Assembly (NCBI GenBank): GCA_910575705.1
Contig: CAJTFG010000001.1
Coordinates: 124,001 to 188,000, forward strand
Direction of reading: 5' to 3'
DNA from: Erysipelotrichales bacterium
Lineage (GTDB): Bacteria; Bacillota_I; Bacilli_A; Erysipelotrichales; Erysipelotrichaceae
Length of the DNA stretch: 64,000 bases
In this document: in pieces, positions 1 through 64,000 of the stretch
Numbering within the stretch: the first letter of the stretch is position 1
Layout of the letters: every line of letters starts with the position of its first letter
The notes under the pieces: generated by a model
What the model was told of the DNA's origin: nothing
Databases searched by the model: none
Seen by the model: the letters and a program-made list of their open reading frames with translations, nothing else
Program-made: the position numbers and the translations under genes

Positions 1-856
1 GACAATCGCAATACGGAGAAATGTCCATCACCAGATTAATATAAAAACAAGGGCGACCGGAAACAACCGCTTTCGTATATTCCGCCATTTTTTTATTTAA
101 AAGAGAATTGGCATGATAATTTGCATTGTAGATCGCATCAAAATTACACATTCCAAGGCAGCGTCCACATCCAACACAACGCGTATGATCGATATGGGCA
201 TGACGATTTTCATCATAAGATATCGCATCGTGAGCACAGACTTTCGCACACATACGGCAGCCGACACATGCCTCTTCGCGAACCGAAGGCTTACCGCTGT
301 TATGCTGTTCCATCTTACCGGCGCGGCTTCCGCATCCCATGCCGATATTTTTGATACAGCCTCCGAAGCCGGCGGATTCATGTCCTTTAAAATGACTCAA
401 AGCGATAAATACATCCGCTTCCATGATCGCCCGTCCGATCTTCGCTTCTTTTACATATTCGCCGTTCTCTACCGGAACAGCAACCTCATCCGTGCCTTTC
501 AAACCATCTCCGATGATGACATGACAGCCGGTGCTGAATGGTGAAAATCCGTTCTCATACGCCGCTTCCAAATGATCGAGCGCATTTTTACGTCTGCCGA
601 CATACAACGTATTACAATCGGTAAGAAACGGACGACCGCCCAAGGATTTCACGACATCCGCCACCGTCTTCGCATAATTAGGACGAAGATACGAGAGATT
701 CCCCGGCTCTCCGAAATGAATCTTAATCGCTGTAAATTTATTCTCAAAATCGATATCCGCAATTCCCGCCTTGCGCATCAAACGTTCCAGTTTCATCTGC
801 AGGCTCGTTCCCGGCAATGCCCGTAAATCTGTAAAGTATACATTTGCTTTTTCCAT
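1..856 (-). CDS. DUF362 domain protein with 4Fe-4S ferredoxin motifs (3' end cut by window)
   Basis: This minus-strand frame stays open from an ATG at 856 to the window edge, about 285 codons, so the C-terminus is missing. The N-terminus (MEKANVYFTDLRA) and the stretch IKIHFGEPGN are typical of DUF362 proteins. Roughly residues 190-240 hold two 4Fe-4S ferredoxin motifs, CVGCRMCAKVC and CVGCGRCLGMC. The combination points to a cytoplasmic iron-sulfur protein whose electron-transfer partner is unknown. It lies just downstream of proS on the same strand, but a proS terminator at 902-930 separates them. Confidence 0.85.
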   Translation of the reverse strand, partial: MEKANVYFTDLRALPGTSLQMKLERLMRKAGIADIDFENKFTAIKIHFGEPGNLSYLRPNYAKTVADVVKSLGGRPFLTDCNTLYVGRRKNALDHLEAAYENGFSPFSTGCHVIIGDGLKGTDEVAVPVENGEYVKEAKIGRAIMEADVFIALSHFKGHESAGFGGCIKNIGMGCGSRAGKMEQHNSGKPSVREEACVGCRMCAKVCAHDAISYDENRHAHIDHTRCVGCGRCLGMCNFDAIYNANYHANSLLNKKMAEYTKAVVSGRPCFYINLVMDISPYCDC

Positions 857-901
857 GGTTATCACTTCCTTATGTTATTATTTTACACCTCTTTCTTTCA
901 T

Positions 902-930
902 AAAAAAAGATAGAAACGCTTCTATCTTTT
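902..930 (-). terminator. Rho-independent terminator of proS
   Basis: On the minus strand a 10-bp stem (AAAGATAGAA / TTCTATCTTT) is followed by a run of seven T residues. It overlaps the proS stop codon and ends the yrrN-yrrO-proS unit. Confidence 0.8.
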
Positions 931-2614
931 ACATATTCATCACAATGTCCACAATATCCGCAACTGCCACATCGGCATTTTCGCTATCCGTACGTCTGCG
1001 CAGCTCTACCATACCTTGTGCAGCTCCTCTGCCGACGGTTATCCTGACAGGAATGCCGATCAGTTCCAGATCTTTAAACTTCACGCCCGGACGTTCATTG
1101 CGATCATCCAGCAGCACATCCAAACCGCGGCCGGTAAGTTCATCATACAGATCATTGGCAATGCGAACCTGTTCCTCATCCTTCATGGATACGATCACGA
1201 TCGCCGCCTGATACGGCGCAACTGCTTTCGGCCATATGATCCCGTTCTCATCGTTGTGCTGTTCTACAATCGCCGCCATGCAGCGTTCCAAACCGAAACC
1301 ATAAGAACCCATCACGACCGGATGAAGTTCATTATCCGCATCCAAATATTCCAGTCCCATGCTCTTCGCATACTTCGTTCCGAGCTTAAACGTATTCCCC
1401 ACTTCGATTCCTTTGCAGAATTTCAGCGGTTTTCCACACACAGGACAACGATCCCCCTCATGTACCTGAGCGATATCCGCTGTCATCTCCACTTCAAAAT
1501 CTTTGATATTCACATTTTCTATATGATGATCCGTCTTATTGGCTCCTACGATAAAATTGCGCATATGCGTAACTTCACGATCCATAATGATCGGACAATC
1601 CAAACCGATAGGACCTGCAAAGCCTACCTTTGCATGCGTAACGCGTTCCACTTCATCAAACTCTGCCAGTTCCATCTCATTCGCATGCAGAAGCTTCAGC
1701 ACTTTGGTTTCATTCAGCTCCCGATTTCCTTTCAGAAGAAAAGCATATGTCTTTCCATCCACCCGATAGATCAGCGTCTTCACAAAATCATCGGCAGAAC
1801 GATGGAAGAAATTCGCAACATCCTCAATAGATTTTGCGTTCGGTGTCTCCACGATATGCATGTCTTTATATTCCTCTGCAGATGAACTTCTCGTATCAAC
1901 GACTTCGGTAATTTCCAGATTACTGGAAAAATCGCATCCCTCACATGTCACGACAACATCTTCGCCGATCTCCGAAATCGCCTGGAACTCTTCCGATAAA
2001 GAACCGCCCATCGCCCCTGTATCGGCTTTTACGATCTTATATGTCAGTTCACAGCGATCCATGATGTTCTCATATGCATGAAACATCTTCATATACGATT
2101 CATGCAAACCTTCTTCATCCACATCAAAGGAATACGCATCTTTCATAATAAATTCACGGACGCGGATCAATCCATAGCGCGGCCGTGTCTCATCGCGATA
2201 CTTCGTCTGGATCTGGTATAGATTGTATGGAAAATCCTTATAAGACCTTCCCTTCATCATGGCAGCTATCGTAAACAGCTCTTCGTGAGTAGGGCCTAAT
2301 ACATAGTTTTTCTGGTAGCGGTCTTTCAAAGAAAACATATTGGAACCAAACGCTTTCCTTCTTCCCGATCTCTCATAAACCTCTTCCGGTATCATAGCCG
2401 GCATCAACAGTTCCTGCGCACCGGTCTTATCCATCTCTTCACGAACGATATCTTCGATCTTTTTCAGCACGCGTTTTCCCATTGGCATGATCATGTAAAT
2501 ACCGCTGCTGCTTTTCTTGATCATTCCCGCACGTACTAATAGATTACCGCTTGTGCTGTCTTCATCTTTTGCATTTTCTCTCATTGTATAAAAGAAGCTG
2601 TTGCTAAGTTTCAT
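929..2614 (-). CDS. proS: Prolyl-tRNA synthetase
   Basis: Class II aminoacyl-tRNA synthetase that charges tRNA-Pro. It is 561 aa, normal for the bacterial-type enzyme that carries an editing (INS) insertion between catalytic motifs 2 and 3. The N-terminus has the motif 1 context and the GPTHEELF signature, followed by RDETRPRYGLIRVREF (motif 2). The middle holds the insertion, with a zinc-like CEGCDF and a CPVCGKPL pair. Motif 3 (GSYGFGLERC) precedes the anticodon-binding domain. The second of two nearby ATGs (2614) is chosen because AAAGGAG sits 7 nt upstream. It follows the U32 gene by 12 bp in one transcription unit. Confidence 0.97.
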   Translation of the reverse strand: MKLSNSFFYTMRENAKDEDSTSGNLLVRAGMIKKSSSGIYMIMPMGKRVLKKIEDIVREEMDKTGAQELLMPAMIPEEVYERSGRRKAFGSNMFSLKDRYQKNYVLGPTHEELFTIAAMMKGRSYKDFPYNLYQIQTKYRDETRPRYGLIRVREFIMKDAYSFDVDEEGLHESYMKMFHAYENIMDRCELTYKIVKADTGAMGGSLSEEFQAISEIGEDVVVTCEGCDFSSNLEITEVVDTRSSSAEEYKDMHIVETPNAKSIEDVANFFHRSADDFVKTLIYRVDGKTYAFLLKGNRELNETKVLKLLHANEMELAEFDEVERVTHAKVGFAGPIGLDCPIIMDREVTHMRNFIVGANKTDHHIENVNIKDFEVEMTADIAQVHEGDRCPVCGKPLKFCKGIEVGNTFKLGTKYAKSMGLEYLDADNELHPVVMGSYGFGLERCMAAIVEQHNDENGIIWPKAVAPYQAAIVIVSMKDEEQVRIANDLYDELTGRGLDVLLDDRNERPGVKFKDLELIGIPVRITVGRGAAQGMVELRRRTDSENADVAVADIVDIVMNM

Positions 2615-2626
2615 ATTCATTCTCCT

Positions 2627-3853
2627 TTAGTAAATCATACTTCTGTCTTTTTTCATCACCTTGCGGATCATAGCGTCTTTTTCCATCGGTACAGATACAT
2701 GTGTCTTAATGATCTGCATCGGTTTATTAGCGACTTCCAGTATATTCCCATCCAGATCATACAAATCCTCCAGTTGAAATTCCCGCATTGCGATATGCGG
2801 CCCAAATACTTCTGCCGCAATATGTCCGCAAAAATGATTACGAACTTCTAAAGTAGCCATCTGTTCACTTTCATCGTAATCCAGAACATAGGCGATATAT
2901 TCCTGCGTTACACCGGCGCCGTTCACACCATATAAATGAGCTTGCGGCAGCGGCTGTCCTTCATAAAACCCTACCCCGGTGGGTCGATTTTCCGCCTTGG
3001 ACAATTCATTGCAGTACCACTCCATACGCTTGTCACTCAAGCGTCCTGTTTCATAAACTTCATCAATCAGCATACGATACGTTTTCACAAGCGTGGCTAT
3101 ATAATAGGAACTCTTCATCCTTCCTTCGATTTTCAAAGATGCGATCCCCATCTCGATCAAATCCGGAATGTATCTTGCCGCCATAAGATCCTTGCTGGAC
3201 ATAGAAAACAGATCATGTTCGTCATGCAGCTGCGTTTCTTTGTCATATAAGCGATATTTCCACCGGCAGCTTTGGGCGCACCCCCCACGGTTCGCGTCCC
3301 TCGCTGTCATGTGATTGCTTAATACGCAGCGTCCGGAATAGGAAATGCACATACCGCCGTGAATGAAAACCTCTAAAGGAAGTTCGCTCTTCATCGACGT
3401 TCTACGGATATCTTCCAGCGTACACTCCCTAGCCAAAACAACACGATCCATCCCTTTCTCGTTCCAAAACGATACGGCGGCGCTATTCGTGGAAGAATGC
3501 TGTGTGCTGATATGCACTTCCAGCTTCGGCGCTACTTTTTTTGCTGTCATCGCAATATGAGGAGACGCACATATCACCGCCGTTACCCCGATGCTCTCTA
3601 ATTCCTTCAAATACTCGCAAAGACCGTCCAGATCATCTTCATGCGGAAGCATATTTACTGTCACATGGACATTGGCGCCATGTTCCTTCGCAAATCGTAC
3701 ACCTTCCGCAATATCCGCAAGTTCGAAATTACTGGCACGTGAGCGCAGAGAAAACTTCTTCCCCCCTAGATAAACGGCATCCGCACCATAAAGCACAGCG
3801 ATCTTCAAACGCTCCAGATCGCCGGCCGGCGCCAATAACTCTATTTTCTTCAT
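2627..3853 (-). CDS. yrrO: Peptidase U32 family tRNA hydroxylation protein (YrrO type)
   Basis: 408-aa U32 protein. The N-terminus ELLAPAGDLERLKIAVLYGADAVYLGG is diagnostic. The U32 signature, with its clustered cysteines (GGMCISYSGRCVLSNHM and GGCAQSCRWKY), lies at about residues 165-200 and binds an iron-sulfur cluster in characterised relatives. In Bacillus subtilis the YrrN/YrrO pair is required for 5-hydroxyuridine at the wobble position of tRNA; the same role is inferred here because the same pair sits together. The gene is 8 bp downstream of the yrrN-like gene and 12 bp upstream of proS, linking tRNA modification with tRNA charging. Confidence 0.9.
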   Translation of the reverse strand: MKKIELLAPAGDLERLKIAVLYGADAVYLGGKKFSLRSRASNFELADIAEGVRFAKEHGANVHVTVNMLPHEDDLDGLCEYLKELESIGVTAVICASPHIAMTAKKVAPKLEVHISTQHSSTNSAAVSFWNEKGMDRVVLARECTLEDIRRTSMKSELPLEVFIHGGMCISYSGRCVLSNHMTARDANRGGCAQSCRWKYRLYDKETQLHDEHDLFSMSSKDLMAARYIPDLIEMGIASLKIEGRMKSSYYIATLVKTYRMLIDEVYETGRLSDKRMEWYCNELSKAENRPTGVGFYEGQPLPQAHLYGVNGAGVTQEYIAYVLDYDESEQMATLEVRNHFCGHIAAEVFGPHIAMREFQLEDLYDLDGNILEVANKPMQIIKTHVSVPMEKDAMIRKVMKKDRSMIY

Positions 3854-3861
3854 GCTCTCAC

Positions 3862-4764
3862 CTACTTTACCATGCTCGTCTTTTTATAATAAAAACCGTT
3901 TGTGATATGATCATCCATATGGTTCTGTTCATAATCCCGCAACATCTGCTCTGCATCCACAGCGCCATCCAAAATCCGGCGATAACAGCCCAGCGCTTCT
4001 TTTACATAATCAACATCATGAAAAATACCATGGATACGCACATTCCCGATACCAGCCTTCGCCAGCTGACGGATCTCCAAAAAGCTGACAAGCGTAAACC
4101 CCGAAAATGCATGCGTTCCCAGATCATCTTCCATAATCGGCATATGTTCATCCCTTGTTTCTTCCATCATATACAGCGTTCTCTTATTACGAATATCCAC
4201 ATCTCGATGGATAAACTTCAAATAACTGCTGATAAGATGACGCTTGCTATGCATCATATTCAGCCGTCCGTGAATAACCGTTTCCAACTGATCGCCTCGG
4301 CATTGCGATGCAATGAAACATATTTCCGCCAATGTGATCTCCCCTGACAGCACGACGCTCTGTATACGCTCCTGTAAATAAAACCGCACATCCATCGCGT
4401 TGGTAATCAGCGTATCCGGCTGATACCGCAGACGATCCTCCATTCCCAGCTGCTGAGCAAACCGCAGAACCGCTTCATCCCCGAAATATATACCGTCTAT
4501 ATCCAGATTTTTCAGAAAACGGAGATGCTCCCATAATCCATCCAGTTCATCTTCCGTAAACAGCCGATTCACCAATGCGAAGCATTCCAATCCCACAGCA
4601 GAACATTCTTTTTTATATAACGGAAAATCCTCAGTTTTGACAGGAGCAGCACCCCGCGCACTATAAAAAGGATCCGCAAGGACAACCGCATCCGCACCTG
4701 CCTCTTTCAGTTCTTTTAAATGATGTAGATCATAGGCATCCGTAATAAATTTCAAGTTTTTCAC
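3862..4764 (-). CDS. yrrN: Short U32 family protein, YrrN type
   Basis: 300-aa short-form U32 protein lacking the C-terminal extension of its partner. It has a TIM-barrel-like start (EAGADAVVLADPFYSARGAAPV) and the conserved VVLSGEITLAEICFIASQC plus VIHGRLNMMHSKRHLIS region, where the usual Cys-rich U32 loop is reduced. By B. subtilis precedent it acts with YrrO in prephenate-dependent wobble-uridine hydroxylation. The annotated start is GTG at 4764; a TTG 9 nt inside, with AAGGTG upstream, is a possible alternative. Confidence 0.85.
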   Translation of the reverse strand: MKNLKFITDAYDLHHLKELKEAGADAVVLADPFYSARGAAPVKTEDFPLYKKECSAVGLECFALVNRLFTEDELDGLWEHLRFLKNLDIDGIYFGDEAVLRFAQQLGMEDRLRYQPDTLITNAMDVRFYLQERIQSVVLSGEITLAEICFIASQCRGDQLETVIHGRLNMMHSKRHLISSYLKFIHRDVDIRNKRTLYMMEETRDEHMPIMEDDLGTHAFSGFTLVSFLEIRQLAKAGIGNVRIHGIFHDVDYVKEALGCYRRILDGAVDAEQMLRDYEQNHMDDHITNGFYYKKTSMVK

Positions 4765-4842
4765 CTTTCTTTACTGCATGCTTTATATTATAATATAAAA
4801 TATAACGGTTGAACAGATAAAACCGCAGGGAAAGGAGAAAGT

Positions 4843-5424
4843 ATGGCGAACTGTATATGCGCATGGGTACATGATGAATTCGACCGCAGGTATCACGATG
4901 AAGAATGGGGAAAACCGTGCCATGATGACCGGCATCTATTCGAAATGCTCATTCTGGAAGGCTTTCAGGCAGGACTTAGCTGGAATACAATTTTAAGAAA
5001 GCGTGAGAATTTCCGAAAAGCTTTTGACAATTTCCATGTGGAAAAAGTGGCTTCTTACCAGGAAGACGATATCCAAAGGCTGCTGCAAGACAGCGGCATC
5101 GTCCGCAACCGCCTAAAAATAAGAGGCGCGGTAAAAAATGCGAAAGCTTTTTTATTGATTCAAAAAGAATATGGAAGCTTTGATCGATACATATGGAGTT
5201 TCGTCAATCATCAGCCGATCATCAACGCTTATACATCACCAAAGGAGATCCCATCTTCTACCGCTGTTTCCGATCATATGAGCAAGGAACTCAAAAAGCG
5301 CGGTTTTACCTTTGTAGGTACTACGATCTGTTATTCCTTCATGCAGGCAGTCGGTATGGTCAACGATCACGAAGCCCATTGCCGAGAATATCAAAACTGT
5401 ATTTCACACCAACATGATTTTTAA
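4843..5424 (+). CDS. tag: DNA-3-methyladenine glycosylase I
   Basis: 193-aa base-excision repair glycosylase that removes N3-methyladenine from DNA. It shows the family zinc-site residues: an N-terminal Cys in CICAW, His in YHDEEWG, and the C-terminal NDHEAHCRE. The central ILEGFQAGLSWNTILRKRENFRKAF is the classic Tag motif. Length matches the family (about 185-195 aa). The ribosome site GGAAAGGAGAAAGT precedes the ATG. It is divergent from the U32/proS operon and shares a 78-bp AT-rich intergenic region with it. Confidence 0.95.
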   Translation: MANCICAWVHDEFDRRYHDEEWGKPCHDDRHLFEMLILEGFQAGLSWNTILRKRENFRKAFDNFHVEKVASYQEDDIQRLLQDSGIVRNRLKIRGAVKNAKAFLLIQKEYGSFDRYIWSFVNHQPIINAYTSPKEIPSSTAVSDHMSKELKKRGFTFVGTTICYSFMQAVGMVNDHEAHCREYQNCISHQHDF

Positions 5425-5442
5425 GAAAGTTTGAAAAAGATA

Positions 5443-5471
5443 TTGATTTAAACCGGCACCTATGATATTAT
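5443..5471 (+). promoter_or_regulatory. Promoter of tRNA-Asn
   Basis: TTGATT and TATTAT are separated by exactly 17 bp. The -10 box ends 12 bp before the tRNA 5' end. Confidence 0.75.
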
Positions 5472-5483
5472 AATCAAGCAGTT

Positions 5484-5559
5484 GCCTGAATAGCTCAGTA
5501 GGTAGAGCATCCGGCTGTTAACCGGCAGGTCACAAGTTCGAGTCTTGTTTCAGGCGCCA
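5484..5559 (+). tRNA. tRNA-Asn (GTT)
   Basis: 76-nt cloverleaf with encoded CCA. The acceptor stem is GCCTGAA / TTCAGGC, the anticodon loop is CTGTTAA (anticodon GTT) and the T loop is TTCGAGT. It has its own promoter and is followed by a terminator. Confidence 0.95.
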
Positions 5560-5569
5560 TATGCAAAGC

Positions 5570-5595
5570 ACATCCTCATAGAGGATGTTTTTTTT
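5570..5595 (+). terminator. Terminator after tRNA-Asn
   Basis: Eight-bp stem ACATCCTC / GAGGATGT with loop ATA, followed by a run of T. Confidence 0.9.
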
Positions 5596-5804
5596 ACCCT
5601 TATCTTCACATCCCCGCAGTTCTCTACACCCTTATCATCAATTTACATTTAAATGAATATTTAAGATAAAACATGATATAATAATAAAACAAACACTTCA
5701 CATCCGTAATGAAAACATTTCTATAAGAATAATATCTTTCTTTCAGATTATTATAATATCACTTTTAACAAGATACAATATAGGCGTAGAAGAGGAGAAC
5801 GATT

Positions 5805-6170
5805 ATGAACATTGACTATAAAACAGTAGGCGCCAGGATACGCAAAGTCCGAATAGAACACGATCTTACACAGGAAGCATTAGCTGAATTAGTCGGTATT
5901 TCCACATCCCATGTAAGCAATATCGAAACGGGCACAAAGCAGATCAGCCTATCTACTTTGATCAAACTAGCAAACGCTTTAAAAGTATCTGTTGATGAGC
6001 TATTGTTCGATAACGTCATCCACTCCAACACAAAATATGAAAAAGAGATCATGCGCTATTTAGATGACTGCAGTGATTATGAAATACGACATATCATTGA
6101 TCTGATCATCGCCACCAAAGCATCTATACGCAAAAATATTGAATTGAAGAAAAAATTTGAAAATTCATAA
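5805..6170 (+). CDS. XRE-family helix-turn-helix regulator
   Basis: 121-aa DNA-binding protein. Residues 8-65 form a Cro/CI-type HTH (ARIRKVRIEHDLTQEALAEL, then GISTSHVSNIETGTKQISL). The C-terminal 50 residues are charged and helical, with no recognisable sensor domain. A strong ribosome site (AGAGGAGAAC) precedes the ATG. It stands alone between tRNA-Asn and a convergent nitroreductase gene. The target is unknown. Confidence 0.85.
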   Translation: MNIDYKTVGARIRKVRIEHDLTQEALAELVGISTSHVSNIETGTKQISLSTLIKLANALKVSVDELLFDNVIHSNTKYEKEIMRYLDDCSDYEIRHIIDLIIATKASIRKNIELKKKFENS

Positions 6171-6193
6171 TAGTACTTCACATCAAACTATAA

Positions 6194-6219
6194 ACGAACC
6201 TATGTTAGGTTCGTTTTTA
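6194..6219 (+). terminator. Terminator between convergent XRE and nitroreductase genes
   Basis: Nine-bp stem ACGAACCTA / TAGGTTCGT with loop TGT, then five T. It touches the stop codon of the opposite-strand gene. Confidence 0.85.
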
Positions 6220-6717
6220 TTTCACGTATTGGATCTTTGTGACATCAAAGCGATTTTGTATAGGCTTTTCCTCATCTGCATAACCTACTGCCACAACACC
6301 GATCGGAATATACTCCGCAGGAAGAGAAAACTTCTTTTGAAATCCTTCTACACGCTCTGTCTTCGGCCAGATACCACACCAGCACGTACCTAATCCCTGA
6401 TGTACCGCTTCGATCAATATATTCTCAATGGCAGCAGCGCCATCCAGATAAAGATAGCCTTCATCCGCAGAAGCTTCCTTATCCCCCATCACTAAAATAG
6501 CGCAAGGAGCCGTTTTCATCATTCCCGTATACGGCTGCAATTCCGTCATCTCATCTAATTGCCGGCGATTCGTAATCACAAGAAAACGCCAAGTCTGATT
6601 GTTTCTGGCTGTCGGCGCTTGCATAGCCGCTTTTAAAAGTTCTTCGATTTTTTCCTGTTCTACAGGCTTTGTCTTATACTTTCGAATACTTTGTCTTTGA
6701 TAAATTTCTTTCAGCAT
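6217..6717 (-). CDS. Nitroreductase family protein
   Basis: 166-aa FMN-dependent NAD(P)H oxidoreductase of the nitroreductase superfamily. Hallmarks are the N-terminal RQSIRKYKTKPV phosphate-binding motif, the APTARNNQTWRFLVI segment and the C-terminal IGVVAVGYADEEKP. The substrate is not predictable from sequence; family members reduce nitro- or quinone compounds. A GAGAGGG ribosome site precedes the ATG. Single-gene unit. Confidence 0.9.
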   Translation of the reverse strand: MLKEIYQRQSIRKYKTKPVEQEKIEELLKAAMQAPTARNNQTWRFLVITNRRQLDEMTELQPYTGMMKTAPCAILVMGDKEASADEGYLYLDGAAAIENILIEAVHQGLGTCWCGIWPKTERVEGFQKKFSLPAEYIPIGVVAVGYADEEKPIQNRFDVTKIQYVK

Positions 6718-6896
6718 ACAAATCCCTCTCTTTTTATTATCTATTTACATGCTCTATTCGCATATTAATTTCTGAGCTCTTTCCAAATAACTATTTGAAA
6801 ACACATCACACAACAACTATCTAGATTTTAGGTCTTTATAAAGTCTATCCGTTATCCAGGAAACTCACCTTTCTTACCCCCATTGCGCATATTAGA

Positions 6897-7676
6897 TCAA
6901 TTCTTATAAAGTTCCGGCCGCTCAACCAATAAACCATACTTTAAATTATCCAGTTTAACTATGTTACTATATAATGCTTTGACTTCTTTGCATGGCTCCA
7001 ATGTTAAATGCTCAATATTTTTAAGCCTTAAAACAGGTGTATAGTCTTTCCTTTTAAGACGTATAGTTAAAAACCTGAAAAATCTTAATTGATTCATATC
7101 ATTCAGAAAATCCAATGACTTTACATGAATATATCGGGGACCGTATCCATCGCCTTCAATGGAAAGGCTTTCTAATTTTTCAAGACTTGCAAGCACACTA
7201 TAATCATCAATTTTTTGAAAGTTTTCTATCGATAAAGCAACAAGCTTTTTAAGATGCGTAAGCGGCTTTATGCTTTGCACTCTTGCGCCAGACCCTATAT
7301 GTAGATATTCAAGTTTATCAAGATTTACGATCTTAGAAATATCGGAATACGATCCCCATTTTATATGCAATTTCCTAAGATTTTGCTGTGAACAAACAGC
7401 CTCAAACAGTTCTTGCGGCATCATCGTCCCAAAGGACAATTCTGTAAATGCGGTTGTATTACTTGATAAAAAAGTACACCATTCTTGCAAAACACGCTTT
7501 TTCTCTTTTGAAGTTTTGTATTGGGGCGTAAAACTATCCCCTAATTGCGTGCAGTTTATCGTCAACGCATTTTCACCGGTATACTCTGATACTTCCACAA
7601 GACTTTTAGGATATGATTCATCTTTGTGATAATAGTCAAAGCCGTACTTTACTTGCTTTTCATTCAGAATCGGCAT
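6897..7676 (-). CDS. Leucine-rich-repeat-like protein, function unknown
   Basis: 259-aa protein without a signal peptide. From about residue 95 it has irregular leucine-rich repeats of roughly 22-25 residues (LRKLHIKWGSYSDISKIVNLDKLEYLHIGSG, in pieces: LEYLHIG, LVALSIENF, LESLSIEGD, IEHLTLEP). Lack of a secretion signal suggests a cytoplasmic protein-binding role. AAGGAGGGAAG precedes the ATG. It starts a three-gene minus-strand block of low-GC, poorly known genes (to 8852), possibly acquired. Confidence 0.6.
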   Translation of the reverse strand: MPILNEKQVKYGFDYYHKDESYPKSLVEVSEYTGENALTINCTQLGDSFTPQYKTSKEKKRVLQEWCTFLSSNTTAFTELSFGTMMPQELFEAVCSQQNLRKLHIKWGSYSDISKIVNLDKLEYLHIGSGARVQSIKPLTHLKKLVALSIENFQKIDDYSVLASLEKLESLSIEGDGYGPRYIHVKSLDFLNDMNQLRFFRFLTIRLKRKDYTPVLRLKNIEHLTLEPCKEVKALYSNIVKLDNLKYGLLVERPELYKN

Positions 7677-7723
7677 CTACTTCCCTCCTTAAGACAAATG
7701 CTATTCATCCGCTTTAATAGCAA

Positions 7724-8284
7724 CTATTGGTGCACTTCTTTTGTAACCTTCATCGTTTTTATAATTTCGATTACTTCCTCTGCATCCGGACCCGTTAAAC
7801 CGTAATTTATAACTACGATCGTTTTATTAATATCATGAAACGAAATATCGCTCCAATCCTCATTTCCGTCATAATATCCGATCGCTGCTTTTACTCCGTT
7901 ATTCAAAGAGATATCTTCTGTTGTCCTGCCGGTACCGCAAACGCCAAACGAAGTATCGTAAAAAGACAGCATCGCATAATTATCTTCATCATTTTTATAC
8001 AGTTTCAAAATGTGTTTATAATCGCCGCTCTCTTCATTTTTTTGTATTTCTTCATAGTTCCATCTATTGGGAATCGTCATTTCCAATGTAACATTATCGA
8101 CCACTTCAGAATATTCCCGAACATCTTGATCTACTGTATCCGCAGGAGCGGGAGTGACATTTCCGGTCTCAAAATCAAAATCTGCTCTACCGGTAACACT
8201 GGCTTCTACTAACTTATATCCGACTCCCATGATAATCAATACGGCACAAAAAACTCCAATCCTCATTTTCTTGTTCTCATCCAT
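7724..8284 (-). CDS. Membrane-anchored hypothetical protein
   Basis: About 186 aa from the ATG at 8284; a GTG at 8329 would add 15 residues. A short basic N-terminus and one hydrophobic segment (IGVFCAVLIIMGVGYKLVEA) suggest a single membrane anchor with an outside domain. The rest has alternating strands (VTLEMTIPNRWNYEEI, FHDINKTIVVINYGLTG) reminiscent of PsbP/DUF-type extracytoplasmic folds, but I recognise no family. Confidence 0.55.
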   Translation of the reverse strand: MDENKKMRIGVFCAVLIIMGVGYKLVEASVTGRADFDFETGNVTPAPADTVDQDVREYSEVVDNVTLEMTIPNRWNYEEIQKNEESGDYKHILKLYKNDEDNYAMLSFYDTSFGVCGTGRTTEDISLNNGVKAAIGYYDGNEDWSDISFHDINKTIVVINYGLTGPDAEEVIEIIKTMKVTKEVHQ

Positions 8285-8339
8285 CTTCCCATTACCGCAG
8301 CCTTTCTCATTACGATTCAATTTTATCACAAATCAGCGC

Positions 8340-8852
8340 TCATAGAATTAAATCCACATCATATTCATCATGTATTAAAATATAGTCATTACCATATTTC
8401 TTACACAATTCTAAATTGTTTTTATTTTCCTGTTTTAATTCTTCTATATCGATATCGCCCGGATATTTTCTATCTTCTATCACATTTTCATATAGCTTAA
8501 TATTATTATAATTCGTATCTATATATTTTTCTGTCATGATCAAACAAATATATTTGATCTGCTTTAAATAACTTTTTTCAAAATCGTCTTTCCAATAAAA
8601 AGGTATGTAACATCCCTCTATTATTAAATTCTGATTATTTTCTATAGCAGTTTTAAGGATCTCCTTGACTATTTTCCATAAATACTCTGTTAACCGATCA
8701 TCATCTTCTATTGTCAAATCCGTATTGTCGCTTCTAATGAGTCCCATTTTCAAATGATCTATCGATAGATACGGATATTTATACTTTTCTAATAATCTTT
8801 GTGCTAATAATGTTTTACCCGTATGGGAACTTCCTGCTATTAAAACGACCAT
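8340..8852 (-). CDS. P-loop kinase-like / AAA-type ATPase
   Basis: 170-aa nucleotide-binding protein. A Walker A motif GSSHTGKT lies at residues 7-14 and is followed by an adenylate-kinase-like SIDHLKMGLIRSDNTD segment and LIIEGCYIPFYW (Walker B-like strand). Such small P-loop proteins phosphorylate small molecules, or resemble zeta toxins; the substrate is unknown. The gene is notably AT-rich (many AAT/ATA/TTA codons) compared with neighbours, hinting at transfer. Ribosome site GAGAAGGAA. Confidence 0.65.
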   Translation of the reverse strand: MVVLIAGSSHTGKTLLAQRLLEKYKYPYLSIDHLKMGLIRSDNTDLTIEDDDRLTEYLWKIVKEILKTAIENNQNLIIEGCYIPFYWKDDFEKSYLKQIKYICLIMTEKYIDTNYNNIKLYENVIEDRKYPGDIDIEELKQENKNNLELCKKYGNDYILIHDEYDVDLIL

Positions 8853-9082
8853 TTCCTTCTCCGATCTTAATCATAAATTTCCAATTTTACAAATTTTATA
8901 AATAACATTCCATGCATTATATGATTTAACCCTAAAACACATTTCCTTTTATATCATTATATCAAAATTAAAATAATAAATAACATATAACGGCAGGCGA
9001 TCTTTCAAAATTTTTAAAGCGTGAATTGAAAAAGAAAAAGCCAGACGTTTTAAAAAAATCGAAAACCTCAGCTACCAAACAA

Positions 9083-9108
9083 CAAAAAAACCCGCATGTT
9101 CACGGGTT
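9083..9108 (-). terminator. Terminator of tRNA-Glu
   Basis: On the minus strand a stem AACCCG / CGGGTT with an 8-nt loop is followed by T residues, directly downstream of the tRNA. Confidence 0.8.
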
Positions 9109-9119
9109 ATTCTACATCA

Positions 9120-9195
9120 TGGTGACGCGTACGGGATTCGAACCCGTGAATGCATGCGTGAAAGGCATGTGAGTTAACCGTTTCTCCAACGCGCC
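9120..9195 (-). tRNA. tRNA-Glu (TTC)
   Basis: 76-nt cloverleaf with encoded CCA. The acceptor stem is GGCGCGT / ACGCGTC (one G-T pair), the anticodon loop is CTTTCAC (anticodon TTC) and the T loop is TTCGAAT. Confidence 0.95.
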
Positions 9196-9233
9196 ATGTA
9201 TAGGGAACTTGCTGTAACCGCAAGTGCTCATTT

Positions 9234-9262
9234 ATAATACCACGAATGATATGGCTTGACAA
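9234..9262 (-). promoter_or_regulatory. Promoter of tRNA-Glu
   Basis: On the minus strand TTGTCA and TATTAT are separated by 17 bp, 38 bp upstream of the tRNA. The -35 region lies within a GGCTTGACAAGCC palindrome. Confidence 0.7.
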
Positions 9263-9325
9263 GCCTTTTTTATCATTTTATCACTTTTTTCATAAAGTGT
9301 ATCCATGAGCCCTTTTTTCCCTATT

Positions 9326-10501
9326 TTACGCCGCTTCCTCAGATATTTCACCGGCTTTTATCAAAGACATCTTCGTAATAGCAGGTCCTACCAATTCATA
9401 TATGAGCGTCGCACACAATATGATCGCACGGATCGTTTCTCCCGCTCCCGGAACATTTGCCTGAGCGATCAGCGAAAGTCCGATGGCAACACCAGCCTGC
9501 GGCACCAGACAAGGCCCCAAATAGCGAGACACTTCCGGTTCTGCACGCATGATCTTGGCACCCAGCGCAGCTCCCGTCACCTTTCCTAAGACACGAAGCA
9601 ATACATAAATAATACCAGTTACCCCGATCATCGGTATGACACGGATGTTAAGCTCTGCCCCGGAAAGCACAAAGAACAGCATAAACAACGGCGGTGTAAT
9701 CTCATCGCAAAGTGTCATGATCTTCTCATCCAGAGAAGATAAATTGGTAAACACCGCTCCCAATACCATACACACCATCAAACTGGAAGCATTGCAAGCA
9801 TCCGCAACCGGCACAGCTGTTAACACAAAAGCGATGATAAGTGACAACCGCATGGCGCGATCTTTCATGAATTTTAATACATATGTGAAGACGATACCAA
9901 AAACCGCTCCCAATATTACCGAAGTCAATACTTCTATAAAAGGACTCAGCACCGACATCAACACCGATGTACCCGGAGCGTGGATCGCTCTTGTTACCGC
10001 CAAAGAAAAACCAAAAGCAATCAAAGCAACCGCATCATCAATCGCAACAACACTCAAAAGCGTTTCTGTTACCGATCCTTTTGCCTTATATTGTTTGATA
10101 ACCATGATCGTTGCCGCCGGTGCCGTCGCCGAAGCGATCGCACCCAACATCAAAGAAAAACTAAATTCCTGCCCACACAGTAAAAGAGCACACGTCACAA
10201 AAATAACCGCCATAACCCCTTCCATCACGGCAATTACGATCGGCGTCATACCCACTCTTTTAAAATAACTGATCTTAAACTCACTGCCGATGGAAAAAGC
10301 GATAAATCCAAGTGCAATATCCGAAAACACCGTTAAGGTTTCCGTTGCTTCCAACGTAACCAATCCCAGACAATAAGGGCCTATCAATAATCCCCCTATC
10401 AGATACCCGGTAACAGCGGGAAGACGAAACAAACGTATGATCTTCGCTCCCACTATTCCCGTAAACAGCAAAATGCCGGCCTGCAGCAATATATTATCCA
10501 A
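9326..10501 (-). CDS. Cation:proton antiporter, CPA2 family
   Basis: 391-aa polytopic membrane protein with about 12 hydrophobic segments, the size of the bare transport domain without the regulatory RCK domains of Kef proteins. Family signatures are GYLIGGLLIGPYCLGL near residue 32, GAIASATAPAATIMVI and LLSVVAIDDAVALIAFG, the latter carrying the Asp-Asp pair of the ion site. Probably exchanges Na+ or K+ for H+. It starts with TTG at 10501 behind AAAGAGGG, 25 bp downstream of a PII-like gene, so the two are likely co-transcribed. Confidence 0.88.
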   Translation of the reverse strand: MDNILLQAGILLFTGIVGAKIIRLFRLPAVTGYLIGGLLIGPYCLGLVTLEATETLTVFSDIALGFIAFSIGSEFKISYFKRVGMTPIVIAVMEGVMAVIFVTCALLLCGQEFSFSLMLGAIASATAPAATIMVIKQYKAKGSVTETLLSVVAIDDAVALIAFGFSLAVTRAIHAPGTSVLMSVLSPFIEVLTSVILGAVFGIVFTYVLKFMKDRAMRLSLIIAFVLTAVPVADACNASSLMVCMVLGAVFTNLSSLDEKIMTLCDEITPPLFMLFFVLSGAELNIRVIPMIGVTGIIYVLLRVLGKVTGAALGAKIMRAEPEVSRYLGPCLVPQAGVAIGLSLIAQANVPGAGETIRAIILCATLIYELVGPAITKMSLIKAGEISEEAA

Positions 10502-10526
10502 AGCAATACCCTCTTTCTAACATTCC

Positions 10527-10871
10527 TCAATCCGAAAAGCTTCCGCCCTCGATAAAATCCACGGGAACCGTAAACAATATCCCGGTATCCGGCTTGCTTA
10601 AATCACCAAGTACTTCTGATGCCGCTTTTCTGGCATCCGCTACCTGATCATCCTTCAAAACAGCAAGCACTGTTTTATTCTCTTCTCGTTCTGGATTCAG
10701 CAACGCTCTTAATGAGCCGAGAAAATTCACATCGCTATCCTCATTCATCAATTCCCGCGCCATCCCTGTACTCGATAAGATCGTTGCACCGCTGATTCCG
10801 TTTTCCGCAAACGCCTGTAGCAATTCATCCAAAACTTCTACTTTATTCAGAATGATAACCATCAACTTCAT
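10527..10871 (-). CDS. PII-like signalling protein linked to antiporter
   Basis: 114-aa protein with the ferredoxin-like PII/CutA pattern: an N-terminal MKLMVIILNKVEVLDELLQAFAENGISGATIL strand-helix, a middle segment where the T-loop would be (NFLGSLRALLNPEREENKTV) and a closing strand TGILFTVPVDFIEGG. The uridylylated Tyr of classical GlnB is absent. As first gene of a pair with a CPA2 antiporter it probably senses a nucleotide and gates the antiporter; that is inference from position. Ribosome site GGAAGGGAAC. Confidence 0.65.
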   Translation of the reverse strand: MKLMVIILNKVEVLDELLQAFAENGISGATILSSTGMARELMNEDSDVNFLGSLRALLNPEREENKTVLAVLKDDQVADARKAASEVLGDLSKPDTGILFTVPVDFIEGGSFSD

Positions 10872-10932
10872 AAAGTTCCCTTCCTTTCAATGTTTCCATT
10901 ATACGCTTCGCAAAATACAAATGCAAACAGCA

Positions 10933-12108
10933 TCAATCATCTGCTGTCTGCTCGATAATACTCTTCATCGCATCCTTATCCATACCGCCGCTTACATATC
11001 CCTGAATACGGAAATCGCGGTTGATCATATAAACTGTCGGAAGAGAATGGACGGCATAACTCGCAAACACAAAGCTCTCTTCATCAAGCAACACAGGATA
11101 GCGAATATCATTCTCCTCGGCAAAATCACGGATTCCCTCTTCATCCGCATCCCTGCCTCCCGGCACAATGACGCTTATTATGATAACGTCTTCCTGATTT
11201 TTACCATACTCCTCATAAAGCTCATTAAGATCCGAAATTCCCTTTCGGCAATACGGACACCAAGTAGCCCAAAAATTCAAATAGATCGTCTTTCCCCGAT
11301 AATCCGAAAGCCGCGCTTCTCTGCCATCAAGATCACGAAGCTGAAAATCGACAGCTTCTGCTTTTTCCTCATTTACCTGAGAAGCATTGGTCATCCGCTG
11401 TACATCATCTTCATGAAACGCTCCTGCAAACATCATAAATCCGATGACGACAAGCATAACGCCACCGATGCGAATCAGCATGCGCAAAGAACTCTGATAT
11501 TTTTTTATCAGCTGCAAGACAGTCGCGGTAAACAACGCCACGATCAAAAACGGAACTACAAAGCCTAAAGCATATGTTCCAATATATAAAAAGCTCAGCA
11601 TTACCGTATCCGCATTCCCAGCCATGATAAGCACGGATGACAAAGCCGGGCCTACACAGGGCGTCCATGCAAAACTAAATGTAAATCCCATGACAAACGC
11701 CAATATAAAATTCATGGACTTTCCGTTCATTCCAAATGGCAGGCGCCATTCTTTTGCGAAAAACGGTATATGAAAAAGCCCCATCTGAATAAATCCCATA
11801 CCTATGATCAACAGGCCGCCGATCCTGATCAGCAAAAATTTCTGTTCTTCAAAAAATCGGCCCAGTGCAAAAACGGAAAGTCCCAACAGAAAAAAAGCTG
11901 TCGTAATCCCCAACACAAAGCTAACGGTATAAAGAAATACCTTCCTTTTTTGATACTCAATCGTTCCATCTGCTTTTACCGTTTTCGCATTACCGCCCAG
12001 ATAACTGAAATACAGCGGCAAAATCGGTAAGATACATGGAGAAAAAAAGGAGATGACGCCTTCCGCAAACGTCAGTATCAAAGACGCATCCGTCGTTAGA
12101 TCAAACAT
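10933..12108 (-). CDS. CcdA-type membrane protein fused to TlpA-like thioredoxin domain
   Basis: 391 aa in two parts. Residues 1-235 match CcdA/DsbD-beta, with six or so membrane helices and the paired cysteines in SFFSPCILPILP and SFAWTPCVGPAL. Residues 255-391 are an extracytoplasmic TlpA/ResA-like domain with the active site WATWCPYC. The protein would move electrons from cytoplasmic thioredoxin across the membrane to its own outward thioredoxin, reducing disulfides or repairing surface proteins. This fusion is known in Firmicutes. Stand-alone minus-strand gene. Confidence 0.92.
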   Translation of the reverse strand: MFDLTTDASLILTFAEGVISFFSPCILPILPLYFSYLGGNAKTVKADGTIEYQKRKVFLYTVSFVLGITTAFFLLGLSVFALGRFFEEQKFLLIRIGGLLIIGMGFIQMGLFHIPFFAKEWRLPFGMNGKSMNFILAFVMGFTFSFAWTPCVGPALSSVLIMAGNADTVMLSFLYIGTYALGFVVPFLIVALFTATVLQLIKKYQSSLRMLIRIGGVMLVVIGFMMFAGAFHEDDVQRMTNASQVNEEKAEAVDFQLRDLDGREARLSDYRGKTIYLNFWATWCPYCRKGISDLNELYEEYGKNQEDVIIISVIVPGGRDADEEGIRDFAEENDIRYPVLLDEESFVFASYAVHSLPTVYMINRDFRIQGYVSGGMDKDAMKSIIEQTADD

Positions 12109-12235
12109 ATTATCACCGTTTTTATTTTATCATCGGATGAGCGGAAAACCAAGCGATATATTTTCACACAACCTTCAGCATCGCAACAGATCGCCTCCAC
12201 ATTGACCATATAGGATAAAAAAGAAAGAAGGAAAA

Positions 12236-12961
12236 ATGATGAACCATATGATCCACTGTTTCGAAAGAGCAGAAAAAAAGTATCTTTTAACCAAAGAAAA
12301 ACAAGAAGAACTGCTGCATCGCATATCTCCTTATATAGAAGAAGACAGCTATGGCAGATATACGATTGGAAACATCTATTACGATACCGATTCCTATGAG
12401 CTGATCCGCACATCCCTGCAAAAACCGCCTTATAAAGAAAAACTGCGCATGCGCAGCTATGGCATACCGAAAAAAGACGATACCGTATTTTTGGAGTTAA
12501 AAAAGAAATATGACCACACCGTTTATAAACGAAGGATCTCTTGTACGCTTTTGGAAGCAGAGCGCTTCTTCACAAAAGGACGCATTTCCGGAGGTCACGA
12601 TCAGATCACTCATGAGATCCTATATTTTATGAACTTTTATCAACCGAAGCCAAAGGTATATCTCGCTTATGACAGAACGGCATATCAAGGGCGCTATGAT
12701 AAAGGTCTCAGAATCACCTTCGATCAACAAATACGATCCCGCACATACGATCTACAGCTGGATAAAGGCGATTACGGAAAGCCGTATTTTTATCATCAGG
12801 AGGTTTTGATGGAGATCAAGACTGCTTATGCACTGTCGCTCTGGCTGACTGCCATTTTATCGCAAATGCAAATTTATCCTGCTTCCTTTTCCAAATACGG
12901 AAGCATTTATACACGAGATATCGCAAAAAAAGAAACAGGAGGAAACATTTATGCTAGATAG
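12236..12961 (+). CDS. VTC-domain protein (polyphosphate polymerase-like)
   Basis: 241-aa VTC domain. Seen are the tunnel-fold signatures RAEKKYLLTKEKQEEL at the N-terminus, IGNIYYDTDSYELI, KEKLRMRSYG, VFLELKKKYDHTVYKRR and RITFDQQIRSR, which supply the basic and acidic residues that line the triphosphate tunnel. Eukaryotic VTC4 makes polyphosphate; the bacterial activity is usually inferred. It overlaps the DUF4956 gene by 11 bp and begins a three-gene operon with it and a carbohydrate-binding lipoprotein. Confidence 0.88.
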   Translation: MMNHMIHCFERAEKKYLLTKEKQEELLHRISPYIEEDSYGRYTIGNIYYDTDSYELIRTSLQKPPYKEKLRMRSYGIPKKDDTVFLELKKKYDHTVYKRRISCTLLEAERFFTKGRISGGHDQITHEILYFMNFYQPKPKVYLAYDRTAYQGRYDKGLRITFDQQIRSRTYDLQLDKGDYGKPYFYHQEVLMEIKTAYALSLWLTAILSQMQIYPASFSKYGSIYTRDIAKKETGGNIYAR

Positions 12962-13625
12962 TCTCATATTTGACAGCACCGGAAATCTGACACTGGAAAA
13001 CACCTTGTTATGTACCGCATGCTCCGTTATTTTAGGCTTCATGATCGCTATTTCTTATCGCTATGAAGAACCGCATTCAAAAAATTTTACCATGTCTTTG
13101 GTATTGTTACCGACACTCGTACAATTCGTTATTATGCTCGTCAACGGAAATCTCGGAACCAGCGTTGCTGTATTAGGCACATTTTCTTTAGTCCGCTTCC
13201 GCTCCGTACCGGGAACATCCAAAGAAATATGCTATATCTTTTTAGCTATGGCGATCGGATTGGCAACCGGGATGGGATTCATCGGATTTGCGATCCTGCT
13301 TACGATGACTGCCGTTATACTGCTGTTTCTGATGATGATATCCAAATTCGCACAGCCCAAAACAACACAGAAAGAACTCAGGATCACCATCCCGGAAAAT
13401 TTAGATTATACGGAAATCTTTTGTGATCTGTTTGAACGGTATACCGATATGGTACGCTTAAATAAAGTAAAAACGACGAATCTCGGCAGTATGTACGAAC
13501 TGCATTATGAAATCCGTTTAAAACAGGCCGATAAAGAAAAAGAACTGATCGATGCCATCCGCTGCCGAAACGGAAACTTAACCGTCATATGTTCTCGGAT
13601 AAAGATCAGTCATGAAGAATTGTAG
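12951..13625 (+). CDS. DUF4956 membrane protein
   Basis: 224 aa. Four hydrophobic segments in the first 130 residues contain the DUF4956 hallmark TSVAVLGTFSLVRFRSVPGTSKEI. The C-terminal ~90 residues are soluble and ferredoxin-like (RITIPENLDYTEIFCDLFERY, LHYEIRLKQADKEKELIDAI). The protein is nearly always encoded beside VTC-domain proteins and probably forms a membrane partner for the polymerase. The strong AGGAGG ribosome site lies inside the end of the VTC gene, so the pair is translationally coupled. Confidence 0.9.
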   Translation: MLDSLIFDSTGNLTLENTLLCTACSVILGFMIAISYRYEEPHSKNFTMSLVLLPTLVQFVIMLVNGNLGTSVAVLGTFSLVRFRSVPGTSKEICYIFLAMAIGLATGMGFIGFAILLTMTAVILLFLMMISKFAQPKTTQKELRITIPENLDYTEIFCDLFERYTDMVRLNKVKTTNLGSMYELHYEIRLKQADKEKELIDAIRCRNGNLTVICSRIKISHEEL

Positions 13626-13634
13626 GTAAGAAAC

Positions 13635-15491
13635 ATGAAGATAATTTGTTCGATATTATGCTGTCTGCTCCTCTGCGGGTGCTCGTCTTCCAAAAAGACC
13701 AGCACAGAAGAGATCGCCTCTGATTTCGCCGTAACATGGGATGCATACGATCTGGATAGCGATTGGAGCGATGAAACAGCAGAAACGATCCGATTACAAG
13801 GAAACACGATACAATACGAAGGCGTTCACGCTTCTATAACCGATTCCGGCATCACCATCAAACAGGCAGGAACCTACCGTATCCATGGTACGTTGGATAA
13901 TGGTTCTATCATTATCGATGATCCTAAAAACGCACACATCAAAATCGTTTTGGACGATGCGCATATCACCTGTGACGACCATGCGCCGATATATATCAAA
14001 CAAGCAGACAAAGTAGTTCTGACGCTTGCCGATGGCACAGATAACACGTTGGAAGACGGCACTGTGTATCATTCGGAGGACACAACCGATACAACACCGA
14101 GCGCCACAATATATTCTGAAGATGATCTTACGATCAACGGAAACGGAAGTCTGCGGATAACCGCTAATTACAACAATGCCATACAAAGTAAAGATGATCT
14201 GAAAATTGTCAGCGGCACTCTTCAAATCACAGCGGCTAACGACGGTCTTGTCGGAAGAGACCTGCTTGCTGTAAAAGACGCCTCCATCACATTAAACAGC
14301 ACGGGTGATGCTATGAAAAGTACAAATGAAGAGCAAAGCCAGAAAGGAAATATCGTTATGGAAGGCGGAACCATCACGATACGATCTCAGGCAGACGGCA
14401 TACAAGCGGCAAACGGTCTGTATGTTTACGGAGGCACTATCCAAATCACAAGCGGCGGGGGGAGCGTTCCCCATTCCGATCCTCTCACATTTAAAGACGC
14501 TCCATGGGAGACGTCTGCAAATACAGAAGATACGATCAGCACAAAGGGAATGAAATCAGAGAATTTCACACAGATTACCGGCGGCACATTGTATTTAGAT
14601 TCTCTCGACGATGCTATCCATACAAACGGGATCCTGATGATACAAGGCGGCTCTTTTCAAATCAAAAGCGGTGATGACGGTATACATGCCGATACCTCCT
14701 TCACCATATCTCAGGGCACGATCGTGATCGAGGAATCTTATGAAGGCATCGAAAGCAGCATACTTTATCTGGATGGCGGCGATATCCATATAACAGCCAG
14801 CGATGACGGGTTAAATGCCGCCGGAAAAACAGAAGATTCCGACAATAAAAAAGAGTCCTTTACAGAAGATACGTCCAAACAGATCTTCATCAACGGCACT
14901 TATGTATATATTGATGCAGGAGGAGACGGAATCGACTCTAACGGCAGTATCACCATGAGCAAAGGTACCGTCATCATAAACGGACCGGCTGACAACGGAA
15001 ACGGCGCTTTAGACTTTAACGGTGCCTTTACCATATCCGGCGGTTATCTGCTTGCGGCAGGAAGTTCTGGCATGCTGCAGACACCGACTGATATAACGAA
15101 CGGAAACTGCATAATGGCATATTTCCCTTCCACCTCCGCACCGATCCACATACAAGATGAGAGCGGAAAAAGCATACTAACCTTTCAGCCTGCAAAATCC
15201 ATACAATCAATCATTTTATATAGCGCCGATTTAAAAACAGAAACAACATATGAGATCTACATGAACGGAGTTGCAGAAGGCACGCAAAAGGACGGTATAT
15301 ACAGTGAAGCTTCTTACAGTAGCGGAACGCTTTATGACACGTTTACCATACAAAGTAACCCTACTATCATCAAGGATGCGCAACAGACAGATACAATACC
15401 AAAACACCCAAATGACATGCAGAATCCCGATAACATGCCGCCAACATCGCAAGAACAACCTCCACAGCCACCTACCGAAAGACACCCATAA
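13635..15491 (+). CDS. Carbohydrate-binding lipoprotein, Cthe_2159 type
   Basis: 618-aa surface lipoprotein with lipobox LLCGC near residue 20. The body is a right-handed beta-helix built of repeated strands and G-D/N turns (DDLTINGNGSLRITANYNNAIQSKDDLKI is in the Cthe_2159 consensus region, followed by NDGLVGRD, DAIHTNGILMIQGGSF and DDGIHADTSFTI). Cthe_2159 of Clostridium thermocellum binds cellulose-like and acidic polysaccharides. The C-terminal 25 residues are Pro/Gln-rich. It sits 9 bp after DUF4956, suggesting the operon couples a membrane polymer system to a cell-surface polysaccharide binder. Confidence 0.88.
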   Translation: MKIICSILCCLLLCGCSSSKKTSTEEIASDFAVTWDAYDLDSDWSDETAETIRLQGNTIQYEGVHASITDSGITIKQAGTYRIHGTLDNGSIIIDDPKNAHIKIVLDDAHITCDDHAPIYIKQADKVVLTLADGTDNTLEDGTVYHSEDTTDTTPSATIYSEDDLTINGNGSLRITANYNNAIQSKDDLKIVSGTLQITAANDGLVGRDLLAVKDASITLNSTGDAMKSTNEEQSQKGNIVMEGGTITIRSQADGIQAANGLYVYGGTIQITSGGGSVPHSDPLTFKDAPWETSANTEDTISTKGMKSENFTQITGGTLYLDSLDDAIHTNGILMIQGGSFQIKSGDDGIHADTSFTISQGTIVIEESYEGIESSILYLDGGDIHITASDDGLNAAGKTEDSDNKKESFTEDTSKQIFINGTYVYIDAGGDGIDSNGSITMSKGTVIINGPADNGNGALDFNGAFTISGGYLLAAGSSGMLQTPTDITNGNCIMAYFPSTSAPIHIQDESGKSILTFQPAKSIQSIILYSADLKTETTYEIYMNGVAEGTQKDGIYSEASYSSGTLYDTFTIQSNPTIIKDAQQTDTIPKHPNDMQNPDNMPPTSQEQPPQPPTERHP

Positions 15492-15496
15492 GCAGA

Positions 15497-15522
15497 AAAA
15501 GACTTCTAGAAGTTTTTTTTTA
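15497..15522 (+). terminator. Terminator after the VTC operon
   Basis: A short ACTTCTAGAAGT palindrome is flanked by A residues and followed by nine T, just after the stop of the lipoprotein. Confidence 0.6.
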
Positions 15523-15591
15523 ATAATCACTTATAATTTACTCGTTTTCAGATCCCTCTGAATAGTTACTTTCCCTTCATTTATAATGATT

Positions 15592-16902
15592 TTATCGCCT
15601 ATTTAATACGCATACACTTTCAATATGCGGCGTATGAGAAAACATATCGATCGGAACGATTTTTTTCACCTGATAACGCTTCTGCAACACACCGAGATCT
15701 TTGCCTAACGTCGCAGGATTACAAGAAACATAGACCATTTCACGAATTCTGCTTTGCAATATACAAGCAAGCATAGCATCATCCAAACCAGTTCTCGGCG
15801 GATCGACGATCAATACATCGATCGTTTCTTTTTTTGATAGATATAAAAGTTTATCCGCCGCATCCGCACAAAGAAAATGAACATGGTCGCTATGATTCAG
15901 CTTCGCATTGCGATTCGCATTGACAACCGCATCTTTTATACTTTCAATCCCGATGATCCTCTCCGCCTTATTTCGCAAATACAAAGAAATAGCCCCGATA
16001 CCGCTGTATGCTTCCACGATCAGCTTCTTTCTACCACCGACCATATCCGCAATCGTACGATACAATACCTTCGCTTGCGATGTATTCAGCTGAAAAAACG
16101 AACGTGGTGATATCTGCAACTGAAGATCGTCTAATTGCAGCGGCAAATACGTCTCATTCCCCAAATGAATCATACGAGAGCCAAAAACATCCAACGATTT
16201 TCTTGAAGTATGTATAGACTGCCATAAAGAATGCATTCCTTTCAGACGGCATAATTCTGACAGCATCGAATCGGGAAGTTCATCTTCTCCGGTAACCAAC
16301 GTACATTGATAACGGCCGTCAAACCCGCGTATTACCAAAGAACGGATCCCTTTTTTCTTTTTTACATCATAAGCCGGCATACGATACTTATTCAGTATAT
16401 GCAAAACTGCTTTACGCATATTTTCCAAACCGGGTTCATGAATGATACATGTTTCTATCGCATGAAAATAATTGGATCCCGGCACAAACATCCCCGTCAT
16501 TAATCTGCCGTCTTCACTGCGGCAAGGAAGCTTACATTGATTGCGATATCCGAATATATGTTCATTGGCAACCGGCTTCGCAATAAGCCGCGGATCGATC
16601 TGGGCATATTTTATAAGCGATTGACGCAGGATCTCATACTTATATTCCAACTGCTTGGGATATCGTGCAATCATCAAAGGACAGGCTCCGCAGCTCTTTT
16701 GAACATAGCATTTCGGCTGTATGCGGTCTTTGTTTTTACTCAAAATACGAACGGCTTTCCCAAGCGCATAACGCCGTTCTTTCTTTGTGATCTTTACATC
16801 CACTTCTTCATCGGCCAAAACATCCGGAACAAATACCGGAAGTTTATCCATATAACCGATCCCTTCCCCATTGATACCGGTCTTCACAATCTTCATCTTC
16901 AT
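15592..16902 (-). CDS. rlmD: 23S rRNA (uracil-5-)-methyltransferase, RlmD/RlmCD type
   Basis: 436-aa SAM-dependent RNA methyltransferase. It has an N-terminal TRAM domain (KTGINGEGIGYMDKLPVFV), a 4Fe-4S cysteine cluster (CYVQKSCGACPLM), a Rossmann core (EAYSGIGAISLYL), the LIVDPPRTGL motif and the catalytic Cys in VYVSCNPATL. In Firmicutes a single enzyme of this type (RlmCD) methylates U747 and U1939. The open frame reaches 16953, but the ATG at 16902, just past the stop of the YihY gene, gives a proper TRAM start. Confidence 0.93.
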   Translation of the reverse strand: MKMKIVKTGINGEGIGYMDKLPVFVPDVLADEEVDVKITKKERRYALGKAVRILSKNKDRIQPKCYVQKSCGACPLMIARYPKQLEYKYEILRQSLIKYAQIDPRLIAKPVANEHIFGYRNQCKLPCRSEDGRLMTGMFVPGSNYFHAIETCIIHEPGLENMRKAVLHILNKYRMPAYDVKKKKGIRSLVIRGFDGRYQCTLVTGEDELPDSMLSELCRLKGMHSLWQSIHTSRKSLDVFGSRMIHLGNETYLPLQLDDLQLQISPRSFFQLNTSQAKVLYRTIADMVGGRKKLIVEAYSGIGAISLYLRNKAERIIGIESIKDAVVNANRNAKLNHSDHVHFLCADAADKLLYLSKKETIDVLIVDPPRTGLDDAMLACILQSRIREMVYVSCNPATLGKDLGVLQKRYQVKKIVPIDMFSHTPHIESVCVLNRR

Positions 16903-16912
16903 ACTCTTTTTC

Positions 16913-17719
16913 CTACTTTCCCATGATCTTATCGGTAATTCTCTGACAGGCATTAAAATACGCCGCTGACTTCATCGGCAAACGGTCCTCGTAAAGATAA
17001 TGATCCTCAAACACCAGATTCAGACAATATCCAAAATAAATAATAAACGAAATAATATAAATCGACAGCAGCAAGGTCACCAGCGATGCAAGTGATCCAT
17101 ATACGGTTTCATAAGATGTAAATTCATTTACCAACGTAAAAAACAAGGCAGCCACACCCAAAATGGCGATCGTAGAAAACAAGCCGCCGATAATACCGAA
17201 ACTGAAATTCCGTTTGCGAAAAGACAAGGACCGGTAAATCATCGTAAAGATGATAAACATGATCATGGCAGAAACAAGCGGAAGATAATCGCTTAGCCAT
17301 GAGCCTATAAAAATGGATACGACGATCAGCAGTGCAAGACATATAAACAGATAGATAGCACGGAGGCGCACCGCCCATTTCGGCACATCCACCTCTTCAT
17401 GCTGAGCGCTGATCAACAAAAAAGAATATACGCTTCGGCTTGCCAGCCAGAAAGACGTACAAAGCGTAATGATCGCGGGAATTAAATTATATTCTTTCGG
17501 AACGATATATAAAATAAAATCTCCCAGAATTTCTTTGGGGATAAAACGTTCTACAAAACCGATCAGGATATTAGGATCTAAATATGCAAAATTAAACAGC
17601 ATTACAAAAATGATCAGCGATGGCGCCAATGCCAGCAAAAAGCTGAAAGATAAGGAATAGATGAACAAACTTCCTTCAAAGGAAGTGAATTCTTGATAAA
17701 GAGCAACGATCTTTTTCAT
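16913..17719 (-). CDS. YihY/BrkB family membrane protein
   Basis: 268-aa integral membrane protein with six hydrophobic segments. The family start MKKIVALYQEFTSFEGSLFIYSLSFSFLLALAPSLIIF is visible in outline, as are WLASRSVYSFL and VYGSLASLVTLLLSIYIIS. Often mis-called ribonuclease BN; the true function is unknown and may be transport or envelope related. It ends 10 bp upstream of the RlmD-type start and is likely co-transcribed with it. Confidence 0.9.
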   Translation of the reverse strand: MKKIVALYQEFTSFEGSLFIYSLSFSFLLALAPSLIIFVMLFNFAYLDPNILIGFVERFIPKEILGDFILYIVPKEYNLIPAIITLCTSFWLASRSVYSFLLISAQHEEVDVPKWAVRLRAIYLFICLALLIVVSIFIGSWLSDYLPLVSAMIMFIIFTMIYRSLSFRKRNFSFGIIGGLFSTIAILGVAALFFTLVNEFTSYETVYGSLASLVTLLLSIYIISFIIYFGYCLNLVFEDHYLYEDRLPMKSAAYFNACQRITDKIMGK

Positions 17720-17769
17720 CCCATCACCTTTTTATAATTGTACCCGATTCCACATACAAAGACAAGGAA

Positions 17770-18243
17770 CTATCTGCACTCTTCTATAAACTGCGCAGCC
17801 TTCTGGGCATCCTTTCCTATGATGATAATATAGTATTTCCCTATTTCCAATTCTTTATAAGATTTTAGCACCTCTTTATAAGAAGGCAGCAAAACAGTAT
17901 CCTGCTGTCGGCTTTCCACATAGGTATGCACCTTTTCTATCACATGTGTCCGGTTATCCTCCGTAATCTCAAAAAAAGCTATCTCATCCGGTACGGCCTG
18001 TAAAACCGCAGGATAGATACCATAGCTGACAACATCCTCCGTACGTAAGCCATACCGCTGCAAACCGCCGGTATCTGCATTCTCCTTCAGCATCATCAGT
18101 TGCCATCCGTTTTCGACCGATGCGCTGTTCAGTCTTCGTATCAGTTCTGTATGATCCAATGTCCCATCCTCAAAAGAGCCAAGTGAACTTCCGCACCCGC
18201 ATAAGCAAAGTATGCTTATCATCACCATCAGCATTTTTTTCAC
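17770..18243 (-). CDS. Small lipoprotein, function unknown
   Basis: 157 aa with a lipoprotein signal (MKKMLMVMISILCLCGCGSS; lipidated Cys about residue 16). The start is GTG at 18243 behind GGAGGG. The mature part has FFEITEDNRTHVIEKVHTYVESRQQDT and YYIIIIGKDAQKAAQFIEEC, matching the DUF4358-like pattern of small Firmicute lipoproteins; that assignment is tentative. Confidence 0.7.
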   Translation of the reverse strand: MKKMLMVMISILCLCGCGSSLGSFEDGTLDHTELIRRLNSASVENGWQLMMLKENADTGGLQRYGLRTEDVVSYGIYPAVLQAVPDEIAFFEITEDNRTHVIEKVHTYVESRQQDTVLLPSYKEVLKSYKELEIGKYYIIIIGKDAQKAAQFIEECR

Positions 18244-18347
18244 GGATATCCCTCCATGATGTACTATATGCCGGATACTTCCTGTTTCATGTCAAATAAA
18301 AAGCAAACACGGTTGTGTCTACTTTCCTATCATAGTTTTAGTAACAT

Positions 18348-18743
18348 TTAACGCTCATCGTTTTGCGCCCATTCCGGAACTTCATTTCCCCTTCTTAACA
18401 AAATCGCTTTCTGAAATTCCGTCTGATTTAAAAACTCCAACACCTCACGTTCTTCTTCCGGTGTACAGCCAATAAGCAGTTTGACCTCACAGTCCTTTTT
18501 TAAGATATCCGCACTTACGACTAATCCCTGTACAAGATTCGTCTTCACAGATCCGCGGAATACATCCAACGGTGCCTGATCCGTACTGGACGTATCTGAC
18601 AAATACCCGTAATCAACCGGATATATCAGATTGGAATATTTATAATGGCACGTATTTTTCGGCCGATCGATCACAAGCTTTGATGATAAAAACAGCGTAT
18701 CTAGCTTCTGCCAGAAAAAGGCGTTATTCTCATATGCATTCAT
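18348..18743 (-). CDS. Inorganic-pyrophosphatase-like protein with altered active site
   Basis: 131 aa. The segment NLIYPVDYGYLSDTSSTDQAPLDVF resembles the soluble pyrophosphatase core YPxxYG...DGDPLDV, but the central Asp of D-x-D-P-x-D is Ala (D-Q-A-P-L-D), and the protein is shorter than the about 175-aa enzyme. Other Firmicutes carry similar short proteins annotated as pyrophosphatases. Catalysis is doubtful; it may bind a phosphorylated ligand. AGGAGGAGC precedes the ATG, 15 bp downstream of no gene on its strand except the FMN enzyme at 18759, with which it forms a reverse-order pair. Confidence 0.65.
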   Translation of the reverse strand: MNAYENNAFFWQKLDTLFLSSKLVIDRPKNTCHYKYSNLIYPVDYGYLSDTSSTDQAPLDVFRGSVKTNLVQGLVVSADILKKDCEVKLLIGCTPEEEREVLEFLNQTEFQKAILLRRGNEVPEWAQNDER

Positions 18744-18758
18744 ATAGCTCCTCCTTTT

Positions 18759-19781
18759 CTAAAATAATACAGTAACATTATCCAATGTAATATCTTCTAT
18801 CTTCTTACAACCTGCCATAGCCATTGCTTCTCTTAATTCCAATGCAATCTTATCAAGGTATATCTTAACACCGTCACTACCGCCGCCGATCACTGCCAAA
18901 CTCATAGGCCGTCCGATCAGCACGCCGTCAGCACCTAATGCCAGCGCCTTAAAGACATCGTTACCGCTGCGGAAACCACCGTCAACCAATATGGTCATAC
19001 GACCGTTTACCGCTTCCGCTATCTCTTTTAAAACCTCAATACTTGCCAGGCAGTCATCTAAGACCCTTCCGCCGTGATTAGAAACCACGATACCGTCAGC
19101 GCCGGCTTCCAAAGCTTTCATAGCACCTTTCACACTCATGATTCCTTTTAAGATCAAAGGCTTACCAACCAACTTCTTAAAACGCTTCAAATCATCCACA
19201 TCTTTAAAACCAACCGGAACCTCGCTCGTCCTCAATGCACTTAACCCGCTGGCATCAATGTCACTGGCAACAGCAAGCACATCGTTTTCCAAACACAGCT
19301 TTGCACGCCATGCGATCTCATCATCCGCCCACGGTTTGATCGTAGGTATTCCCGCACCTTGATGCTTTTTTAATACAGATAACGGTTCTTCAAACATAGA
19401 AGGGATCTTACCATCCCCGGTAAATGCCAGCGTACCAGCACGAAGACATCCGTCTACCAGCATTTCAGTATATGAAAGCTCGCTGACTTTGGCACCATAA
19501 TTAATTTCAATTCCGCCGATCGGCGCTGCATAAACAGGAAGTGAAACCGGATGACCAAAAAGAGAACTGGAAGTATCTACCTCGTCGTTAGAGGTAATCG
19601 TATCCAGCGTTATCTTCACTTTTTGCAGCATTTCAACATTTCGTATAAAACTTGAACCGCTGCCTTTCCCGCCGACACCAGGTGTTTCCCCCCGGCATGC
19701 TACACCATTACAGACAGGGCAGCACCTGCATAAAGTCGCATTCTCTCTGGCATTATCATACACTTCCCGCCATGTTTTCAT
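18759..19781 (-). CDS. FMN-dependent alpha-hydroxy-acid dehydrogenase family protein
   Basis: 340 aa from the ATG at 19781, preceded by AAAGGGGAG. FMN-barrel features are LPVYAAPIGGIE near the N-terminus, KPLILKGIMSVKGAMKALEAGADGIVVSNHGGR with the substrate-binding Lys and catalytic His, and TILVDGGFRSGNDVFKALALGADGVLIGRP. An unusual N-terminal CRCCPVCNGVACRG cluster precedes the barrel; it could bind metal. The family oxidises lactate-like 2-hydroxy acids, but anaerobe members with this Cys-rich start are not assigned. Upstream lies cassette A. Confidence 0.85.
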   Translation of the reverse strand: MKTWREVYDNARENATLCRCCPVCNGVACRGETPGVGGKGSGSSFIRNVEMLQKVKITLDTITSNDEVDTSSSLFGHPVSLPVYAAPIGGIEINYGAKVSELSYTEMLVDGCLRAGTLAFTGDGKIPSMFEEPLSVLKKHQGAGIPTIKPWADDEIAWRAKLCLENDVLAVASDIDASGLSALRTSEVPVGFKDVDDLKRFKKLVGKPLILKGIMSVKGAMKALEAGADGIVVSNHGGRVLDDCLASIEVLKEIAEAVNGRMTILVDGGFRSGNDVFKALALGADGVLIGRPMSLAVIGGGSDGVKIYLDKIALELREAMAMAGCKKIEDITLDNVTVLF

Positions 19782-19892
19782 AGTAGGGCTCCCCTTTCTC
19801 AAAGACTTACTAATTAACATTATATCTATTATGAAAGAAAATTGCAATGTCTTTGAAACATTTTTCCAACACCGTCATTTCTTTCACAAACC

Positions 19893-20174
19893 CTCTGTAA
19901 TTCACTTTGCATATAGAATCATTTCCATATAATCGAAGCATATATAACAGAGCCGGACGCTGACGGACTGCACGGGCTATATCAGGGGGACTTACGTTGA
20001 ATCGTATCTGACCGGAAATAGATATGTGAAAAGAGGATTGAAGAGTATAGCTGCTGGATGACCAATTCCCACAATTTACACCCGGTGTACATAATCCATT
20101 TGCTGGGTATATAATCGAATCGATAACGGAGGAAGCAATCGAAACAGGAGTATGATATGCAACAGAAATCGTGC
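19893..20174 (-). repeat. Variable cassette A (silent C-terminal segment)
   Basis: Minus-strand cassette. The 5' box (minus GCACGATTTCTG, 20163-20174) reads Thr-Ile-Ser. It opens a stop-free frame of 75 codons that ends in Gln-Arg-Pro-Ala-Leu at box 19947-19962 (plus ACAGAGCCGGACGCTG). A 60-bp imperfect palindrome (CTCTGT at 19893, ACAGAG at 19947) follows. There is no ATG start: an in-frame TAA lies just before the 5' box. The core has W37 followed by SSSS, about 38 residues before the end, as in C-type-lectin-like domains. The inner stem is weaker than in other copies. A long (about 200 bp) spacer joins it to cassette B. Confidence 0.75.
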
Positions 20175-20373
20175 CCTCTTACAAAGGAACCCCTATCCAT
20201 CATTTTAAGGAGCTCCTGATCTACCTTATAATGCAACTCCAGTCCAAAAAGTTTTCAATAAGGTTTCTCTTATGCATAAAAGTTCATTCTCTTTTTCTTT
20301 TTTAACCTACCTTTATAGAAAGGATAACAGATATTGTATAAATATTCGCTAGTAAATATTGAAAATACCTATC

Positions 20374-20633
20374 CTCTGTATGTTATATAGAACTATGATA
20401 TATACCATAGTTTCCTAACATTCACAGAGCCGGACGCTGAAGATGTGTGCTTGGTTGTGGATAAGTACGAAACTGTAGGAAATAACCACGGCTGTTTGGT
20501 GAACCGACCCATCTATCAGGAAATGGAGTAGCGCCAAGAGCAACTGTGTCGACATTACCGGCTCGTTGATATGCAAAAGTAACTTTTTGTCCGAAAATAT
20601 TAGGTTCATCAAATTGATACAAAGAAATCGTGC
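20374..20633 (-). repeat. Variable cassette B
   Basis: Minus-strand cassette with 69 stop-free codons from Thr-Ile-Ser (box around 20623-20633) to Gln-Arg-Pro-Ala-Leu-stop (box 20424-20439). The palindrome is 56 bp (20374-20429) with a perfect inner stem AACTATG / CATAGTT around an 8-nt loop. An ATG lies three codons before the 5' box, but no ribosome site is visible. The core sequence is unrelated to that of cassette A apart from the two boxes. It is the upstream-most member of the first array. Confidence 0.75.
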
Positions 20634-20685
20634 ATATCAAAGCAATCGTTGCTTTTTTACTACCCTTTTCTCTAACAGTCTTTAT

Positions 20686-20707
20686 AAAAAAAGACTATGG
20701 AATAGTC
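20686..20707 (-). terminator. Terminator of thioredoxin-like gene
   Basis: On the minus strand GACTAT, TCC and ATAGTC form a perfect stem followed by seven T, 3 bp past the gene's stop. Confidence 0.85.
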
Positions 20708-20710
20708 CTT

Positions 20711-21172
20711 TCATTTTTTTGCGTCCAATCGGTACTTCGTAATGATATCATCATACATATCGATCGTAGAATCTTCACCAAATCCGATGATCTCTTCTTT
20801 TTTCTTTCCTTTCTCTATATAGTAGAAAGAAGGCGTACCACTGTAATCTTCCAAATATTTATTTAATTCCGCACTCGCCTTATAATATTCTGCCCTTGTA
20901 GGCGCAAGCTTGTCCATTACCAATTCATATACTATAACATGGTGATCGTTCAGATACGGTTCTAAAATCGCCTTTAGATCAAGACAATGGGAACAATAAG
21001 AAAACGAGATCAACAATACAAAATCTTCTTCATTCGCAAACTTTTCGTATACCTCTTCCAATGTTGCCTGCTGTAAGGTTCCCGGCGAAGTATCTCTCTC
21101 ATATTTTTTATTTTCACTACAACCACTCATCAGCATCGTTAAAACACAGAAGGCGAGTATCATCTTTTTCAT
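20711..21172 (-). CDS. Thioredoxin-like lipoprotein
   Basis: 153 aa. A signal peptide ends in lipobox LMSGC (Cys about residue 18). The mature domain has the thioredoxin strand VLLISFSYCSHC with active site CSHC near residue 60 and a cis-Pro region YSGTPSFYYIEKGKK. It is likely a membrane-tethered thiol oxidoreductase on the outer face, similar to bacteriocin-transport accessory proteins. Its reductant could be the CcdA fusion at 10933-12108, but no link is shown. It is followed by its own terminator and then cassette B. Confidence 0.8.
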   Translation of the reverse strand: MKKMILAFCVLTMLMSGCSENKKYERDTSPGTLQQATLEEVYEKFANEEDFVLLISFSYCSHCLDLKAILEPYLNDHHVIVYELVMDKLAPTRAEYYKASAELNKYLEDYSGTPSFYYIEKGKKKEEIIGFGEDSTIDMYDDIITKYRLDAKK

Positions 21173-21553
21173 AGCATCCTCCCAGCTTATTCATACACCC
21201 CGAACATATGGAATATAATTTTTGATATTATACTACATCTCCTATAAAATTAAAAGGTTCACTACGCAGCATAGGAACCTTTTCTCTTCTAAGATGATTA
21301 TGTAATGTATGTCAATCTGAAGTTTCTTCCTTCCCCTAAAGTCTCCAAATCACACAATACCTGACTGACGATTAAAAGTATCGTGGACAATATATTACAG
21401 GTGAGTAACCACCTTAAAAAGAGCGTTGTGGAATGTATAGCAGGTGAGTGAATCTGCTTTCATTTATATATAAGCCAAAACGGCAAGCTATACATAAATA
21501 ATCGTACGGGTCTTTAACAGACCCCTTTATCTCCCCGAAACGAACCAGATGAA
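21173..21553. other. 380-bp intergenic region with hairpins and an imperfect direct repeat
   Basis: No gene found. It holds a hairpin AAAAGGTTC / GAACCTTTT (21252-21283), a near-duplicate motif GTGGA...CAGGTGAGT at 21383-21410 and 21428-21453 (45-bp period), and a GGGTCT / AGACCC hairpin near 21508-21524 that may end the small peptide gene. Confidence 0.5.
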
Positions 21554-21691
21554 TTAAAAGATTCTGGTTCTGCAAGCATATCTAGACACAGCTACTTCAT
21601 TGTCGGTACTGTCCGCTGCTTCCTGTGATGCAAATGCAAACGCCCCCATTAAGCAAAGACCGCATAATGCAGAAACAATCAGTTTTTTCAT
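21554..21691 (-). CDS. Small secreted peptide next to RRNPP-like regulator
   Basis: 45-aa product starting at the ATG at 21691 with a good ribosome site (GGAGAAGG). Residues 1-21 are a signal peptide (MKKLIVSALCGLCLMGAFAFA) and the remainder is SQEAADSTDNEVAVSRYACRTRIF in two halves: an acidic linker and a basic, Cys-containing tail (SRYACRTRIF). It lies 165 bp downstream of a 416-aa HTH-TPR-like regulator on the same strand, the arrangement of PlcR-PapR and Rap-Phr pairs. A pheromone precursor role is inferred; a plain small secreted protein is possible. Confidence 0.6.
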   Translation of the reverse strand: MKKLIVSALCGLCLMGAFAFASQEAADSTDNEVAVSRYACRTRIF

Positions 21692-21855
21692 AATACCTTC
21701 TCCTATCTTATTTTCAAGGATCGTATGCATACCATCGCCACATACATAATAAGATAGGATGTAAAATTTCACAATGATTTTCCGGCCAGTTAGGGGTGAA
21801 GTTCAAAAAGCGGTTTTATCCGCAATTTTTGAGAAAATCCTCATTTCACTCCAAT

Positions 21856-23106
21856 CTATTTATTCAATACTTCTCTTGACTTTAAGTCATAAATATACGT
21901 ATCTTTATACTGGCTCGTCTCTGCGACAAGTTCATTTAATTCATAGCGAAACATATCGTTAAACAGCGGTTCATTGTATTCCAGATCCGGTACGATATTC
22001 TCCATGATAAACTTCTGTTTATCGAATGCGGAAACCTCTGTTCCCATTTTAAAATAGTCATAGATCGATTGTAGGAAACGGGAATATTTCTTCCGTATCG
22101 CCTCATCCAGATCCATGATGGCGACTGGCATATGCAGTCTTCTCTGGCATCCTGCGATAAACAATGTAGTGGAAAGTATGTCATCCTCATCAAAGCGAAG
22201 TGCAGACTGCAAACATACCAATGCATTTTCAAATTCCTGATGCATATAAAACGTCAATCCGCGGTTATGGTAATACTCGGATATCTTCTTACCCGGTAAA
22301 ACTTCTTTATGTATCAAGTTTTCTATCTTATCTACATAATTGGAGATCTCATCTTTATCCAACTCGCTCATCATCACCAAGCATATATTATACATATCAA
22401 ACAACCGAATATAATTGCTGGAAGCGATCAATTTGGTTTCCAACTGTTTGCTTAGTTCAATGAATTTCATACCGTTGCTGTTTACCATATAATAAAGCAG
22501 CAGATTCATCTGATTGGCAATATAGTCGCTGTCTTGTATCTGAATCTGTCTGCACATTTTCTCAAACGCCTTATCACTGTCATGCGAATAGCTATTCGTA
22601 AACAAAAATCCTTTCATCAGCTCTTTCAGCTTCCAAGGCAAAATCTCCATCTCTTTCATTACCGCACTTACATAAGCATGTGAAAACGGACGATCTTTTA
22701 TCAGATAAGATTCCATCTCATAAAAAATCTGATACAACTCGTTGTAATAAAGAATACTCTGAAGTTTCTTTAACAGTTTTACCGCTTTCTGACAAGATAC
22801 GATCACCTTGTCTTTATGACCGTATTCCATATCCGTATACATCGCATTGATCAAACGTTCGATAGCCGCGTCTACAATGTCGATCTGATCGCACTTAAAC
22901 CCGAGCTTATCCGCAAAGATAATGTAATTCTCCGGAAATCGTACTTCTTTCCCCGCCTCCATTTTTGATAACGTTGCTTCGGAACATACATCTCTGCAAA
23001 ATTCCGCCTGTGTCCATCTTGCTGACTTTGTACAAGACAGCATCTCTTTACGATGAATACCGATCAGTCTACCTATCACGAGCAGCCGTTCATCCGAAAT
23101 GTTCAT
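21856..23106 (-). CDS. HTH regulator with TPR-like C-terminal domain (RRNPP-like)
   Basis: 416 aa from the ATG at 23106 (GGGAGGAGAG upstream). Residues 1-65 are an XRE-type HTH (ARWTQAEFCRDVCSEATLSKMEAGKE in two pieces). The rest is all-helical with TPR-like pairs, e.g. ISEYYHNRGLTFYMHQEFENALVCLQSALRFDEDD. This HTH-plus-TPR design and length near 400 aa fit peptide-responsive regulators such as Rgg and PlcR; autolysis or lantibiotic regulators of unknown ligand look similar. A signal-peptide-bearing 45-aa ORF follows. Confidence 0.75.
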   Translation of the reverse strand: MNISDERLLVIGRLIGIHRKEMLSCTKSARWTQAEFCRDVCSEATLSKMEAGKEVRFPENYIIFADKLGFKCDQIDIVDAAIERLINAMYTDMEYGHKDKVIVSCQKAVKLLKKLQSILYYNELYQIFYEMESYLIKDRPFSHAYVSAVMKEMEILPWKLKELMKGFLFTNSYSHDSDKAFEKMCRQIQIQDSDYIANQMNLLLYYMVNSNGMKFIELSKQLETKLIASSNYIRLFDMYNICLVMMSELDKDEISNYVDKIENLIHKEVLPGKKISEYYHNRGLTFYMHQEFENALVCLQSALRFDEDDILSTTLFIAGCQRRLHMPVAIMDLDEAIRKKYSRFLQSIYDYFKMGTEVSAFDKQKFIMENIVPDLEYNEPLFNDMFRYELNELVAETSQYKDTYIYDLKSREVLNK

Positions 23107-23270
23107 ATACTCTCCTCCCATACAGCCCAATCTATTTACATTATATTAGAAATTGATGGAAATGTAAAAATTTGGAAAAAATATATTTTTTAAGAAATAA
23201 AGTGATTTCCATACAAAATATTTCTTTCATAATTCTATTTTCTACATATTTTTTTGTATTTGAACTTTTT

Positions 23271-23855
23271 CTAACGAAATTCAATAAAATTTTTATATGA
23301 ATCTGCATTGATCACGATGAAATTTCTGTCGTTTTCATCCAAATGACAGCGTTTTTCCATTGTTTTATAGGTGCTTTGGGGAATCGCTTTCCATTCCGGA
23401 TCCCCTTGTACCGTTTCAAACCATAAAGTATCGCTTGCAAGATCCGCATCATAATACCGCACTTTCTGCTGCAGCTTTTCCACAAGAAGGAATTTCAAAT
23501 GCTCTATGACAACATCATTCATCCCATCTTCTAATATCCGTATCTTCTCCATCAGTTCTTCATTAGTGAAAACCATACGCTTACGATAAGCCAAAGTCGT
23601 CTGCAACTCCGGAAGATCCTCTTTAAAATGAGGCTGTAGCAAAACGATGAAGCGATGCTTATCATCCTGATAGAGAAGCGGATGCTGAAAGGAAATATGC
23701 TTATGACAACAAGGGCATTCATGATGAAAAAAACGATCTGTCAAAATATCTTCTCGCAGTTTCGGTTCAAATGCGGAAAGAACCAGCGTTTCGCTTTTTT
23801 TATGTGTCTGATATCCACAATAACGACAATGCAGCTGTGCAAGAATGGATTTCAT
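23271..23855 (-). CDS. CpXC domain protein
   Basis: 194 aa from the ATG at 23855 behind GAGGTGAG; the open frame extends further upstream without a ribosome site. Two zinc-knuckle-like pairs, CRYCGY near residue 10 and CPCCHKHISFQHPLLY near residue 47, match the CpXC domain. The C-terminal part is helical and acidic. CpXC proteins have no known function but bind zinc by prediction. It ends far from the regulator at 23106 and overlaps nothing. Confidence 0.75.
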   Translation of the reverse strand: MKSILAQLHCRYCGYQTHKKSETLVLSAFEPKLREDILTDRFFHHECPCCHKHISFQHPLLYQDDKHRFIVLLQPHFKEDLPELQTTLAYRKRMVFTNEELMEKIRILEDGMNDVVIEHLKFLLVEKLQQKVRYYDADLASDTLWFETVQGDPEWKAIPQSTYKTMEKRCHLDENDRNFIVINADSYKNFIEFR

Positions 23856-23923
23856 CATCTCACCTCGGTATATTATTATACAAATACTTATATGCAAAAA
23901 CAATGCAGTATATCTGCATTGTT

Positions 23924-25714
23924 TTAGATCGCTCTTGTATATGTTTTCAGCCAAGCGGCTTCTTCATCGCTCAAATACGGAGAAACCTTTTCATATACTT
24001 GTTTATGATATTCATTCAGCCATTGTTTCTCATAAAATGTAAGTAGCGAAGCATCGATGACATCCAGATCCATCGGCACAAAGGTAATGGTTTCAAAGTG
24101 CATAAACTGACCATATTCATTTTCTTCACCCTTGCATACTACGATTTCATTTTCTAGACGGATACCGTGGCTTCCTTCTATATAAATACCCGGTTCGTTA
24201 CTCGTCGTCATACCTTCTTCCAGCACAGCGCTGTCGTTTCTTTCCGGCACGATCTTCCAACGGAATCCATTCGGCGCTTCATGCACATTCAAGACAAACC
24301 CTATCCCATGTCCGGTACCACATCGATAATCGATGTTCATATCCCAGATGGGTCCTCTTGCCAGAATATCCAGATTCATACCGATGCATCCATGCAGGAA
24401 CTTCGCTTTTGACAAAGCGATCAAACTGCGAAGAACAGCAGTAAAATGGATCCTTATCTCTTCCGAAACCGGTCCGAGGGCAAAGGTACGCGTAATGTCC
24501 GTCGTCCCTTCATAATATTGTCCGCCGCTATCCACGAGCAACAATCCTTCCGGCTTCAAAGTCGCACATGTTTCCGGAACCGCATGATAATGCATCATTG
24601 CGGCATTCGCGTTATACGCGGCTATCGTATCAAAGCTCGGTTCGATAAAACCTTCCTGCTGTTTTCTGAATTCCAGCAGTTTCTCTGCTGCGGATACTTC
24701 CGTCATCTCCAAAGATCCGATGTTTCTTTTCAGCCAATACATAAATTTCGTTACCGCAACGGCATCCTTGATATGAGCAAGCTTATTGTTCTCCTGTTCC
24801 ACACGGTTTTTGCATGCTTTCCACAGCTGAACTGGTGATTTCTGATTCACGATATCTACCGTTTCGGAAAGAGAACTCTTTATACGATAATTCACAGTCG
24901 TATCATCCATCATGACACGGCAATTTTCTATATGCTTTACAAATTCATATATGTCGTCATAGCCTTTTATGATAATATTCTCTTCGGCAAACGTATGTTT
25001 CAAAGCATCATCCAATTTCGATGCATCGACAAACATATAGGTTTCTTTCGTCGTCACGATCGCATATGCCAGAACGACAGGATAACAAGGAATATCATTT
25101 CCTCGTATATTAAACGTCCATGCGATCTCATCCAATGTCGTCATGATCAGCATATCACAATCTTTTTTCGTCAATTCAGCACGGATATCCTTTAATTTTT
25201 CTTTACAGCTTCTGCCGCAGTACTTCACATCCAGCTCCCATGCTTTTTCTTTTGGCAGCGAAGGACGATCCTCCCATATGATATCCACGAGATCCTCATC
25301 ACAGGAGATCACGATATTCTTTTCTTTCAAGCCTTCTGTCATCGTTTCCGCCATAGCAGTATTGATGACTCTGCCATCAAACCCTAAACAAGTACCTTCT
25401 TTCATATGTTCTAAAAGGTATTCCAAAATCGTCGGTGTTCCCGGTACGGCCATTTTCATCAGATCGATCGCAGAACCTTCCAGTTCCTTCGCAGCCTGAA
25501 TAAAATACCTGCCGTCGGTCCATAAGCCGGCACTGTCATGACAGACAACCAAAGTTCCCGCAGAGCCGCTAAATCCGGACATATATCTTCTGGCCTGAAA
25601 ATGTTCACCTGCGTATTCCGTTTCATGAAAATCAGAAGTAGGGATCATATAAGCATCCATGTTTCTCTCTTTCATCAATGTACGCAATGCATCTAATTTC
25701 TCTGTTATTGTCAT
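23924..25714 (-). CDS. Xaa-Pro aminopeptidase (M24B, aminopeptidase P family)
   Basis: 596-aa cytoplasmic metallopeptidase of the long (three-domain) type. Start ATG 25714 follows GAGGAGGTACTT. The N-terminal creatinase-like domains precede the M24 catalytic domain. Metal ligands are visible in LLVDSGGQYYEGTTDITRTF (two Asp), GTGHGIGFVLNVHE (His), TTSNEPGIYIEG (Glu) and GIRLENEIV (Glu). It cleaves an N-terminal residue ahead of proline and serves peptide use. The neighbour CpXC gene is 68 bp downstream. Confidence 0.95.
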   Translation of the reverse strand: MTITEKLDALRTLMKERNMDAYMIPTSDFHETEYAGEHFQARRYMSGFSGSAGTLVVCHDSAGLWTDGRYFIQAAKELEGSAIDLMKMAVPGTPTILEYLLEHMKEGTCLGFDGRVINTAMAETMTEGLKEKNIVISCDEDLVDIIWEDRPSLPKEKAWELDVKYCGRSCKEKLKDIRAELTKKDCDMLIMTTLDEIAWTFNIRGNDIPCYPVVLAYAIVTTKETYMFVDASKLDDALKHTFAEENIIIKGYDDIYEFVKHIENCRVMMDDTTVNYRIKSSLSETVDIVNQKSPVQLWKACKNRVEQENNKLAHIKDAVAVTKFMYWLKRNIGSLEMTEVSAAEKLLEFRKQQEGFIEPSFDTIAAYNANAAMMHYHAVPETCATLKPEGLLLVDSGGQYYEGTTDITRTFALGPVSEEIRIHFTAVLRSLIALSKAKFLHGCIGMNLDILARGPIWDMNIDYRCGTGHGIGFVLNVHEAPNGFRWKIVPERNDSAVLEEGMTTSNEPGIYIEGSHGIRLENEIVVCKGEENEYGQFMHFETITFVPMDLDVIDASLLTFYEKQWLNEYHKQVYEKVSPYLSDEEAAWLKTYTRAI

Positions 25715-25784
25715 AAGTACCTCCTCTATTTGTATGTTATTGTACCGCAAGAAAATAAAAAATGATATAGTTTTAAATCAATCT

Positions 25785-26399
25785 TTATGAAATAGCATCT
25801 TTGATCTGTTCCAGTCCGGTTTTATCGGTTTCCTTAATTTCCAAGATACTGCTGTTATTAAATATAGATACGATGGTATCTTCTAAAGGATACCTAGGTT
25901 TTATTGTGAATTCATAAATTTTTCCTTCAACAACATCAGGGCATAGATCTCTTTCTACTTTCACTGTTTGGATCTCCTCACACTGGAATTGCCTTATGGT
26001 CAAGTAAATATAAGCGTCATCATTGCTTTCCGCGACATTGAGAACCGCATACGTCCGAACAAACGGTTTCAGATCTGTTGCGACTTTATTCCCGTGATCT
26101 GTGATCCTTTCTCCTTTAACAAATTTTATTACATCTGAGTCAATGATCTCTTTTTTAAAGTTTTTCTGTTCATCTTCATCATCATTTAATAACCCGACTA
26201 CCACAACACCATTTTCTTCATCTACATAATTAAAAATATAATTTTCATAGCTTTCTACCCCGTTTGTCGAAAAATACTCAATGATCACATTATTGACATT
26301 TCGCAGCTCTTCTTTGGTTGCTTGTTTACTATTATCACAGCCTGCGATCCCTAATACGATACTTCCGCATAATAAAGCAGTCAACATCGCTTTTTTCAT
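25785..26399 (-). CDS. Lipoprotein, function unknown
   Basis: 204 aa from the ATG at 26399 (GGAGGATCGG ribosome site). The signal peptide ends in lipobox LGIAGC. The mature part is acidic with alternating strands (YIFNYVDEENGVVVVGLLND, RTYAVLNVAESNDDAYIYLTIRQFQCEEIQTV), a pattern of extracytoplasmic small beta domains. No family recognised. Its promoter region borders the palindrome of cassette C. Confidence 0.65.
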   Translation of the reverse strand: MKKAMLTALLCGSIVLGIAGCDNSKQATKEELRNVNNVIIEYFSTNGVESYENYIFNYVDEENGVVVVGLLNDDEDEQKNFKKEIIDSDVIKFVKGERITDHGNKVATDLKPFVRTYAVLNVAESNDDAYIYLTIRQFQCEEIQTVKVERDLCPDVVEGKIYEFTIKPRYPLEDTIVSIFNNSSILEIKETDKTGLEQIKDAIS

Positions 26400-26522
26400 A
26401 ACCGATCCTCCGTTTTGAAACATCTGCAATCCTTACCTGTCTCTTATATCGAAATTATATCATTTTCTCATAAACTATCCATAAGCTGCCTTTGCGCTTA
26501 TCAACACCTTAGGTATCAATTC

Positions 26523-26806
26523 CTCTGTATGTTATATAGAATCATAATACTTATTATAATTATTGAATATCTACAGAGCCGGACGCTGTTGCTGATCTAA
26601 TGCATATGTAAATCTGGCATCATAGGAACCGATATGAGATAGAAAAATAGCCACGTTTGGTTTTTGAAATCCTGTTACCGGAGTAGACCCTAATACTCCT
26701 TCCAAATCATACTCGGACACTTTATCGTAAGCAAATACCTCATCAACGGAGCCGTTAAAATTCTGCCCGATAATCGGTACCAGTGTCCTAGAATTAGAAA
26801 TCGTGC
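26523..26806 (-). repeat. Variable cassette C
   Basis: 77 stop-free codons from Thr-Ile-Ser (26796-26806) to Gln-Arg-Pro-Ala-Leu-stop (26573-26588). The palindrome spans 56 bp (26523-26578); its inner stem AATCATA / TATAATT has one mismatch. Upstream the frame runs back through Ser-Tyr-Ser as in cassettes D and F. It is last in the five-cassette array and lies 124 bp upstream of a lipoprotein gene start. Confidence 0.78.
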
Positions 26807-26907
26807 TATAGCTGATCCAAGAAGGGAAAAAGAGAATGAAAAGCCTACCTTTTATATAAAGGATACCAGAGAATATACAAATAATTATTAGTAAATATTG
26901 GAAATAC

Positions 26908-27188
26908 CTCTGTATCTTGTATACGATCATAATGCTTATCATGATCTCCTTACATCGACAGAGCCGGACGCTGTGAATAGGGGCCATTTAAACTACCACC
27001 AAAATAACTGGCAGTCCCCTGATAACTGATGCCAAATAGTCTTCGCTCTAATAAAGGGGAGGAGGAATACAGATACCAAAAAAATCCATCTTCCATATTT
27101 AACGGTTGAAAGCTTAGTTCTTTTATCTGGGTTCCTGTAAGATTATGCCCTATGTTCGGGAGAACATTATTTTGAACAGAAATCGTGC
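26908..27188 (-). repeat. Variable cassette D
   Basis: 76 stop-free codons from Thr-Ile-Ser (27178-27188) to Gln-Arg-Pro-Ala-Leu (26958-26973), then Ser-Met-stop. The 56-bp palindrome (26908-26963) has inner stem GATCATA / CATGATC, a sequence different from its neighbours yet still paired. W37 is followed by YLYSSS. No usable start codon precedes it. A ~100-bp spacer with a CCTTTATATAAAGG hairpin precedes it on the minus strand. Confidence 0.78.
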
Positions 27189-27285
27189 TATAACTGCTAA
27201 AGAGGGATAAATAAAAAGCCTACCTTTATATAAAGGATAGCAGATACTATGGAAATAGTTGCTAGAAAATACTGGAAATGAAAAC

Positions 27286-27581
27286 CTCTGCATCTTATAT
27301 ACAACTATAATACGTACTATAGTTATCGAATCTATACAGAGCCGGACGCTTGGATCCCATAGTGCGTGCATTGCCTTGCGGTTCTCCTTTAGCGTACATC
27401 GCGTCAACACCACCGGTACTCCCGTAAGCTAAGGCATCCATATCCCAGTGATGTCCATTTGAGAACACAGATGATGACCAGATACGAGTATCACCAGTCG
27501 TATACAATGTTGCTAATTGTCCATATAAATTACCACATAACTCCGGAGGATAATAGATGCCAAATACTACAGAAATCGTGC
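27286..27581 (-). repeat. Variable cassette E
   Basis: 81 stop-free codons from Thr-Ile-Ser (27571-27581) to Lys-Arg-Pro-Ala-Leu (27336-27350; one base change turns Gln to Lys). The 56-bp palindrome (27286-27341) has a perfect inner stem AACTATA / TATAGTT with an 8-nt loop. The core holds W34-SSS. Its upstream spacer is the long type shared with cassette A, containing TTATGCATAAG. Confidence 0.78.
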
Positions 27582-27707
27582 CCCTCTTATAATGGAATCC
27601 TGCTCCTCATTATCTTCTTCCTACCTTTGGAACTGAATCCCAGACCAGTTGTTTTAAAGAAGGTTCCCCTTATGCATAAAATTTCATCCTCTTTTTTCTA
27701 CCATTCC

Positions 27708-27964
27708 CTCTGTGTCTTATACAGAACTATAATACTTACTATAGCTTTCTCTTCTTTACAGAGCCGGACGCTGAAAATACTGTTGATCATATGCAGGAGG
27801 CCAACCGATGACAGCACTATACGTTACATACCATAAGCCATCAGAATAAGGTGCTCTTCCTAATGAACTGCTGCTTAGCCACGCCCCTCGACCTTTACAG
27901 ATCATACTGAAAACAGCGTTTTTTCCATACACCGGCACTAAGAAGAATGAATGAGAAATCGTGC
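27708..27964 (-). repeat. Variable cassette F
   Basis: 68 stop-free codons from Thr-Ile-Ser (27954-27964) to Gln-Arg-Pro-Ala-Leu-stop (27758-27773). The 56-bp palindrome (27708-27763) has inner stem AACTATA / TATAGCT with one mismatch. The core reads W28-L-SSSS followed by a second aromatic pair (LWYVTY), the clearest C-type-lectin-like pattern of the set. Confidence 0.78.
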
Positions 27965-28064
27965 TATAGCTGATCCAAGAAGGGAAGAAAAGAATAAAAA
28001 TCCTACCTATGAAATAAGGATAGCAGATAATTTATAAAAATTTATTAGTAAATATTGGAAAAGC

Positions 28065-28331
28065 CTCTATATTGCATGCTTCATTATAATTCCTATTATA
28101 ATGATCAGATGCATCTAACAGGGCCGGACGCTGATGGCAGGAGAGATTTCCTTAACTTAGGATCGCCATAAGCACCATTGCACTTCAATGTAAAGATCAC
28201 GCTTTTAAGAACATCTAGTGAGGAGATAGATAGTGCTTCAAAGTCATTATTACCGCCTGAACAGGATCCAAAACCTAGTGATGGAACAACGACTTGTTTA
28301 AGAATAATTTGATTCTGGACAGAAATCATGC
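28065..28331 (-). repeat. Variable cassette G (out of frame, degenerate)
   Basis: Same layout, but box-to-box distance is 211 nt, so the Gln-Arg-Pro-Ala-Leu frame is lost by one base. The 5' box reads Met-Ile-Ser instead of Thr-Ile-Ser, the 3' box has one change (ACAGGGCCGGACGCTG, 28118-28133) and the outer palindrome arm is CTCTAT / ACAGGG. The inner stem TCATTATAA / TTATAATGA is, however, a perfect 9 bp. It is first in the array on the coding strand and looks like a decaying copy. Confidence 0.7.
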
Positions 28332-28429
28332 AATCACAGAAACACATTTTATAGCTACCTTTTCATATCCCTTCCTCATACTTTTATACATACTCAGAAA
28401 ATCATCCAAACGCTGTTTTTGATCAACTT

Positions 28430-28458
28430 TTGTCATACGCTTTTCTCCATGCTATAAT
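28430..28458 (+). promoter_or_regulatory. Promoter of MATE gene
   Basis: TTGTCA and TATAAT with a 17-bp spacer, 36 bp before the ATG. Confidence 0.75.
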
Positions 28459-28494
28459 ATTAGCATTTGTTAAGAAAAATAGACAGGTGAGAGC

Positions 28495-29865
28495 ATGCAG
28501 AAACGATTACAGAAATATATAGGCCCAAAATCTTTCTATAAAAAAACTGCTGTAGTAGCAGTTCCTTTGGCTTTGCAGCAAATGCTGTCATCCGCTATGG
28601 GAATCGTCGATTCCTTAATGGTCTCCTGGATCGGACAAGTCACCGCTGTAGGAACCGCCACGCAGATCGACACGCTTTGTTCGATGATCTGTTATGGAGC
28701 CATCGGCGGCACCGGTATCTTTTCCTCTCAATTCTATGGTGCAGGCGATCACAGAAATCTCAAGAGGACTTTCGGATTAAGCCTTATACTGGCATTTATC
28801 AACGCGGTTTTCTGGTTGATCGCCGCTTGCTTGTTCGGGCGTGCTATTCTCCTTTTTTACATGAATGATCCCGCCATTGTCGATGCCGGCATGCAGTATC
28901 TTCAAATTGCCATGTGGTCGCTCATCCCTTCCTGTATTCAATTTGCATTCAGTTATATCTATCGCAGTATTCAAAAGACAAGCATCACATTAAAGGTATC
29001 GGTGTTCTGCATGACACTGAATGCCTGCCTGAATTATATTTTCATTTTCGGTATCGGACCGTTTCCGGCTTTGGGTGTTCGCGGAGCGGCTTTGGGAACA
29101 TGCATATCACAATGGATATGCGTCTTGCTATATATGACGCATGCGATTTATACAAAACAGCCGTTTATAGGTTCTCTGCAGGAAATGTTTCACCTCGATT
29201 ACGGATTTGTCGTTCCTATCTTACGAAAGATCTATCCGCTGATGATCAATGAAGCACTTTTCGGATTCGGTTCCACCTTATTCGTAAAAGCATTCGGGCA
29301 GCTGGGAAAAGACAGCATGGATGCTTATTATGTAAGCAATCAGATCGCAAATGTCTTCCTGTTTGTCGTCTATGGATACGGAAACGGCATCACGGTTCTG
29401 TTAGGCTCTACATTAGGGCAGGGAAAGATCAAAGAAGCCATTCAAGAAGGAAATTATTATGCCGGTCTCAGCTTCGTTTTGGCAGTTCTCCTCGTAGGTT
29501 CCATGATCGTATTTGCCGCACCGCTGGTTTCTATCTTCCAACTGGAAACAGATACCGCATATCAAATGGCTATCGGCATCATGATCGTACAAGCCGTGAA
29601 GATCTCCATGCGTCTGTATAATTTCATGATCTTCTCTGTATTAAAAGCCGGCGGTGATTCTAAGATCATCTCCCTTCTGGACTCCGGAATCATGTGGTCG
29701 GTAGGGATACCGTTAGCCTTTCTGTGTGTAAATGTACTACATATCCATAACATCGCTCTTGTTTTTCTCATCGTACAGCTAGAACAGCTCGTACGTATGA
29801 TCATCGGTATGAAACGCTTTTTTTCCGGGATATGGGCAAAAGATCTGACGGTATTAGTCAATTGA
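28495..29865 (+). CDS. MATE family efflux transporter
   Basis: 456-aa inner-membrane multidrug/cation antiporter with about 12 helices in two six-helix bundles. Seen are the N-lobe start VAVPLALQQMLSSAMGIVDSLMVSWIG, GTGIFSSQFYGAGD and the C-lobe counterpart GNGITVLLGSTLGQG. Length is standard. It converges with the sirC/cbiK fusion gene: the two ORFs overlap tail to tail by 8 bp, and the palindrome TCAATTGA supplies both stop codons. Confidence 0.92.
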   Translation: MQKRLQKYIGPKSFYKKTAVVAVPLALQQMLSSAMGIVDSLMVSWIGQVTAVGTATQIDTLCSMICYGAIGGTGIFSSQFYGAGDHRNLKRTFGLSLILAFINAVFWLIAACLFGRAILLFYMNDPAIVDAGMQYLQIAMWSLIPSCIQFAFSYIYRSIQKTSITLKVSVFCMTLNACLNYIFIFGIGPFPALGVRGAALGTCISQWICVLLYMTHAIYTKQPFIGSLQEMFHLDYGFVVPILRKIYPLMINEALFGFGSTLFVKAFGQLGKDSMDAYYVSNQIANVFLFVVYGYGNGITVLLGSTLGQGKIKEAIQEGNYYAGLSFVLAVLLVGSMIVFAAPLVSIFQLETDTAYQMAIGIMIVQAVKISMRLYNFMIFSVLKAGGDSKIISLLDSGIMWSVGIPLAFLCVNVLHIHNIALVFLIVQLEQLVRMIIGMKRFFSGIWAKDLTVLVN

Positions 29866-31135
29866 TCGCTTCTTCTTTACACATCGCTTCATATAGTTGC
29901 TGCACGATCTTCTGATCAAAAACAGCGGTTTCTACAATTGTCGTCTTATAGCCTCGCCGGTGAAGCTTTTGCTGTATACTTTCCGTTCCATATAAGATAT
30001 CACAGGACGCGTGATGCCCCATCAGCATGACAAAAGGAAGGATCGTGACGGGAATATCCTTTTTCAGATCCGGTATCTGAGAACAGGGACAAACAGAAAC
30101 ATCAGAAAAACGACAGGCAAGCTTTTTCAAGCGCAGCATCGCTTCTAATGAAAACGTATCATGCGTGACAAACAACAGCTGATCGTCTCTTTGGTAGGTA
30201 TGCACATAGAACTCCAAGATCCTATGGACGCTCTTTTCATCACTCAGCAAAGGTTTTTTACAGGCGATATGCTCTTTCGCGCATAATGCGGCGATCGTTT
30301 GATAATACCGCCCTTCTTCTAACAGCATGGGACATACCGTGATATCCGAGATCTGCAGCTCCTTCAAAAAAGAGAGCATTTGATTTGCGGTCATAACCTT
30401 TCCATGCAAATCGTCACATATTTTTTCACTCAAAAAACAAAAACCGTATGCCCGATGGGGGTCATCATGCGCAAAGCGTTCACAGCGCTCATAAAGCCGG
30501 TGTACCTGCTGACTATCGGAAACTCCATGAAATGCGAGAATCATAGCCTTTCCGATAGATACCGCTTGTGAAAGAAACAAAAGATCTCCCCGGTTAAGAT
30601 ATGTCAAAGCTTTTAAAAGCCTGTTTTTTTTCTCTTTTGCATAGGGTAATGCCGCTGTATGCGCTCTTAACCGCGACAGCAGTCTTACCTTTCCCCCATA
30701 TCGCATATGCAGAAATTCCTGTATATCATCTTTCAAACAAGCATTTAACAAAGGATACTGACCGCATGTAGAAACCGCGCATAAAATACCTCCTTCATCA
30801 AAAGATACCATGCTGGAAGCACTCCCTTTTACCGCTGCCATCGCACATCCGCACAATATATTATTTTCATTCGCATCACGTACCGCAAAGGCGTTGACTT
30901 CTTTATCATCGGAAGCTGCATATACATAAAAGAAAGCTTTACAATCATGACGGCGATAACGCCGTTTTATGAGTACCGCGTCCATATTCGAAAATTCATC
31001 CCGAAATTCAGGACTTATCACTGTCAGATGTGCGCCTTCTTTTATAAACTGACAGGCTTTGCGATATGCGACTTCTCCTCCGCCTACGATCAAAACATTC
31101 CGTTTGTGAAGATCCAATTGTATACAGAGGCTCAT
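29858..31135 (-). CDS. Fused precorrin-2 dehydrogenase / CbiK-type chelatase
   Basis: 425-aa bifunctional protein. Residues 1-190 match SirC/Met8 (VLIVGGGEVAYRKACQFIKEGAHLTVISPEF in outline: GGGEVA dinucleotide motif), which oxidises precorrin-2 to sirohydrochlorin. Residues 195-425 match the anaerobic chelatase CbiK: LAFHGVSDSQQ, CPMLLEEGRYY and VMLMGHHASCDI supply the His/Glu metal-binding residues. The product inserts iron (siroheme) or cobalt (B12); with no cbi genes here siroheme is favoured. Last gene of the hem operon, coupled to hemL by an ATGA overlap. Confidence 0.85.
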   Translation of the reverse strand: MSLCIQLDLHKRNVLIVGGGEVAYRKACQFIKEGAHLTVISPEFRDEFSNMDAVLIKRRYRRHDCKAFFYVYAASDDKEVNAFAVRDANENNILCGCAMAAVKGSASSMVSFDEGGILCAVSTCGQYPLLNACLKDDIQEFLHMRYGGKVRLLSRLRAHTAALPYAKEKKNRLLKALTYLNRGDLLFLSQAVSIGKAMILAFHGVSDSQQVHRLYERCERFAHDDPHRAYGFCFLSEKICDDLHGKVMTANQMLSFLKELQISDITVCPMLLEEGRYYQTIAALCAKEHIACKKPLLSDEKSVHRILEFYVHTYQRDDQLLFVTHDTFSLEAMLRLKKLACRFSDVSVCPCSQIPDLKKDIPVTILPFVMLMGHHASCDILYGTESIQQKLHRRGYKTTIVETAVFDQKIVQQLYEAMCKEEAIN

Positions 31136-32421
31136 AGCAATTCCTTCATCGTCTGTTCAAAGGCAATCAAAGTGTCCTGCAGATCCCGAAGATCGTGAGC
31201 CGCAGAGATGAACATGACTTCAAACTGGCTGGGCGCTAACAGGATCCCGCGTTTCAGCATGCCTTGAAAATACGTTCGGTACAATTGAAGATCACAAGTT
31301 TGTACATCTTTATAGGAACGGATCTTTCGGTCTGTGAAAAAAAGCGTCATTAAAGAACCGCAGCGGTGAAGCGGATATGGCAGATGGTATTGATCTAAGA
31401 TCGCCTGCATCCCTTCCTGCAATTTTGCGCCGAATGCTTCCAGATGTGCATAAATGTCCGGATGTTCTTTTATATATGTCAGCATAGCAATCCCCATACG
31501 CATCGCCAATGGATTACCGGATAATGTCCCTGCCTGATATACGGGACCGGATGGAGAAACCATCTGCATGATCTCTTTTTTTCCTCCATAAGCACCGACA
31601 GGTAATCCGCCGCCGATAATCTTTCCGAAACACGTCATGTCCGGTTTTACACAGTATAATCCTTGTGCTCCCTCATAAGCCACACGAAATCCGCTGATCA
31701 CCTCATCGAAGATCAAAAGAATACCTTCTTCGGTGCATAGCTGCCGCAGTTCTTTCAGAAATACCGGTTCGGCTTGCACAAGCCCCATATTCCCAGCGAT
31801 CGGTTCCAATATGACAGCGGCAATCTCCCCTTTATGATTATTCATCGCTTTCTTAACGCTTTCTATATCATTATATGTACATACCAGTGTATGCCGTATA
31901 ACATCTTGAGGGATCCCCGGACTAGTAGGCACCTGATACGTCAGCGCTCCGGAACCGCTGCTGACCAGAAGTCCGTCACTATGCCCGTGATAATTCCCTT
32001 CAAACTTGATGATCTTATCTTTTCCAGTATAAGCACGTGCCACGCGAATCGCACTCATTACCGCTTCGGTGCCAGAGTTTACCATTCGTACCATATCAAC
32101 AGACGGATATGCCTCCTTAATTAATTCGGCAAGTTCTGTTTCCAAGACAGTCGGAAGACCGAAACTGGTTCCTTTACGAACTGCCGACAGCAATGCTTCT
32201 TGCAGAAACGCCGGTGCATGTCCTAAGAGCATAGGCCCCCAAGATCCGATGTAATCGATATATGAATTGCCGTCGACATCAAATAGATGGCTTCCTTGTG
32301 CATGATCAGCAAATATCGGCGTACATCCGACAGAGGAAAACGCCCGGACCGGCGAATCCACACCGCCGGGAAGGCAAGTACATGCCTTTGCATATGCCTT
32401 TTTTGATAGTGTGTGATCCAT
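31132..32421 (-). CDS. hemL: Glutamate-1-semialdehyde 2,1-aminomutase
   Basis: 429-aa PLP enzyme that converts glutamate-1-semialdehyde to 5-aminolevulinate. Signatures are LPGGVDSPVRAF, VNSGTEAVMSAIRVARAYTG, GNYHGHSDG, IFDEVISGFR and the PLP lysine in CFGKIIGGGLPVGAYGG. The open frame extends to 32613, but the ATG at 32421, behind AAAGGAGGAG, is the true start and overlaps the hemB stop. Confidence 0.96.
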   Translation of the reverse strand: MDHTLSKKAYAKACTCLPGGVDSPVRAFSSVGCTPIFADHAQGSHLFDVDGNSYIDYIGSWGPMLLGHAPAFLQEALLSAVRKGTSFGLPTVLETELAELIKEAYPSVDMVRMVNSGTEAVMSAIRVARAYTGKDKIIKFEGNYHGHSDGLLVSSGSGALTYQVPTSPGIPQDVIRHTLVCTYNDIESVKKAMNNHKGEIAAVILEPIAGNMGLVQAEPVFLKELRQLCTEEGILLIFDEVISGFRVAYEGAQGLYCVKPDMTCFGKIIGGGLPVGAYGGKKEIMQMVSPSGPVYQAGTLSGNPLAMRMGIAMLTYIKEHPDIYAHLEAFGAKLQEGMQAILDQYHLPYPLHRCGSLMTLFFTDRKIRSYKDVQTCDLQLYRTYFQGMLKRGILLAPSQFEVMFISAAHDLRDLQDTLIAFEQTMKELL

Positions 32422-33389
32422 CAGCGCTCCTCCTTTAATCTCCTTGCGATATCCAATGCGAAATATGTTATCACCATATCCGCACCGGCTCTTTTTATCG
32501 CGGTGATGCTTTCCATGATGATGTCGTTCTGCATGATCCCCTGATCTACCGCCATTTTCAGCATCGCATATTCCCCGCTTACCTGATATGCCGCCAATGG
32601 CTTTGCGAAACACTGTGAGGCTTCTTTTATAACATCAAGATAGGCCATTGCCGGCTTTACCATAATGATATCCGCACCTTCTTCGATATCCGCACGGATC
32701 TCCCGCATGGCCTCTTTTCCATTTGCATAATCCATCTGGTAAGAACGGCGGTCGCCAAACCCCGGAGCGGAATGAGCCGCCTCCCGAAACGGGCCATAAT
32801 ATCCGGAAGCATATTTCGCGCTATACCCCATGATCGGAAGATTCTCATATCCCGCTTCATCCAAAGCGAAGCGCAAAGCTTCCACATGTCCGTCCATCAT
32901 ATCGCTGGGCGCTACCATATCAACACCGGCCTTTGCATAGCTGCATGCGATCTTCTGTAAATACAGCAGCGTTTCATCATTTTGCACATTGCCGGCAGCA
33001 TCCAAAATCCCGCAATGGCCGTGATCGGTATATTCGCACATGCAAACATCCGCAATGACGACCATCTCGGGACAAAGCTTTTTAATTTTACGGATCGCTT
33101 GCTGAATAACGCCGTCTTCGCGATAAGCTTCACTGCCGCAGGCATCTTTATGCGCGGGAATGCCAAACAACAGACAATTCATGACATGCAGTTTCTCCAT
33201 CTCTTCGACGATATCGTTCAATCGATCGACAGAGTAATGATACATGCCCGGTAAAGAAGCGATCTCTTTTTTTATTCCTGTTCCTTCCACTACAAAAATC
33301 GGAAAGATCAAATCATGGACATCCAGTCTTGTTTCTTTTACCAGGCTGCGCAGCGCCGGTGTCATTCGCAATCTTCTTCCTCGATACAT
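32421..33389 (-). CDS. hemB: Porphobilinogen synthase
   Basis: 322-aa enzyme condensing two 5-aminolevulinates. The barrel starts RGRRLRMTPALRSLVKETRL. The active-site lysines lie in GYSAKYASGYYGPFR and IIMVKPAMAYLD, and the metal-site region DVCMCEYTDHGHCG carries three cysteines typical of the zinc-dependent form. The ATG at 33389 overlaps the preceding stop (TGATG). Confidence 0.96.
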   Translation of the reverse strand: MYRGRRLRMTPALRSLVKETRLDVHDLIFPIFVVEGTGIKKEIASLPGMYHYSVDRLNDIVEEMEKLHVMNCLLFGIPAHKDACGSEAYREDGVIQQAIRKIKKLCPEMVVIADVCMCEYTDHGHCGILDAAGNVQNDETLLYLQKIACSYAKAGVDMVAPSDMMDGHVEALRFALDEAGYENLPIMGYSAKYASGYYGPFREAAHSAPGFGDRRSYQMDYANGKEAMREIRADIEEGADIIMVKPAMAYLDVIKEASQCFAKPLAAYQVSGEYAMLKMAVDQGIMQNDIIMESITAIKRAGADMVITYFALDIARRLKEER

Positions 33390-34858
33390 CACTTATCCTC
33401 CCATAGTTCTAAAATACAGTCTTTTACAGCCTCATACGATGCATATGCAGCTTCTTGTACATCAATGCCATAAGAGCGAATCGTACGACTTGTCGTCTCT
33501 CCTATGGAAACGATATGAGCAGAGATCGGTTTTACAAGAGGTGCCCATTCCATAAAACGATGTACGGAAGAGGAACATGTAAAAACGATAAAATCTGCCT
33601 GTTGAATCATCGCCTCTGTGATGTGCACATCTTCACAGCAGCGGTTTTCATACGCCGCAATTTCCGTTACATGACAAATGTCGCTTAGCTTTTTCGCCAA
33701 TGCCGTTTCTCCTTTTACATGCGGAAACAAAAGATGATCCGTTTCCTTCATGTGACGCTTCATCATATCGAAACAAGCATCTTGATGAGATTCCTTTGGC
33801 AAAAGATCCACAAAGATCCCATACTCTTCCAAACAGCATGCAGTAGATCGACCGATAGCCGCTATCTTCATAGCTGCCAAACAACGCAGATCTCTTCTGT
33901 TTCTTTTCATATCTTCCATGAAACAGCGAACGGCATTCCTGCTTGTAAACAAGATACATGAATAATCTTGCAATGCGATATCCTGCAATATATCCGCACA
34001 TGGAACGATTTCACTCAGTGTTACCTCCTCTACCTCCGCCCCTAATTCCCGCAGTTGCAAAGCGAGTGAAAGCGGACGGTTGCCGATCTTAGGAAGCAGT
34101 ATATGCGCACGAAACAGCGGAGAACCCTCAAAGAACGTCAGTTTATCACGCAATTTCACAACATCACCGATCACAATGACTGCGGGCGAAGTCAGAGGAT
34201 GCTCACTAACGGCTTTCGTAATATGTAAAAGATCGGAAACGACGACATCCTGCACGGGAAGCGTCGCATGCGATATGACCGCAACCGGCGTATGCGGACT
34301 TTTTCCCGCAGCGAGCAGCTGTTGAACGATCGCCGCTATATGGGCAAGCCCCATCAGCAATACGATCGTATGATCGCGCTGTATCAGTTCCATATCCAAA
34401 GATGCCATAACATCCTCTTTGGTATGTGCTGTCGCCACATAAAAACTGCCGGATATAGCGCGGTGCGTGATAGGGATACCGGCATATGTCAATGCAGCAA
34501 TACAAGAGCTGATCCCTGGAACGATCTGAAAGGGAATACCGTGTTCTTTAAGGTACAATGCCTCTTCCGCACCTCTTCCAAACACATACGGATCGCCTCC
34601 TTTTAAACGGACAACCTCTTTTTTTTGTGCTGCTTTTTCTGCCAGCAAAGCATTGATCTCTTCTTGTTTCATCGTATGGTGCAATGCTTTCTTGCCGACA
34701 TAGATCCGCTCACATGAATCTTTCGCATAAGAAAGAAGAGCGGGATCTACAAGGCGGTCATAGATGATACAGTCCGCCTTCTGAATACTTCGCAGTCCTT
34801 TTAGCGTCATCAGGGACGGATCACCGGGTCCCGCCCCTACAAGCGTCACATTACCCAT
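33389..34858 (-). CDS. Uroporphyrinogen-III C-methyltransferase / synthase fusion
   Basis: 489-aa fusion. Residues 1-245 are CobA/SUMT (VTLVGAGPGDPSLMTLKGL, RLKGGDPYVFGRGAEEA, GIPITHRAISG), which methylates uroporphyrinogen III to precorrin-2. Residues 250-489 are HemD (LLPKIGNRPLSLALQLRELGAEVEEV region in outline, CILFTSRNAVRCFME), which closes the tetrapyrrole ring. The fusion is common in Clostridia-like Firmicutes and routes the pathway toward siroheme or B12 rather than heme. It overlaps hemC by 8 bp. Confidence 0.93.
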   Translation of the reverse strand: MGNVTLVGAGPGDPSLMTLKGLRSIQKADCIIYDRLVDPALLSYAKDSCERIYVGKKALHHTMKQEEINALLAEKAAQKKEVVRLKGGDPYVFGRGAEEALYLKEHGIPFQIVPGISSCIAALTYAGIPITHRAISGSFYVATAHTKEDVMASLDMELIQRDHTIVLLMGLAHIAAIVQQLLAAGKSPHTPVAVISHATLPVQDVVVSDLLHITKAVSEHPLTSPAVIVIGDVVKLRDKLTFFEGSPLFRAHILLPKIGNRPLSLALQLRELGAEVEEVTLSEIVPCADILQDIALQDYSCILFTSRNAVRCFMEDMKRNRRDLRCLAAMKIAAIGRSTACCLEEYGIFVDLLPKESHQDACFDMMKRHMKETDHLLFPHVKGETALAKKLSDICHVTEIAAYENRCCEDVHITEAMIQQADFIVFTCSSSVHRFMEWAPLVKPISAHIVSIGETTSRTIRSYGIDVQEAAYASYEAVKDCILELWEDK

Positions 34859-35741
34859 GCCGTACCTCCTGCATAAGTGTTTGCGCCAGCCGCTTAGCCA
34901 GCAGCAGCGGATCGTTCCCGTTCATCTCTTTGCGGCAGATATGAGAAGATCCTTCCTTTCCCAACATCCCTATCATGCGATACTCTGCGGATGTACACAT
35001 GCAATAAGCCCCCATCGGTATATGACAACCGCCGCCGATGCATGCAAGAAACATGCGTTCCGCTTCCACGCAAACAGCATCCGGTTCATACTGCAAGGCA
35101 TCCAGCTTTTCTTTAAGCCAATGATCGCTCTTCCTGCATTCCAGCGCAAGAGCACCTTGTGCGCATGCCGGTATGACTGCATCTACTGAAAAATATTCAC
35201 TGATCTGATCATGCAAGCCGAGACGATGCATGCCGGCAGCCGCCATGATCAATCCATCGATATTGCCATCCCGCATCTTTTGAAGACGCGTATCCACATT
35301 TCCTCGTATACCGATCATTTGAAGATCGGGACGCAGCGCTTTGATCTGAAGACTTCTACGCAGACTCCCCGTCGCAATAACGGCATGCGGCGGCAGATCA
35401 AAAAGCAAACCACCCTGTTTGGCAATCAGCACATCCCGCGGATCTTCCCGCTTCCATATCTTCGCAAAAACCAAACCGGAAGGGATATGGGACGGCATAT
35501 CTTTCATGCTGTGAACGCCCATATCGATCCGCCCATTCAGGATCTGTTCTTCGATCTCTTTCACGAAAATTCCTTTATCTCCTAGCATATGCAAGGGCTG
35601 ATGAACGTTTTTATCGCCCTTTGTTTTTATGGTAATGATTTCAAACGTATCCTCAGGATACGCATGCCGCAATGTATCTGCGACTTCTTTTGTCTGTGCC
35701 AGCGCTAATCGCGAGCCGCGGGTTCCGATTCGTATATGCAT
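34851..35741 (-). CDS. hemC: Hydroxymethylbilane synthase
   Basis: 296-aa porphobilinogen deaminase. Seen are RIGTRGSRLALAQT at the start, HSMKDMPSHIPSGL, RREDP-like KREDPRDVLI, GSLRRSLQIKALRPDL, IRGNVDTRLQKM and the dipyrromethane-cofactor Cys in GGGCHIPMGAYC. The ATG lies 37 bp inside the end of hemA, so the two are translationally coupled. Confidence 0.96.
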   Translation of the reverse strand: MHIRIGTRGSRLALAQTKEVADTLRHAYPEDTFEIITIKTKGDKNVHQPLHMLGDKGIFVKEIEEQILNGRIDMGVHSMKDMPSHIPSGLVFAKIWKREDPRDVLIAKQGGLLFDLPPHAVIATGSLRRSLQIKALRPDLQMIGIRGNVDTRLQKMRDGNIDGLIMAAAGMHRLGLHDQISEYFSVDAVIPACAQGALALECRKSDHWLKEKLDALQYEPDAVCVEAERMFLACIGGGCHIPMGAYCMCTSAEYRMIGMLGKEGSSHICRKEMNGNDPLLLAKRLAQTLMQEVRHG

Positions 35742-36955
35742 GCCGCTTTCCCTTCCCTTCCAAACAGATGATCGATCATCGTATGATACTGCCGTTGTGT
35801 CTCTTTGTCATCCATCTCTTTCAAGCGATGTACAGGCTCATGGATCAGCCGCATCATAGACGCATGCAGCGTTTTTTTCAAAATGTGCTGTTCCCGCTTT
35901 GTGAGATCCAGCCGGCGCTCCAATATCCTAAACGCATCCGAGGCGATCGTTTCCGCCTGTTCCTGCAAGGTATGTATGCTGTCATCCATCTGCGATGTAC
36001 ATAGCCAGCGTTCACATCGCTTCGCTTCCTCCGTAACAAATTGCCGTGCGATCTGCGCCTTTTGTTCACGAAGCTGTCTTTGCTCATCGGCGATTTCTTT
36101 CAAAGAGTCGATATTATAAACGACAGGATAGTGTGGATCAATATCACGGGGAACTGCCAAATCCAGCATAATCGGCGGATCCTGCAATTCCTTATAACGT
36201 AATACCAAATGAGGAGATGCTGTAGCGGATATAACGATATCCGCTTGTTCCAGCAACTCATAGCGTTTTTCAAAATCATAGATATGCAGCTGTGAAAACT
36301 CCCTTTGCAGTTCTTCGGCATGCTTACGGGAGCGATTGCAGTTCCCTACATAAGACGCATGATACGCATATGCGTAGCGAATGGCAAGCTGCGCCATCTT
36401 TCCGCTCCCTAATACGAGGACCCTCTTATTTTCAATACCGCACGTCTTATGCAGAAGCTGCATACCGATATAGCTAAGTGAGCGTGGATGCTCACTGATC
36501 TTCCATTCCGTCTTCAGCTTTTTGGCAAGCGTTATCGCTTCGCGGAAGATCTTCTCGATCTGTTTTCCGCTGCAGCCCATAACGCGAGAAAATTCCCAAG
36601 CGTCCCGCACCTGTCCTAAGATCTGATCCTCACCCAGCAGCATAGAATCCAAACCCGATGCCACCGAAAATATATGCTGTAAAGCACAGTCATCCGTTTT
36701 CTTTCGCACATACGAAGAAATATCAAACGCAAGACAATCCGCCAACAGCCGCAAAACGCGATCCATATCCGCTTCCTCATGCAGCATGAAATATACTTCA
36801 CTGCGTCCGCATGTCGAAAGAATGACGGACTGCCGTATGCCCTGTGCTGTCAGCTTCGCATACAACTCCATCTTTTTCGTATCACTGAGCGCCGTTGCTT
36901 CACGTACTTCGATCGGCGCATTTTCATAACTTATCGAAATCGATCCAAATCGCAT
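35705..36955 (-). CDS. hemA: Glutamyl-tRNA reductase
   Basis: 416 aa. Reduces glutamyl-tRNA to glutamate-1-semialdehyde, the first step of the C5 pathway. The catalytic Cys lies in LSTCGRSEVY (most homologues have Asn where this has Gly). GLDSMLLGEDQILGQV, a nucleotide-binding VLVLGSGKMAQLAIRYA and a C-terminal helical dimerisation domain follow. ATG 36955 is preferred over 36961 by spacing from GAGG. First gene of the operon. Confidence 0.95.
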   Translation of the reverse strand: MRFGSISISYENAPIEVREATALSDTKKMELYAKLTAQGIRQSVILSTCGRSEVYFMLHEEADMDRVLRLLADCLAFDISSYVRKKTDDCALQHIFSVASGLDSMLLGEDQILGQVRDAWEFSRVMGCSGKQIEKIFREAITLAKKLKTEWKISEHPRSLSYIGMQLLHKTCGIENKRVLVLGSGKMAQLAIRYAYAYHASYVGNCNRSRKHAEELQREFSQLHIYDFEKRYELLEQADIVISATASPHLVLRYKELQDPPIMLDLAVPRDIDPHYPVVYNIDSLKEIADEQRQLREQKAQIARQFVTEEAKRCERWLCTSQMDDSIHTLQEQAETIASDAFRILERRLDLTKREQHILKKTLHASMMRLIHEPVHRLKEMDDKETQRQYHTMIDHLFGREGKAACIYESEPAARD

Positions 36956-36998
36956 CCTCATCGCCTCTTCTTATACCTTTTCTATTTTATCATCGTTA

Positions 36999-37029
36999 CG
37001 CATAATAAAATAGAGGAAACCCTCTATTT
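36999..37029 (-). terminator. Terminator of nucleoside kinase
   Basis: On the minus strand a 9-bp stem AAATAGAGG / CCTCTATTT with a 4-nt loop is followed by TATTATG. It separates the kinase from the hem operon. Confidence 0.7.
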
Positions 37030-37031
37030 CA

Positions 37032-38642
37032 TCATGTAAAAAATATACTGTTTCCGATAAATTCCCGTAAAATGGAAGTATCCGGTACATCGCATTCATC
37101 TCCCTCCGCAATATATGCCAACAGCTTTTTTAAACGATTGGCTTGCGGATATTCACTTTGCTGAGGAGTGATCTCATTCAACAGCAAAACGGCGATCTTC
37201 TTCAACATGCTCAACTCGTATATCATCGATGTATGAAATATAAAATCGGCATGTTCCTGATAAGGATATATATAGCGGATTTCTCCTTCCCGCACCTTTT
37301 TCCATCCGGATATCGTCTGTGCGGCACTGTAGCCGCGAAACTGGTAATCCCGCACTATGCGTCGGATCAAGCGATAATCCGATGTGGGAATACGGTTATG
37401 ATCATCGTAATTCAGCGTATTCAGATCATTGATATAAATTTTAAACTTACGAGAATCGGCGATCGCAGCTGAGGTGATAGGATTCAATCCATGGATCCCC
37501 TCCACCATCAGGATCTGCCCTTCTTCTAAACGCGTGAAGGAACGCTCCCATTCCCGTTTTCCGCTCTTAAAATCAAACTTCGGCAGCCGCACGCAAGCCC
37601 CTTCCGACAATGCCCGCATATGCTCGTTAAACAGTTCCATATCCACACAGGCGATATTCTCAAAATCATAGGTTCCATCGGGAAAGCGCGGCGTATCGAT
37701 GCGATCCTTATAGTAATCATCCATAGAAAGCGGATAAGTCGCAATGCCTGCTTTCTTCAATTCCAGCGCCAGCCTTCTGGTAAAGGTCGTCTTTCCCGCC
37801 GAACTCGGTCCGGCGATCAAAATGAGGCGCACATCTTTTTTTACCTGAACGATCGCATATACCAGATCCTCATATTCCTTCTGGATCATCTCTTCGCTCA
37901 AACCGACAATATCGTTCATCTGCCCGTCCGATATCTTTTTATTCAGCTGAGCGACCGTCTCGATACCGTGCTGACGCCAATATTGCTTTACATGCTGAAA
38001 CGTCTGAAACAGATGCGGCTGATCGATGAAGACCGGCTGATGAGAAAGCCAGAATCCCGCTTTATAAGAGCGAAGGAAAACATTTGTAAGATACGATGTA
38101 TCCGGCAGCATGATGCCATAAAAATAATCCGCAAACCCGCACAGACGGTAAACGCTGCATACATCGCTGGTACGATAACGAAGAAGGTCTGCTTTATCTT
38201 GCATCCCGATCTCCTCGAAAAAGGAAACCGCCGCTTCCTTCGTAACGACCTGCCGATCAATCGTCTCTTTTCGTTTTACGATCCGGCACATCGTTTGATA
38301 GATCTCATCGCGATACAGCGGGACATCCGTATCGGTGATTTCACAATACAAACCGTCGGAAAACGAATAGCGCACATGAATCCTCGCTTTCTCACATAAG
38401 CTCTTTACCGCTGCGATAAACAGAAAGCGAAGGCTTCGCTCATAGATCAGCTTACCGTCATCGCTATCTGCATAAATAAACCGCAAAGTTCCTTCTTCTT
38501 TGATCCGATAGTTGAGATCGTGCAGCTTTCCGTTCAAAACAATACCGTAAATATGCAGCCGCTCATCATCCGGTACGATCTCTTTGACAGCCGTACCATG
38601 AGCGACGGACATCACCGCATTCCCATATTGCAGTTTCAGCAT
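37032..38642 (-). CDS. Nucleoside (uridine-type) kinase with TGS-like N-terminus
   Basis: 536 aa. Residues 1-70 look TGS-like (VMSVAHGTAVKEIV), residues 70-270 resemble the tRNA-synthetase second additional domain, and residues 285-500 are a uridine kinase/PRK P-loop domain: LILIAGPSSAGKTTFTRRL is the Walker A region, MDDYYKDR the lid/acid motif and MVEGIHGLNP the Walker B strand. The family is annotated as nucleoside kinase in Firmicutes; its true substrate is not settled. Cassette H begins 58 bp upstream of the start. Confidence 0.85.
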   Translation of the reverse strand: MLKLQYGNAVMSVAHGTAVKEIVPDDERLHIYGIVLNGKLHDLNYRIKEEGTLRFIYADSDDGKLIYERSLRFLFIAAVKSLCEKARIHVRYSFSDGLYCEITDTDVPLYRDEIYQTMCRIVKRKETIDRQVVTKEAAVSFFEEIGMQDKADLLRYRTSDVCSVYRLCGFADYFYGIMLPDTSYLTNVFLRSYKAGFWLSHQPVFIDQPHLFQTFQHVKQYWRQHGIETVAQLNKKISDGQMNDIVGLSEEMIQKEYEDLVYAIVQVKKDVRLILIAGPSSAGKTTFTRRLALELKKAGIATYPLSMDDYYKDRIDTPRFPDGTYDFENIACVDMELFNEHMRALSEGACVRLPKFDFKSGKREWERSFTRLEEGQILMVEGIHGLNPITSAAIADSRKFKIYINDLNTLNYDDHNRIPTSDYRLIRRIVRDYQFRGYSAAQTISGWKKVREGEIRYIYPYQEHADFIFHTSMIYELSMLKKIAVLLLNEITPQQSEYPQANRLKKLLAYIAEGDECDVPDTSILREFIGNSIFFT

Positions 38643-38699
38643 ATGATCACCTGCTTTCTACATCATAGTGTATTCCGTAAAGTAAAAAATATTGAAGTC

Positions 38700-38977
38700 C
38701 TCTGCATAAAATATGAAATTATAATACTTACTATAATTATAGAATACATACAGAGCCGGACGCTGATAAAAAGCACCTTTACCATCATCTATCCAGCTTG
38801 CAATACAAATACCAACAGTACCATTCGATTTATAGTACCATGGTTGTGTATTTGCTCCAGTATAATTTCCGGTTGATGCGCTCCAGCCGTGTTCATAGGC
38901 TCTTAATCCAAGTTTACAATAATAAAAGGAAGCATTTGCTTGTGAGGATATTAGACTTTGATAAGCAGAAATCGTGC
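38700..38977 (-). repeat. Variable cassette H (solitary)
   Basis: 75 stop-free codons from Thr-Ile-Ser (38967-38977) to Gln-Arg-Pro-Ala-Leu (38750-38765); the frame continues a further ~30 codons through the palindrome. The 56-bp palindrome (38700-38755) has perfect inner stem AATTATA / TATAATT. The core has W31-SAS. An ATG lies 6 codons before the box and another 4 codons further up, with no clear ribosome site. It sits 10 kb from the arrays, alone, between a kinase and the MGMT-like gene. Confidence 0.75.
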
Positions 38978-39065
38978 TATACATCTCGTTTTTCAAACTC
39001 TCAGATCTTCCTTTTGGCCATCTGTTTCACAACTCCTTTTTATCAGAATATCATATTTATCGATT

Positions 39066-39095
39066 TTTACAAACCGTCTCATTGCATCCTATAAT
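39066..39095 (+). promoter_or_regulatory. Probable promoter of MGMT-like gene
   Basis: TTTACA and TATAAT with an 18-bp spacer, 34 bp before the ATG. Confidence 0.55.
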
Positions 39096-39129
39096 ACATC
39101 GCATTATGATATTGACAGGAGGTGTTTGT

Positions 39130-39608
39130 ATGGCACATGAAGATCAAAAGGATTTCAATGCGATGCTGCATGATCAAAAAGATATGCCGAAACAAAAAGT
39201 CATTACCGATATGAAAAGTATCGAAAAATACGGGGGCAGCCATATGCTTCTGGCACCGCCGATCGACTATGACGAGATGATGAGAACTATTCCATACGGC
39301 TATGTCACCACGGTCAAAGATATTCGTGTCAGCCTTGCGAAACGATACGGTGCGGACTTTACCGATCCGATCACTGCGGAATATTCGTATCCATAGCGGC
39401 ATGGGCCAGCGATCAGCGAGGCGATGATATCACTCCGTATTGGAGAACGCTGAAAGCCAACGGCGAATTAAATCCGAAATATCCCAGCGGCGTTCATGCG
39501 CAGAAAAAGAAATTAGAAGAGGAAGGACATGTGATCATCACAAAAGGCAGGACACATATCCGCTACTACGTCAAAGATCATAAAAACAAGCAATTCCCTC
39601 TGCCGTAG
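39130..39608 (+). pseudogene. MGMT/Atl-like protein with a one-base deletion
   Basis: The frame starting MAHEDQKDFNAMLHDQKD at ATG 39130 (ribosome site AGGAGG) stops near 39396 after DPITAEYSYP. The continuing frame one base over reads GIFVSIAAWASDQRGDDITPYWRTL and ends at 39608. Joined, the protein is 159 aa and looks like an MGMT-family DNA-binding (alkyltransferase-like) protein, with PYGYVTTVKDI as the HTH start. The junction ACTGCGGAATATTC lacks one base, probably a G in GCGG. Either a real lesion or a sequence error; without it the gene is intact. Confidence 0.75.
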
Positions 39609-39757
39609 AAGTATTACAACCTTTCGAATGACGATCTATGTATTATTTACGAAAGATCATTTCCGTGATATTATAATCGCGAAATATCATCAGACAATAT
39701 AACCGTGATGGAAACATAGAATGGTACTGCTGTCTGATCATAGAAAGAGGGAGAATC

Positions 39758-40678
39758 GTGAAAAAATTAAAAGACTTGGAATCCATTGGATTCACCATGC
39801 TGCCGCGGCAGCAGATCGCTTATGGAAGCGTGGGAAACTATAAGTATATCGCTGAATTTTTACCTCAGCAAAATCAATTTTCTATAACGACATCTGTCGT
39901 TGCTTCCAACAAGGATGCGGACGGTGTAAACTTCATGGATTCCATCGACAAAGAAAGGTTTCCTTTTGTCAATTGGATACGGTATGAGGATCACATCTTG
40001 ACCATCAATGTAAAAAATAAGCATTTGGAAACAGAAAACATTTATGAGTTTCTGCAGGCGATGTCCAACTGCCTGTTGACAAACGGCTATGTGGAAGGCT
40101 GTGCCGACTGTAAAGAAGAAAAGCCTTTGCACATCTATACCATCAACGGCAACATTCATCTGCTGTGTCAGGATTGTTTCTCCAAACAGGCGAGTGCATC
40201 ACAGCATCTGGAACCGGTTCACTTCCCGCTGGGAGTTGTCGGTTCACTGATCGGCTCTTTGATCGGTGTCGCTGTTTGGATCATCCTCTACAAGCTGGGA
40301 TACGTTGCCGGCATTACCGGTTTCATCATGGCGGTATGCTGCTTTAAAGGGTTTGAGATATTAGGGAAACGCTTAGATAAAAAAGGTATCTGGACCGCAT
40401 TGATCATCGCTATCGTCATGCTCGCTGTCGCGGAATATATCTCTTTGGGATTGGAAATACATTCAGTATTCAGCGACTATTATACAATTTCTATCTTTGA
40501 CGCTATCCGTTCTGTTCCGGAATTCTTAAGTGAAAAAGAAGTGATGGCCGGCGTTATCAAAGATCTCGGCTTCGGTTATGCATTCATGGCCTTTGCCAGC
40601 TTTTCCTATGTTCGCATGGTCTATCATCAGGCAAGCACTGCCGGGATCTGTGAGCAGTTGGACAAAACCATCGAATAA
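39758..40678 (+). CDS. Membrane protein with zinc-ribbon-like CxxC pairs
   Basis: 306 aa, GTG start behind AGAGGGAG. Residues 1-115 are soluble (VGNYKYIAEFLPQQNQFSI). Two Cys pairs, CADC and CQDC, near residues 120-145 could hold zinc. Residues 165-300 hold four or more membrane helices (VVGSLIGSLIGVAVWIILYKLGYVAGI in outline). No family recognised, though similar zinc-ribbon plus membrane proteins are common in Firmicutes. It is 23 bp upstream of the sortase gene. Confidence 0.65.
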   Translation: MKKLKDLESIGFTMLPRQQIAYGSVGNYKYIAEFLPQQNQFSITTSVVASNKDADGVNFMDSIDKERFPFVNWIRYEDHILTINVKNKHLETENIYEFLQAMSNCLLTNGYVEGCADCKEEKPLHIYTINGNIHLLCQDCFSKQASASQHLEPVHFPLGVVGSLIGSLIGVAVWIILYKLGYVAGITGFIMAVCCFKGFEILGKRLDKKGIWTALIIAIVMLAVAEYISLGLEIHSVFSDYYTISIFDAIRSVPEFLSEKEVMAGVIKDLGFGYAFMAFASFSYVRMVYHQASTAGICEQLDKTIE

Positions 40679-40701
40679 TCAACAAACAGGAGGCTGACTA
40701 T

Positions 40702-41422
40702 ATGCAAATAAAAAACAGAAGAGGAAACCGGCTGCGATCGATCGGATACATCCTTTCCCTTTTCTGTTTTCTATCCTGCATCGGACAGCTTTCTTTTTTT
40801 TATATGCAGGTGTATAGAGAAAAAAGCGATATTCGCCAGCTTCGCCATACGGCAAATATACAGCAAGGACAGCTTCAATGGGAAGACCTGCAAAAACAAA
40901 ATGCCGATATCATCGGATGGCTGACAATTCCCGGTACCAACATCGATTATCCGATCGTTCAAGGAAACGATAACCGATACTATCTCACGCACAACTTTTT
41001 AAAAGAGGCGCATTATGCCCGGCGCTATTTTTCTTGACGCCCATGCAAGCGCTGACTTTTCAGACCGCAATTCTTTTCTCTATGGGCATAACGTACAACA
41101 GCAGGGTACGATGTTTGCGCAGCTGGAAAAGTTTAAGGAGGAATCCTTCTATCAAAAGCATCCCTTCCTTTATCTCTACACACCACATAAAAACTACCGC
41201 GGCGAGATCATCGCCATGTATTCGACCTCCGCTGCGGATATCATCTACCAACTGGACACCGACACTGACAGCGGCTTTCAGCTATATCGTAACACCATAC
41301 GCCAAAGGATGATCTCAACTTTTACGCTTCATGATAACAGCGTCATCCTTACCCTCTCGACTTGTTCCTATGAATATGATAATGCCCGATATGTAGTCCA
41401 TGCCGTGCTTACCGCTATGTAA
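40702..41422 (+). pseudogene. Class B sortase interrupted by a frameshift
   Basis: The first frame (111 aa) has an N-terminal membrane anchor and the SrtB-like DIIGWLTIPGTNIDYPIVQGNDNRYYL region, ending at 41037. The second frame, from about 41015, starts PGAIFLDAHASADFSDRNSFLYGHNVQQQ, holds the catalytic His and ends with the catalytic Cys in LTLSTCSYEY and then Arg. At TATGCCCGGCGC one extra C shifts the frame; removing it joins EAHYAGAIFLDAHA smoothly. Intact it would be about 239 aa and would anchor proteins to peptidoglycan. A sequencing indel is possible. Confidence 0.8.
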
Positions 41423-41494
41423 TGCCATATGGAAATGAATGCCTATGCCGTCGATCGTTTCTGACATACTCTATAAAGAGGAGATGAAACAAAC

Positions 41495-43336
41495 ATGGCT
41501 AGAGGAAGCTTAATCGTAGAAGTAACCTATGGAGAAGGCGCGCTGCCGGTACCGGGAATACAAGTGCGCATCTACTCCGACGAGCAAAACTATGATGCAA
41601 TTTTTTATACCAATGAGGAAGGAAAGACACCCGAAGTCGTATTAGAAGCACCGAGTATCGAATACAGTCTCGAAGAGGACAACACACAGATGCCATACGC
41701 TACGTATGATGTAGAGATCCGTCAGGACGGAACCGTGATGAATCATATTTCCGGCGTTCAGGTTTTCGGCAATATCACATCCTTGCAGCAAATAGATTTA
41801 AATCCGATCGTTTCCTTTTCCGTAGAAGGAAATGAGATCAATATACCGGAACATACATTGCTGGCGGGAAACGGCGGCAGCGGCCATCAGGAGCCTGTTG
41901 CCGATATCATGCAGTTTGTATTGGCATATCCGATCATTCCCCGCTATATGCGCGTGCATTTAGGCCGGCCGGGAAGCAATGCCAGAATCGTAACGGTCCC
42001 TTTTGCGGACTATATCAAAAACGTCGCCAGCAGTGAAATCTATCCGACCTGGCCGGAAAATGCCATACGCGCCAATATCTACTGTCAGATATCGCTGGCA
42101 TTAAACCGCGTCTATACGGAATGGTACCCGAGCAAGGGATACAACTTCGATATCACAAATTCTACTACCGTCGATCAGGCATTTGTATACGGACGCGATA
42201 TCTTTGAAAATATATCCCGTATCGTCGATGAGCTCTTTACTTCTTATGTAAGGAAGGTCAATACCATCAATCCGTATTATACGGAATACTGCGACGGACG
42301 GACGGCACAATGCCCTGGATTAAAACAATGGGAAACCGTTACCTATGCGAATCGTGGTCTTAACCCGTTTGAAATCTTGAAACGATATTATACAAACATC
42401 GAAATCGTCACGACCGACCGTATTGAAGACAACATAGGATCTTATCCCGGATATGCATTGAAAGTAGGAATGCGTGACAGTGCGGTTTCCATCATACAAA
42501 ACCAGCTAAACCGCATCAGCGTCAATTATCCGGCGATCAAACCGATCATACCGGTAGACGGCGTCTTTACAAGGGAATTGGAATCCAGCGTCAAAACGTT
42601 CCAGCGGCAGTTCAACCTCACTGCAGACGGGATCGTCGGAAGAGCTACGTGGTTTAAGATATCGTATATTTACGTTGCCGTTAAAAAACTGGCAGAGCTG
42701 CAATCCGAAGGAGAACAAATCGGCGGCAGCGGACAATACCCGGGATTTGTACTCAGGGAAGGCTCTACCGGCGTCTATGTCCAGCAGCTTCAGTACTTTT
42801 TAAATACGGTTGCGGATTATACGCCGTTGGTAGATAATATCCGCATTGACGGCAACTTCGGACGTGGAACCAGAGCCGCTGTCGTAAGCTTCCAAAAGCT
42901 TGCCCGCCTTACACCGGATGGTCTGGTAGGCGAAGCCACATGGAATACGCTCGTACAGGCATATGAAGACACGCAAAGAGTAGATGTACCAGAAATACCT
43001 CCGGTCGTCCCTTATCCGGGCACTCCGCTACGCCTCGGATCAGAAGGGGAAAGCGTTCGTTCCGTACAGTATTACATGAACCGGATATTCCTCGGCAGCA
43101 GTTCTATTCCGCAGCTTACGATCGACGGGATCTTCGGTCCTATGACGGAAAATGTCGTGATCGCTTTCCAGACGGAACAAAATTTAAATCCGGATGGGAT
43201 CGTCGGACAACAGACATGGGATCGTATGATCTCCGTATACAATACGATCATAACCAACGCCATCACATCGCAGCCGGAATATCAGCTGTATGACTTTACA
43301 ACGGATAACAGCATTCATCTGATGTACAATATGTAA
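41495..43336 (+). CDS. Protein with three peptidoglycan-binding (PG_binding_1) domains
   Basis: 613 aa. Residues 1-310 are a beta-rich N-terminal region (VEVTYGEGALPVPGIQVRIYS, a Cna-B/carboxypeptidase-like strand pattern) and a spore-coat-like segment. Three repeats of a three-helix peptidoglycan-binding domain start at about residues 315, 414 and 506, each with the pattern YPG-(x)-LR-G-(x)-V-(x)-Q-LN ... DGxFG ... V..FQ ... L-DGIVG..TW. There is no signal peptide, which is typical of spore-associated members of this family in Clostridia. The sortase gene lies 72 bp upstream. Confidence 0.85.
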   Translation: MARGSLIVEVTYGEGALPVPGIQVRIYSDEQNYDAIFYTNEEGKTPEVVLEAPSIEYSLEEDNTQMPYATYDVEIRQDGTVMNHISGVQVFGNITSLQQIDLNPIVSFSVEGNEINIPEHTLLAGNGGSGHQEPVADIMQFVLAYPIIPRYMRVHLGRPGSNARIVTVPFADYIKNVASSEIYPTWPENAIRANIYCQISLALNRVYTEWYPSKGYNFDITNSTTVDQAFVYGRDIFENISRIVDELFTSYVRKVNTINPYYTEYCDGRTAQCPGLKQWETVTYANRGLNPFEILKRYYTNIEIVTTDRIEDNIGSYPGYALKVGMRDSAVSIIQNQLNRISVNYPAIKPIIPVDGVFTRELESSVKTFQRQFNLTADGIVGRATWFKISYIYVAVKKLAELQSEGEQIGGSGQYPGFVLREGSTGVYVQQLQYFLNTVADYTPLVDNIRIDGNFGRGTRAAVVSFQKLARLTPDGLVGEATWNTLVQAYEDTQRVDVPEIPPVVPYPGTPLRLGSEGESVRSVQYYMNRIFLGSSSIPQLTIDGIFGPMTENVVIAFQTEQNLNPDGIVGQQTWDRMISVYNTIITNAITSQPEYQLYDFTTDNSIHLMYNM

Positions 43337-43340
43337 ACAT

Positions 43341-43368
43341 AAAAAGGATTTCCCGGGAAATCCTTTTT
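43341..43368. terminator. Bidirectional terminator
   Basis: A perfect 28-bp palindrome AAAAAGGATTTCCC / GGGAAATCCTTTTT serves both convergent genes, 43336 on plus and 43370 on minus. Confidence 0.9.
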
Positions 43369-43369
43369 A

Positions 43370-44302
43370 TCATCTCATCGTGTTCTGTGTAATCAAATCG
43401 ATCTCTAATTCATCCATAACCGCCTGAATCGGTGAGATGACCGCATAATTAAAAACACCGCCCCATAAAAGTCCGATCACATGATGGGAATGATCCTCAG
43501 ACTGCATGAGAACAACGGAACCGGAATCACCCGGCGACGCAAACGGCACTTCTGCGCCGATGATGATCTGTTCACGAATATCAAGCAGCGTCACATCCAC
43601 ATAATCGATCGTACCTGTTGTTGTTCCGGTAGTCCTGCCGGTCTTGATGACGCTCTTGCCGATATCATCTATCGAAACATCATAGGTTCCCAAAGGCGCT
43701 CCAATACCCAAGATCTCATACGGATCCGCATCGGAAGCAGAGATCATCTTTGCGATACCGCCGTCGATAAGATCAGAGCGAACAATACGAGAAGAATAAG
43801 CGATCGCGTCTTCCTCGCTTTGTGAAAAAGGCTGACGCACCTGCCGTCCCGTTTCCAATAAACAGTGAGCGTTCGTCAAAAGATAGATATCCGAAAAAGG
43901 ATCTCCCGCTTTTCGTGAACGGGCAAACATACCCAATGTGCAAACACCGCCGTTCCCGGATTCTCTGGGTATATAAATCTCCGCACCGCCCGGAACAGGG
44001 CGGTATTTTTCATCATTATCCTTTAAAGAAGTCTCTGTCTCCTTTGTGACAAGAGGCAATATGCGAAGCGGCAGACTCTCTACAACATCCGTAGGGATCC
44101 CCTCACGGAAAGGAGGAATCCTCTGCGATAGCGGCACTTTCCGCATAGGCTTCTTTTGTATCGTGTGAACGATGATCGCCAGCACGTTCGTACACACACC
44201 GCCGATCCGTTTATATCCGATGCTTACCGCATGAACACCATCATAGTTCAGCATCGTATATTCGCATGCTCTCTTAATGCGAATCATTTCGTTATTTGTC
44301 AT
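43370..44302 (-). CDS. Trypsin-like serine protease
   Basis: 310-aa S1-type peptidase without signal peptide or membrane segment. The catalytic His is in LLTNAHCLLE, the Asp probably in DLIDGGIAKM and the Ser in SPGDSGSVVLMQ. Two similar short repeats (YEILGIGAPLGTYDVSIDDIGKSVIKTGRTTG region) fit the barrel. Proteins of this form in Firmicutes are often annotated as Nal1-like or as spore-associated peptidases. It faces the peptidoglycan-binding gene tail to tail. Confidence 0.85.
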   Translation of the reverse strand: MTNNEMIRIKRACEYTMLNYDGVHAVSIGYKRIGGVCTNVLAIIVHTIQKKPMRKVPLSQRIPPFREGIPTDVVESLPLRILPLVTKETETSLKDNDEKYRPVPGGAEIYIPRESGNGGVCTLGMFARSRKAGDPFSDIYLLTNAHCLLETGRQVRQPFSQSEEDAIAYSSRIVRSDLIDGGIAKMISASDADPYEILGIGAPLGTYDVSIDDIGKSVIKTGRTTGTTTGTIDYVDVTLLDIREQIIIGAEVPFASPGDSGSVVLMQSEDHSHHVIGLLWGGVFNYAVISPIQAVMDELEIDLITQNTMR

Positions 44303-44367
44303 ACATCCGCAACCTTTCTTATTACAGATATATGACGGTCATCGCATTTCTTTACATATATTTACAC

Positions 44368-45429
44368 TTATCGTTCATCGTATATGCTTTTCAAAGAGGA
44401 TGTATCACGCTTGATATTCGTTTCAAAATCCTTGATATCCGCATAGTCATCGAAATTCTTCGGTTTTGTGACAACAAAGGCATCGGCCAATTTTTCGGAA
44501 TATGTCTGCGTTGTACGTTCCACCGACAATGCATAATTGATGAAATAACGAGTAAAGCTGGACGTCGACTCCGATTCTTTTTTCACATTGCCGGCAGAGC
44601 GTATCATATATTCTCTTTTCGCACAGGAAAAATAGCGCACGCCGCATATTTTATCCGCATGATGCTGATGAAGCCAACTAAACAAAGCGTTGCTGATGCT
44701 ATATTCATGAATATAATTCACATGCTTATTCGCCGCGATAAAAGAACAGGCCGCAATTAACGGATAAGCATACAGGTAATCGGTATAGCGATATTTTCTT
44801 CTGCCCAGATCCCGATATCCGATGCTCTTTATAAAATCGATCGGGCGAACTCCCAGATCTGCGATATACAAATCATCCCGTGAGCGTCCTTCCCGAAGCC
44901 GAAACATAGAGCCGATCAGCGGATCGTGTTCACCTTTTCCCATCTCAGTGAAACAGCAATATATCGTAGAACTGACATACAGCGAAGGATAACCGGCAAT
45001 GTTATAGCGATATGCACGGGTATGCCGATTTTCCGTCAAGGGCATATGAAAGATGTCTTTCCTCGCATAATTTTTATTATCCATGCATTCCCGAATGCGA
45101 AATAAGTTGGAGTTCTTTATCCCATAACCGTCTACGGGAAGCTGATGACAAATGATATGAAGCCGCTGTAAAAGCTCTGTATGTTCCATCATAGCCGAAA
45201 AATGATCCCATATTTCACGGGTATCATGCATCGCCGCCATTTCCTTTAAATACGTACAAATATCAGCGATCGCCTTTTGATGAACGCGATCAAGAAATCC
45301 CAGCTGTCTCACATAATCGTCTAAAAGCTTATGAAGCGATGCCCGATAGCTGCCGTCCATACGCCTCGGAAGCTGAAACTCCTCCTGTTTCATCAATTCG
45401 ATAAAACACTTTTTTTCCTGTTCTGTCAT
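44368..45429 (-). CDS. RES-domain protein (NAD+ phosphorylase-like)
   Basis: 353 aa. Residues 1-105 are a helical extension. From LFRIRECMDNKNYARKDIFHMPLTENRHTRAYRYNIAGYPSLYVSSTIYCCFTEMGKG (about residues 110-170, in pieces) onward it matches the RES fold of ADP-ribosyltransferase-like NAD phosphorylases (MbcT, ParT), with R, Y and E at the expected places. It has no Xre/antitoxin neighbour. Its ATG overlaps the dGTPase stop (ATGA), so the two are made together. RES toxins destroy NAD+ or modify a metabolic enzyme; a combined nucleotide-depleting role with the dGTPase is inferred. Confidence 0.75.
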   Translation of the reverse strand: MTEQEKKCFIELMKQEEFQLPRRMDGSYRASLHKLLDDYVRQLGFLDRVHQKAIADICTYLKEMAAMHDTREIWDHFSAMMEHTELLQRLHIICHQLPVDGYGIKNSNLFRIRECMDNKNYARKDIFHMPLTENRHTRAYRYNIAGYPSLYVSSTIYCCFTEMGKGEHDPLIGSMFRLREGRSRDDLYIADLGVRPIDFIKSIGYRDLGRRKYRYTDYLYAYPLIAACSFIAANKHVNYIHEYSISNALFSWLHQHHADKICGVRYFSCAKREYMIRSAGNVKKESESTSSFTRYFINYALSVERTTQTYSEKLADAFVVTKPKNFDDYADIKDFETNIKRDTSSLKSIYDER

Positions 45430-46859
45430 CCTATCCCCCTCAATTCCCGATACAGCATCTTGGCATAGCTGTCCGTCATGCCGGAAATGAAATCCGCCGC
45501 CAAAAGAAGACGATGATACAGACGTTCATTCTCCTCATGGATGGATCGTACCGTACGATGATAGTTATCCAGATAATTGCCGGATAGCAGCGATATGTAT
45601 TTCTCGTCGATCTCACTCATCGGCTGATCGGTATCATAGGGGATCAACGCCTGTACGAAGCGATCCAGCAAAAAAGAGATGATCTCATTCCCCATCAATT
45701 CCAGCTTTAATATGGAAGAAGACATATATACCTTTCGATAGGCAAGTTCTTTCAATCCTTGAATGACCTTTTTTTCACTGCACTCCCGAATGAGTTCCGA
45801 TGCAAAAGTACCGTTCATGATCGCTTCATAGTTTTTCAGAAACGCATCGCTGATCGTAGAAATGCAATACAGCTGCTTTCGTGTCAGCCATGTGAATACC
45901 GCATGTTTATATGCACTGAAGCCCGCTTCTCTTTTTTCTGTCAGCTGAATGCCCTCTTTGCGGTATTCTTCCAACAAACGAACGCCGACTTCATCTTCCG
46001 CATTTCGTATCGTTTCCGATAATTCTTCATATGTATATAACCCTTTTTTATAGCCGTCTTCCAGATCCGCAAAGGTATAGGCGGTATCATCGGCAGCTTC
46101 TAAAATATAGGTCAGCGGATTGCGGCAACCGGTAGTTCCCGTATTTTGTTTGATCTTATCATACAGTTCGCTCTCACTTTCAAAATATCCGATCTTCTTA
46201 TGCAGCAAGTTTCGCTTTTCTTTGGGCAGCAGACTGTTTCGGTACATCGTCTCCGATGTGCACGGATATTTTATGATCGTATCCAAAACACCGGACGTCA
46301 AGTGCATACCGTTTGTTCCGATGAGCCGATGCAGCTTGCAGGTAATGCGAAGCGCCTGTGCGTTTCCTTCGAAATATTTCAGATCCAACTGCTGCCGCTC
46401 GTTTAGATAATGAGAGAGAGCCTGTCCTTTAAACAGCAAGACATCGAGATTTTTCCTAAACCACTCCCGAATCGCCGTTTCACCGAAATGACCGAACGGC
46501 GGATTACCGATATCATGTAAGAGACCGGCACAGTTCAAGATCTCGTTTACGTTTTGTGAATTCGGCAACTGTTCCTCGCATTCCAGCTTTTCTGCTTCTA
46601 TGCCGCTGCAAACTTGTCTTCCTATAAATTTCGCAATAGAAGAAACTTCATAGGAATGCGTCAGCCTCGTTCTGACAAAATCACTTTTATCCAAAGGAAA
46701 TACCTGTGTCTTATCTTGAAGCCGCCGAAAAGAAGCGCTTTTTACGATCCGCAGATAATCGCTTTCGATCTCGCTGCGAAAATGCAAGGTATCACGATTC
46801 CCTTTATGTTCCGGTATCCTCACTTCACTCGTGATCTTAGACCAACAAAGTCTTTTCAT
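45426..46859 (-). CDS. dgt: Deoxyguanosinetriphosphate triphosphohydrolase (dGTPase-like HD protein)
   Basis: 477 aa from ATG 46859 (GGAGGGG 8 nt upstream); an upstream ATG at 46874 lacks spacing. HD-domain residues are in RTRLTHSYEVSSIA (His) and CAGLLHDIGNPPFGHFGE (His-Asp), with ILEAADDTAYTFADLED supplying the last Asp. The enzyme hydrolyses dGTP (often all dNTPs) to nucleoside and triphosphate. Dgt enzymes can restrict phage by draining dNTPs. The overlap with the RES gene is notable. Confidence 0.93.
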   Translation of the reverse strand: MKRLCWSKITSEVRIPEHKGNRDTLHFRSEIESDYLRIVKSASFRRLQDKTQVFPLDKSDFVRTRLTHSYEVSSIAKFIGRQVCSGIEAEKLECEEQLPNSQNVNEILNCAGLLHDIGNPPFGHFGETAIREWFRKNLDVLLFKGQALSHYLNERQQLDLKYFEGNAQALRITCKLHRLIGTNGMHLTSGVLDTIIKYPCTSETMYRNSLLPKEKRNLLHKKIGYFESESELYDKIKQNTGTTGCRNPLTYILEAADDTAYTFADLEDGYKKGLYTYEELSETIRNAEDEVGVRLLEEYRKEGIQLTEKREAGFSAYKHAVFTWLTRKQLYCISTISDAFLKNYEAIMNGTFASELIRECSEKKVIQGLKELAYRKVYMSSSILKLELMGNEIISFLLDRFVQALIPYDTDQPMSEIDEKYISLLSGNYLDNYHRTVRSIHEENERLYHRLLLAADFISGMTDSYAKMLYRELRGIG

Positions 46860-46936
46860 CCGTTTCCCCTCCATTCTTATATTTATATTACATGATAAAT
46901 CCTACAAAGAAAAGAAAATCGGTTCTTTTTCGAGAT

Positions 46937-46971
46937 ACAAAAAAGGAACTGTAACATCATCACAGCTCCTT
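46937..46971 (-). terminator. Terminator after the small membrane protein gene
   Basis: On the minus strand a 10-bp stem AAGGAGCTGT / ACAGTTCCTT (one G-T pair) is followed by TTTTTTGT. Confidence 0.8.
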
Positions 46972-46996
46972 ATACGTAAGCGATCACTTCTGTTCT

Positions 46997-47281
46997 TTAC
47001 ATCGCATCATCAAAGGAAGCCGACGGCTTCTGCTCTTTTCGCTTTTCCTGCGAATGCTTGGAACATTTCTTTTTCTTCTTTCTATTTGCCCGGTAAAAGC
47101 AATACGTTCCCGGAAGCCCGAATACGATCATAGCGATCCCGATAATGCATATGCAAAAAGCTACGGTATACATGAGGCTCTTATCTTGCGGAAACACAAA
47201 AGCCAAACGGATGACAGCCCCTAAAAACAACATGTATAAAACACAGCCCGATAAACGCCATACATTCAACTTCTTTTTCAT
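46997..47281 (-). CDS. Small two-helix membrane protein
   Basis: 94 aa from ATG 47281 (GGAAGGTG upstream). Two hydrophobic segments (LSGCVLYMLFLGAVIRLAFVF and LMYTVAFCICIIGIAMIVFGL in parts) are followed by a very basic Lys-rich tail (RANRKKKKKCSKHSQEKRKEQK). Resembles small hypothetical membrane proteins of the family; function unknown. Confidence 0.55.
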   Translation of the reverse strand: MKKKLNVWRLSGCVLYMLFLGAVIRLAFVFPQDKSLMYTVAFCICIIGIAMIVFGLPGTYCFYRANRKKKKKCSKHSQEKRKEQKPSASFDDAM

Positions 47282-47690
47282 AACAACACCTTCCATATCC
47301 TGTCGGTATTATTATAACACAAGTAATTCCAAATTTTACCTTATCGTATCATTACTTCCTCATTTACATAAACGATCCATGACAATGCATCAGCTGCTGT
47401 TTCTCATCTTCGCAACAATCGCATTGCCCCCGCAAGTTCTCTTGGCGTATAAGAGCCGTCAATACTGATATCGCTATGCATATCATCCTCTTTATCCTTT
47501 CTTTTTTTCATCATATCCCATATGCTTCTAAAATACAATTTTCGGTGCATAAGATATACGAAAATATCGGATAATCGCTTCTTACAAAAAAAGATGGGGA
47601 GTGTGATATCGCTATCATAATACCCGCCATCTTTTCAATGAAAACCATATATGCTATGTAATCTTTATGATCATCAACGTACAAGATCTT
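47282..47690. other. Gap with one possible 36-aa ORF and a terminator
   Basis: A minus-strand ORF at 47404-47514 (MMKKRKDKEDDMHSDIS...) has a weak ribosome site and no known relatives; it may be chance or a gene remnant. A long hairpin at 47585-47634 ends the PTS operon. Nothing else is seen. Confidence 0.35.
47585..47634 (-). terminator. Terminator of the PTS operon
   Basis: On the minus strand AAGATGG and CCATCTT close a long hairpin, followed by T residues. Confidence 0.7.
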
Positions 47691-48335
47691 CTATAATGCC
47701 AACAAAGTCCTGATAAAAGCAGTTACTTCTCCTTCTTTCGCATGCTTTTTAAAAAGATCCTTAAATTCCGTATAATCCAACAGCTTTTTTAAGTCTTCCT
47801 GATCTAAAGAAGTCAGAGCATCCAGCACATCTTTTTGTGAACAGTATTTAATATCCGTATACATCTTTACCCGGGATATCTTTTCTTCATCAGCAAAACG
47901 TCGAGGATAGCCTCCGCCGAAATCCTGACAAAATAAATGTTCAAACAGCATCGTAAGGTTCACTTCCGATCCCCAGCCAAATTGCTGAGCAAAGGGGATT
48001 GAAATTGCATTTCCGGCATTTATCTGTGAGAACAAATAAGCATCTAACGGCGCAGAAGCATACCCGCATACCACATTTTTAAAAGCATTGCAGGAAATCA
48101 TAGCTCCTTGCCCAGTACCGCAGCCGGTCACTACAAAGTCGGCCATCCCCGTTTCTAAGATAACACTGGCAATAACACCGACCTGAATATAGTTTATCTG
48201 ATGCGGATCTGTTTCGGCATACATCCCGTAATTATCTACGGTGTTCCCGTACTTATCTGCGACCGCACATAATGTCTCAGCGATAAGCTTGTTTTTATCT
48301 GCCTGTGAATCTTCATTTATCAAAGCTATTCTCAT
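47691..48335 (-). CDS. RpiB/LacA/LacB family sugar-phosphate isomerase
   Basis: 214 aa. The RpiB core is clear: ALINEDSQADKNKLIAETL at the start, DFVVTGCGTGQGAMISCNAFKNVVCG with the catalytic-site Cys and the NAGNAISIPF loop. The C-terminal 65 residues are an extra helical tail. It interconverts aldose and ketose phosphates such as ribose-5-P. Last gene of the sugar operon, 1 bp after IID. Confidence 0.85.
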   Translation of the reverse strand: MRIALINEDSQADKNKLIAETLCAVADKYGNTVDNYGMYAETDPHQINYIQVGVIASVILETGMADFVVTGCGTGQGAMISCNAFKNVVCGYASAPLDAYLFSQINAGNAISIPFAQQFGWGSEVNLTMLFEHLFCQDFGGGYPRRFADEEKISRVKMYTDIKYCSQKDVLDALTSLDQEDLKKLLDYTEFKDLFKKHAKEGEVTAFIRTLLAL

Positions 48336-48336
48336 A

Positions 48337-49146
48337 TTACAAAATACCTATCAAAGATCCTAAAATCCCTAAAACGATGATACCCAGCATGATCCAAACA
48401 ACATTCACATTTTTCTTGACCAGCCAGTATATAGATCCAAAGAACAACAAATTCAATAAGTTTGGAACGATGCCGTTGATGACATCGATTAAATTGGTAT
48501 CAAAGAACGTCAGCTGCAAAGGAACGGAAATATTTAAACCGATCATTCCTCCGATCACCATTAACCCAAGAATAGACGTACCGAAGAACAGACGGTCCAT
48601 AGCTCCGGATTTTTCAACGCTCGTCAAGAATTCTACACCCAAGTTGTATCCTTTAGAAACCAAGATCCAACGAGCGATCAGATTCGGAACATTAAAGATC
48701 AAAAGATATAAGATCGGTCCCAGCGGATTTCCCTGCAATGCCAAAGAACAACCGACAGAAGCTGCGATCACGCGGATAGTTCCAAAGAAAATAGAATCGC
48801 CGATCGCTGACAGAGACCCCATCAAACCGGCCTTCGTGGAAGAAATGGACTTTGTATCAAAATCTTCGGAATTCGCATTTTTTTCTTCCATCGCCACGAT
48901 CAGTCCAAATAGGAACGTAGAAATAAACGGTGTGATGTTATTATATTCAAGATGTCTGGTCAATGCTTTCGTCATTTCCTCATTATCATCACCATAGAAC
49001 TTTTTCAAGATAGGAACCAGCGTATAAGCCCATCCCATATTCAGCTGACGCTCATAGTTAAAGGACGCATTATACGGTATGGATCTCCAGAAAATCTGTT
49101 TCAAATCTGCTTTTGTTACTTTCTTTTCAACTGCACTAGAACTCAT
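48337..49146 (-). CDS. PTS mannose/fructose/sorbose family IID component
   Basis: 269-aa membrane component. Start at ATG 49146 (GGAGG 9 nt upstream, inside the IIC gene end). Family features are SFNYERQLNMGWAYTLVPIL, STKAGLMGSLSAIGDSIFFGTIRVI and a C-terminal hydrophobic helix. With IIC it forms the sugar channel. Confidence 0.92.
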   Translation of the reverse strand: MSSSAVEKKVTKADLKQIFWRSIPYNASFNYERQLNMGWAYTLVPILKKFYGDDNEEMTKALTRHLEYNNITPFISTFLFGLIVAMEEKNANSEDFDTKSISSTKAGLMGSLSAIGDSIFFGTIRVIAASVGCSLALQGNPLGPILYLLIFNVPNLIARWILVSKGYNLGVEFLTSVEKSGAMDRLFFGTSILGLMVIGGMIGLNISVPLQLTFFDTNLIDVINGIVPNLLNLLFFGSIYWLVKKNVNVVWIMLGIIVLGILGSLIGIL

Positions 49147-49915
49147 TGTCATCATCCTCCACTTCTGCTGTTGCTGCTGCCGGATTCGGTTTAGAGAAAT
49201 ACACAGCAAGCACGGCAATAATCAATCCGAAAATCGCTACACCGGTCACATCGACTCCTAAATAAGATACAAATGCAAATCCCAAGAACAGGAAAGGCAA
49301 TGTCTTTTGTGTAACGGTTAGTTTTGCCAGCATCGCAAAACCAAGCGCAGGGATCATACCGGATGCAACAGAAATACCGTTCATGATAAATTCAGGAATT
49401 GAATCCAGTATCGTCTGTACAGCCGCAGAACCTGCATAAAATGCAAAGCCTACCAGGATCGCCATAGGCACCCACATAAGCAGTGATAAGATGTGCATCT
49501 TTGCCACACCGTCCGCATTTCCGATAGATGCGTAGTAGTCTGCTCGATGCGTACAATATCCTCTGAAGAATGTATAAAAGAACTGTTTAACAACCAAAGC
49601 CAAGGAAGCGATCGGCAGACATAGCGTAACGGCTCCCTCAATGCCGGTCCCTGTAGCAATCGCAAAAGCTACCCCAAGAATACCGCCTGTATAAATATCC
49701 GGCGGCAATGCTGCACCAATGGACATCGTCCCCATATAAAGCAGCTCCAAATTTGCCCCCAGCACCAATGCCTGCGGCACATCTCCTAAAACCAAACCAA
49801 CTAACAAGCAAGTAAAGATCGGTCGATCCCATTGTGCATAAGCACAAAAGTCAACCATGTAAGCAAATAATGCAACCAGCCCGATTCCAACGGCCTGCAT
49901 AACTGTAACTTCCAT
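49136..49915 (-). CDS. PTS mannose/fructose/sorbose family IIC component
   Basis: 259-aa polytopic membrane permease. Seen are RPIFTCLLVGLVLGDVPQALVLGANLELLYMG (substrate-channel segment, in pieces) and GAALPPDIYTGGILGVAFAI. The C-terminus is acidic (EVEDDDNEF). The ribosome site is GAGGAGAAG. Overlaps IID by 11 bp. Confidence 0.93.
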   Translation of the reverse strand: MEVTVMQAVGIGLVALFAYMVDFCAYAQWDRPIFTCLLVGLVLGDVPQALVLGANLELLYMGTMSIGAALPPDIYTGGILGVAFAIATGTGIEGAVTLCLPIASLALVVKQFFYTFFRGYCTHRADYYASIGNADGVAKMHILSLLMWVPMAILVGFAFYAGSAAVQTILDSIPEFIMNGISVASGMIPALGFAMLAKLTVTQKTLPFLFLGFAFVSYLGVDVTGVAIFGLIIAVLAVYFSKPNPAAATAEVEDDDNEF

Positions 49916-49937
49916 ATTTTTTCTTCTCCTCTTTTAA

Positions 49938-50414
49938 TTAAATATCCATTTTAAAACGCTTTATCCCGTCATTGGGTACCATGCGAATTTCGACGCTCTT
50001 ACCTAACGTCATCAACTCATTCAACCGTATTTGGTCTTCCTTCGTCAAATTAACCGATTGATCTCCTTTATAAGGCTTTGAATCATCACGTGCTTTTACA
50101 TTTCCCAAGTTAATAACCTGAATATCGTCTACTTCTTTGGCTAATCGATAAGCATCATCCACATTTTCAACAACGATCATGATTTTATACTTATCGGTCT
50201 TGCCAGACTTAAACGCGGCAATCGAATCATCGATACTTTTGATAATCAGCTTTGTATTCTTAGGCTTTGCCAAACGCAACGTAGTCATGCGTATATCATC
50301 ACCAGCGGCATCATCATTGGCAACCAAGATACAGTCTACATTTAAATATGCAGTCCATGAAAAAGCGATCTGTCCATGGATCAAACGGCGATCGACCCTC
50401 AACATCTTTACCAT
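49938..50414 (-). CDS. PTS mannose/fructose/sorbose family IIB component
   Basis: 158-aa cytoplasmic phosphocarrier. The phosphorylated His is in RVDRRLIHGQIAFSW near residue 14. Length is standard. Good ribosome site AAAGGAGGG. It passes phosphate from IIA to the incoming sugar. Confidence 0.93.
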   Translation of the reverse strand: MVKMLRVDRRLIHGQIAFSWTAYLNVDCILVANDDAAGDDIRMTTLRLAKPKNTKLIIKSIDDSIAAFKSGKTDKYKIMIVVENVDDAYRLAKEVDDIQVINLGNVKARDDSKPYKGDQSVNLTKEDQIRLNELMTLGKSVEIRMVPNDGIKRFKMDI

Positions 50415-50455
50415 TGCTCACCCTCCTTTCTGTTTTTTTATTTCAAAAGATGACG

Positions 50456-50869
50456 TTAAAAATCATCATTTTGTCTCGCCATAGCTTTATCACAGAAAAC
50501 TACGGTATCTTTCGCATCCTCCGCAATGCGCATGATCAAGGCTTCATCTATTTCACCGCCTAAAACCGTGATCAATGAAATGACGGTAACTAGATTGACG
50601 CCGGCGACCAGATAAAAGGGAAATGCATATAAATGTTTACTAAACTCGGCATTTACACTGCCTCCCGCCAAATCAGTCGCTACGATCAAAGAACCTTTTG
50701 AATAATCAAATTCCGATACTTTCTCTTCTATCAACTTTTCATAATCTACATCCGGATCCACATATGCTTTGATGCATTCAACATGTTCGACGTTCCCCAT
50801 GATGAATCGTGCACTATCCAGCAATCCTTCCGATAATGAACCATGACTTGCTATTATAAGCTTATTCAT
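50456..50869 (-). CDS. PTS mannose family IIA component
   Basis: 137-aa phosphocarrier starting MNKLIIASHGSLSEGL at ATG 50869; the phospho-His is in SHGS. IVATDLAGGSVNAEFSKHL and GVNLVTVISLITVL are family strands. The start overlaps the regulator stop by 8 bp (ATGAATAA). Confidence 0.92.
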   Translation of the reverse strand: MNKLIIASHGSLSEGLLDSARFIMGNVEHVECIKAYVDPDVDYEKLIEEKVSEFDYSKGSLIVATDLAGGSVNAEFSKHLYAFPFYLVAGVNLVTVISLITVLGGEIDEALIMRIAEDAKDTVVFCDKAMARQNDDF

Positions 50870-53531
50870 CTTCTTTCTTTCTCCTATCATCCTCGATATA
50901 CTCATATAGATATTGAATTTCTGCAGTCGTTAATTCCACACCGTAATGACTGCATAGATTCCGAAAACTCTTTTTCGCGATGTTGATAAAATTTTTATGT
51001 CTTAGTTCAAATTCTTTGCCATCGCTGTTGCCGGATATCGGCTCTTTGGTAATCAGACGCTCTACCATAAAACAAATATGGATATAAATTCCCGGCAGCG
51101 CATTTGATGAAAAATTATAACGCAGTTCCTTCTGCAATAAATTAACTGCATTTTTCGTATAGAATAATACTTTGTTCGCATCCAACACGCTTAAGTTGTC
51201 AATGATGCTCTGCAAGGAGAAACTATAAATTAAATTCTCCCGAAACAGCATAATTTCATCTCTATCTAAATAAGAACCTAACAAGACGGTGATCTTATCC
51301 AGCTCTTCCTCTTCCACCAAATTCTCAATAGAGATATAATTTGGTTCACTCTCAATACCAGACGCTCCCAAAACAAACAGGATATTGTAATCCTTTCTTA
51401 TCTTCTCCAAAAAATCGGTCATTTCCAGTTCGATTTTATCGGATACGAATATTTGAACATCAATATGCTTCGGCAAGCTGTTGACAAATGTATCTTTGAT
51501 ACGCAATGCCATATTCTTGCCATTATCGCTGACAAACAACAACGCATCTTCCTTCTTCTTATTTTCATAAGCGCGGAAACTGCTGCAAAAAAGCTTCTTA
51601 CATTCGCTCTCTATTTTGGAAACCGATTCATTTTGCATGATCATCGTAGCCACGGAAAGAGCCATCGGCGTCGATACATGATTCAAGACATAAATATTGT
51701 TTTCCACTTTTTTCAAGTGTGTGCCGAGCTCTTCCAGCGCCCCCATATCGACTAATAATAAAATATCGCTCTTGATATTAAACCGCTTGATATATTTTGA
51801 TACGTACTCTGCGATATCAGCCATCGTTTTATCAAAAGGCATGTCGATATACTCAAAAATATGCTGTCCGACAAAGTTATTAACTGTCTTCGAGATACTA
51901 TAAGCAGTAGAAACACCATGGCAAATAACGATGGAAACAAACTGCCTGTTTTTATTCAGATTGTTGTAATTCAAAAAGAGAATATATAAAATCAGTATCG
52001 CCGTATCATCTAGGGAAATGTTGACATTATACGAAAAGGCCAATTTAATGCGCTCGATAATGATATCAATTTCACAATTATTACGAACCAGCTTTTGAAT
52101 GATGCCTTTTAATTCATGTTGATTTGCTATGTACCAATCCTGAATTTTTTTACTTACCGTTTTTTTCACAAAGCTGTAGTATGACAAGATCGCACTGCAA
52201 TGCTCCGGAACGATGTAGCTGTAGGAATACGTAACGCTGTTGATAACGTCCTCAAACTTCATATTGTAAGAAAATATAAAGTCGGAATTAAAATTATTAT
52301 CATATATGTAATCATCATAAAATTTGTTTAACAATAAGCTGCTGTTTCTGACACAGGCGTGGATATTTGCTTCATCCTGATTAAACTCCTTGATGATGCT
52401 GTCAAATAAATTGATAATGCTTTCCGAAGCATCCGGCTGCGTGTAATCATTAACATTGATCCATTCCGTTCCTATCCGCACTTCTTTTTCCGTTATGGAA
52501 TTCCCCGTATTCGTCAGCCTTTCAGGAAGATGGTTGACGCCGATATACAAAATGCTTGACGATTCTATATTTGCTCTTGCGCATATTTCCTTGATGATAT
52601 TTTTCAGATCATCTAAATTATGCTGATAGTTCGTATTTAAGAAATACTTCATCAACGCATAGCTTATCTCAATATCCTTAGCTAAAATATGCGCTTCTTT
52701 TTTAAAGAATTTAATGATAATCCTTTCTTTCTCTGTAGAATATCGATCCGCAAAATTCGGCACAAGGCATTTTATCGGGAAGAAATCCGCCAGCATTCCC
52801 AAATCCGATAGATTCGTCTTGTCATAAAGCATTACCAAACTGCAGGAAATAAATACTTTTTCTCCTGCATCATCGATAAAGTAGCGGTTATCTAAGATCC
52901 TAGATAATAGTTTCCTGTCTTCGAAAGAAATGTGATCTCCTCTTTTGATAACCACGATTCCTTCTTTCGCTTCCTTTACCGATGCGTAAAACTGCTTCAT
53001 AAACTGATCATTCAAGCCATCGCAAATAAGCCTTTTCACAGGGCTTTTTTTCTGCATCATCTGATATTCATACGCGCATTTGGACAACGTCGACTTACCA
53101 ACGCCGACTTCTCCGTAAAGCAGATAATTCAATCCCGATGCGCTTGGATAGGAGACCGCCGATTTTATCTGTGATATCGTTTCGCCTAAAATTCCGTCAA
53201 ATCCAACTAAGTTATCAAATGAATACTTCGTTTTCTTCTGACTTGATAAATACTCCTTTACTTCATGCAAACTAGAAAAGCATAAGGAATTGAGTATAAT
53301 ATCAAAATCCCTTTCAAACACAAACCTGCTGATATAATAAACAGGTCTGGAATCAATTTTTACTACCTTCCCCTCCCTGTATAAAGAATTGAGGTACTGA
53401 CTGGCCAGACTTCTGGAAATATGAAATCCGTCCGCTATAGAGATCGTTGAAAATTTTTCAATATTGCTGAATTCAAGCTCTATATTAATATTTTTTAAAT
53501 ACTCTAATAGATCTTGTTTTGTATCACTCAT
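50862..53531 (-). CDS. LevR/ManR-like PRD regulator with degenerate AAA+ domain
   Basis: 889 aa from ATG 53531 (overlaps the transketolase stop; an ATG at 53543 is also possible). Residues 15-90 are an HTH. An AAA+ domain has Walker A (YGEVGVGKST) near residue 145, but the GAFTGA sigma-54 loop is missing and the Walker B Asp-Glu pair is replaced (VVIKRGDHI). Two PRD domains flank an EIIA-Man-like domain with a phosphorylatable His (CHGVST). It likely regulates the adjacent PTS genes by phosphorylation state, but probably not through sigma-54. Confidence 0.8.
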   Translation of the reverse strand: MSDTKQDLLEYLKNINIELEFSNIEKFSTISIADGFHISRSLASQYLNSLYREGKVVKIDSRPVYYISRFVFERDFDIILNSLCFSSLHEVKEYLSSQKKTKYSFDNLVGFDGILGETISQIKSAVSYPSASGLNYLLYGEVGVGKSTLSKCAYEYQMMQKKSPVKRLICDGLNDQFMKQFYASVKEAKEGIVVIKRGDHISFEDRKLLSRILDNRYFIDDAGEKVFISCSLVMLYDKTNLSDLGMLADFFPIKCLVPNFADRYSTEKERIIIKFFKKEAHILAKDIEISYALMKYFLNTNYQHNLDDLKNIIKEICARANIESSSILYIGVNHLPERLTNTGNSITEKEVRIGTEWINVNDYTQPDASESIINLFDSIIKEFNQDEANIHACVRNSSLLLNKFYDDYIYDNNFNSDFIFSYNMKFEDVINSVTYSYSYIVPEHCSAILSYYSFVKKTVSKKIQDWYIANQHELKGIIQKLVRNNCEIDIIIERIKLAFSYNVNISLDDTAILILYILFLNYNNLNKNRQFVSIVICHGVSTAYSISKTVNNFVGQHIFEYIDMPFDKTMADIAEYVSKYIKRFNIKSDILLLVDMGALEELGTHLKKVENNIYVLNHVSTPMALSVATMIMQNESVSKIESECKKLFCSSFRAYENKKKEDALLFVSDNGKNMALRIKDTFVNSLPKHIDVQIFVSDKIELEMTDFLEKIRKDYNILFVLGASGIESEPNYISIENLVEEEELDKITVLLGSYLDRDEIMLFRENLIYSFSLQSIIDNLSVLDANKVLFYTKNAVNLLQKELRYNFSSNALPGIYIHICFMVERLITKEPISGNSDGKEFELRHKNFINIAKKSFRNLCSHYGVELTTAEIQYLYEYIEDDRRKKEDE

Positions 53532-54492
53532 GATGTTCAACATACTCTAGAGCTGTTTTTACTATGTGTTCAGAAGATATCTGATAAATATCCTTCAAGT
53601 AGTCCACCGTTCCTACCTGTCCATATCTGTCATGAACTCCTAAACGCCTAAACTCACAGTCTGCATGCTGCAACGCAAGTTCAGCTCCGATAGCTTCTCC
53701 TATCCCCCCATATATATTGTGGTTTTCAACGGAAATAACCAACTTGTATTTACGTACCTCTTGATCGATCAGTTCTTTATCCAACGGTTTAATGAAAAGC
53801 AAGTCGATAACACCGACGGAAATTCCTCGATCCTTTAGTCGTTTCGCCGCCTCTAAAGCATCTGCCACCATACTTCCTTCCGCGATGATCAATACATCGC
53901 TACCTTCCATGATCAAATTGCTTTTCCCATACGCAAATGTTGAACCTTCCTTATAAATCATAGGAATATTCCTCCTTGTGCAACGGTTATAGAAGACGCC
54001 TCCATGTTCGGCATAATAGCGCATTACCCATGCGAACGTCACAGGATCACTGGGAGATACTACGGTAATTTCAGGTATGGACCTCATAATGGCAAAGTCC
54101 TCGAACGTAGTATGCGTAGCACCGTTGTACTGTGACCAGAAACCCGGTTCTGAAGCATAGATATGCAGATCATTTTTCGAAAATCCTGCACTGACGTATA
54201 CTTGATCCATGACTCTTCTGGAAACGAACGGAGAAAACGAATGAACGAACGGTTTATATCCCATCACCGACATAGAAGCCGCTGCCGCAATCATATTTTG
54301 TTCGCAAATACCAAAGTTAACACTGTTCTCCTTGTATGTTTCAAAAATCTTGCCCGCTCCGGAAGATCCTACCAGATCGGAATCACAGACCATGATATCC
54401 TTTCCTTCTTTGATCATAGATTCCAAAGTATTTCCATACACTTCTCGTATCTCTTTTTTAGAATCCAAATTATTCTGTAATTCCCAAGACAT
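53524..54492 (-). CDS. Transketolase C-terminal subunit
   Basis: 322 aa from ATG 54492 (AAGGAG 9 nt upstream). Contains the pyrimidine-binding PYR domain (VNFGICEQNMIAAAASMSVMG with the catalytic Glu) and the C-terminal domain (GSMVADALEAAKRLKDRGISVGVIDLLFIKPLD in pieces). Works with the N-terminal subunit encoded just upstream as a split transketolase or a transketolase-like enzyme on ketose phosphates. Confidence 0.93.
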   Translation of the reverse strand: MSWELQNNLDSKKEIREVYGNTLESMIKEGKDIMVCDSDLVGSSGAGKIFETYKENSVNFGICEQNMIAAAASMSVMGYKPFVHSFSPFVSRRVMDQVYVSAGFSKNDLHIYASEPGFWSQYNGATHTTFEDFAIMRSIPEITVVSPSDPVTFAWVMRYYAEHGGVFYNRCTRRNIPMIYKEGSTFAYGKSNLIMEGSDVLIIAEGSMVADALEAAKRLKDRGISVGVIDLLFIKPLDKELIDQEVRKYKLVISVENHNIYGGIGEAIGAELALQHADCEFRRLGVHDRYGQVGTVDYLKDIYQISSEHIVKTALEYVEHHE

Positions 54493-55306
54493 GTTTAACC
54501 GCTCCTTCATTTTCCATCCTGTATTTCGTCAATTCCTTCAATTCGGTTTCATTGAACGTTACATGATGACAATTCTCTGCATCTTCAAAATAAGAAATTC
54601 CCTTTCCCTTGATCGTGTTGAGGACAAGCACATGACAATTACCGTCATCCGCTGCCAAGATCTCGGAAAGCGTATCATCGATCTCTTCCACATCATTTCC
54701 CAAGATCATATGAACAGTCAGATCCAATCCCTCAAAAAGCTTTTGATAATCATAATCACAGCTGACGTCTTTAATAAGTCCATCTACCTGCTTCTTATTG
54801 GAATCGATGCATATGATCAAATTGTTCAGTTTCTTGTTTGAAGCGAATTCCAACGCTTCGTAAGTCTCTCCTTCATTCAGCTCTCCATCACCGACAATGC
54901 AATATACGAGCGCCCCGGTTTTTTTCAGTTTATTCGCATATGCGATCCCGACTGCCTGTGAAATCCCCTGCCCCAAAGATCCTGTGCTGCATTGAACACC
55001 CGGTGTTAAATTCCTATCCGGATGAGATGGCAAAATGGTCCCGTTAGCATTCAGTGTTGTGATATCTTTTTTAGAAATTTTCTTCTGTAAATACAAACAC
55101 GCATAATACGCCGGTCCCGCATGCCCTTTTGACAGCACGAACCAATCTTTCGGATCTTCACGCAAATATTTGTTAAACAAGACCGCCATAACATCGGCGA
55201 TCGAAAAGGAACCTCCGATATGACCGTCACCTCTTGCTACAAACATCTCACTGATTACTGCTCGTATGGCCGTTGCATATTCTCTGTTATCTACCTGTCG
55301 CATCAT
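54470..55306 (-). CDS. Transketolase N-terminal (TPP-binding) subunit
   Basis: 278 aa from ATG 55306, overlapping the aldolase stop (ATGA). TPP motif is GDGELNEGETYEALEFASNKKLNN. HIGGSFSIADVMAVL and SKGHAGPAYYACL supply the active-site His residues. Partner of the C-terminal subunit. Confidence 0.93.
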   Translation of the reverse strand: MMRQVDNREYATAIRAVISEMFVARGDGHIGGSFSIADVMAVLFNKYLREDPKDWFVLSKGHAGPAYYACLYLQKKISKKDITTLNANGTILPSHPDRNLTPGVQCSTGSLGQGISQAVGIAYANKLKKTGALVYCIVGDGELNEGETYEALEFASNKKLNNLIICIDSNKKQVDGLIKDVSCDYDYQKLFEGLDLTVHMILGNDVEEIDDTLSEILAADDGNCHVLVLNTIKGKGISYFEDAENCHHVTFNETELKELTKYRMENEGAVKHVLGITE

Positions 55307-56163
55307 TTGTATAAACCAGCCTTCCCAGTACATTCAAACAGCTTCATTTTATGTCTGATAACCTCTTTACCGGCTTCGATAGCTTCCGGATATACATCAC
55401 CGCTCCAAAAAGCATGCGTTTCATTTAACGTATCCGTCAATCGTTCAAAGAATGCTTTTCGATAATCACTGGCAATATTTACTTTACTGATACCGCTGAC
55501 TGCGGCTTCATGAATTTCTTCATCGTTGTTGGAAGAACCACCATGGAGTACTAACGGTACCGGTGTGATCGCATCGATCTCTCTTAAGATATCCAATCTC
55601 AGCTCAGGGATCTTATCCGACGGGTAGATCCCATGTGCCGTTCCAATCGCTATCGCCAATGAATCGGCTCCGGTATCGCGAATAAATCTGATAACATCTT
55701 CCGGTTTCGTATAAACGATCTCTTCCGCTCCGCCTTCCGGACCATTCAACGTGCCGATCGTCCCAATTTCCGCTTCCACAGAGATCCCCAATGGATGGCA
55801 ATAATCAACGACCTCTTTCGTAAGTGCGGCATTCCCATCATAATCTAGCAACGAGCCATCGATCATAACGGATGTAAACCCGCATGCGATTGCTTTTTTC
55901 ACTTGATCCAGCGTTCTGCCGTGATCCAAATGCAATACTGCCGGAACACTGCTTTTTTCTAACCTTTCCACTACATATTTAAAAAACTCTTCTCCTACAT
56001 AATCAAATTCCGGCGGCGCTAATTCAACGATCACGGGAGAATCGTTTTCTTCCGCTGTTTCTATGACGGTTTTCATCAACAGGCTATCGCAGATATTAAA
56101 AGCCCCAACAGAGAACCGATGTTCTCTTGCAACTGCCAGCATTTCTTTCATCGTAAGCAACAT
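55303..56163 (-). CDS. Class II fructose-bisphosphate aldolase family protein
   Basis: 286-aa zinc aldolase. Zinc ligands are in LHLDHGRTLDQV and AIGTAHGIYP and VLHGGSSN; Asp in LDHG is catalytic. VNIASDYRKAF binds phosphate. Relatives include fructose-, tagatose- and sulfofructose-type aldolases; the substrate is a ketose phosphate from the neighbouring PTS. First gene of the second operon; ribosome site AGGAGG. Confidence 0.9.
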   Translation of the reverse strand: MLLTMKEMLAVAREHRFSVGAFNICDSLLMKTVIETAEENDSPVIVELAPPEFDYVGEEFFKYVVERLEKSSVPAVLHLDHGRTLDQVKKAIACGFTSVMIDGSLLDYDGNAALTKEVVDYCHPLGISVEAEIGTIGTLNGPEGGAEEIVYTKPEDVIRFIRDTGADSLAIAIGTAHGIYPSDKIPELRLDILREIDAITPVPLVLHGGSSNNDEEIHEAAVSGISKVNIASDYRKAFFERLTDTLNETHAFWSGDVYPEAIEAGKEVIRHKMKLFECTGKAGLYK

Positions 56164-56339
56164 ATAGTGTATCCTCCTAATCTTTTTGTTATACTTCTCT
56201 ATCGATACAACTCCATTATAAATAAGAAAAAATTAATAAAAATACGTTCATCAAAGGTTAAACATTAAAGACTCTCATTTGAAAATCAAAGTACTTTTTT
56301 TTGCTCTAAAAACATGTTTTAAACACTAATGAAAGATCT

Positions 56340-56357
56340 GTTTCACATGCATGAAAC
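56340..56357. promoter_or_regulatory. GTTTCA-N6-TGAAAC inverted repeat
   Basis: A perfect palindrome in the 200-bp gap between the alcohol dehydrogenase stop and the aldolase start. It may be an operator for the aldolase-PTS operon. No sigma-54 box is seen in this gap. Confidence 0.4.
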
Positions 56358-56362
56358 TCTCC

Positions 56363-57529
56363 TTATAGAGTTAAACGCAAAACCTCAACGAACCTTTTCA
56401 CATCCAACGGATAATAGTGCCCTACCGGCCGTGTATCATCCGCAGTCGCCCGGTTTGCCATTTCTTCAAAATGGACATCGTCGATACCGAACTCCCGCAA
56501 AGAAGTTTTTAATCCCAGTTTTTTATAAAATTCATAAAAACGGTCCACCAATAACAACGACATCTCTTTTTCACTATGATCATGATAGTCAAAGCCGAAT
56601 AATCGATTAGCGAGCTGAGCCATCTTCGCAGGATGTCTCTCACTTATATATTTCATATACCCCAACATAACGACGGCCATGCCCTCACCGTGAGTGATCC
56701 CATACTGGGCGCTTAACTCATGTTCTACTCTATGAGATGCCCAATCCGATTCTCTGCCGGTATCCAGAAGATTGTTATGGGCGATCGACGCAAGCCATTG
56801 CACCTCTGATCGAGCATGATAATCATCCGGATCATCCATCACTCTTTTACCGTTCAACAACAGGGCCTTGATCGCTCCTTCAATCAGGAAATCGGTCGTA
56901 TCGGCATGTTTTGTATTTGTAAAATACCTCTCCAACAAATGGGACAATATATCCGAAATCCCACAGGCTGACTGATATTTCGGCAAGGTTCTTGTATATT
57001 CGGGATTCATTACCGCAAACTGCGGAATGATCTTCTCATCTTCTATTCCCACTTTATGAAGCCCGTTGCTTATGATAGCGGCATTCGATGTTTCAGAACC
57101 ACTGGCGGGGATCGTAGAGATCACACCGATCGGTACCGCCTTTTCGATCTGCGCGTTTCCTACAAAGAAATCCCATACATCCTTTTCATAAGGAATACCA
57201 ACAGAAACCGCTTTTGCCGTATCCGATGAGCTTCCCCCTCCGACAGCGAGAATAAAATCCACCTGTTTTTCCTTACCGATGGCAATCAATTCTCTTACCA
57301 ATTCTACTTTGGGATTAGGAACAACACTTCCATTTGCGATAAACGTAATATCCAGATGCCGACAAATCTCCTCTACCTTTTGATAAATGCCAAGCTCCTT
57401 TATAAAATCACCGCTATATACCATCAACAGCGTCTTTACTCCTTTTGATCGCAGAAACTTTTCTACTTTATCATAAGGATCTGCCCCGAAAATAATTCTG
57501 GCAGGATTATAATATTCAAAATCGATCAT
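56363..57529 (-). CDS. Iron-containing alcohol dehydrogenase
   Basis: 388 aa. The NAD-binding GGGSSSDTAKAVSVG loop is in the first half. The iron site uses Asp and His residues in CGISDILSHLLERYF and HELSAQYGITHGEGMAV. It likely reduces the aldehyde made by the aldolase of the same operon, regenerating NAD+. Last gene of the salvage operon. Confidence 0.92.
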   Translation of the reverse strand: MIDFEYYNPARIIFGADPYDKVEKFLRSKGVKTLLMVYSGDFIKELGIYQKVEEICRHLDITFIANGSVVPNPKVELVRELIAIGKEKQVDFILAVGGGSSSDTAKAVSVGIPYEKDVWDFFVGNAQIEKAVPIGVISTIPASGSETSNAAIISNGLHKVGIEDEKIIPQFAVMNPEYTRTLPKYQSACGISDILSHLLERYFTNTKHADTTDFLIEGAIKALLLNGKRVMDDPDDYHARSEVQWLASIAHNNLLDTGRESDWASHRVEHELSAQYGITHGEGMAVVMLGYMKYISERHPAKMAQLANRLFGFDYHDHSEKEMSLLLVDRFYEFYKKLGLKTSLREFGIDDVHFEEMANRATADDTRPVGHYYPLDVKRFVEVLRLTL

Positions 57530-57547
57530 GTTTACATTCCTCCGTTT

Positions 57548-58222
57548 TCATCCTACTGTATACCCTTTAGATCCCGTTCCGCCTTGTCCATATGATGTAA
57601 ATTTTTCCAATACATCCTCTATTTGCATAGCGGATAATATGTGCGGCTGCCCGATACAAAAGCAATTCCACTGAAGTTTTGCTATCCATTCACAAGTTTG
57701 TGCAATGTTTATCGCATCCTTTATGGAAGTTCCGCAACAGACCATCCCGTGATTTGCCATTAATACCGCATTGTATTTCTCCATCGCCTCAGAAACTCCC
57801 ACAGCCAATTCCTTAGTGCCGTATGTTTTATAATCGACGACCGGAACATTATCTGTTCCAGTATTGGCTATAAGGTAATGTACTGCATGCAAGGGAATAT
57901 GCAAACTGGCAAATGTCGTACAATACATAGAATGCGTGTGCACTATGGAAACAGCGTCCTTTTTCGTTTTATAGATGGATATATGCAAGTCCAGCTCACT
58001 GGAAGGCTTGCGATGCCCGTCTACGATATTGCCATCCAGATCCGTAATAACGACATCGATTGGTGTCACCTCCTCATAATCCATTCCCGAAGGGGAAATC
58101 GCTACTAAACCTAACGTTTTATCCAAGATGCTTAAATTTCCTGATGTACCATTCGTAAGGCCACTGCTTTTTAACAGCTTGCCGTACTCGGTAATTTTCT
58201 TTCTTTCATCTTCCATCCGCAT
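57548..58222 (-). CDS. Class II aldolase/adducin family (fuculose-phosphate-aldolase type)
   Basis: 224 aa. Zinc ligands are SIVHTHSMYCTTF (two His) and LMANHGMVCCG (His), with catalytic Glu in KPSSELDLH. TSGNLSI and SPSGMDYEEV bind phosphate. It cleaves a ketose-1-phosphate to DHAP and an aldehyde. Beside MtnA- and MtnK-type genes it fits the 5-(methylthio)ribulose-1-P / 5-deoxyribulose-1-P aldolase of the DHAP shunt. Confidence 0.9.
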   Translation of the reverse strand: MRMEDERKKITEYGKLLKSSGLTNGTSGNLSILDKTLGLVAISPSGMDYEEVTPIDVVITDLDGNIVDGHRKPSSELDLHISIYKTKKDAVSIVHTHSMYCTTFASLHIPLHAVHYLIANTGTDNVPVVDYKTYGTKELAVGVSEAMEKYNAVLMANHGMVCCGTSIKDAINIAQTCEWIAKLQWNCFCIGQPHILSAMQIEDVLEKFTSYGQGGTGSKGYTVG

Positions 58223-58226
58223 ATGA

Positions 58227-59281
58227 TCATACCTCGAAATATTCTGTAAGGCGGTCAGCGGGAAAAATCCCTTTATCGGTCACGACACCGCTCACAAACG
58301 CAGGAGGCGTTATATCAAAGGCCGGATAATACCCTTTTACCCCTTCTTTGGTAAGCTTCATTCCCATAGATTCCGTTACTAATTCGGGATCGCGCTGCTC
58401 GATAACGATATGAGAGATATCTTTATGAATCGGATCCGGCGTGCCGGTTACATAATAAGGAATTCCAAAATGATTTGCGGCTAAAGCGATCTGAAACGTT
58501 CCTACCTTATTAATGACATGACCGTCTTGTGTGACAACATCCGATGCGGAAATAAACACATCGATATCCTGACTCTTCAGTGTATAAGCCGGCATATTAT
58601 CGGAAATGACCGTTACATCAAATCCCATATCAAAGGCTACACTTGCCGTTAATCTGGAACCTTGAAAATACGGTCTGGTTTCCGCACAGAAAACCTTGAT
58701 GTCCTTATGCATCTCTTTGCATGCCCGCAGCATCGTTCCTACGACAGTTCCCGGGAAACAATGCGTTAATATAGTTCCTGTCTCCGGGATCCGTTCTGCC
58801 ATCGATCTTCCGATTTTCGTATATCGCTGATAATTCGTATTGATGTAGTCAAAAGCAAACTTCATAACAGCATCCACCAATGCATCCGATGATCGGCCGG
58901 ATTTTAAAGCTTCTTCAATCACCTTCAACCCTCTGTTTACAATGCCGGTCATCTGCGCCGAGGTCGTCGGTCTCGCATGGGATAAATCATATGCTGCCTG
59001 GCAAGCATGTTTCCATATTTCATCTTGACTCTTTTCCTTCGCTTCATAAACGGCCAATACCATCCCCATCGCTGCTGCTACATACGGACCTTCGCTCTGC
59101 GTTACCATATCTTTTATCGCCTCGGCAACTTCCCGATAATGCGTACATTCTACAAATTCCGTTCTTACCGGATATATCCTTCTATCTAAAATTTTGACGA
59201 TTCCATCCTGATACCAAGCTACATTTTCAAACTTCAACATAAACGGCAAATCGTAATCATATCGATCTTTCCAAGCGCCTG

Positions 59282-59285
<4 letters not shown>
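58227..59285 (-). CDS. mtnA: S-methyl-5-thioribose-1-phosphate isomerase-like protein
   Basis: 352 aa, MtnA/eIF2B fold. The catalytic Cys is in TILTHCFPGTVVG and the Asp in VISDNMPAY; ETRPYFQGSRLTA binds phosphate. The usual N-A-G after the Cys is F-P-G, so the substrate may differ from classic MtnA (e.g. 5-deoxyribose-1-P). ATGA overlap with the kinase. Confidence 0.88.
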
Positions 59286-60508
<1,223 letters not shown>

Positions 60509-60551
60509 ACATTCTGTCACCATAGACGTTGTAAGTCTTCCTTTCATCCTA

Positions 60552-60580
60552 AGTATAAAATTTAACAAAATCAGACTCAA
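60552..60580 (-). promoter_or_regulatory. Promoter of the salvage operon
   Basis: On the minus strand TTGAGT and TATACT with a 17-bp spacer; the predicted start falls inside the extended ORF, which supports the shorter mtnK start. Confidence 0.7.
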
Positions 60581-60648
60581 CACACATACTGTCGAACATA
60601 TAAGGGTATCTGTTTAAAAATTTATTTTAATGTAAATACCTTGTTGAA

Positions 60649-60678
60649 GAAAAAAATCTACCGAATAAATCGATAGAT
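60649..60678 (-). terminator. Terminator of the helical protein gene
   Basis: On the minus strand a 9-bp stem ATCTATCGA / TCGGTAGAT with a 5-nt loop is followed by seven T. Confidence 0.85.
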
Positions 60679-61286
60679 CATTTTTCTGCAAATTCACGTT
60701 CATGCGCCTTTGCCAGCTCTTCAAAATGCTTGGACCGCTCATGGTCTCCTTTATTTTTATACATGATAGACAGCAAATATTCATTGATATATTTTTCTTC
60801 TTCCGTACAGTTTTCATACAGCTGCAAAATATCATCCAAATACGTATATCCCTTTTCAAATAAAATATTATAAGAGATATCGATATTTTTCTTAATCTCT
60901 TCATTTTTTAAAGATTTCGATAATTTATAAAATTTATCCGTTCTTTTCTGATCGTTTACGGAGAGATAATAATTAAATCCGTTTAAACACACATCCTGCT
61001 TCTGATGTTCATTCAATTTCATATCCAATAAAGCATCGAACTGCTTGTTGACCGCCTTTCTGTCATCACGCATGATCGCTCCATTCAACCGGCAATATTC
61101 TATATTGAACGGCGTAAAGGTAAACTTTACCATCTTATTGTTCAATATGTTTTCCAATCCTTCATAATCGCGATGTTTAAAACAAGCATAGATCTTATTC
61201 TGATATCTTTTTTTCAATAAGAACTGTGCGACCGGCTGTCCTACGATCAGCAAGATCATAAAAGCGACTAATATTTCTGTTTTCAT
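60678..61286 (-). CDS. Membrane-anchored helical (TPR-like) protein
   Basis: 202 aa. One N-terminal membrane helix (ILVAFMILLIVGQPVAQFLL) is followed by an all-helical domain with TPR-like spacing (YNILFEKGYTYLDDILQLYENCTEEEKYINEYLLSIMYKNKGDHERSKHF in parts). No family recognised. Ribosome site AAGGAGAGCC. Confidence 0.65.
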   Translation of the reverse strand: MKTEILVAFMILLIVGQPVAQFLLKKRYQNKIYACFKHRDYEGLENILNNKMVKFTFTPFNIEYCRLNGAIMRDDRKAVNKQFDALLDMKLNEHQKQDVCLNGFNYYLSVNDQKRTDKFYKLSKSLKNEEIKKNIDISYNILFEKGYTYLDDILQLYENCTEEEKYINEYLLSIMYKNKGDHERSKHFEELAKAHEREFAEK

Positions 61287-61454
61287 AATGGCTCTCCTTA
61301 TTGTAATTATATTACATTATATCAAAATATTTATCAGCTTAAAAACAACACTTCTACAGTATTAAGAGAACATAAACGCTCTTATAATCTTTTCGACAAC
61401 ATGTAAACATAAAAATATGTGTGTCAAACGTCGGATGCACGCTTTCTCATCAGA

Positions 61455-62192
61455 CTATCTTTTACCGGCTTTCACCAATAGCATCATCGGACGGCGCAAT
61501 TCATCTTTCATTCCCGCGATCCCCATCATATCCTCAGAAGGCTTTGCTTCCTCCACAGCTTCCAGCACAAAGCCACAGTCCAACAATCCCATCAATATCT
61601 GCGTCAGCGTATGGTGCTGCTTTACTACATCGCATCCCAGAAAATGCGTCTTTCGCTCTCCCAGCATAAAATAATCATCCAGCGGCCAATATCGAGGCTT
61701 TCCATCTTCCGCATAAATCCAATCCTGTCCGACACCTGCCGTAAAAACCGGATGTTCTATATTAAAAATAAACGCTCCTCCCGGTTTCAGCGTACGATAT
61801 ACTTTTTGAAATACACCCTCAATGTCTTCGATATAATGCAGGACCAGATTGGAAACGACACAGTCCCATGTATGTTCCGGATATTCATACTCTTCCACTT
61901 CGCAAATACGATATGTAATAGACTCCTCTGAATTACGCTTTTGAGCTTCTTCAATCATCTTCCTGCTTGCGTCGATCCCCAATATTTGCACAGCGCCTTG
62001 TTCTGCCGCAAATTTACAATGCCAGCCATAGCCGCAGCCTAAATCAAGGACATGCTTCCCTTGCAAGGAAGGAAACAGGGGCATCAGCTGATGCCATTCT
62101 CCGGCGGCACATAACCCGTCCCGGCTGCGAGACATCTTCGCATATGCTTCAAAAAATCGTTTATCATCATATTCATTCTTCACGTTTTTCAC
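61455..62192 (-). CDS. Class I SAM-dependent methyltransferase
   Basis: 245 aa, GTG start at 62192. SAM motif I is VLDLGCGYGWHCKFAAEQG; motif II DCVVSNLVLHYIED and post-motif LKPGGAFIFNIEHP follow. Similar to BioC/UbiE-like small-molecule methyltransferases; the substrate is unknown. Single-gene unit. Confidence 0.88.
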   Translation of the reverse strand: MKNVKNEYDDKRFFEAYAKMSRSRDGLCAAGEWHQLMPLFPSLQGKHVLDLGCGYGWHCKFAAEQGAVQILGIDASRKMIEEAQKRNSEESITYRICEVEEYEYPEHTWDCVVSNLVLHYIEDIEGVFQKVYRTLKPGGAFIFNIEHPVFTAGVGQDWIYAEDGKPRYWPLDDYFMLGERKTHFLGCDVVKQHHTLTQILMGLLDCGFVLEAVEEAKPSEDMMGIAGMKDELRRPMMLLVKAGKR

Positions 62193-62367
62193 TCACCTAC
62201 TCTGTTTTAATGATTATATCACGAATTCAAAGCCGTAAAAACAAAGACCCTTCCAACAGTCATACACCTGTACAAAAAGACATGCGTTTTCTTAATAAAA
62301 GAAAGAACCAAATAAGGCGTCATCTTTATGAATTTTTTTGTTATCCAAAAAAAATCACGGTTGTCTC

Positions 62368-62397
62368 TTGGTTATACATGCAAAATTATTGGTTATA
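62368..62397 (+). promoter_or_regulatory. Direct repeat TTGGTTATA x2 upstream of nagA
   Basis: Two identical 9-bp copies, 21 bp apart (two helical turns), lie just before a TATAAT box. They could bind a regulator, possibly the DeoR-type protein downstream. Confidence 0.45.
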
Positions 62398-62461
62398 AAA
62401 GTTGCATATTTTACCGCATGATCCGGGTGCTATAATGAAGCCGTTAACAGGAGGTATGACT

Positions 62462-63631
62462 ATGATCATTAAAAATGCACATGTTTTTATCGACGGAGAA
62501 TTCCATGATGTCGATGTTCGGTTCGATGAACAGAAAATTTTAGAAATCGGAAAACAGCTTCGCGGTGATGATATTATCGATGCGAAAGGAAACTACTTAT
62601 ATGCCGGGTTTGTCGAAACACATATGCACGGCGGATTTCGAAAAAACTTCTTTCCTCATAACTATGACAGTACGGGAAGCGATTGGAGCGAAGATGACGT
62701 ACGCTACATCGTAGCACAGCTTCCTAAGTACGGCGTTACCAGCGTTATCCCTACACTCAATTCATTATCCATTGAAGACAGCTGCAGAGCATTGCGGGCA
62801 ATCAGAAAGGTCCGTCGGGAACATGCAGGCGCCGATCCGTTTAAAATACATTTTGAAGGTCCGTATATCAACCCTAATAGAACGGCTTCCATCGATGCTT
62901 CCTTGAGCGCTTTACCGACTAAAGAACATACGCTCGCTTTGACCGATAACGATCTGAGTGATATTGCGATCATATGTTTAGCTCCGGAACTGCCCGGTGC
63001 CGAAGAATGGTGCAAATGGATCACTGCACAAGGAGTACATGTGGAACTCGGTTATACCTTATGCAGCAGCCTTCAAGTGCGGGAATGCGTAGCGTGGGGA
63101 GCGGATACTACCACGCACTTCTTTAACGGATTTGAAACGATGCATCAACGAAAAGAAGGCGGAATCGTAGGTTGTCTGTTGGAAGATGGATTGACACATC
63201 AGATGACTTGTGACGGAATGGTCGTATCTCCGTCTTGGATCCATCTGGCAATCAAAGTAAAAGGAATCGATAACATTTACGGAATGACCGATCTGGTTCA
63301 TTTCCATGGCTTAACGGAAGGCGAATATGAAAACGAACACTTCGGTCCTATCGTTGTAAAAGATGATTTCGCAACCACGAAAAAAAACGGTTTGATATTG
63401 GGAGGTATCAATACCTGGGACAATATGATGAGAAGAGCACGGGATGTTGTCGGGTTGGATTTCCTTCAGGTTGCTAAGCTATACGGAGAAAATCCATGCA
63501 AATGCCTCGGCATCCATGATCGAGGAAAAATCGAAGTCGACCGAAAAAGCGATTTCTGTTTGATGGACAAAGATTATAATGTGAAAAAAACGATCATCGA
63601 CGGAAAAACAGTTTACGAGAATACAAAATAA
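62462..63631 (+). CDS. nagA: N-acetylglucosamine-6-phosphate deacetylase
   Basis: 389 aa from ATG 62462 (GGAGG 7 nt upstream; upstream ATGs have no ribosome site). Amidohydrolase metal ligands: ETHMHGG near residue 57, a Glu in HFEGPYINP, His residues later (TTHFFNGFETMH) and Asp near LILGG. It removes the acetyl group from GlcNAc-6-P, feeding glycolysis through NagB. Confidence 0.9.
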   Translation: MIIKNAHVFIDGEFHDVDVRFDEQKILEIGKQLRGDDIIDAKGNYLYAGFVETHMHGGFRKNFFPHNYDSTGSDWSEDDVRYIVAQLPKYGVTSVIPTLNSLSIEDSCRALRAIRKVRREHAGADPFKIHFEGPYINPNRTASIDASLSALPTKEHTLALTDNDLSDIAIICLAPELPGAEEWCKWITAQGVHVELGYTLCSSLQVRECVAWGADTTTHFFNGFETMHQRKEGGIVGCLLEDGLTHQMTCDGMVVSPSWIHLAIKVKGIDNIYGMTDLVHFHGLTEGEYENEHFGPIVVKDDFATTKKNGLILGGINTWDNMMRRARDVVGLDFLQVAKLYGENPCKCLGIHDRGKIEVDRKSDFCLMDKDYNVKKTIIDGKTVYENTK

Positions 63632-63647
63632 AACTCCTGATAAAGGC

Positions 63648-63690
63648 AAGGGATATAAAACATGATATAATGTTCTATATCCCTTTTATA
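63648..63690 (+). terminator. Terminator after nagA
   Basis: A 10-bp stem AAGGGATATA / TATATCCCTT with a nested AACAT / ATGTT is followed by a short T-rich stretch. Confidence 0.75.
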
Positions 63691-63726
63691 GCGATGGATA
63701 AGCAACGATAGCTCAGAGGAAACGAT

Positions 63727-64000
63727 ATGAAGAAAAGCGAAAGACACTTGAAAATAAGAGAAATACTGGAAGAAAAAGGACGAACCAAAGTCACGGATCT
63801 GGCGGTTTTATTGGAAACTTCCACCGAAACGATCCGGGCCGATCTGGAACAATTAGAAGAACAATCTCTCATAATAAAAGAACACGGGTGGGCGAGGATC
63901 AATAAATCCATAGATGTAGTTCCTTTAGTATACCGTTTTAATGAGGACTTAAATGATAAACAGCGCATATCGGTTCGCGCTCTTCAGGAGATCAAAGACG
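63727..64000 (+). CDS. DeoR-family transcriptional regulator (5' part)
   Basis: 91 codons before the window ends. The N-terminus KSERHLKIREILEEKGRTKVTDLAVLL in outline, then ETSTETIRADLEQLEEQSLIIKEHGWARI, is a DeoR winged helix with the family's TIRRDL-like recognition helix (here TIRADL). It probably controls amino-sugar or phosphosugar genes next to nagA. A GAGGAAACG ribosome site precedes the ATG. Confidence 0.85.
   Translation, partial: MKKSERHLKIREILEEKGRTKVTDLAVLLETSTETIRADLEQLEEQSLIIKEHGWARINKSIDVVPLVYRFNEDLNDKQRISVRALQEIKD

Follow-up and report, generated by a model that had tools for sequence, protein, structure and literature searches.

Diversity-generating retroelements (DGRs) of the BPP-1 type combine a reverse transcriptase (RT) of a distinct clade, an adjacent avd gene, a template repeat (TR) with an IMH*-like end, a structured Sp element after the TR, and copying into a variable segment with an RPAL end. 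The Sp of known DGRs recruits the RT-Avd complex and primes cDNA synthesis at the TR end (PMC12875486). Adenine bias was present in nearly all DGRs of a large survey, and the targets nearly always have C-type-lectin folds (PMC8144416). Some DGRs have several variable segments (VRs); in Pseudomonas costantinii, where the target is a giant adhesin and few A-to-N changes are reported, few TRs serve many VRs (PMC6642488).

A second group of systems, comprising vlsE/vls of Borrelia, pilE/pilS of Neisseria, and tprK of Treponema, pairs one expression site with a silent library and short flanking repeats, and works by DNA recombination without an RT. The silent libraries number about 15 segments for vls, about 19 for pilS, and about 50 for tprK. 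Integron cassettes are likewise short and are each followed by a structured palindrome, the attC site.

Here we describe a set of cassettes that we interpret, with a probability of roughly 0.8, as dispersed TR-Sp units of a DGR-derived retroelement with at least 115 templates and one target, apparently operating without adenine mutagenesis. The features listed above for BPP-1-type DGRs, and for its own relatives (L090-L105, L115), recur or are predicted in this system. It differs from them in having at least 115 templates dispersed over the chromosome instead of one, an operon without a TR, no adenine bias, a VR near the N terminus of a giant adhesin, and an RT with glutamine at the position of I181 in the BPP-1 enzyme. 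The P. costantinii arrangement is reversed, many TRs serving one VR. The vls, pil, and tprK systems lack its retroelement-type RNA element and have smaller libraries. In contrast to integrons, no integron-type recombinase was identified, the structured element acts as sense RNA, and the hairpin is not passed to the expressed gene. A search of open-access papers found no description of many-template or faithful DGRs. The system is known from one genome, in a single snapshot.

Coding Cassettes in the Window and across the Genome

The window, which is the whole stretch of 64,000 nucleotides analysed (G000:C1:124001-188000, from a genome of 1.85 Mb), holds eight cassettes, all intergenic and on the minus strand, at 19.9, 20.4, 26.6, 27.0, 27.3, 27.8, 28.1, and 38.8 kb. 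They are members of one genome-wide set, spread over contigs C1-C4, in which GCACGATTTCT is followed by a core of approximately 190-280 bp, then by AGCGTCCGGCTCTGTA, and finally by a palindrome. The 3' motif AGCGTCCGGCTCTGT, with up to two mismatches allowed, occurs at 141 sites in the genome, as against 1 for a reversed-pattern control; about 400 kb was read around these sites, and the regions covered are those of the cassettes, the expressed parent gene, and the RT. The features of the window are as follows, hairpin scores being those of a covariance model, R1.

19876..19961, minus strand: Sp-like RNA hairpin (R1, 55 bits)
19948..20174, minus strand: cassette core TISVAYHTPVSIA...QRPAL
20357..20438, minus strand: Sp-like RNA hairpin (R1, 83 bits)
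20425..20633, minus strand: cassette core TISLYQFDEPNIF...QRPAL
26506..26587, minus strand: Sp-like RNA hairpin (R1, 88 bits)
26574..26806, minus strand: cassette core TISNSRTLVPIIG...QRPAL, with a parent-like 5' arm (TTGGATCAGCTATAGCACGATTTCT) and a twin cassette in L041
26891..26972, minus strand: Sp-like RNA hairpin (R1, 74 bits)
26959..27188, minus strand: cassette core TISVQNNVLPNIG...QRPAL
27269..27350, minus strand: Sp-like RNA hairpin (R1, 82 bits)
27337..27581, minus strand: cassette core TISVVFGIYYPPELCG...KRPAL
27691..27772, minus strand: Sp-like RNA hairpin at the 3' end of the cassette 27759..27964 (R1, 76 bits)
27759..27964, minus strand: cassette core (putative template repeat) TISHSFFLV...QRPAL, in frame and stop-free, with W28-LSSS 41 residues from its end
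28048..28132, minus strand: Sp-like RNA hairpin of a decayed cassette (R1, 51 bits)
28120..28331, minus strand: decayed cassette core, 199 nt, frame-broken, with a GCATGATTTCT start (frame analysis)
38683..38764, minus strand: Sp-like RNA hairpin (R1, 79 bits)
38748..38977, minus strand: single cassette core TISAYQSLISSQ...QRPALY

The interval 27571-27964, singled out in the first-pass annotation, is one minus-strand cassette, made up of the core at 27759-27964 (with 95.5% identity to a second cassette, located in L040), the hairpin at 27691-27772, and a leader toward the next cassette. Such leaders (e.g., window 27580-27690; also L049 and L050) carry extra short-repeat families, GGATTGGGGTTCC, GGTTCGGTCACTTTGGG, and TTTTATGCATAAG, which are common to several cassettes and vary in order. 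At position 3204 of L045 (G000:C1, ~260.2 kb), the end of a sigma-factor-like CDS is followed at once by a 3' motif and hairpin, with no core between, an arrangement that looks like a cassette interrupted by a mobile element or joined to one.

Core length is divisible by three in 116 of 122 motif pairs, and the frame TIS...QRPAL is free of stops in 112 of those 116, compared with 1-7 in each of the other five frames. That annotation had reported a tryptophan followed by a run of serines before the terminal RPAL, and the pattern is real: of the genome's 91 distinct cores without stops, 48 have W.{0,3}S[S/T] at 28-52 residues ahead of QRPAL, whereas shuffled cores give 5.3 on average and 12 at most. 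The five instances in the window (W37-YLYS, W31-SAS, W28-LSSS, W34-SSS, and W37-SSSS) stand 39-48 residues before the RPAL end. A single stop-free frame together with this motif indicates that the silent cassettes are maintained as protein-coding pieces; the templates differ from one another at most residues. A few cassettes are frame-broken or contain stops, and the decayed example at 28048-28331 indicates that unused cassettes can degrade.

The Expressed Adhesin and Exchange of Segments

The coding parent of the cassettes lies on another contig than the window (G000:C3:176531-197065, minus strand) and encodes an adhesin of 6,844 aa in which inspection of the sequence identifies a signal peptide, repeated domains, and a C-terminal membrane anchor. 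The expressed core, at approximately aa 311-387 (TIS...QRPALY), forms the C-terminal half of the N-terminal domain of this protein. The earlier proposal that the cores are the C-terminal half of a domain is supported insofar as they make up the latter half of a domain in a surface protein; the assignment to DUF1566/FISUMP or FGE-like families is not supported. No match to DUF1566, FISUMP, FGE, or DUF6273 was obtained when the parent domain and a homologue were searched against Pfam and NCBIfam, or five cores against Pfam.

A protein search of the genome found no second expression site, and the parent domain was matched weakly in other genomes. One homologue, in a genome of another genus (G086), has the same boundary (...WIDYQTI...NWWLST...RPALYF, as against ...WISYSTI...YFLST...QRPALY here); its 3' motif is single-copy in that genome, which therefore has no cassettes. 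Directly upstream of the giant adhesin is a sigma-factor-like gene (L061 16682-17758, G000:C3, minus strand), and the G086 homologue likewise has a sigma-factor gene upstream; possibly this gene couples adhesin expression to a surface signal.

The expressed core is 100% identical over 247 nt, from TTGGATCAGCTATAGCACGATTTCT to AGCGTCCGGCTCTGTA, to a silent cassette near G000:C1:633 kb, and the flanks of the two differ. Silent cassettes show the same relationship to one another. The core at 26574-26806 of the window is 100% identical over 228 nt to the L041 cassette (near G000:C1:78.5 kb), and the two cassettes share 0 nt of 5' flank past the 5' motif and, counted from where the 3' motif begins, 14 nt. 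Further core pairs are 99-100% identical, with a common 5' flank of 0-15 nt and common 3' sequence of 14-73 nt. Identical cores in unrelated flanks indicate that cores move as units between the 5' and 3' motifs and that the donor is retained. The parent and some cassettes share 5' arms of 26-73 nt, and in many cassettes the arm is 11-16 nt long. Two other cassettes, in L046 (core ending at 5921) and L052 (core ending at 3946), are 95% identical over their first 184 nt and have unrelated ends, a mosaic that is evidence for partial copying inside cores.

There is no sign of adenine mutagenesis in these comparisons. The expressed core has 0 mismatches to its donor; among near-identical cassettes, 46% of substitutions involve A and transitions predominate, which amounts to no adenine bias; and AAC makes up 1.7% of codons. 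The first-pass suggestion that variation comes from whole swapped segments is borne out.

A Structured RNA Element at the Cassette Ends

The palindrome that follows the core is a two-part hairpin. In an alignment of 46 copies, 86% of pair cells are formed, and 83 cells have changed on both sides, compared with 30 in shuffled alignments and 19-33 in slid controls; none of the five measures was matched by any shuffle. On the sense strand, the inner stem contains 105 G-U pairs as against 24 A-C, an excess which shows that it is the RNA of coding sense on which selection acts. With the covariance model, more than 110 copies were detected at the ends of cassettes and 0 in the expressed gene. Rfam gave no match, nor did the model find a match in 196 other genomes of the family.

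Upstream of 35 of 114 cores is an extended -10-like sequence, TGnTA[T/A]nnT, followed by AAGGYAG (0.08 expected from shuffled sequence). This promoter-like motif suggests that many cassettes are transcribed.

The Reverse Transcriptase and Its Canonical Relatives

The sole RT of the genome is encoded on contig C2 (G000:C2, ~179.0-180.2 kb), 12 nt downstream of an avd gene. Among solved structures, the closest to it is bRT, the BPP-1 enzyme (8ub7, E = 3.6e-43), and the SQ motif and YMDD of the C2-encoded RT are intact. The Avd protein matches PF22296 (5.7e-12, above the cut-off), phrog_3206 (1.7e-21), and NF033474 (8.4e-11, below the cut-off). The operon has no TR-Sp: comparison by BLAST of the surrounding 15 kb with itself, the parent gene, and the cassettes revealed no repeat that could be a TR near the RT.

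Alignment places Gln208 of this RT, within the xGxxxSQ motif, at the position of bRT I181, which is I, V, or L in nearly all of approximately 160 relatives and Gln in none; R74 of bRT is conserved as R91. Work by Handa and colleagues in 2021 is said to have found that R74 and I181 of bRT promote adenine errors. Glutamine is typical of this position in other RTs (Q151 in HIV). We predict from this residue that the RT copies its template faithfully.

RT relatives were drawn from a collection of 85,000 genomes. Sixteen near relatives (~40-46% RT identity) are canonical DGRs that have the order avd-TR-Sp-RT with the VR downstream, and their VR mismatches fall mostly at template adenines. Some of the relatives' DGRs (L094, L097, L098, and L101) have two targets, in which an N-terminal variable piece is joined to an ATPase-like region (GPSGIGKTERIK).

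In these relatives, Sp has a 7-bp outer stem, the 5' arm of which is the TR end; the stem encloses a 9-bp hairpin with a loop of AAGA, AAGG, AAGT, or AGGT, the gap from the inner hairpin to the outer 3' arm is 10 nt in 15 of 16 cases and 9 nt once, and GG follows. The cassette hairpin is built in the same way: its outer stem, of 7 bp, is formed from the 3' motif's end, the inner hairpin of 9 bp has a loop that is mostly AAGT, AAGC, or AGGT, the gap is 10 nt long in 68 of 91 cassettes, and a G follows. This plan, first noticed by comparison and measured afterwards, is present in 80 of 114 cassettes, compared with 0.39 when shuffled. The Sp elements of the relatives are longer by 30-35 nt at their 5' side, and the sequences differ: the cassette-hairpin covariance model had no significant match in the relatives' loci. 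The putative link between cassettes and enzyme accordingly lies in architecture and position, not in sequence. Given the part that Sp plays in known DGRs, the match in plan makes the cassettes look like TR-Sp units that have departed from the operon and multiplied.

The protein ends of the two systems also agree. The targets of the relatives end in ...W(S/T)K(S/T)...A..V...G...RPAL, and a profile-profile comparison aligns them with the cassette cores in the expected register (E = 0.0038; 0.15-0.69 for five column-shuffled controls and one reversed); the pattern W-S...A..V...G...RPAL is common to both. Sequence searches of Pfam, NCBIfam, and the PDB assigned no fold, and AlphaFold models (pLDDT 45 for a core from the window and 35 for a relative's target) were too poor for a fold to be read from them. 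From the common register and the folds of DGR targets generally, a C-type-lectin fold of the cassette cores is plausible. The relation to DGRs raised in the first-pass annotation is real, as the genome's DGR RT and Avd and the similar ends of the relatives' targets attest. That annotation set cassette swapping against DGRs; the evidence suggests that the cassettes themselves are DGR template repeats.

As to class, the genome has a DGR-clade RT, an Avd, a TR homologous to a VR within a gene, and a structured Sp directly 3'. It lacks adenine-biased TR/VR mismatches and a TR close to the RT, and we therefore regard the system as a DGR-derived variant, not an ordinary DGR. The missing adenine bias is expected if variants are drawn from a library of templates, but the classic proof of a DGR goes with it. 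In the target of BPP-1, IMH is followed by a stem-loop, of which the parent gene shows no clear sign.

Alternative Explanations

Silent cassettes beside one expression site with flanking repeats are also what defines the vls and pil type of system, and the cassettes could recombine through their short repeats by RecA-type segmental gene conversion, as in vlsE or pilE, the RT being unrelated. The single expression site, the many silent in-frame cassettes, the short common arms, and the retention of an identical donor would all fit, as would the longer arms that some cassettes share with the parent, and RecA recombination between cassettes would be expected to mark the cores in a similar way. 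We nevertheless consider this explanation unlikely. It accounts neither for a conserved sense-RNA structure after the cores nor for the agreement of that structure with the Sp of the RT's own relatives, and it leaves the promoter-like motifs and an operon without TR-Sp unexplained. Many of the arms, moreover, at merely 11-16 nt, are short for RecA pairing.

A cassette with a 3' hairpin, arrayed in one orientation within a cluster and dispersed over the chromosome, might instead be spread by a recombinase, the palindrome serving as an attC-like or transposase site. The genome has just three tyrosine recombinases, on contigs C2 and C5, and no integrase-near-cassette layout; G-U pairs are tolerated on one strand only, as in an RNA, and the expressed gene has received no hairpin. 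We judge integron- or transposition-like movement very improbable. Least probable of all is that the cassettes are decaying pseudo-cassettes, remnants of a once-active system with no present function: the few broken or stop-bearing copies, such as the decayed one in the window, are what this would predict, but the great majority of cores have kept their one open frame, and the expressed core is still identical to a silent one. RecA-type conversion would account for the identities between cores, and an integron for the hairpins; a DGR-derived template library is the only explanation under which the cores, their arms, the RNA element, the operon, and the enzyme all find a place, and we prefer it for that reason.

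Proposed Mechanism and Significance

Under the template-library reading, each cassette would be a template consisting of a 5' homology arm (GCACGATTTCT or longer), a core, a 3' arm acting as IMH*/IMH (AGCGTCCGGCTCTGTA), and Sp. The Sp RNA would recruit the Avd-RT complex encoded elsewhere, on contig C2; the RT would copy the cassette core into cDNA; and the cDNA would replace the matching segment of the single expressed adhesin gene, while the donor cassette stayed in place. Diversity would then come from the choice among at least 115 templates and not from adenine errors, in keeping with the fidelity predicted from the glutamine at the bRT I181 position. Cassette transcription, RT-dependent homing, fidelity, and a role in surface recognition are steps that we infer from the genome.

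We lean, with some reserve, toward a fuller picture, an archive-based form of antigenic variation in which an RT that has lost adenine mutagenesis would serve more than 100 separately transcribed TR-Sp units descended from a single template, the recognition domain of the adhesin would be rewritten by template choice, and cDNA would also rewrite the cassettes, so that the archive itself evolves.

If the proposal is correct, this bacterium would copy ready-made variants without error, joining the DGR strategy of hypermutation to antigenic variation by cassettes, and its RT would provide a natural test of the role of the I181 position. DGR searches that demand repeats beside the RT would miss such template libraries. 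The system would also amount to a naturally occurring means of writing chosen sequences, in which each Sp-tailed RNA template is directed to one genomic site.

Follow-up and report, generated by a model that had tools for sequence, protein, structure and literature searches.

In the diversity-generating retroelement (DGR) of Bordetella phage BPP-1, a spacer located 3′ of the template repeat (TR) folds, recruits bRT-Avd and primes the cDNA (PMC12875486), and a hairpin is also present at the target, 3′ of the variable repeat (VR) (PMC3240598). DGRs with several TRs or many VRs are on record (PMC6642488), and remote DGR targets get missed (PMC8144416). The system described here, part of which lies in the 64,000-nt stretch of DNA that was analysed (the window), shares with the BPP-1 type a reverse transcriptase (RT) of the DGR clade with the motifs YMDD and GNLVSQ, an Avd encoded upstream of it, a replaced segment that ends in RPAL, a fixed 3′ site, and a structured element immediately downstream of the donor. 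It differs in that adenine mutagenesis and a TR/VR pair beside the RT are absent, motif 4 contains a Q, ~134 divergent donors are present rather than one, and the target is a surface protein of 6844 aa.

Silent-cassette antigenic variation, as in Borrelia vlsE, Neisseria pilE/pilS and Treponema tprK, resembles the present case: donors that lack a promoter or a start are copied faithfully into one expression locus, which encodes a surface protein. In contrast to those systems, the donors are here dispersed in the chromosome, the end sites are exact and short, a covarying sense-strand hairpin is present, and the genome encodes RT-Avd. A single expression locus, silent donors and an identifiable exact donor are observed here as well. 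Integron attC arrays likewise consist of tandem cassettes that each end in a structure-conserved site; however, attC core boxes are missing here, no IntI is evident among the three tyrosine recombinases found, the hairpin is left behind in most exchanges, and the fold signal belongs to one strand. No paper describing such a combination of cassettes, short end sites and hairpin, or anything like the system as a whole, was found in the open-access literature that was searched, which falls short of a proof of novelty.

Cassettes and hairpins in the window and the genome

The genome comprises 1.85 Mb in 11 contigs, from which the surroundings of cassette copies and of genes of interest were retrieved, and ~135 cassettes are scattered through it. 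The layout is GCACGATTTC, 55–93 in-frame start-less codons, CAGCGTCCGGCTCTG (QRPAL) and the hairpin, with GCACGATTTC and CAGCGTCCGGCTCTG as exact end sites. A profile built from 40 cassettes recovered 133 copies, and 136 were identified by the 5′ site; the distance from end site to end site leaves the same remainder modulo 3 in 134 of these 136. The cassette HMM, run on 144 relatives, 271 family and 394 class genomes (overlapping sets), found cassettes in the genome of origin only, and three pattern matches in viral contigs carried none. No excess of sigma-70-type promoters or terminators was found near cassettes.

The silent cassette at 27337–27581 on the minus strand of the window, recognized by its end sites and the profile, consists of GCACGATTTC, a start-less ORF and CAAGCGTCCGGCTCTG (KRPAL). 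Its hairpin (27285–27343, minus strand) has the outer stem CTCTGT/GCAGAG, an inner 9-bp stem and a 4-nt loop, and scores 76.2 bits with the hairpin model on the minus strand and 26.9 on the plus strand. The remaining cassettes and hairpins of the window are also on the minus strand. Sequence comparison revealed that the silent cassette at 26574–26806 is identical over 233 bp to G000:C1:78787 and that at 26959–27188 over 230 bp to G000:C3:32182, with unrelated flanks in both cases, while that at 27759–27964 is 95% identical to G000:C4:49185. The respective hairpins, at 26522–26580 (82.1 bits), 26907–26965 and 27707–27765, were found by both pattern and model. Further silent cassettes, identified by end site and profile, are situated at 20425–20633, 19948–20174 and 38751–38977, and their hairpins, again detected by pattern and model, at 20373–20431, 19892–19954 and 38699–38757. 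A decayed cassette with a degenerate 5′ site, GCATGATTTC, and a broken frame occupies 28119–28331.

The hairpin positions given in the earlier note are correct, and six of the eight window copies indeed have exactly 56 bp between CTCTGT or CTCTGC and ACAGAG; the seventh (19892–19954) is a 60-bp variant, and the eighth, at 28064–28125, is degenerate (27.2 bits; 3′ arm CAACAGGG). The 7-bp stem with an 8-nt loop described there has to be replaced by the 9-bp inner stem and 4-nt loop seen on the minus strand. Since the cassettes are read on this strand, the hairpin lies 3′ of the cassette end, and the last codons of the coding part (RPAL) overlap with its 5′ outer arm.

The chance expectation of the window hairpin pattern is 0.1. 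In the genome as a whole, the paired pattern with CCGGACG was counted 69 times and the core CAGAGCCGGACGC was counted 112 times; the reversed-pattern control gave 0. Under looser rules the outer arms terminate 130 of 135 cassettes; the 3′ arm in this set was picked for best pairing, and the unbiased fold numbers were therefore taken from 72 copies of fixed length. An Rfam scan of the window returned tRNAs only.

Covariation and the strand that folds

The paired changes among the window copies had been taken in the earlier note as a sign of selection on a folded strand, either DNA, as in attC sites or hairpins used by single-strand recombinases, or RNA. The genome-wide covariation analysis proposed there was carried out on 72 distinct fixed-length copies with shuffles and slid partners as controls; as the copies are related, nominal p-values overstate their independence. 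Pairing in the named structure is observed in 95.5% of cells (72 copies), compared with 88.7 ± 0.4 in shuffles and 25–59% of cells for slid partners. Compensatory change on both sides is seen in 12 of the 15 stem pairs versus 6.1 in shuffles, and double-change cells number 101, whereas shuffles give 23.8 ± 6.9 and slid controls no more than 23. The covariation score of the structure is 0.345 versus 0.202 for shuffles, and the top three values of corrected mutual information over all column pairs belong to stem pairs. The outer arms also covary, as illustrated by CTCTGT/ACAGAG, CTCTGC/GCAGAG, CTTTGT/ACAAAG, CTCTAT/ATAGAG and CTCAAT/ATTGAG, in which the 3′ arm was chosen for pairing. The result named in the earlier note as refuting, pairing no better than phylogeny alone predicts, did not arise, and the double changes and the paired cells support selection on a folded strand.

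On the cassette-sense strand, G-T pairs outnumber A-C pairs by 113 to 28, or by 59 to 13 among distinct stems. The folding energy is −15.7 kcal/mol for the sense strand, −13.4 kcal/mol for the opposite strand and −7.9 kcal/mol for shuffled sequences. The G-T excess together with the better fold of the sense strand suggests that just one strand folds, the one of sense polarity, for which RNA is the simplest candidate. That the hairpin folds as cassette-sense RNA rather than as attC-like DNA is well supported, and the RNA hairpin is the best fit of the options initially offered.

The expression site and exact exchange

The sole cassette in a long open frame (6858 codons) is located at C3:195908-196137. 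It is internal to a gene on the minus strand, C3:197065-176531, with YLKNLPS next in frame, and no hairpin follows it in the stretch checked. The encoded protein of 6844 aa is a secreted, membrane-anchored one: it contains Ig-like domains, and both a signal peptide and, at the C-terminus, a membrane helix with lysines were recognized by eye. Its N-terminal domain has no match in Pfam, PDB or PHROGs. With regard to a C-type-lectin fold, the RPAL end is common with DGR variable repeats; no Pfam or PDB match was obtained, and AlphaFold2 without an alignment gave an unusable model (pLDDT 30).

The expression-site cassette and the silent cassette C1:633034 share 247 bp of identical sequence, and three further identical pairs consist entirely of silent cassettes with unrelated flanks. 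The 5′ limit of identity in the four pairs is GCACGATTTC, beyond which two of them share 2 and 15 bp of flank; the 3′ limit is CTCTG or CTCTGTA in three pairs and lies past the hairpin in one. In the three silent-only pairs, the match begins at GCACGATTTC (in one, 2 bp earlier) and ends at CTCTG in two and after the hairpin in the third. The 5′ side shared with the expression site is exactly 10 bp in 74 of the 136 cassettes, while 17 silent cassettes retain an exact run of 25–50 bp of expression-site upstream sequence, the 10-bp site included, with varying extent. Diverged cassette pairs differ mostly at third codon positions and without A bias, as is the case for protein sequences under constraint. 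The exact donor copy and the identity bounded by two end sites identify the cassettes as a variant library for one slot, exchanged at exact ends, and it is well supported that this silent library feeds the single expression site.

The reverse transcriptase and proposed routes of exchange

A single RT was detected in the genome; it and Avd make up a small locus surrounded by housekeeping genes. It falls in the DGR clade with RTs of gut Bacillota DGRs, apart from group II intron RTs, and carries YxDD (YMDD) and an SQ motif. The Avd matches bAvd (E 6e-12) and phrog_3206 Avd (E 1.6e-21); the NCBIfam Avd model is matched below its cut-off, with 42 of 80 bits. No A-biased template/variable repeat pair exists within 7 kb of the RT, and the same script, as a positive control, detects one near the RT in most of 83 RT relatives. 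Motif 4 reads GLAQGNLVSQ, and the position of its Q is I, L or V in 82 of 84 RTs, P in one, and Q in this RT only; group II RTs likewise have Q here, and HIV-1 has Q151 (PMC3521204). In the four exact transfers 0 of 238 A positions are changed, compared with 129 of 300 in relatives. Because identity was the criterion for picking these pairs, the 0 of 238 is partly selected; free of such selection is the lack of A bias among near-identical pairs.

The nearest RTs, 42–45% identical, are from uncultured gut Clostridia and Tenericutes. In these relatives a hairpin follows the template repeat, with its first arm overlapping the repeat end, which is the layout of the cassettes. Their variable repeats have RPAL at the end, and visual inspection showed no comparable hairpin behind these repeats; the hairpin model found no homologue in the template regions. 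Among the relatives, family and class genomes searched, no second genome with both RT-Avd and cassettes was found. Ordinary DGRs are located near the RT in L161, L159, L157, L163 and L168, and two variable repeats of L161 sit in a pilin-like protein (FTLIELLAVI start).

We consider it probable that RT-Avd copies the cassettes faithfully, and that the hairpin serves as the 3′ RNA element of the template; the role of the RT, the transcription of silent cassettes and the role of the hairpin are inferred. According to this proposal, each silent cassette would be a template ending in the hairpin, which would recruit or prime RT-Avd as the structured spacer 3′ of the BPP-1 template repeat does. RT-Avd would reverse-transcribe the cassette RNA starting in the 3′ hairpin region, and the cDNA would take the place of the resident sequence from one end site to the other, both in the expressed gene and in further silent cassettes. 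Substitution of Q for the usual I/L/V of motif 4 may have cost the RT its adenine mutagenesis, with the result that whole variants would be switched faithfully. The broader reading, which we just favour, is that of a DGR turned high-fidelity many-template retro-copier, in which ~134 dispersed RNA templates with their own 3′ elements serve one slot in a giant protein via RT-Avd. Sequence of the expression site may be archived in silent sites as well, given that 17 silent cassettes retain upstream sequence of that site. Counted against the RT model are the circumstantial nature of RT involvement, the single draft genome, the lack of a hairpin homologue in the template regions of relatives and of a sigma-70-type promoter excess near cassettes, and the hairpin that follows the BPP-1 target, as opposed to none at the expression site in the stretch checked.

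The main rival, RecA-type gene conversion from silent cassettes as in Borrelia vls, Neisseria pil and Treponema tprK, does without the RT: the hairpin would stabilize RNA, act in termination or assist recombination, and RT-Avd would be an unrelated orphan. One expression site with many silent donors, the exact donor and the missing TR near the RT agree with it, as do mosaic cassettes such as G000:C3:145825, which has its 5′ half in common with C1:600323 and its 3′ half with C4:40214 and thus reflects recombination or template switching inside cassettes. Many cassettes, however, share with the expression site only the 10-bp and ~15-bp end sites, which are short for RecA, yet exchange is exact there, and we regard this explanation as unlikely. 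Still less probable is that the cassettes are retrohoming targets. In this case the mRNA of the giant gene would be the substrate of reverse transcription, the product would be archived in silent sites, and the hairpin would mark the target, like the one located 3′ of the variable repeat in BPP-1. This precedent (PMC3240598) and the 25–50 bp of expression-site upstream sequence in 17 silent cassettes are in its favour, but the BPP-1 hairpin acts as DNA and can form on either strand, while the G-T/A-C asymmetry here points to one strand, and the nearest relatives place the hairpin after the template repeat.

The idea that the hairpin is a folded single-stranded DNA site for a recombinase, of the attC (integron) or HUH/REP type, accommodates tandem start-less cassettes that each have a terminal structured site, and IS200-type Y1 transposases are present in the genome (G000:C3:227866, C3:129593 and C1:249989, one with stops). 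Nevertheless, the outer arms are CTCTGT/ACAGAG with compensatory variants rather than the RYYYAAC/GTTRRRY core boxes of attC, and the hairpin stayed behind in three of the four identical pairs. The three tyrosine recombinases found comprise two of Xer size and one that looks Tn916-like by inspection (C5:37185). With the G-T excess and the better fold on the sense strand, this leaves the attC-like reading of the earlier note very improbable.

If faithful copying by RT-Avd is true, DGRs and silent-cassette antigenic variation, so far treated as separate routes to surface diversity, meet in one system, in which reverse transcription drives cassette switching in the manner of antigenic variation. 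One active-site residue may then divide random mutagenesis from faithful shuffling, and the system would explain why so unusually many recognition domains are archived for a giant surface protein of a bacterium. Should the RT play no part, the ~135 cassettes, with their short, exact end sites and a hairpin that covaries on the sense strand, are still a striking repertoire.

We also note some variation in the arrangement of the cassettes. The silent-cassette leaders belong to few recurrent types, which are reused with different cassettes (e.g., ...CCCTTCTTGGATCAGCTATA and ...GAGGAGCGGGGTTCCATTATAAGGTGG). At G000:C1:621892-622204, the following cassette begins ~20 bp past the hairpin, without the usual leader of ~100 bp. 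Three cassettes, G000:C1:211395, C3:112312 and C3:145398, have RPAQ in place of RPAL; the usual inner stem is absent by eye in all three, and two of them possess the outer arms CTCAAT/ATTGAG.
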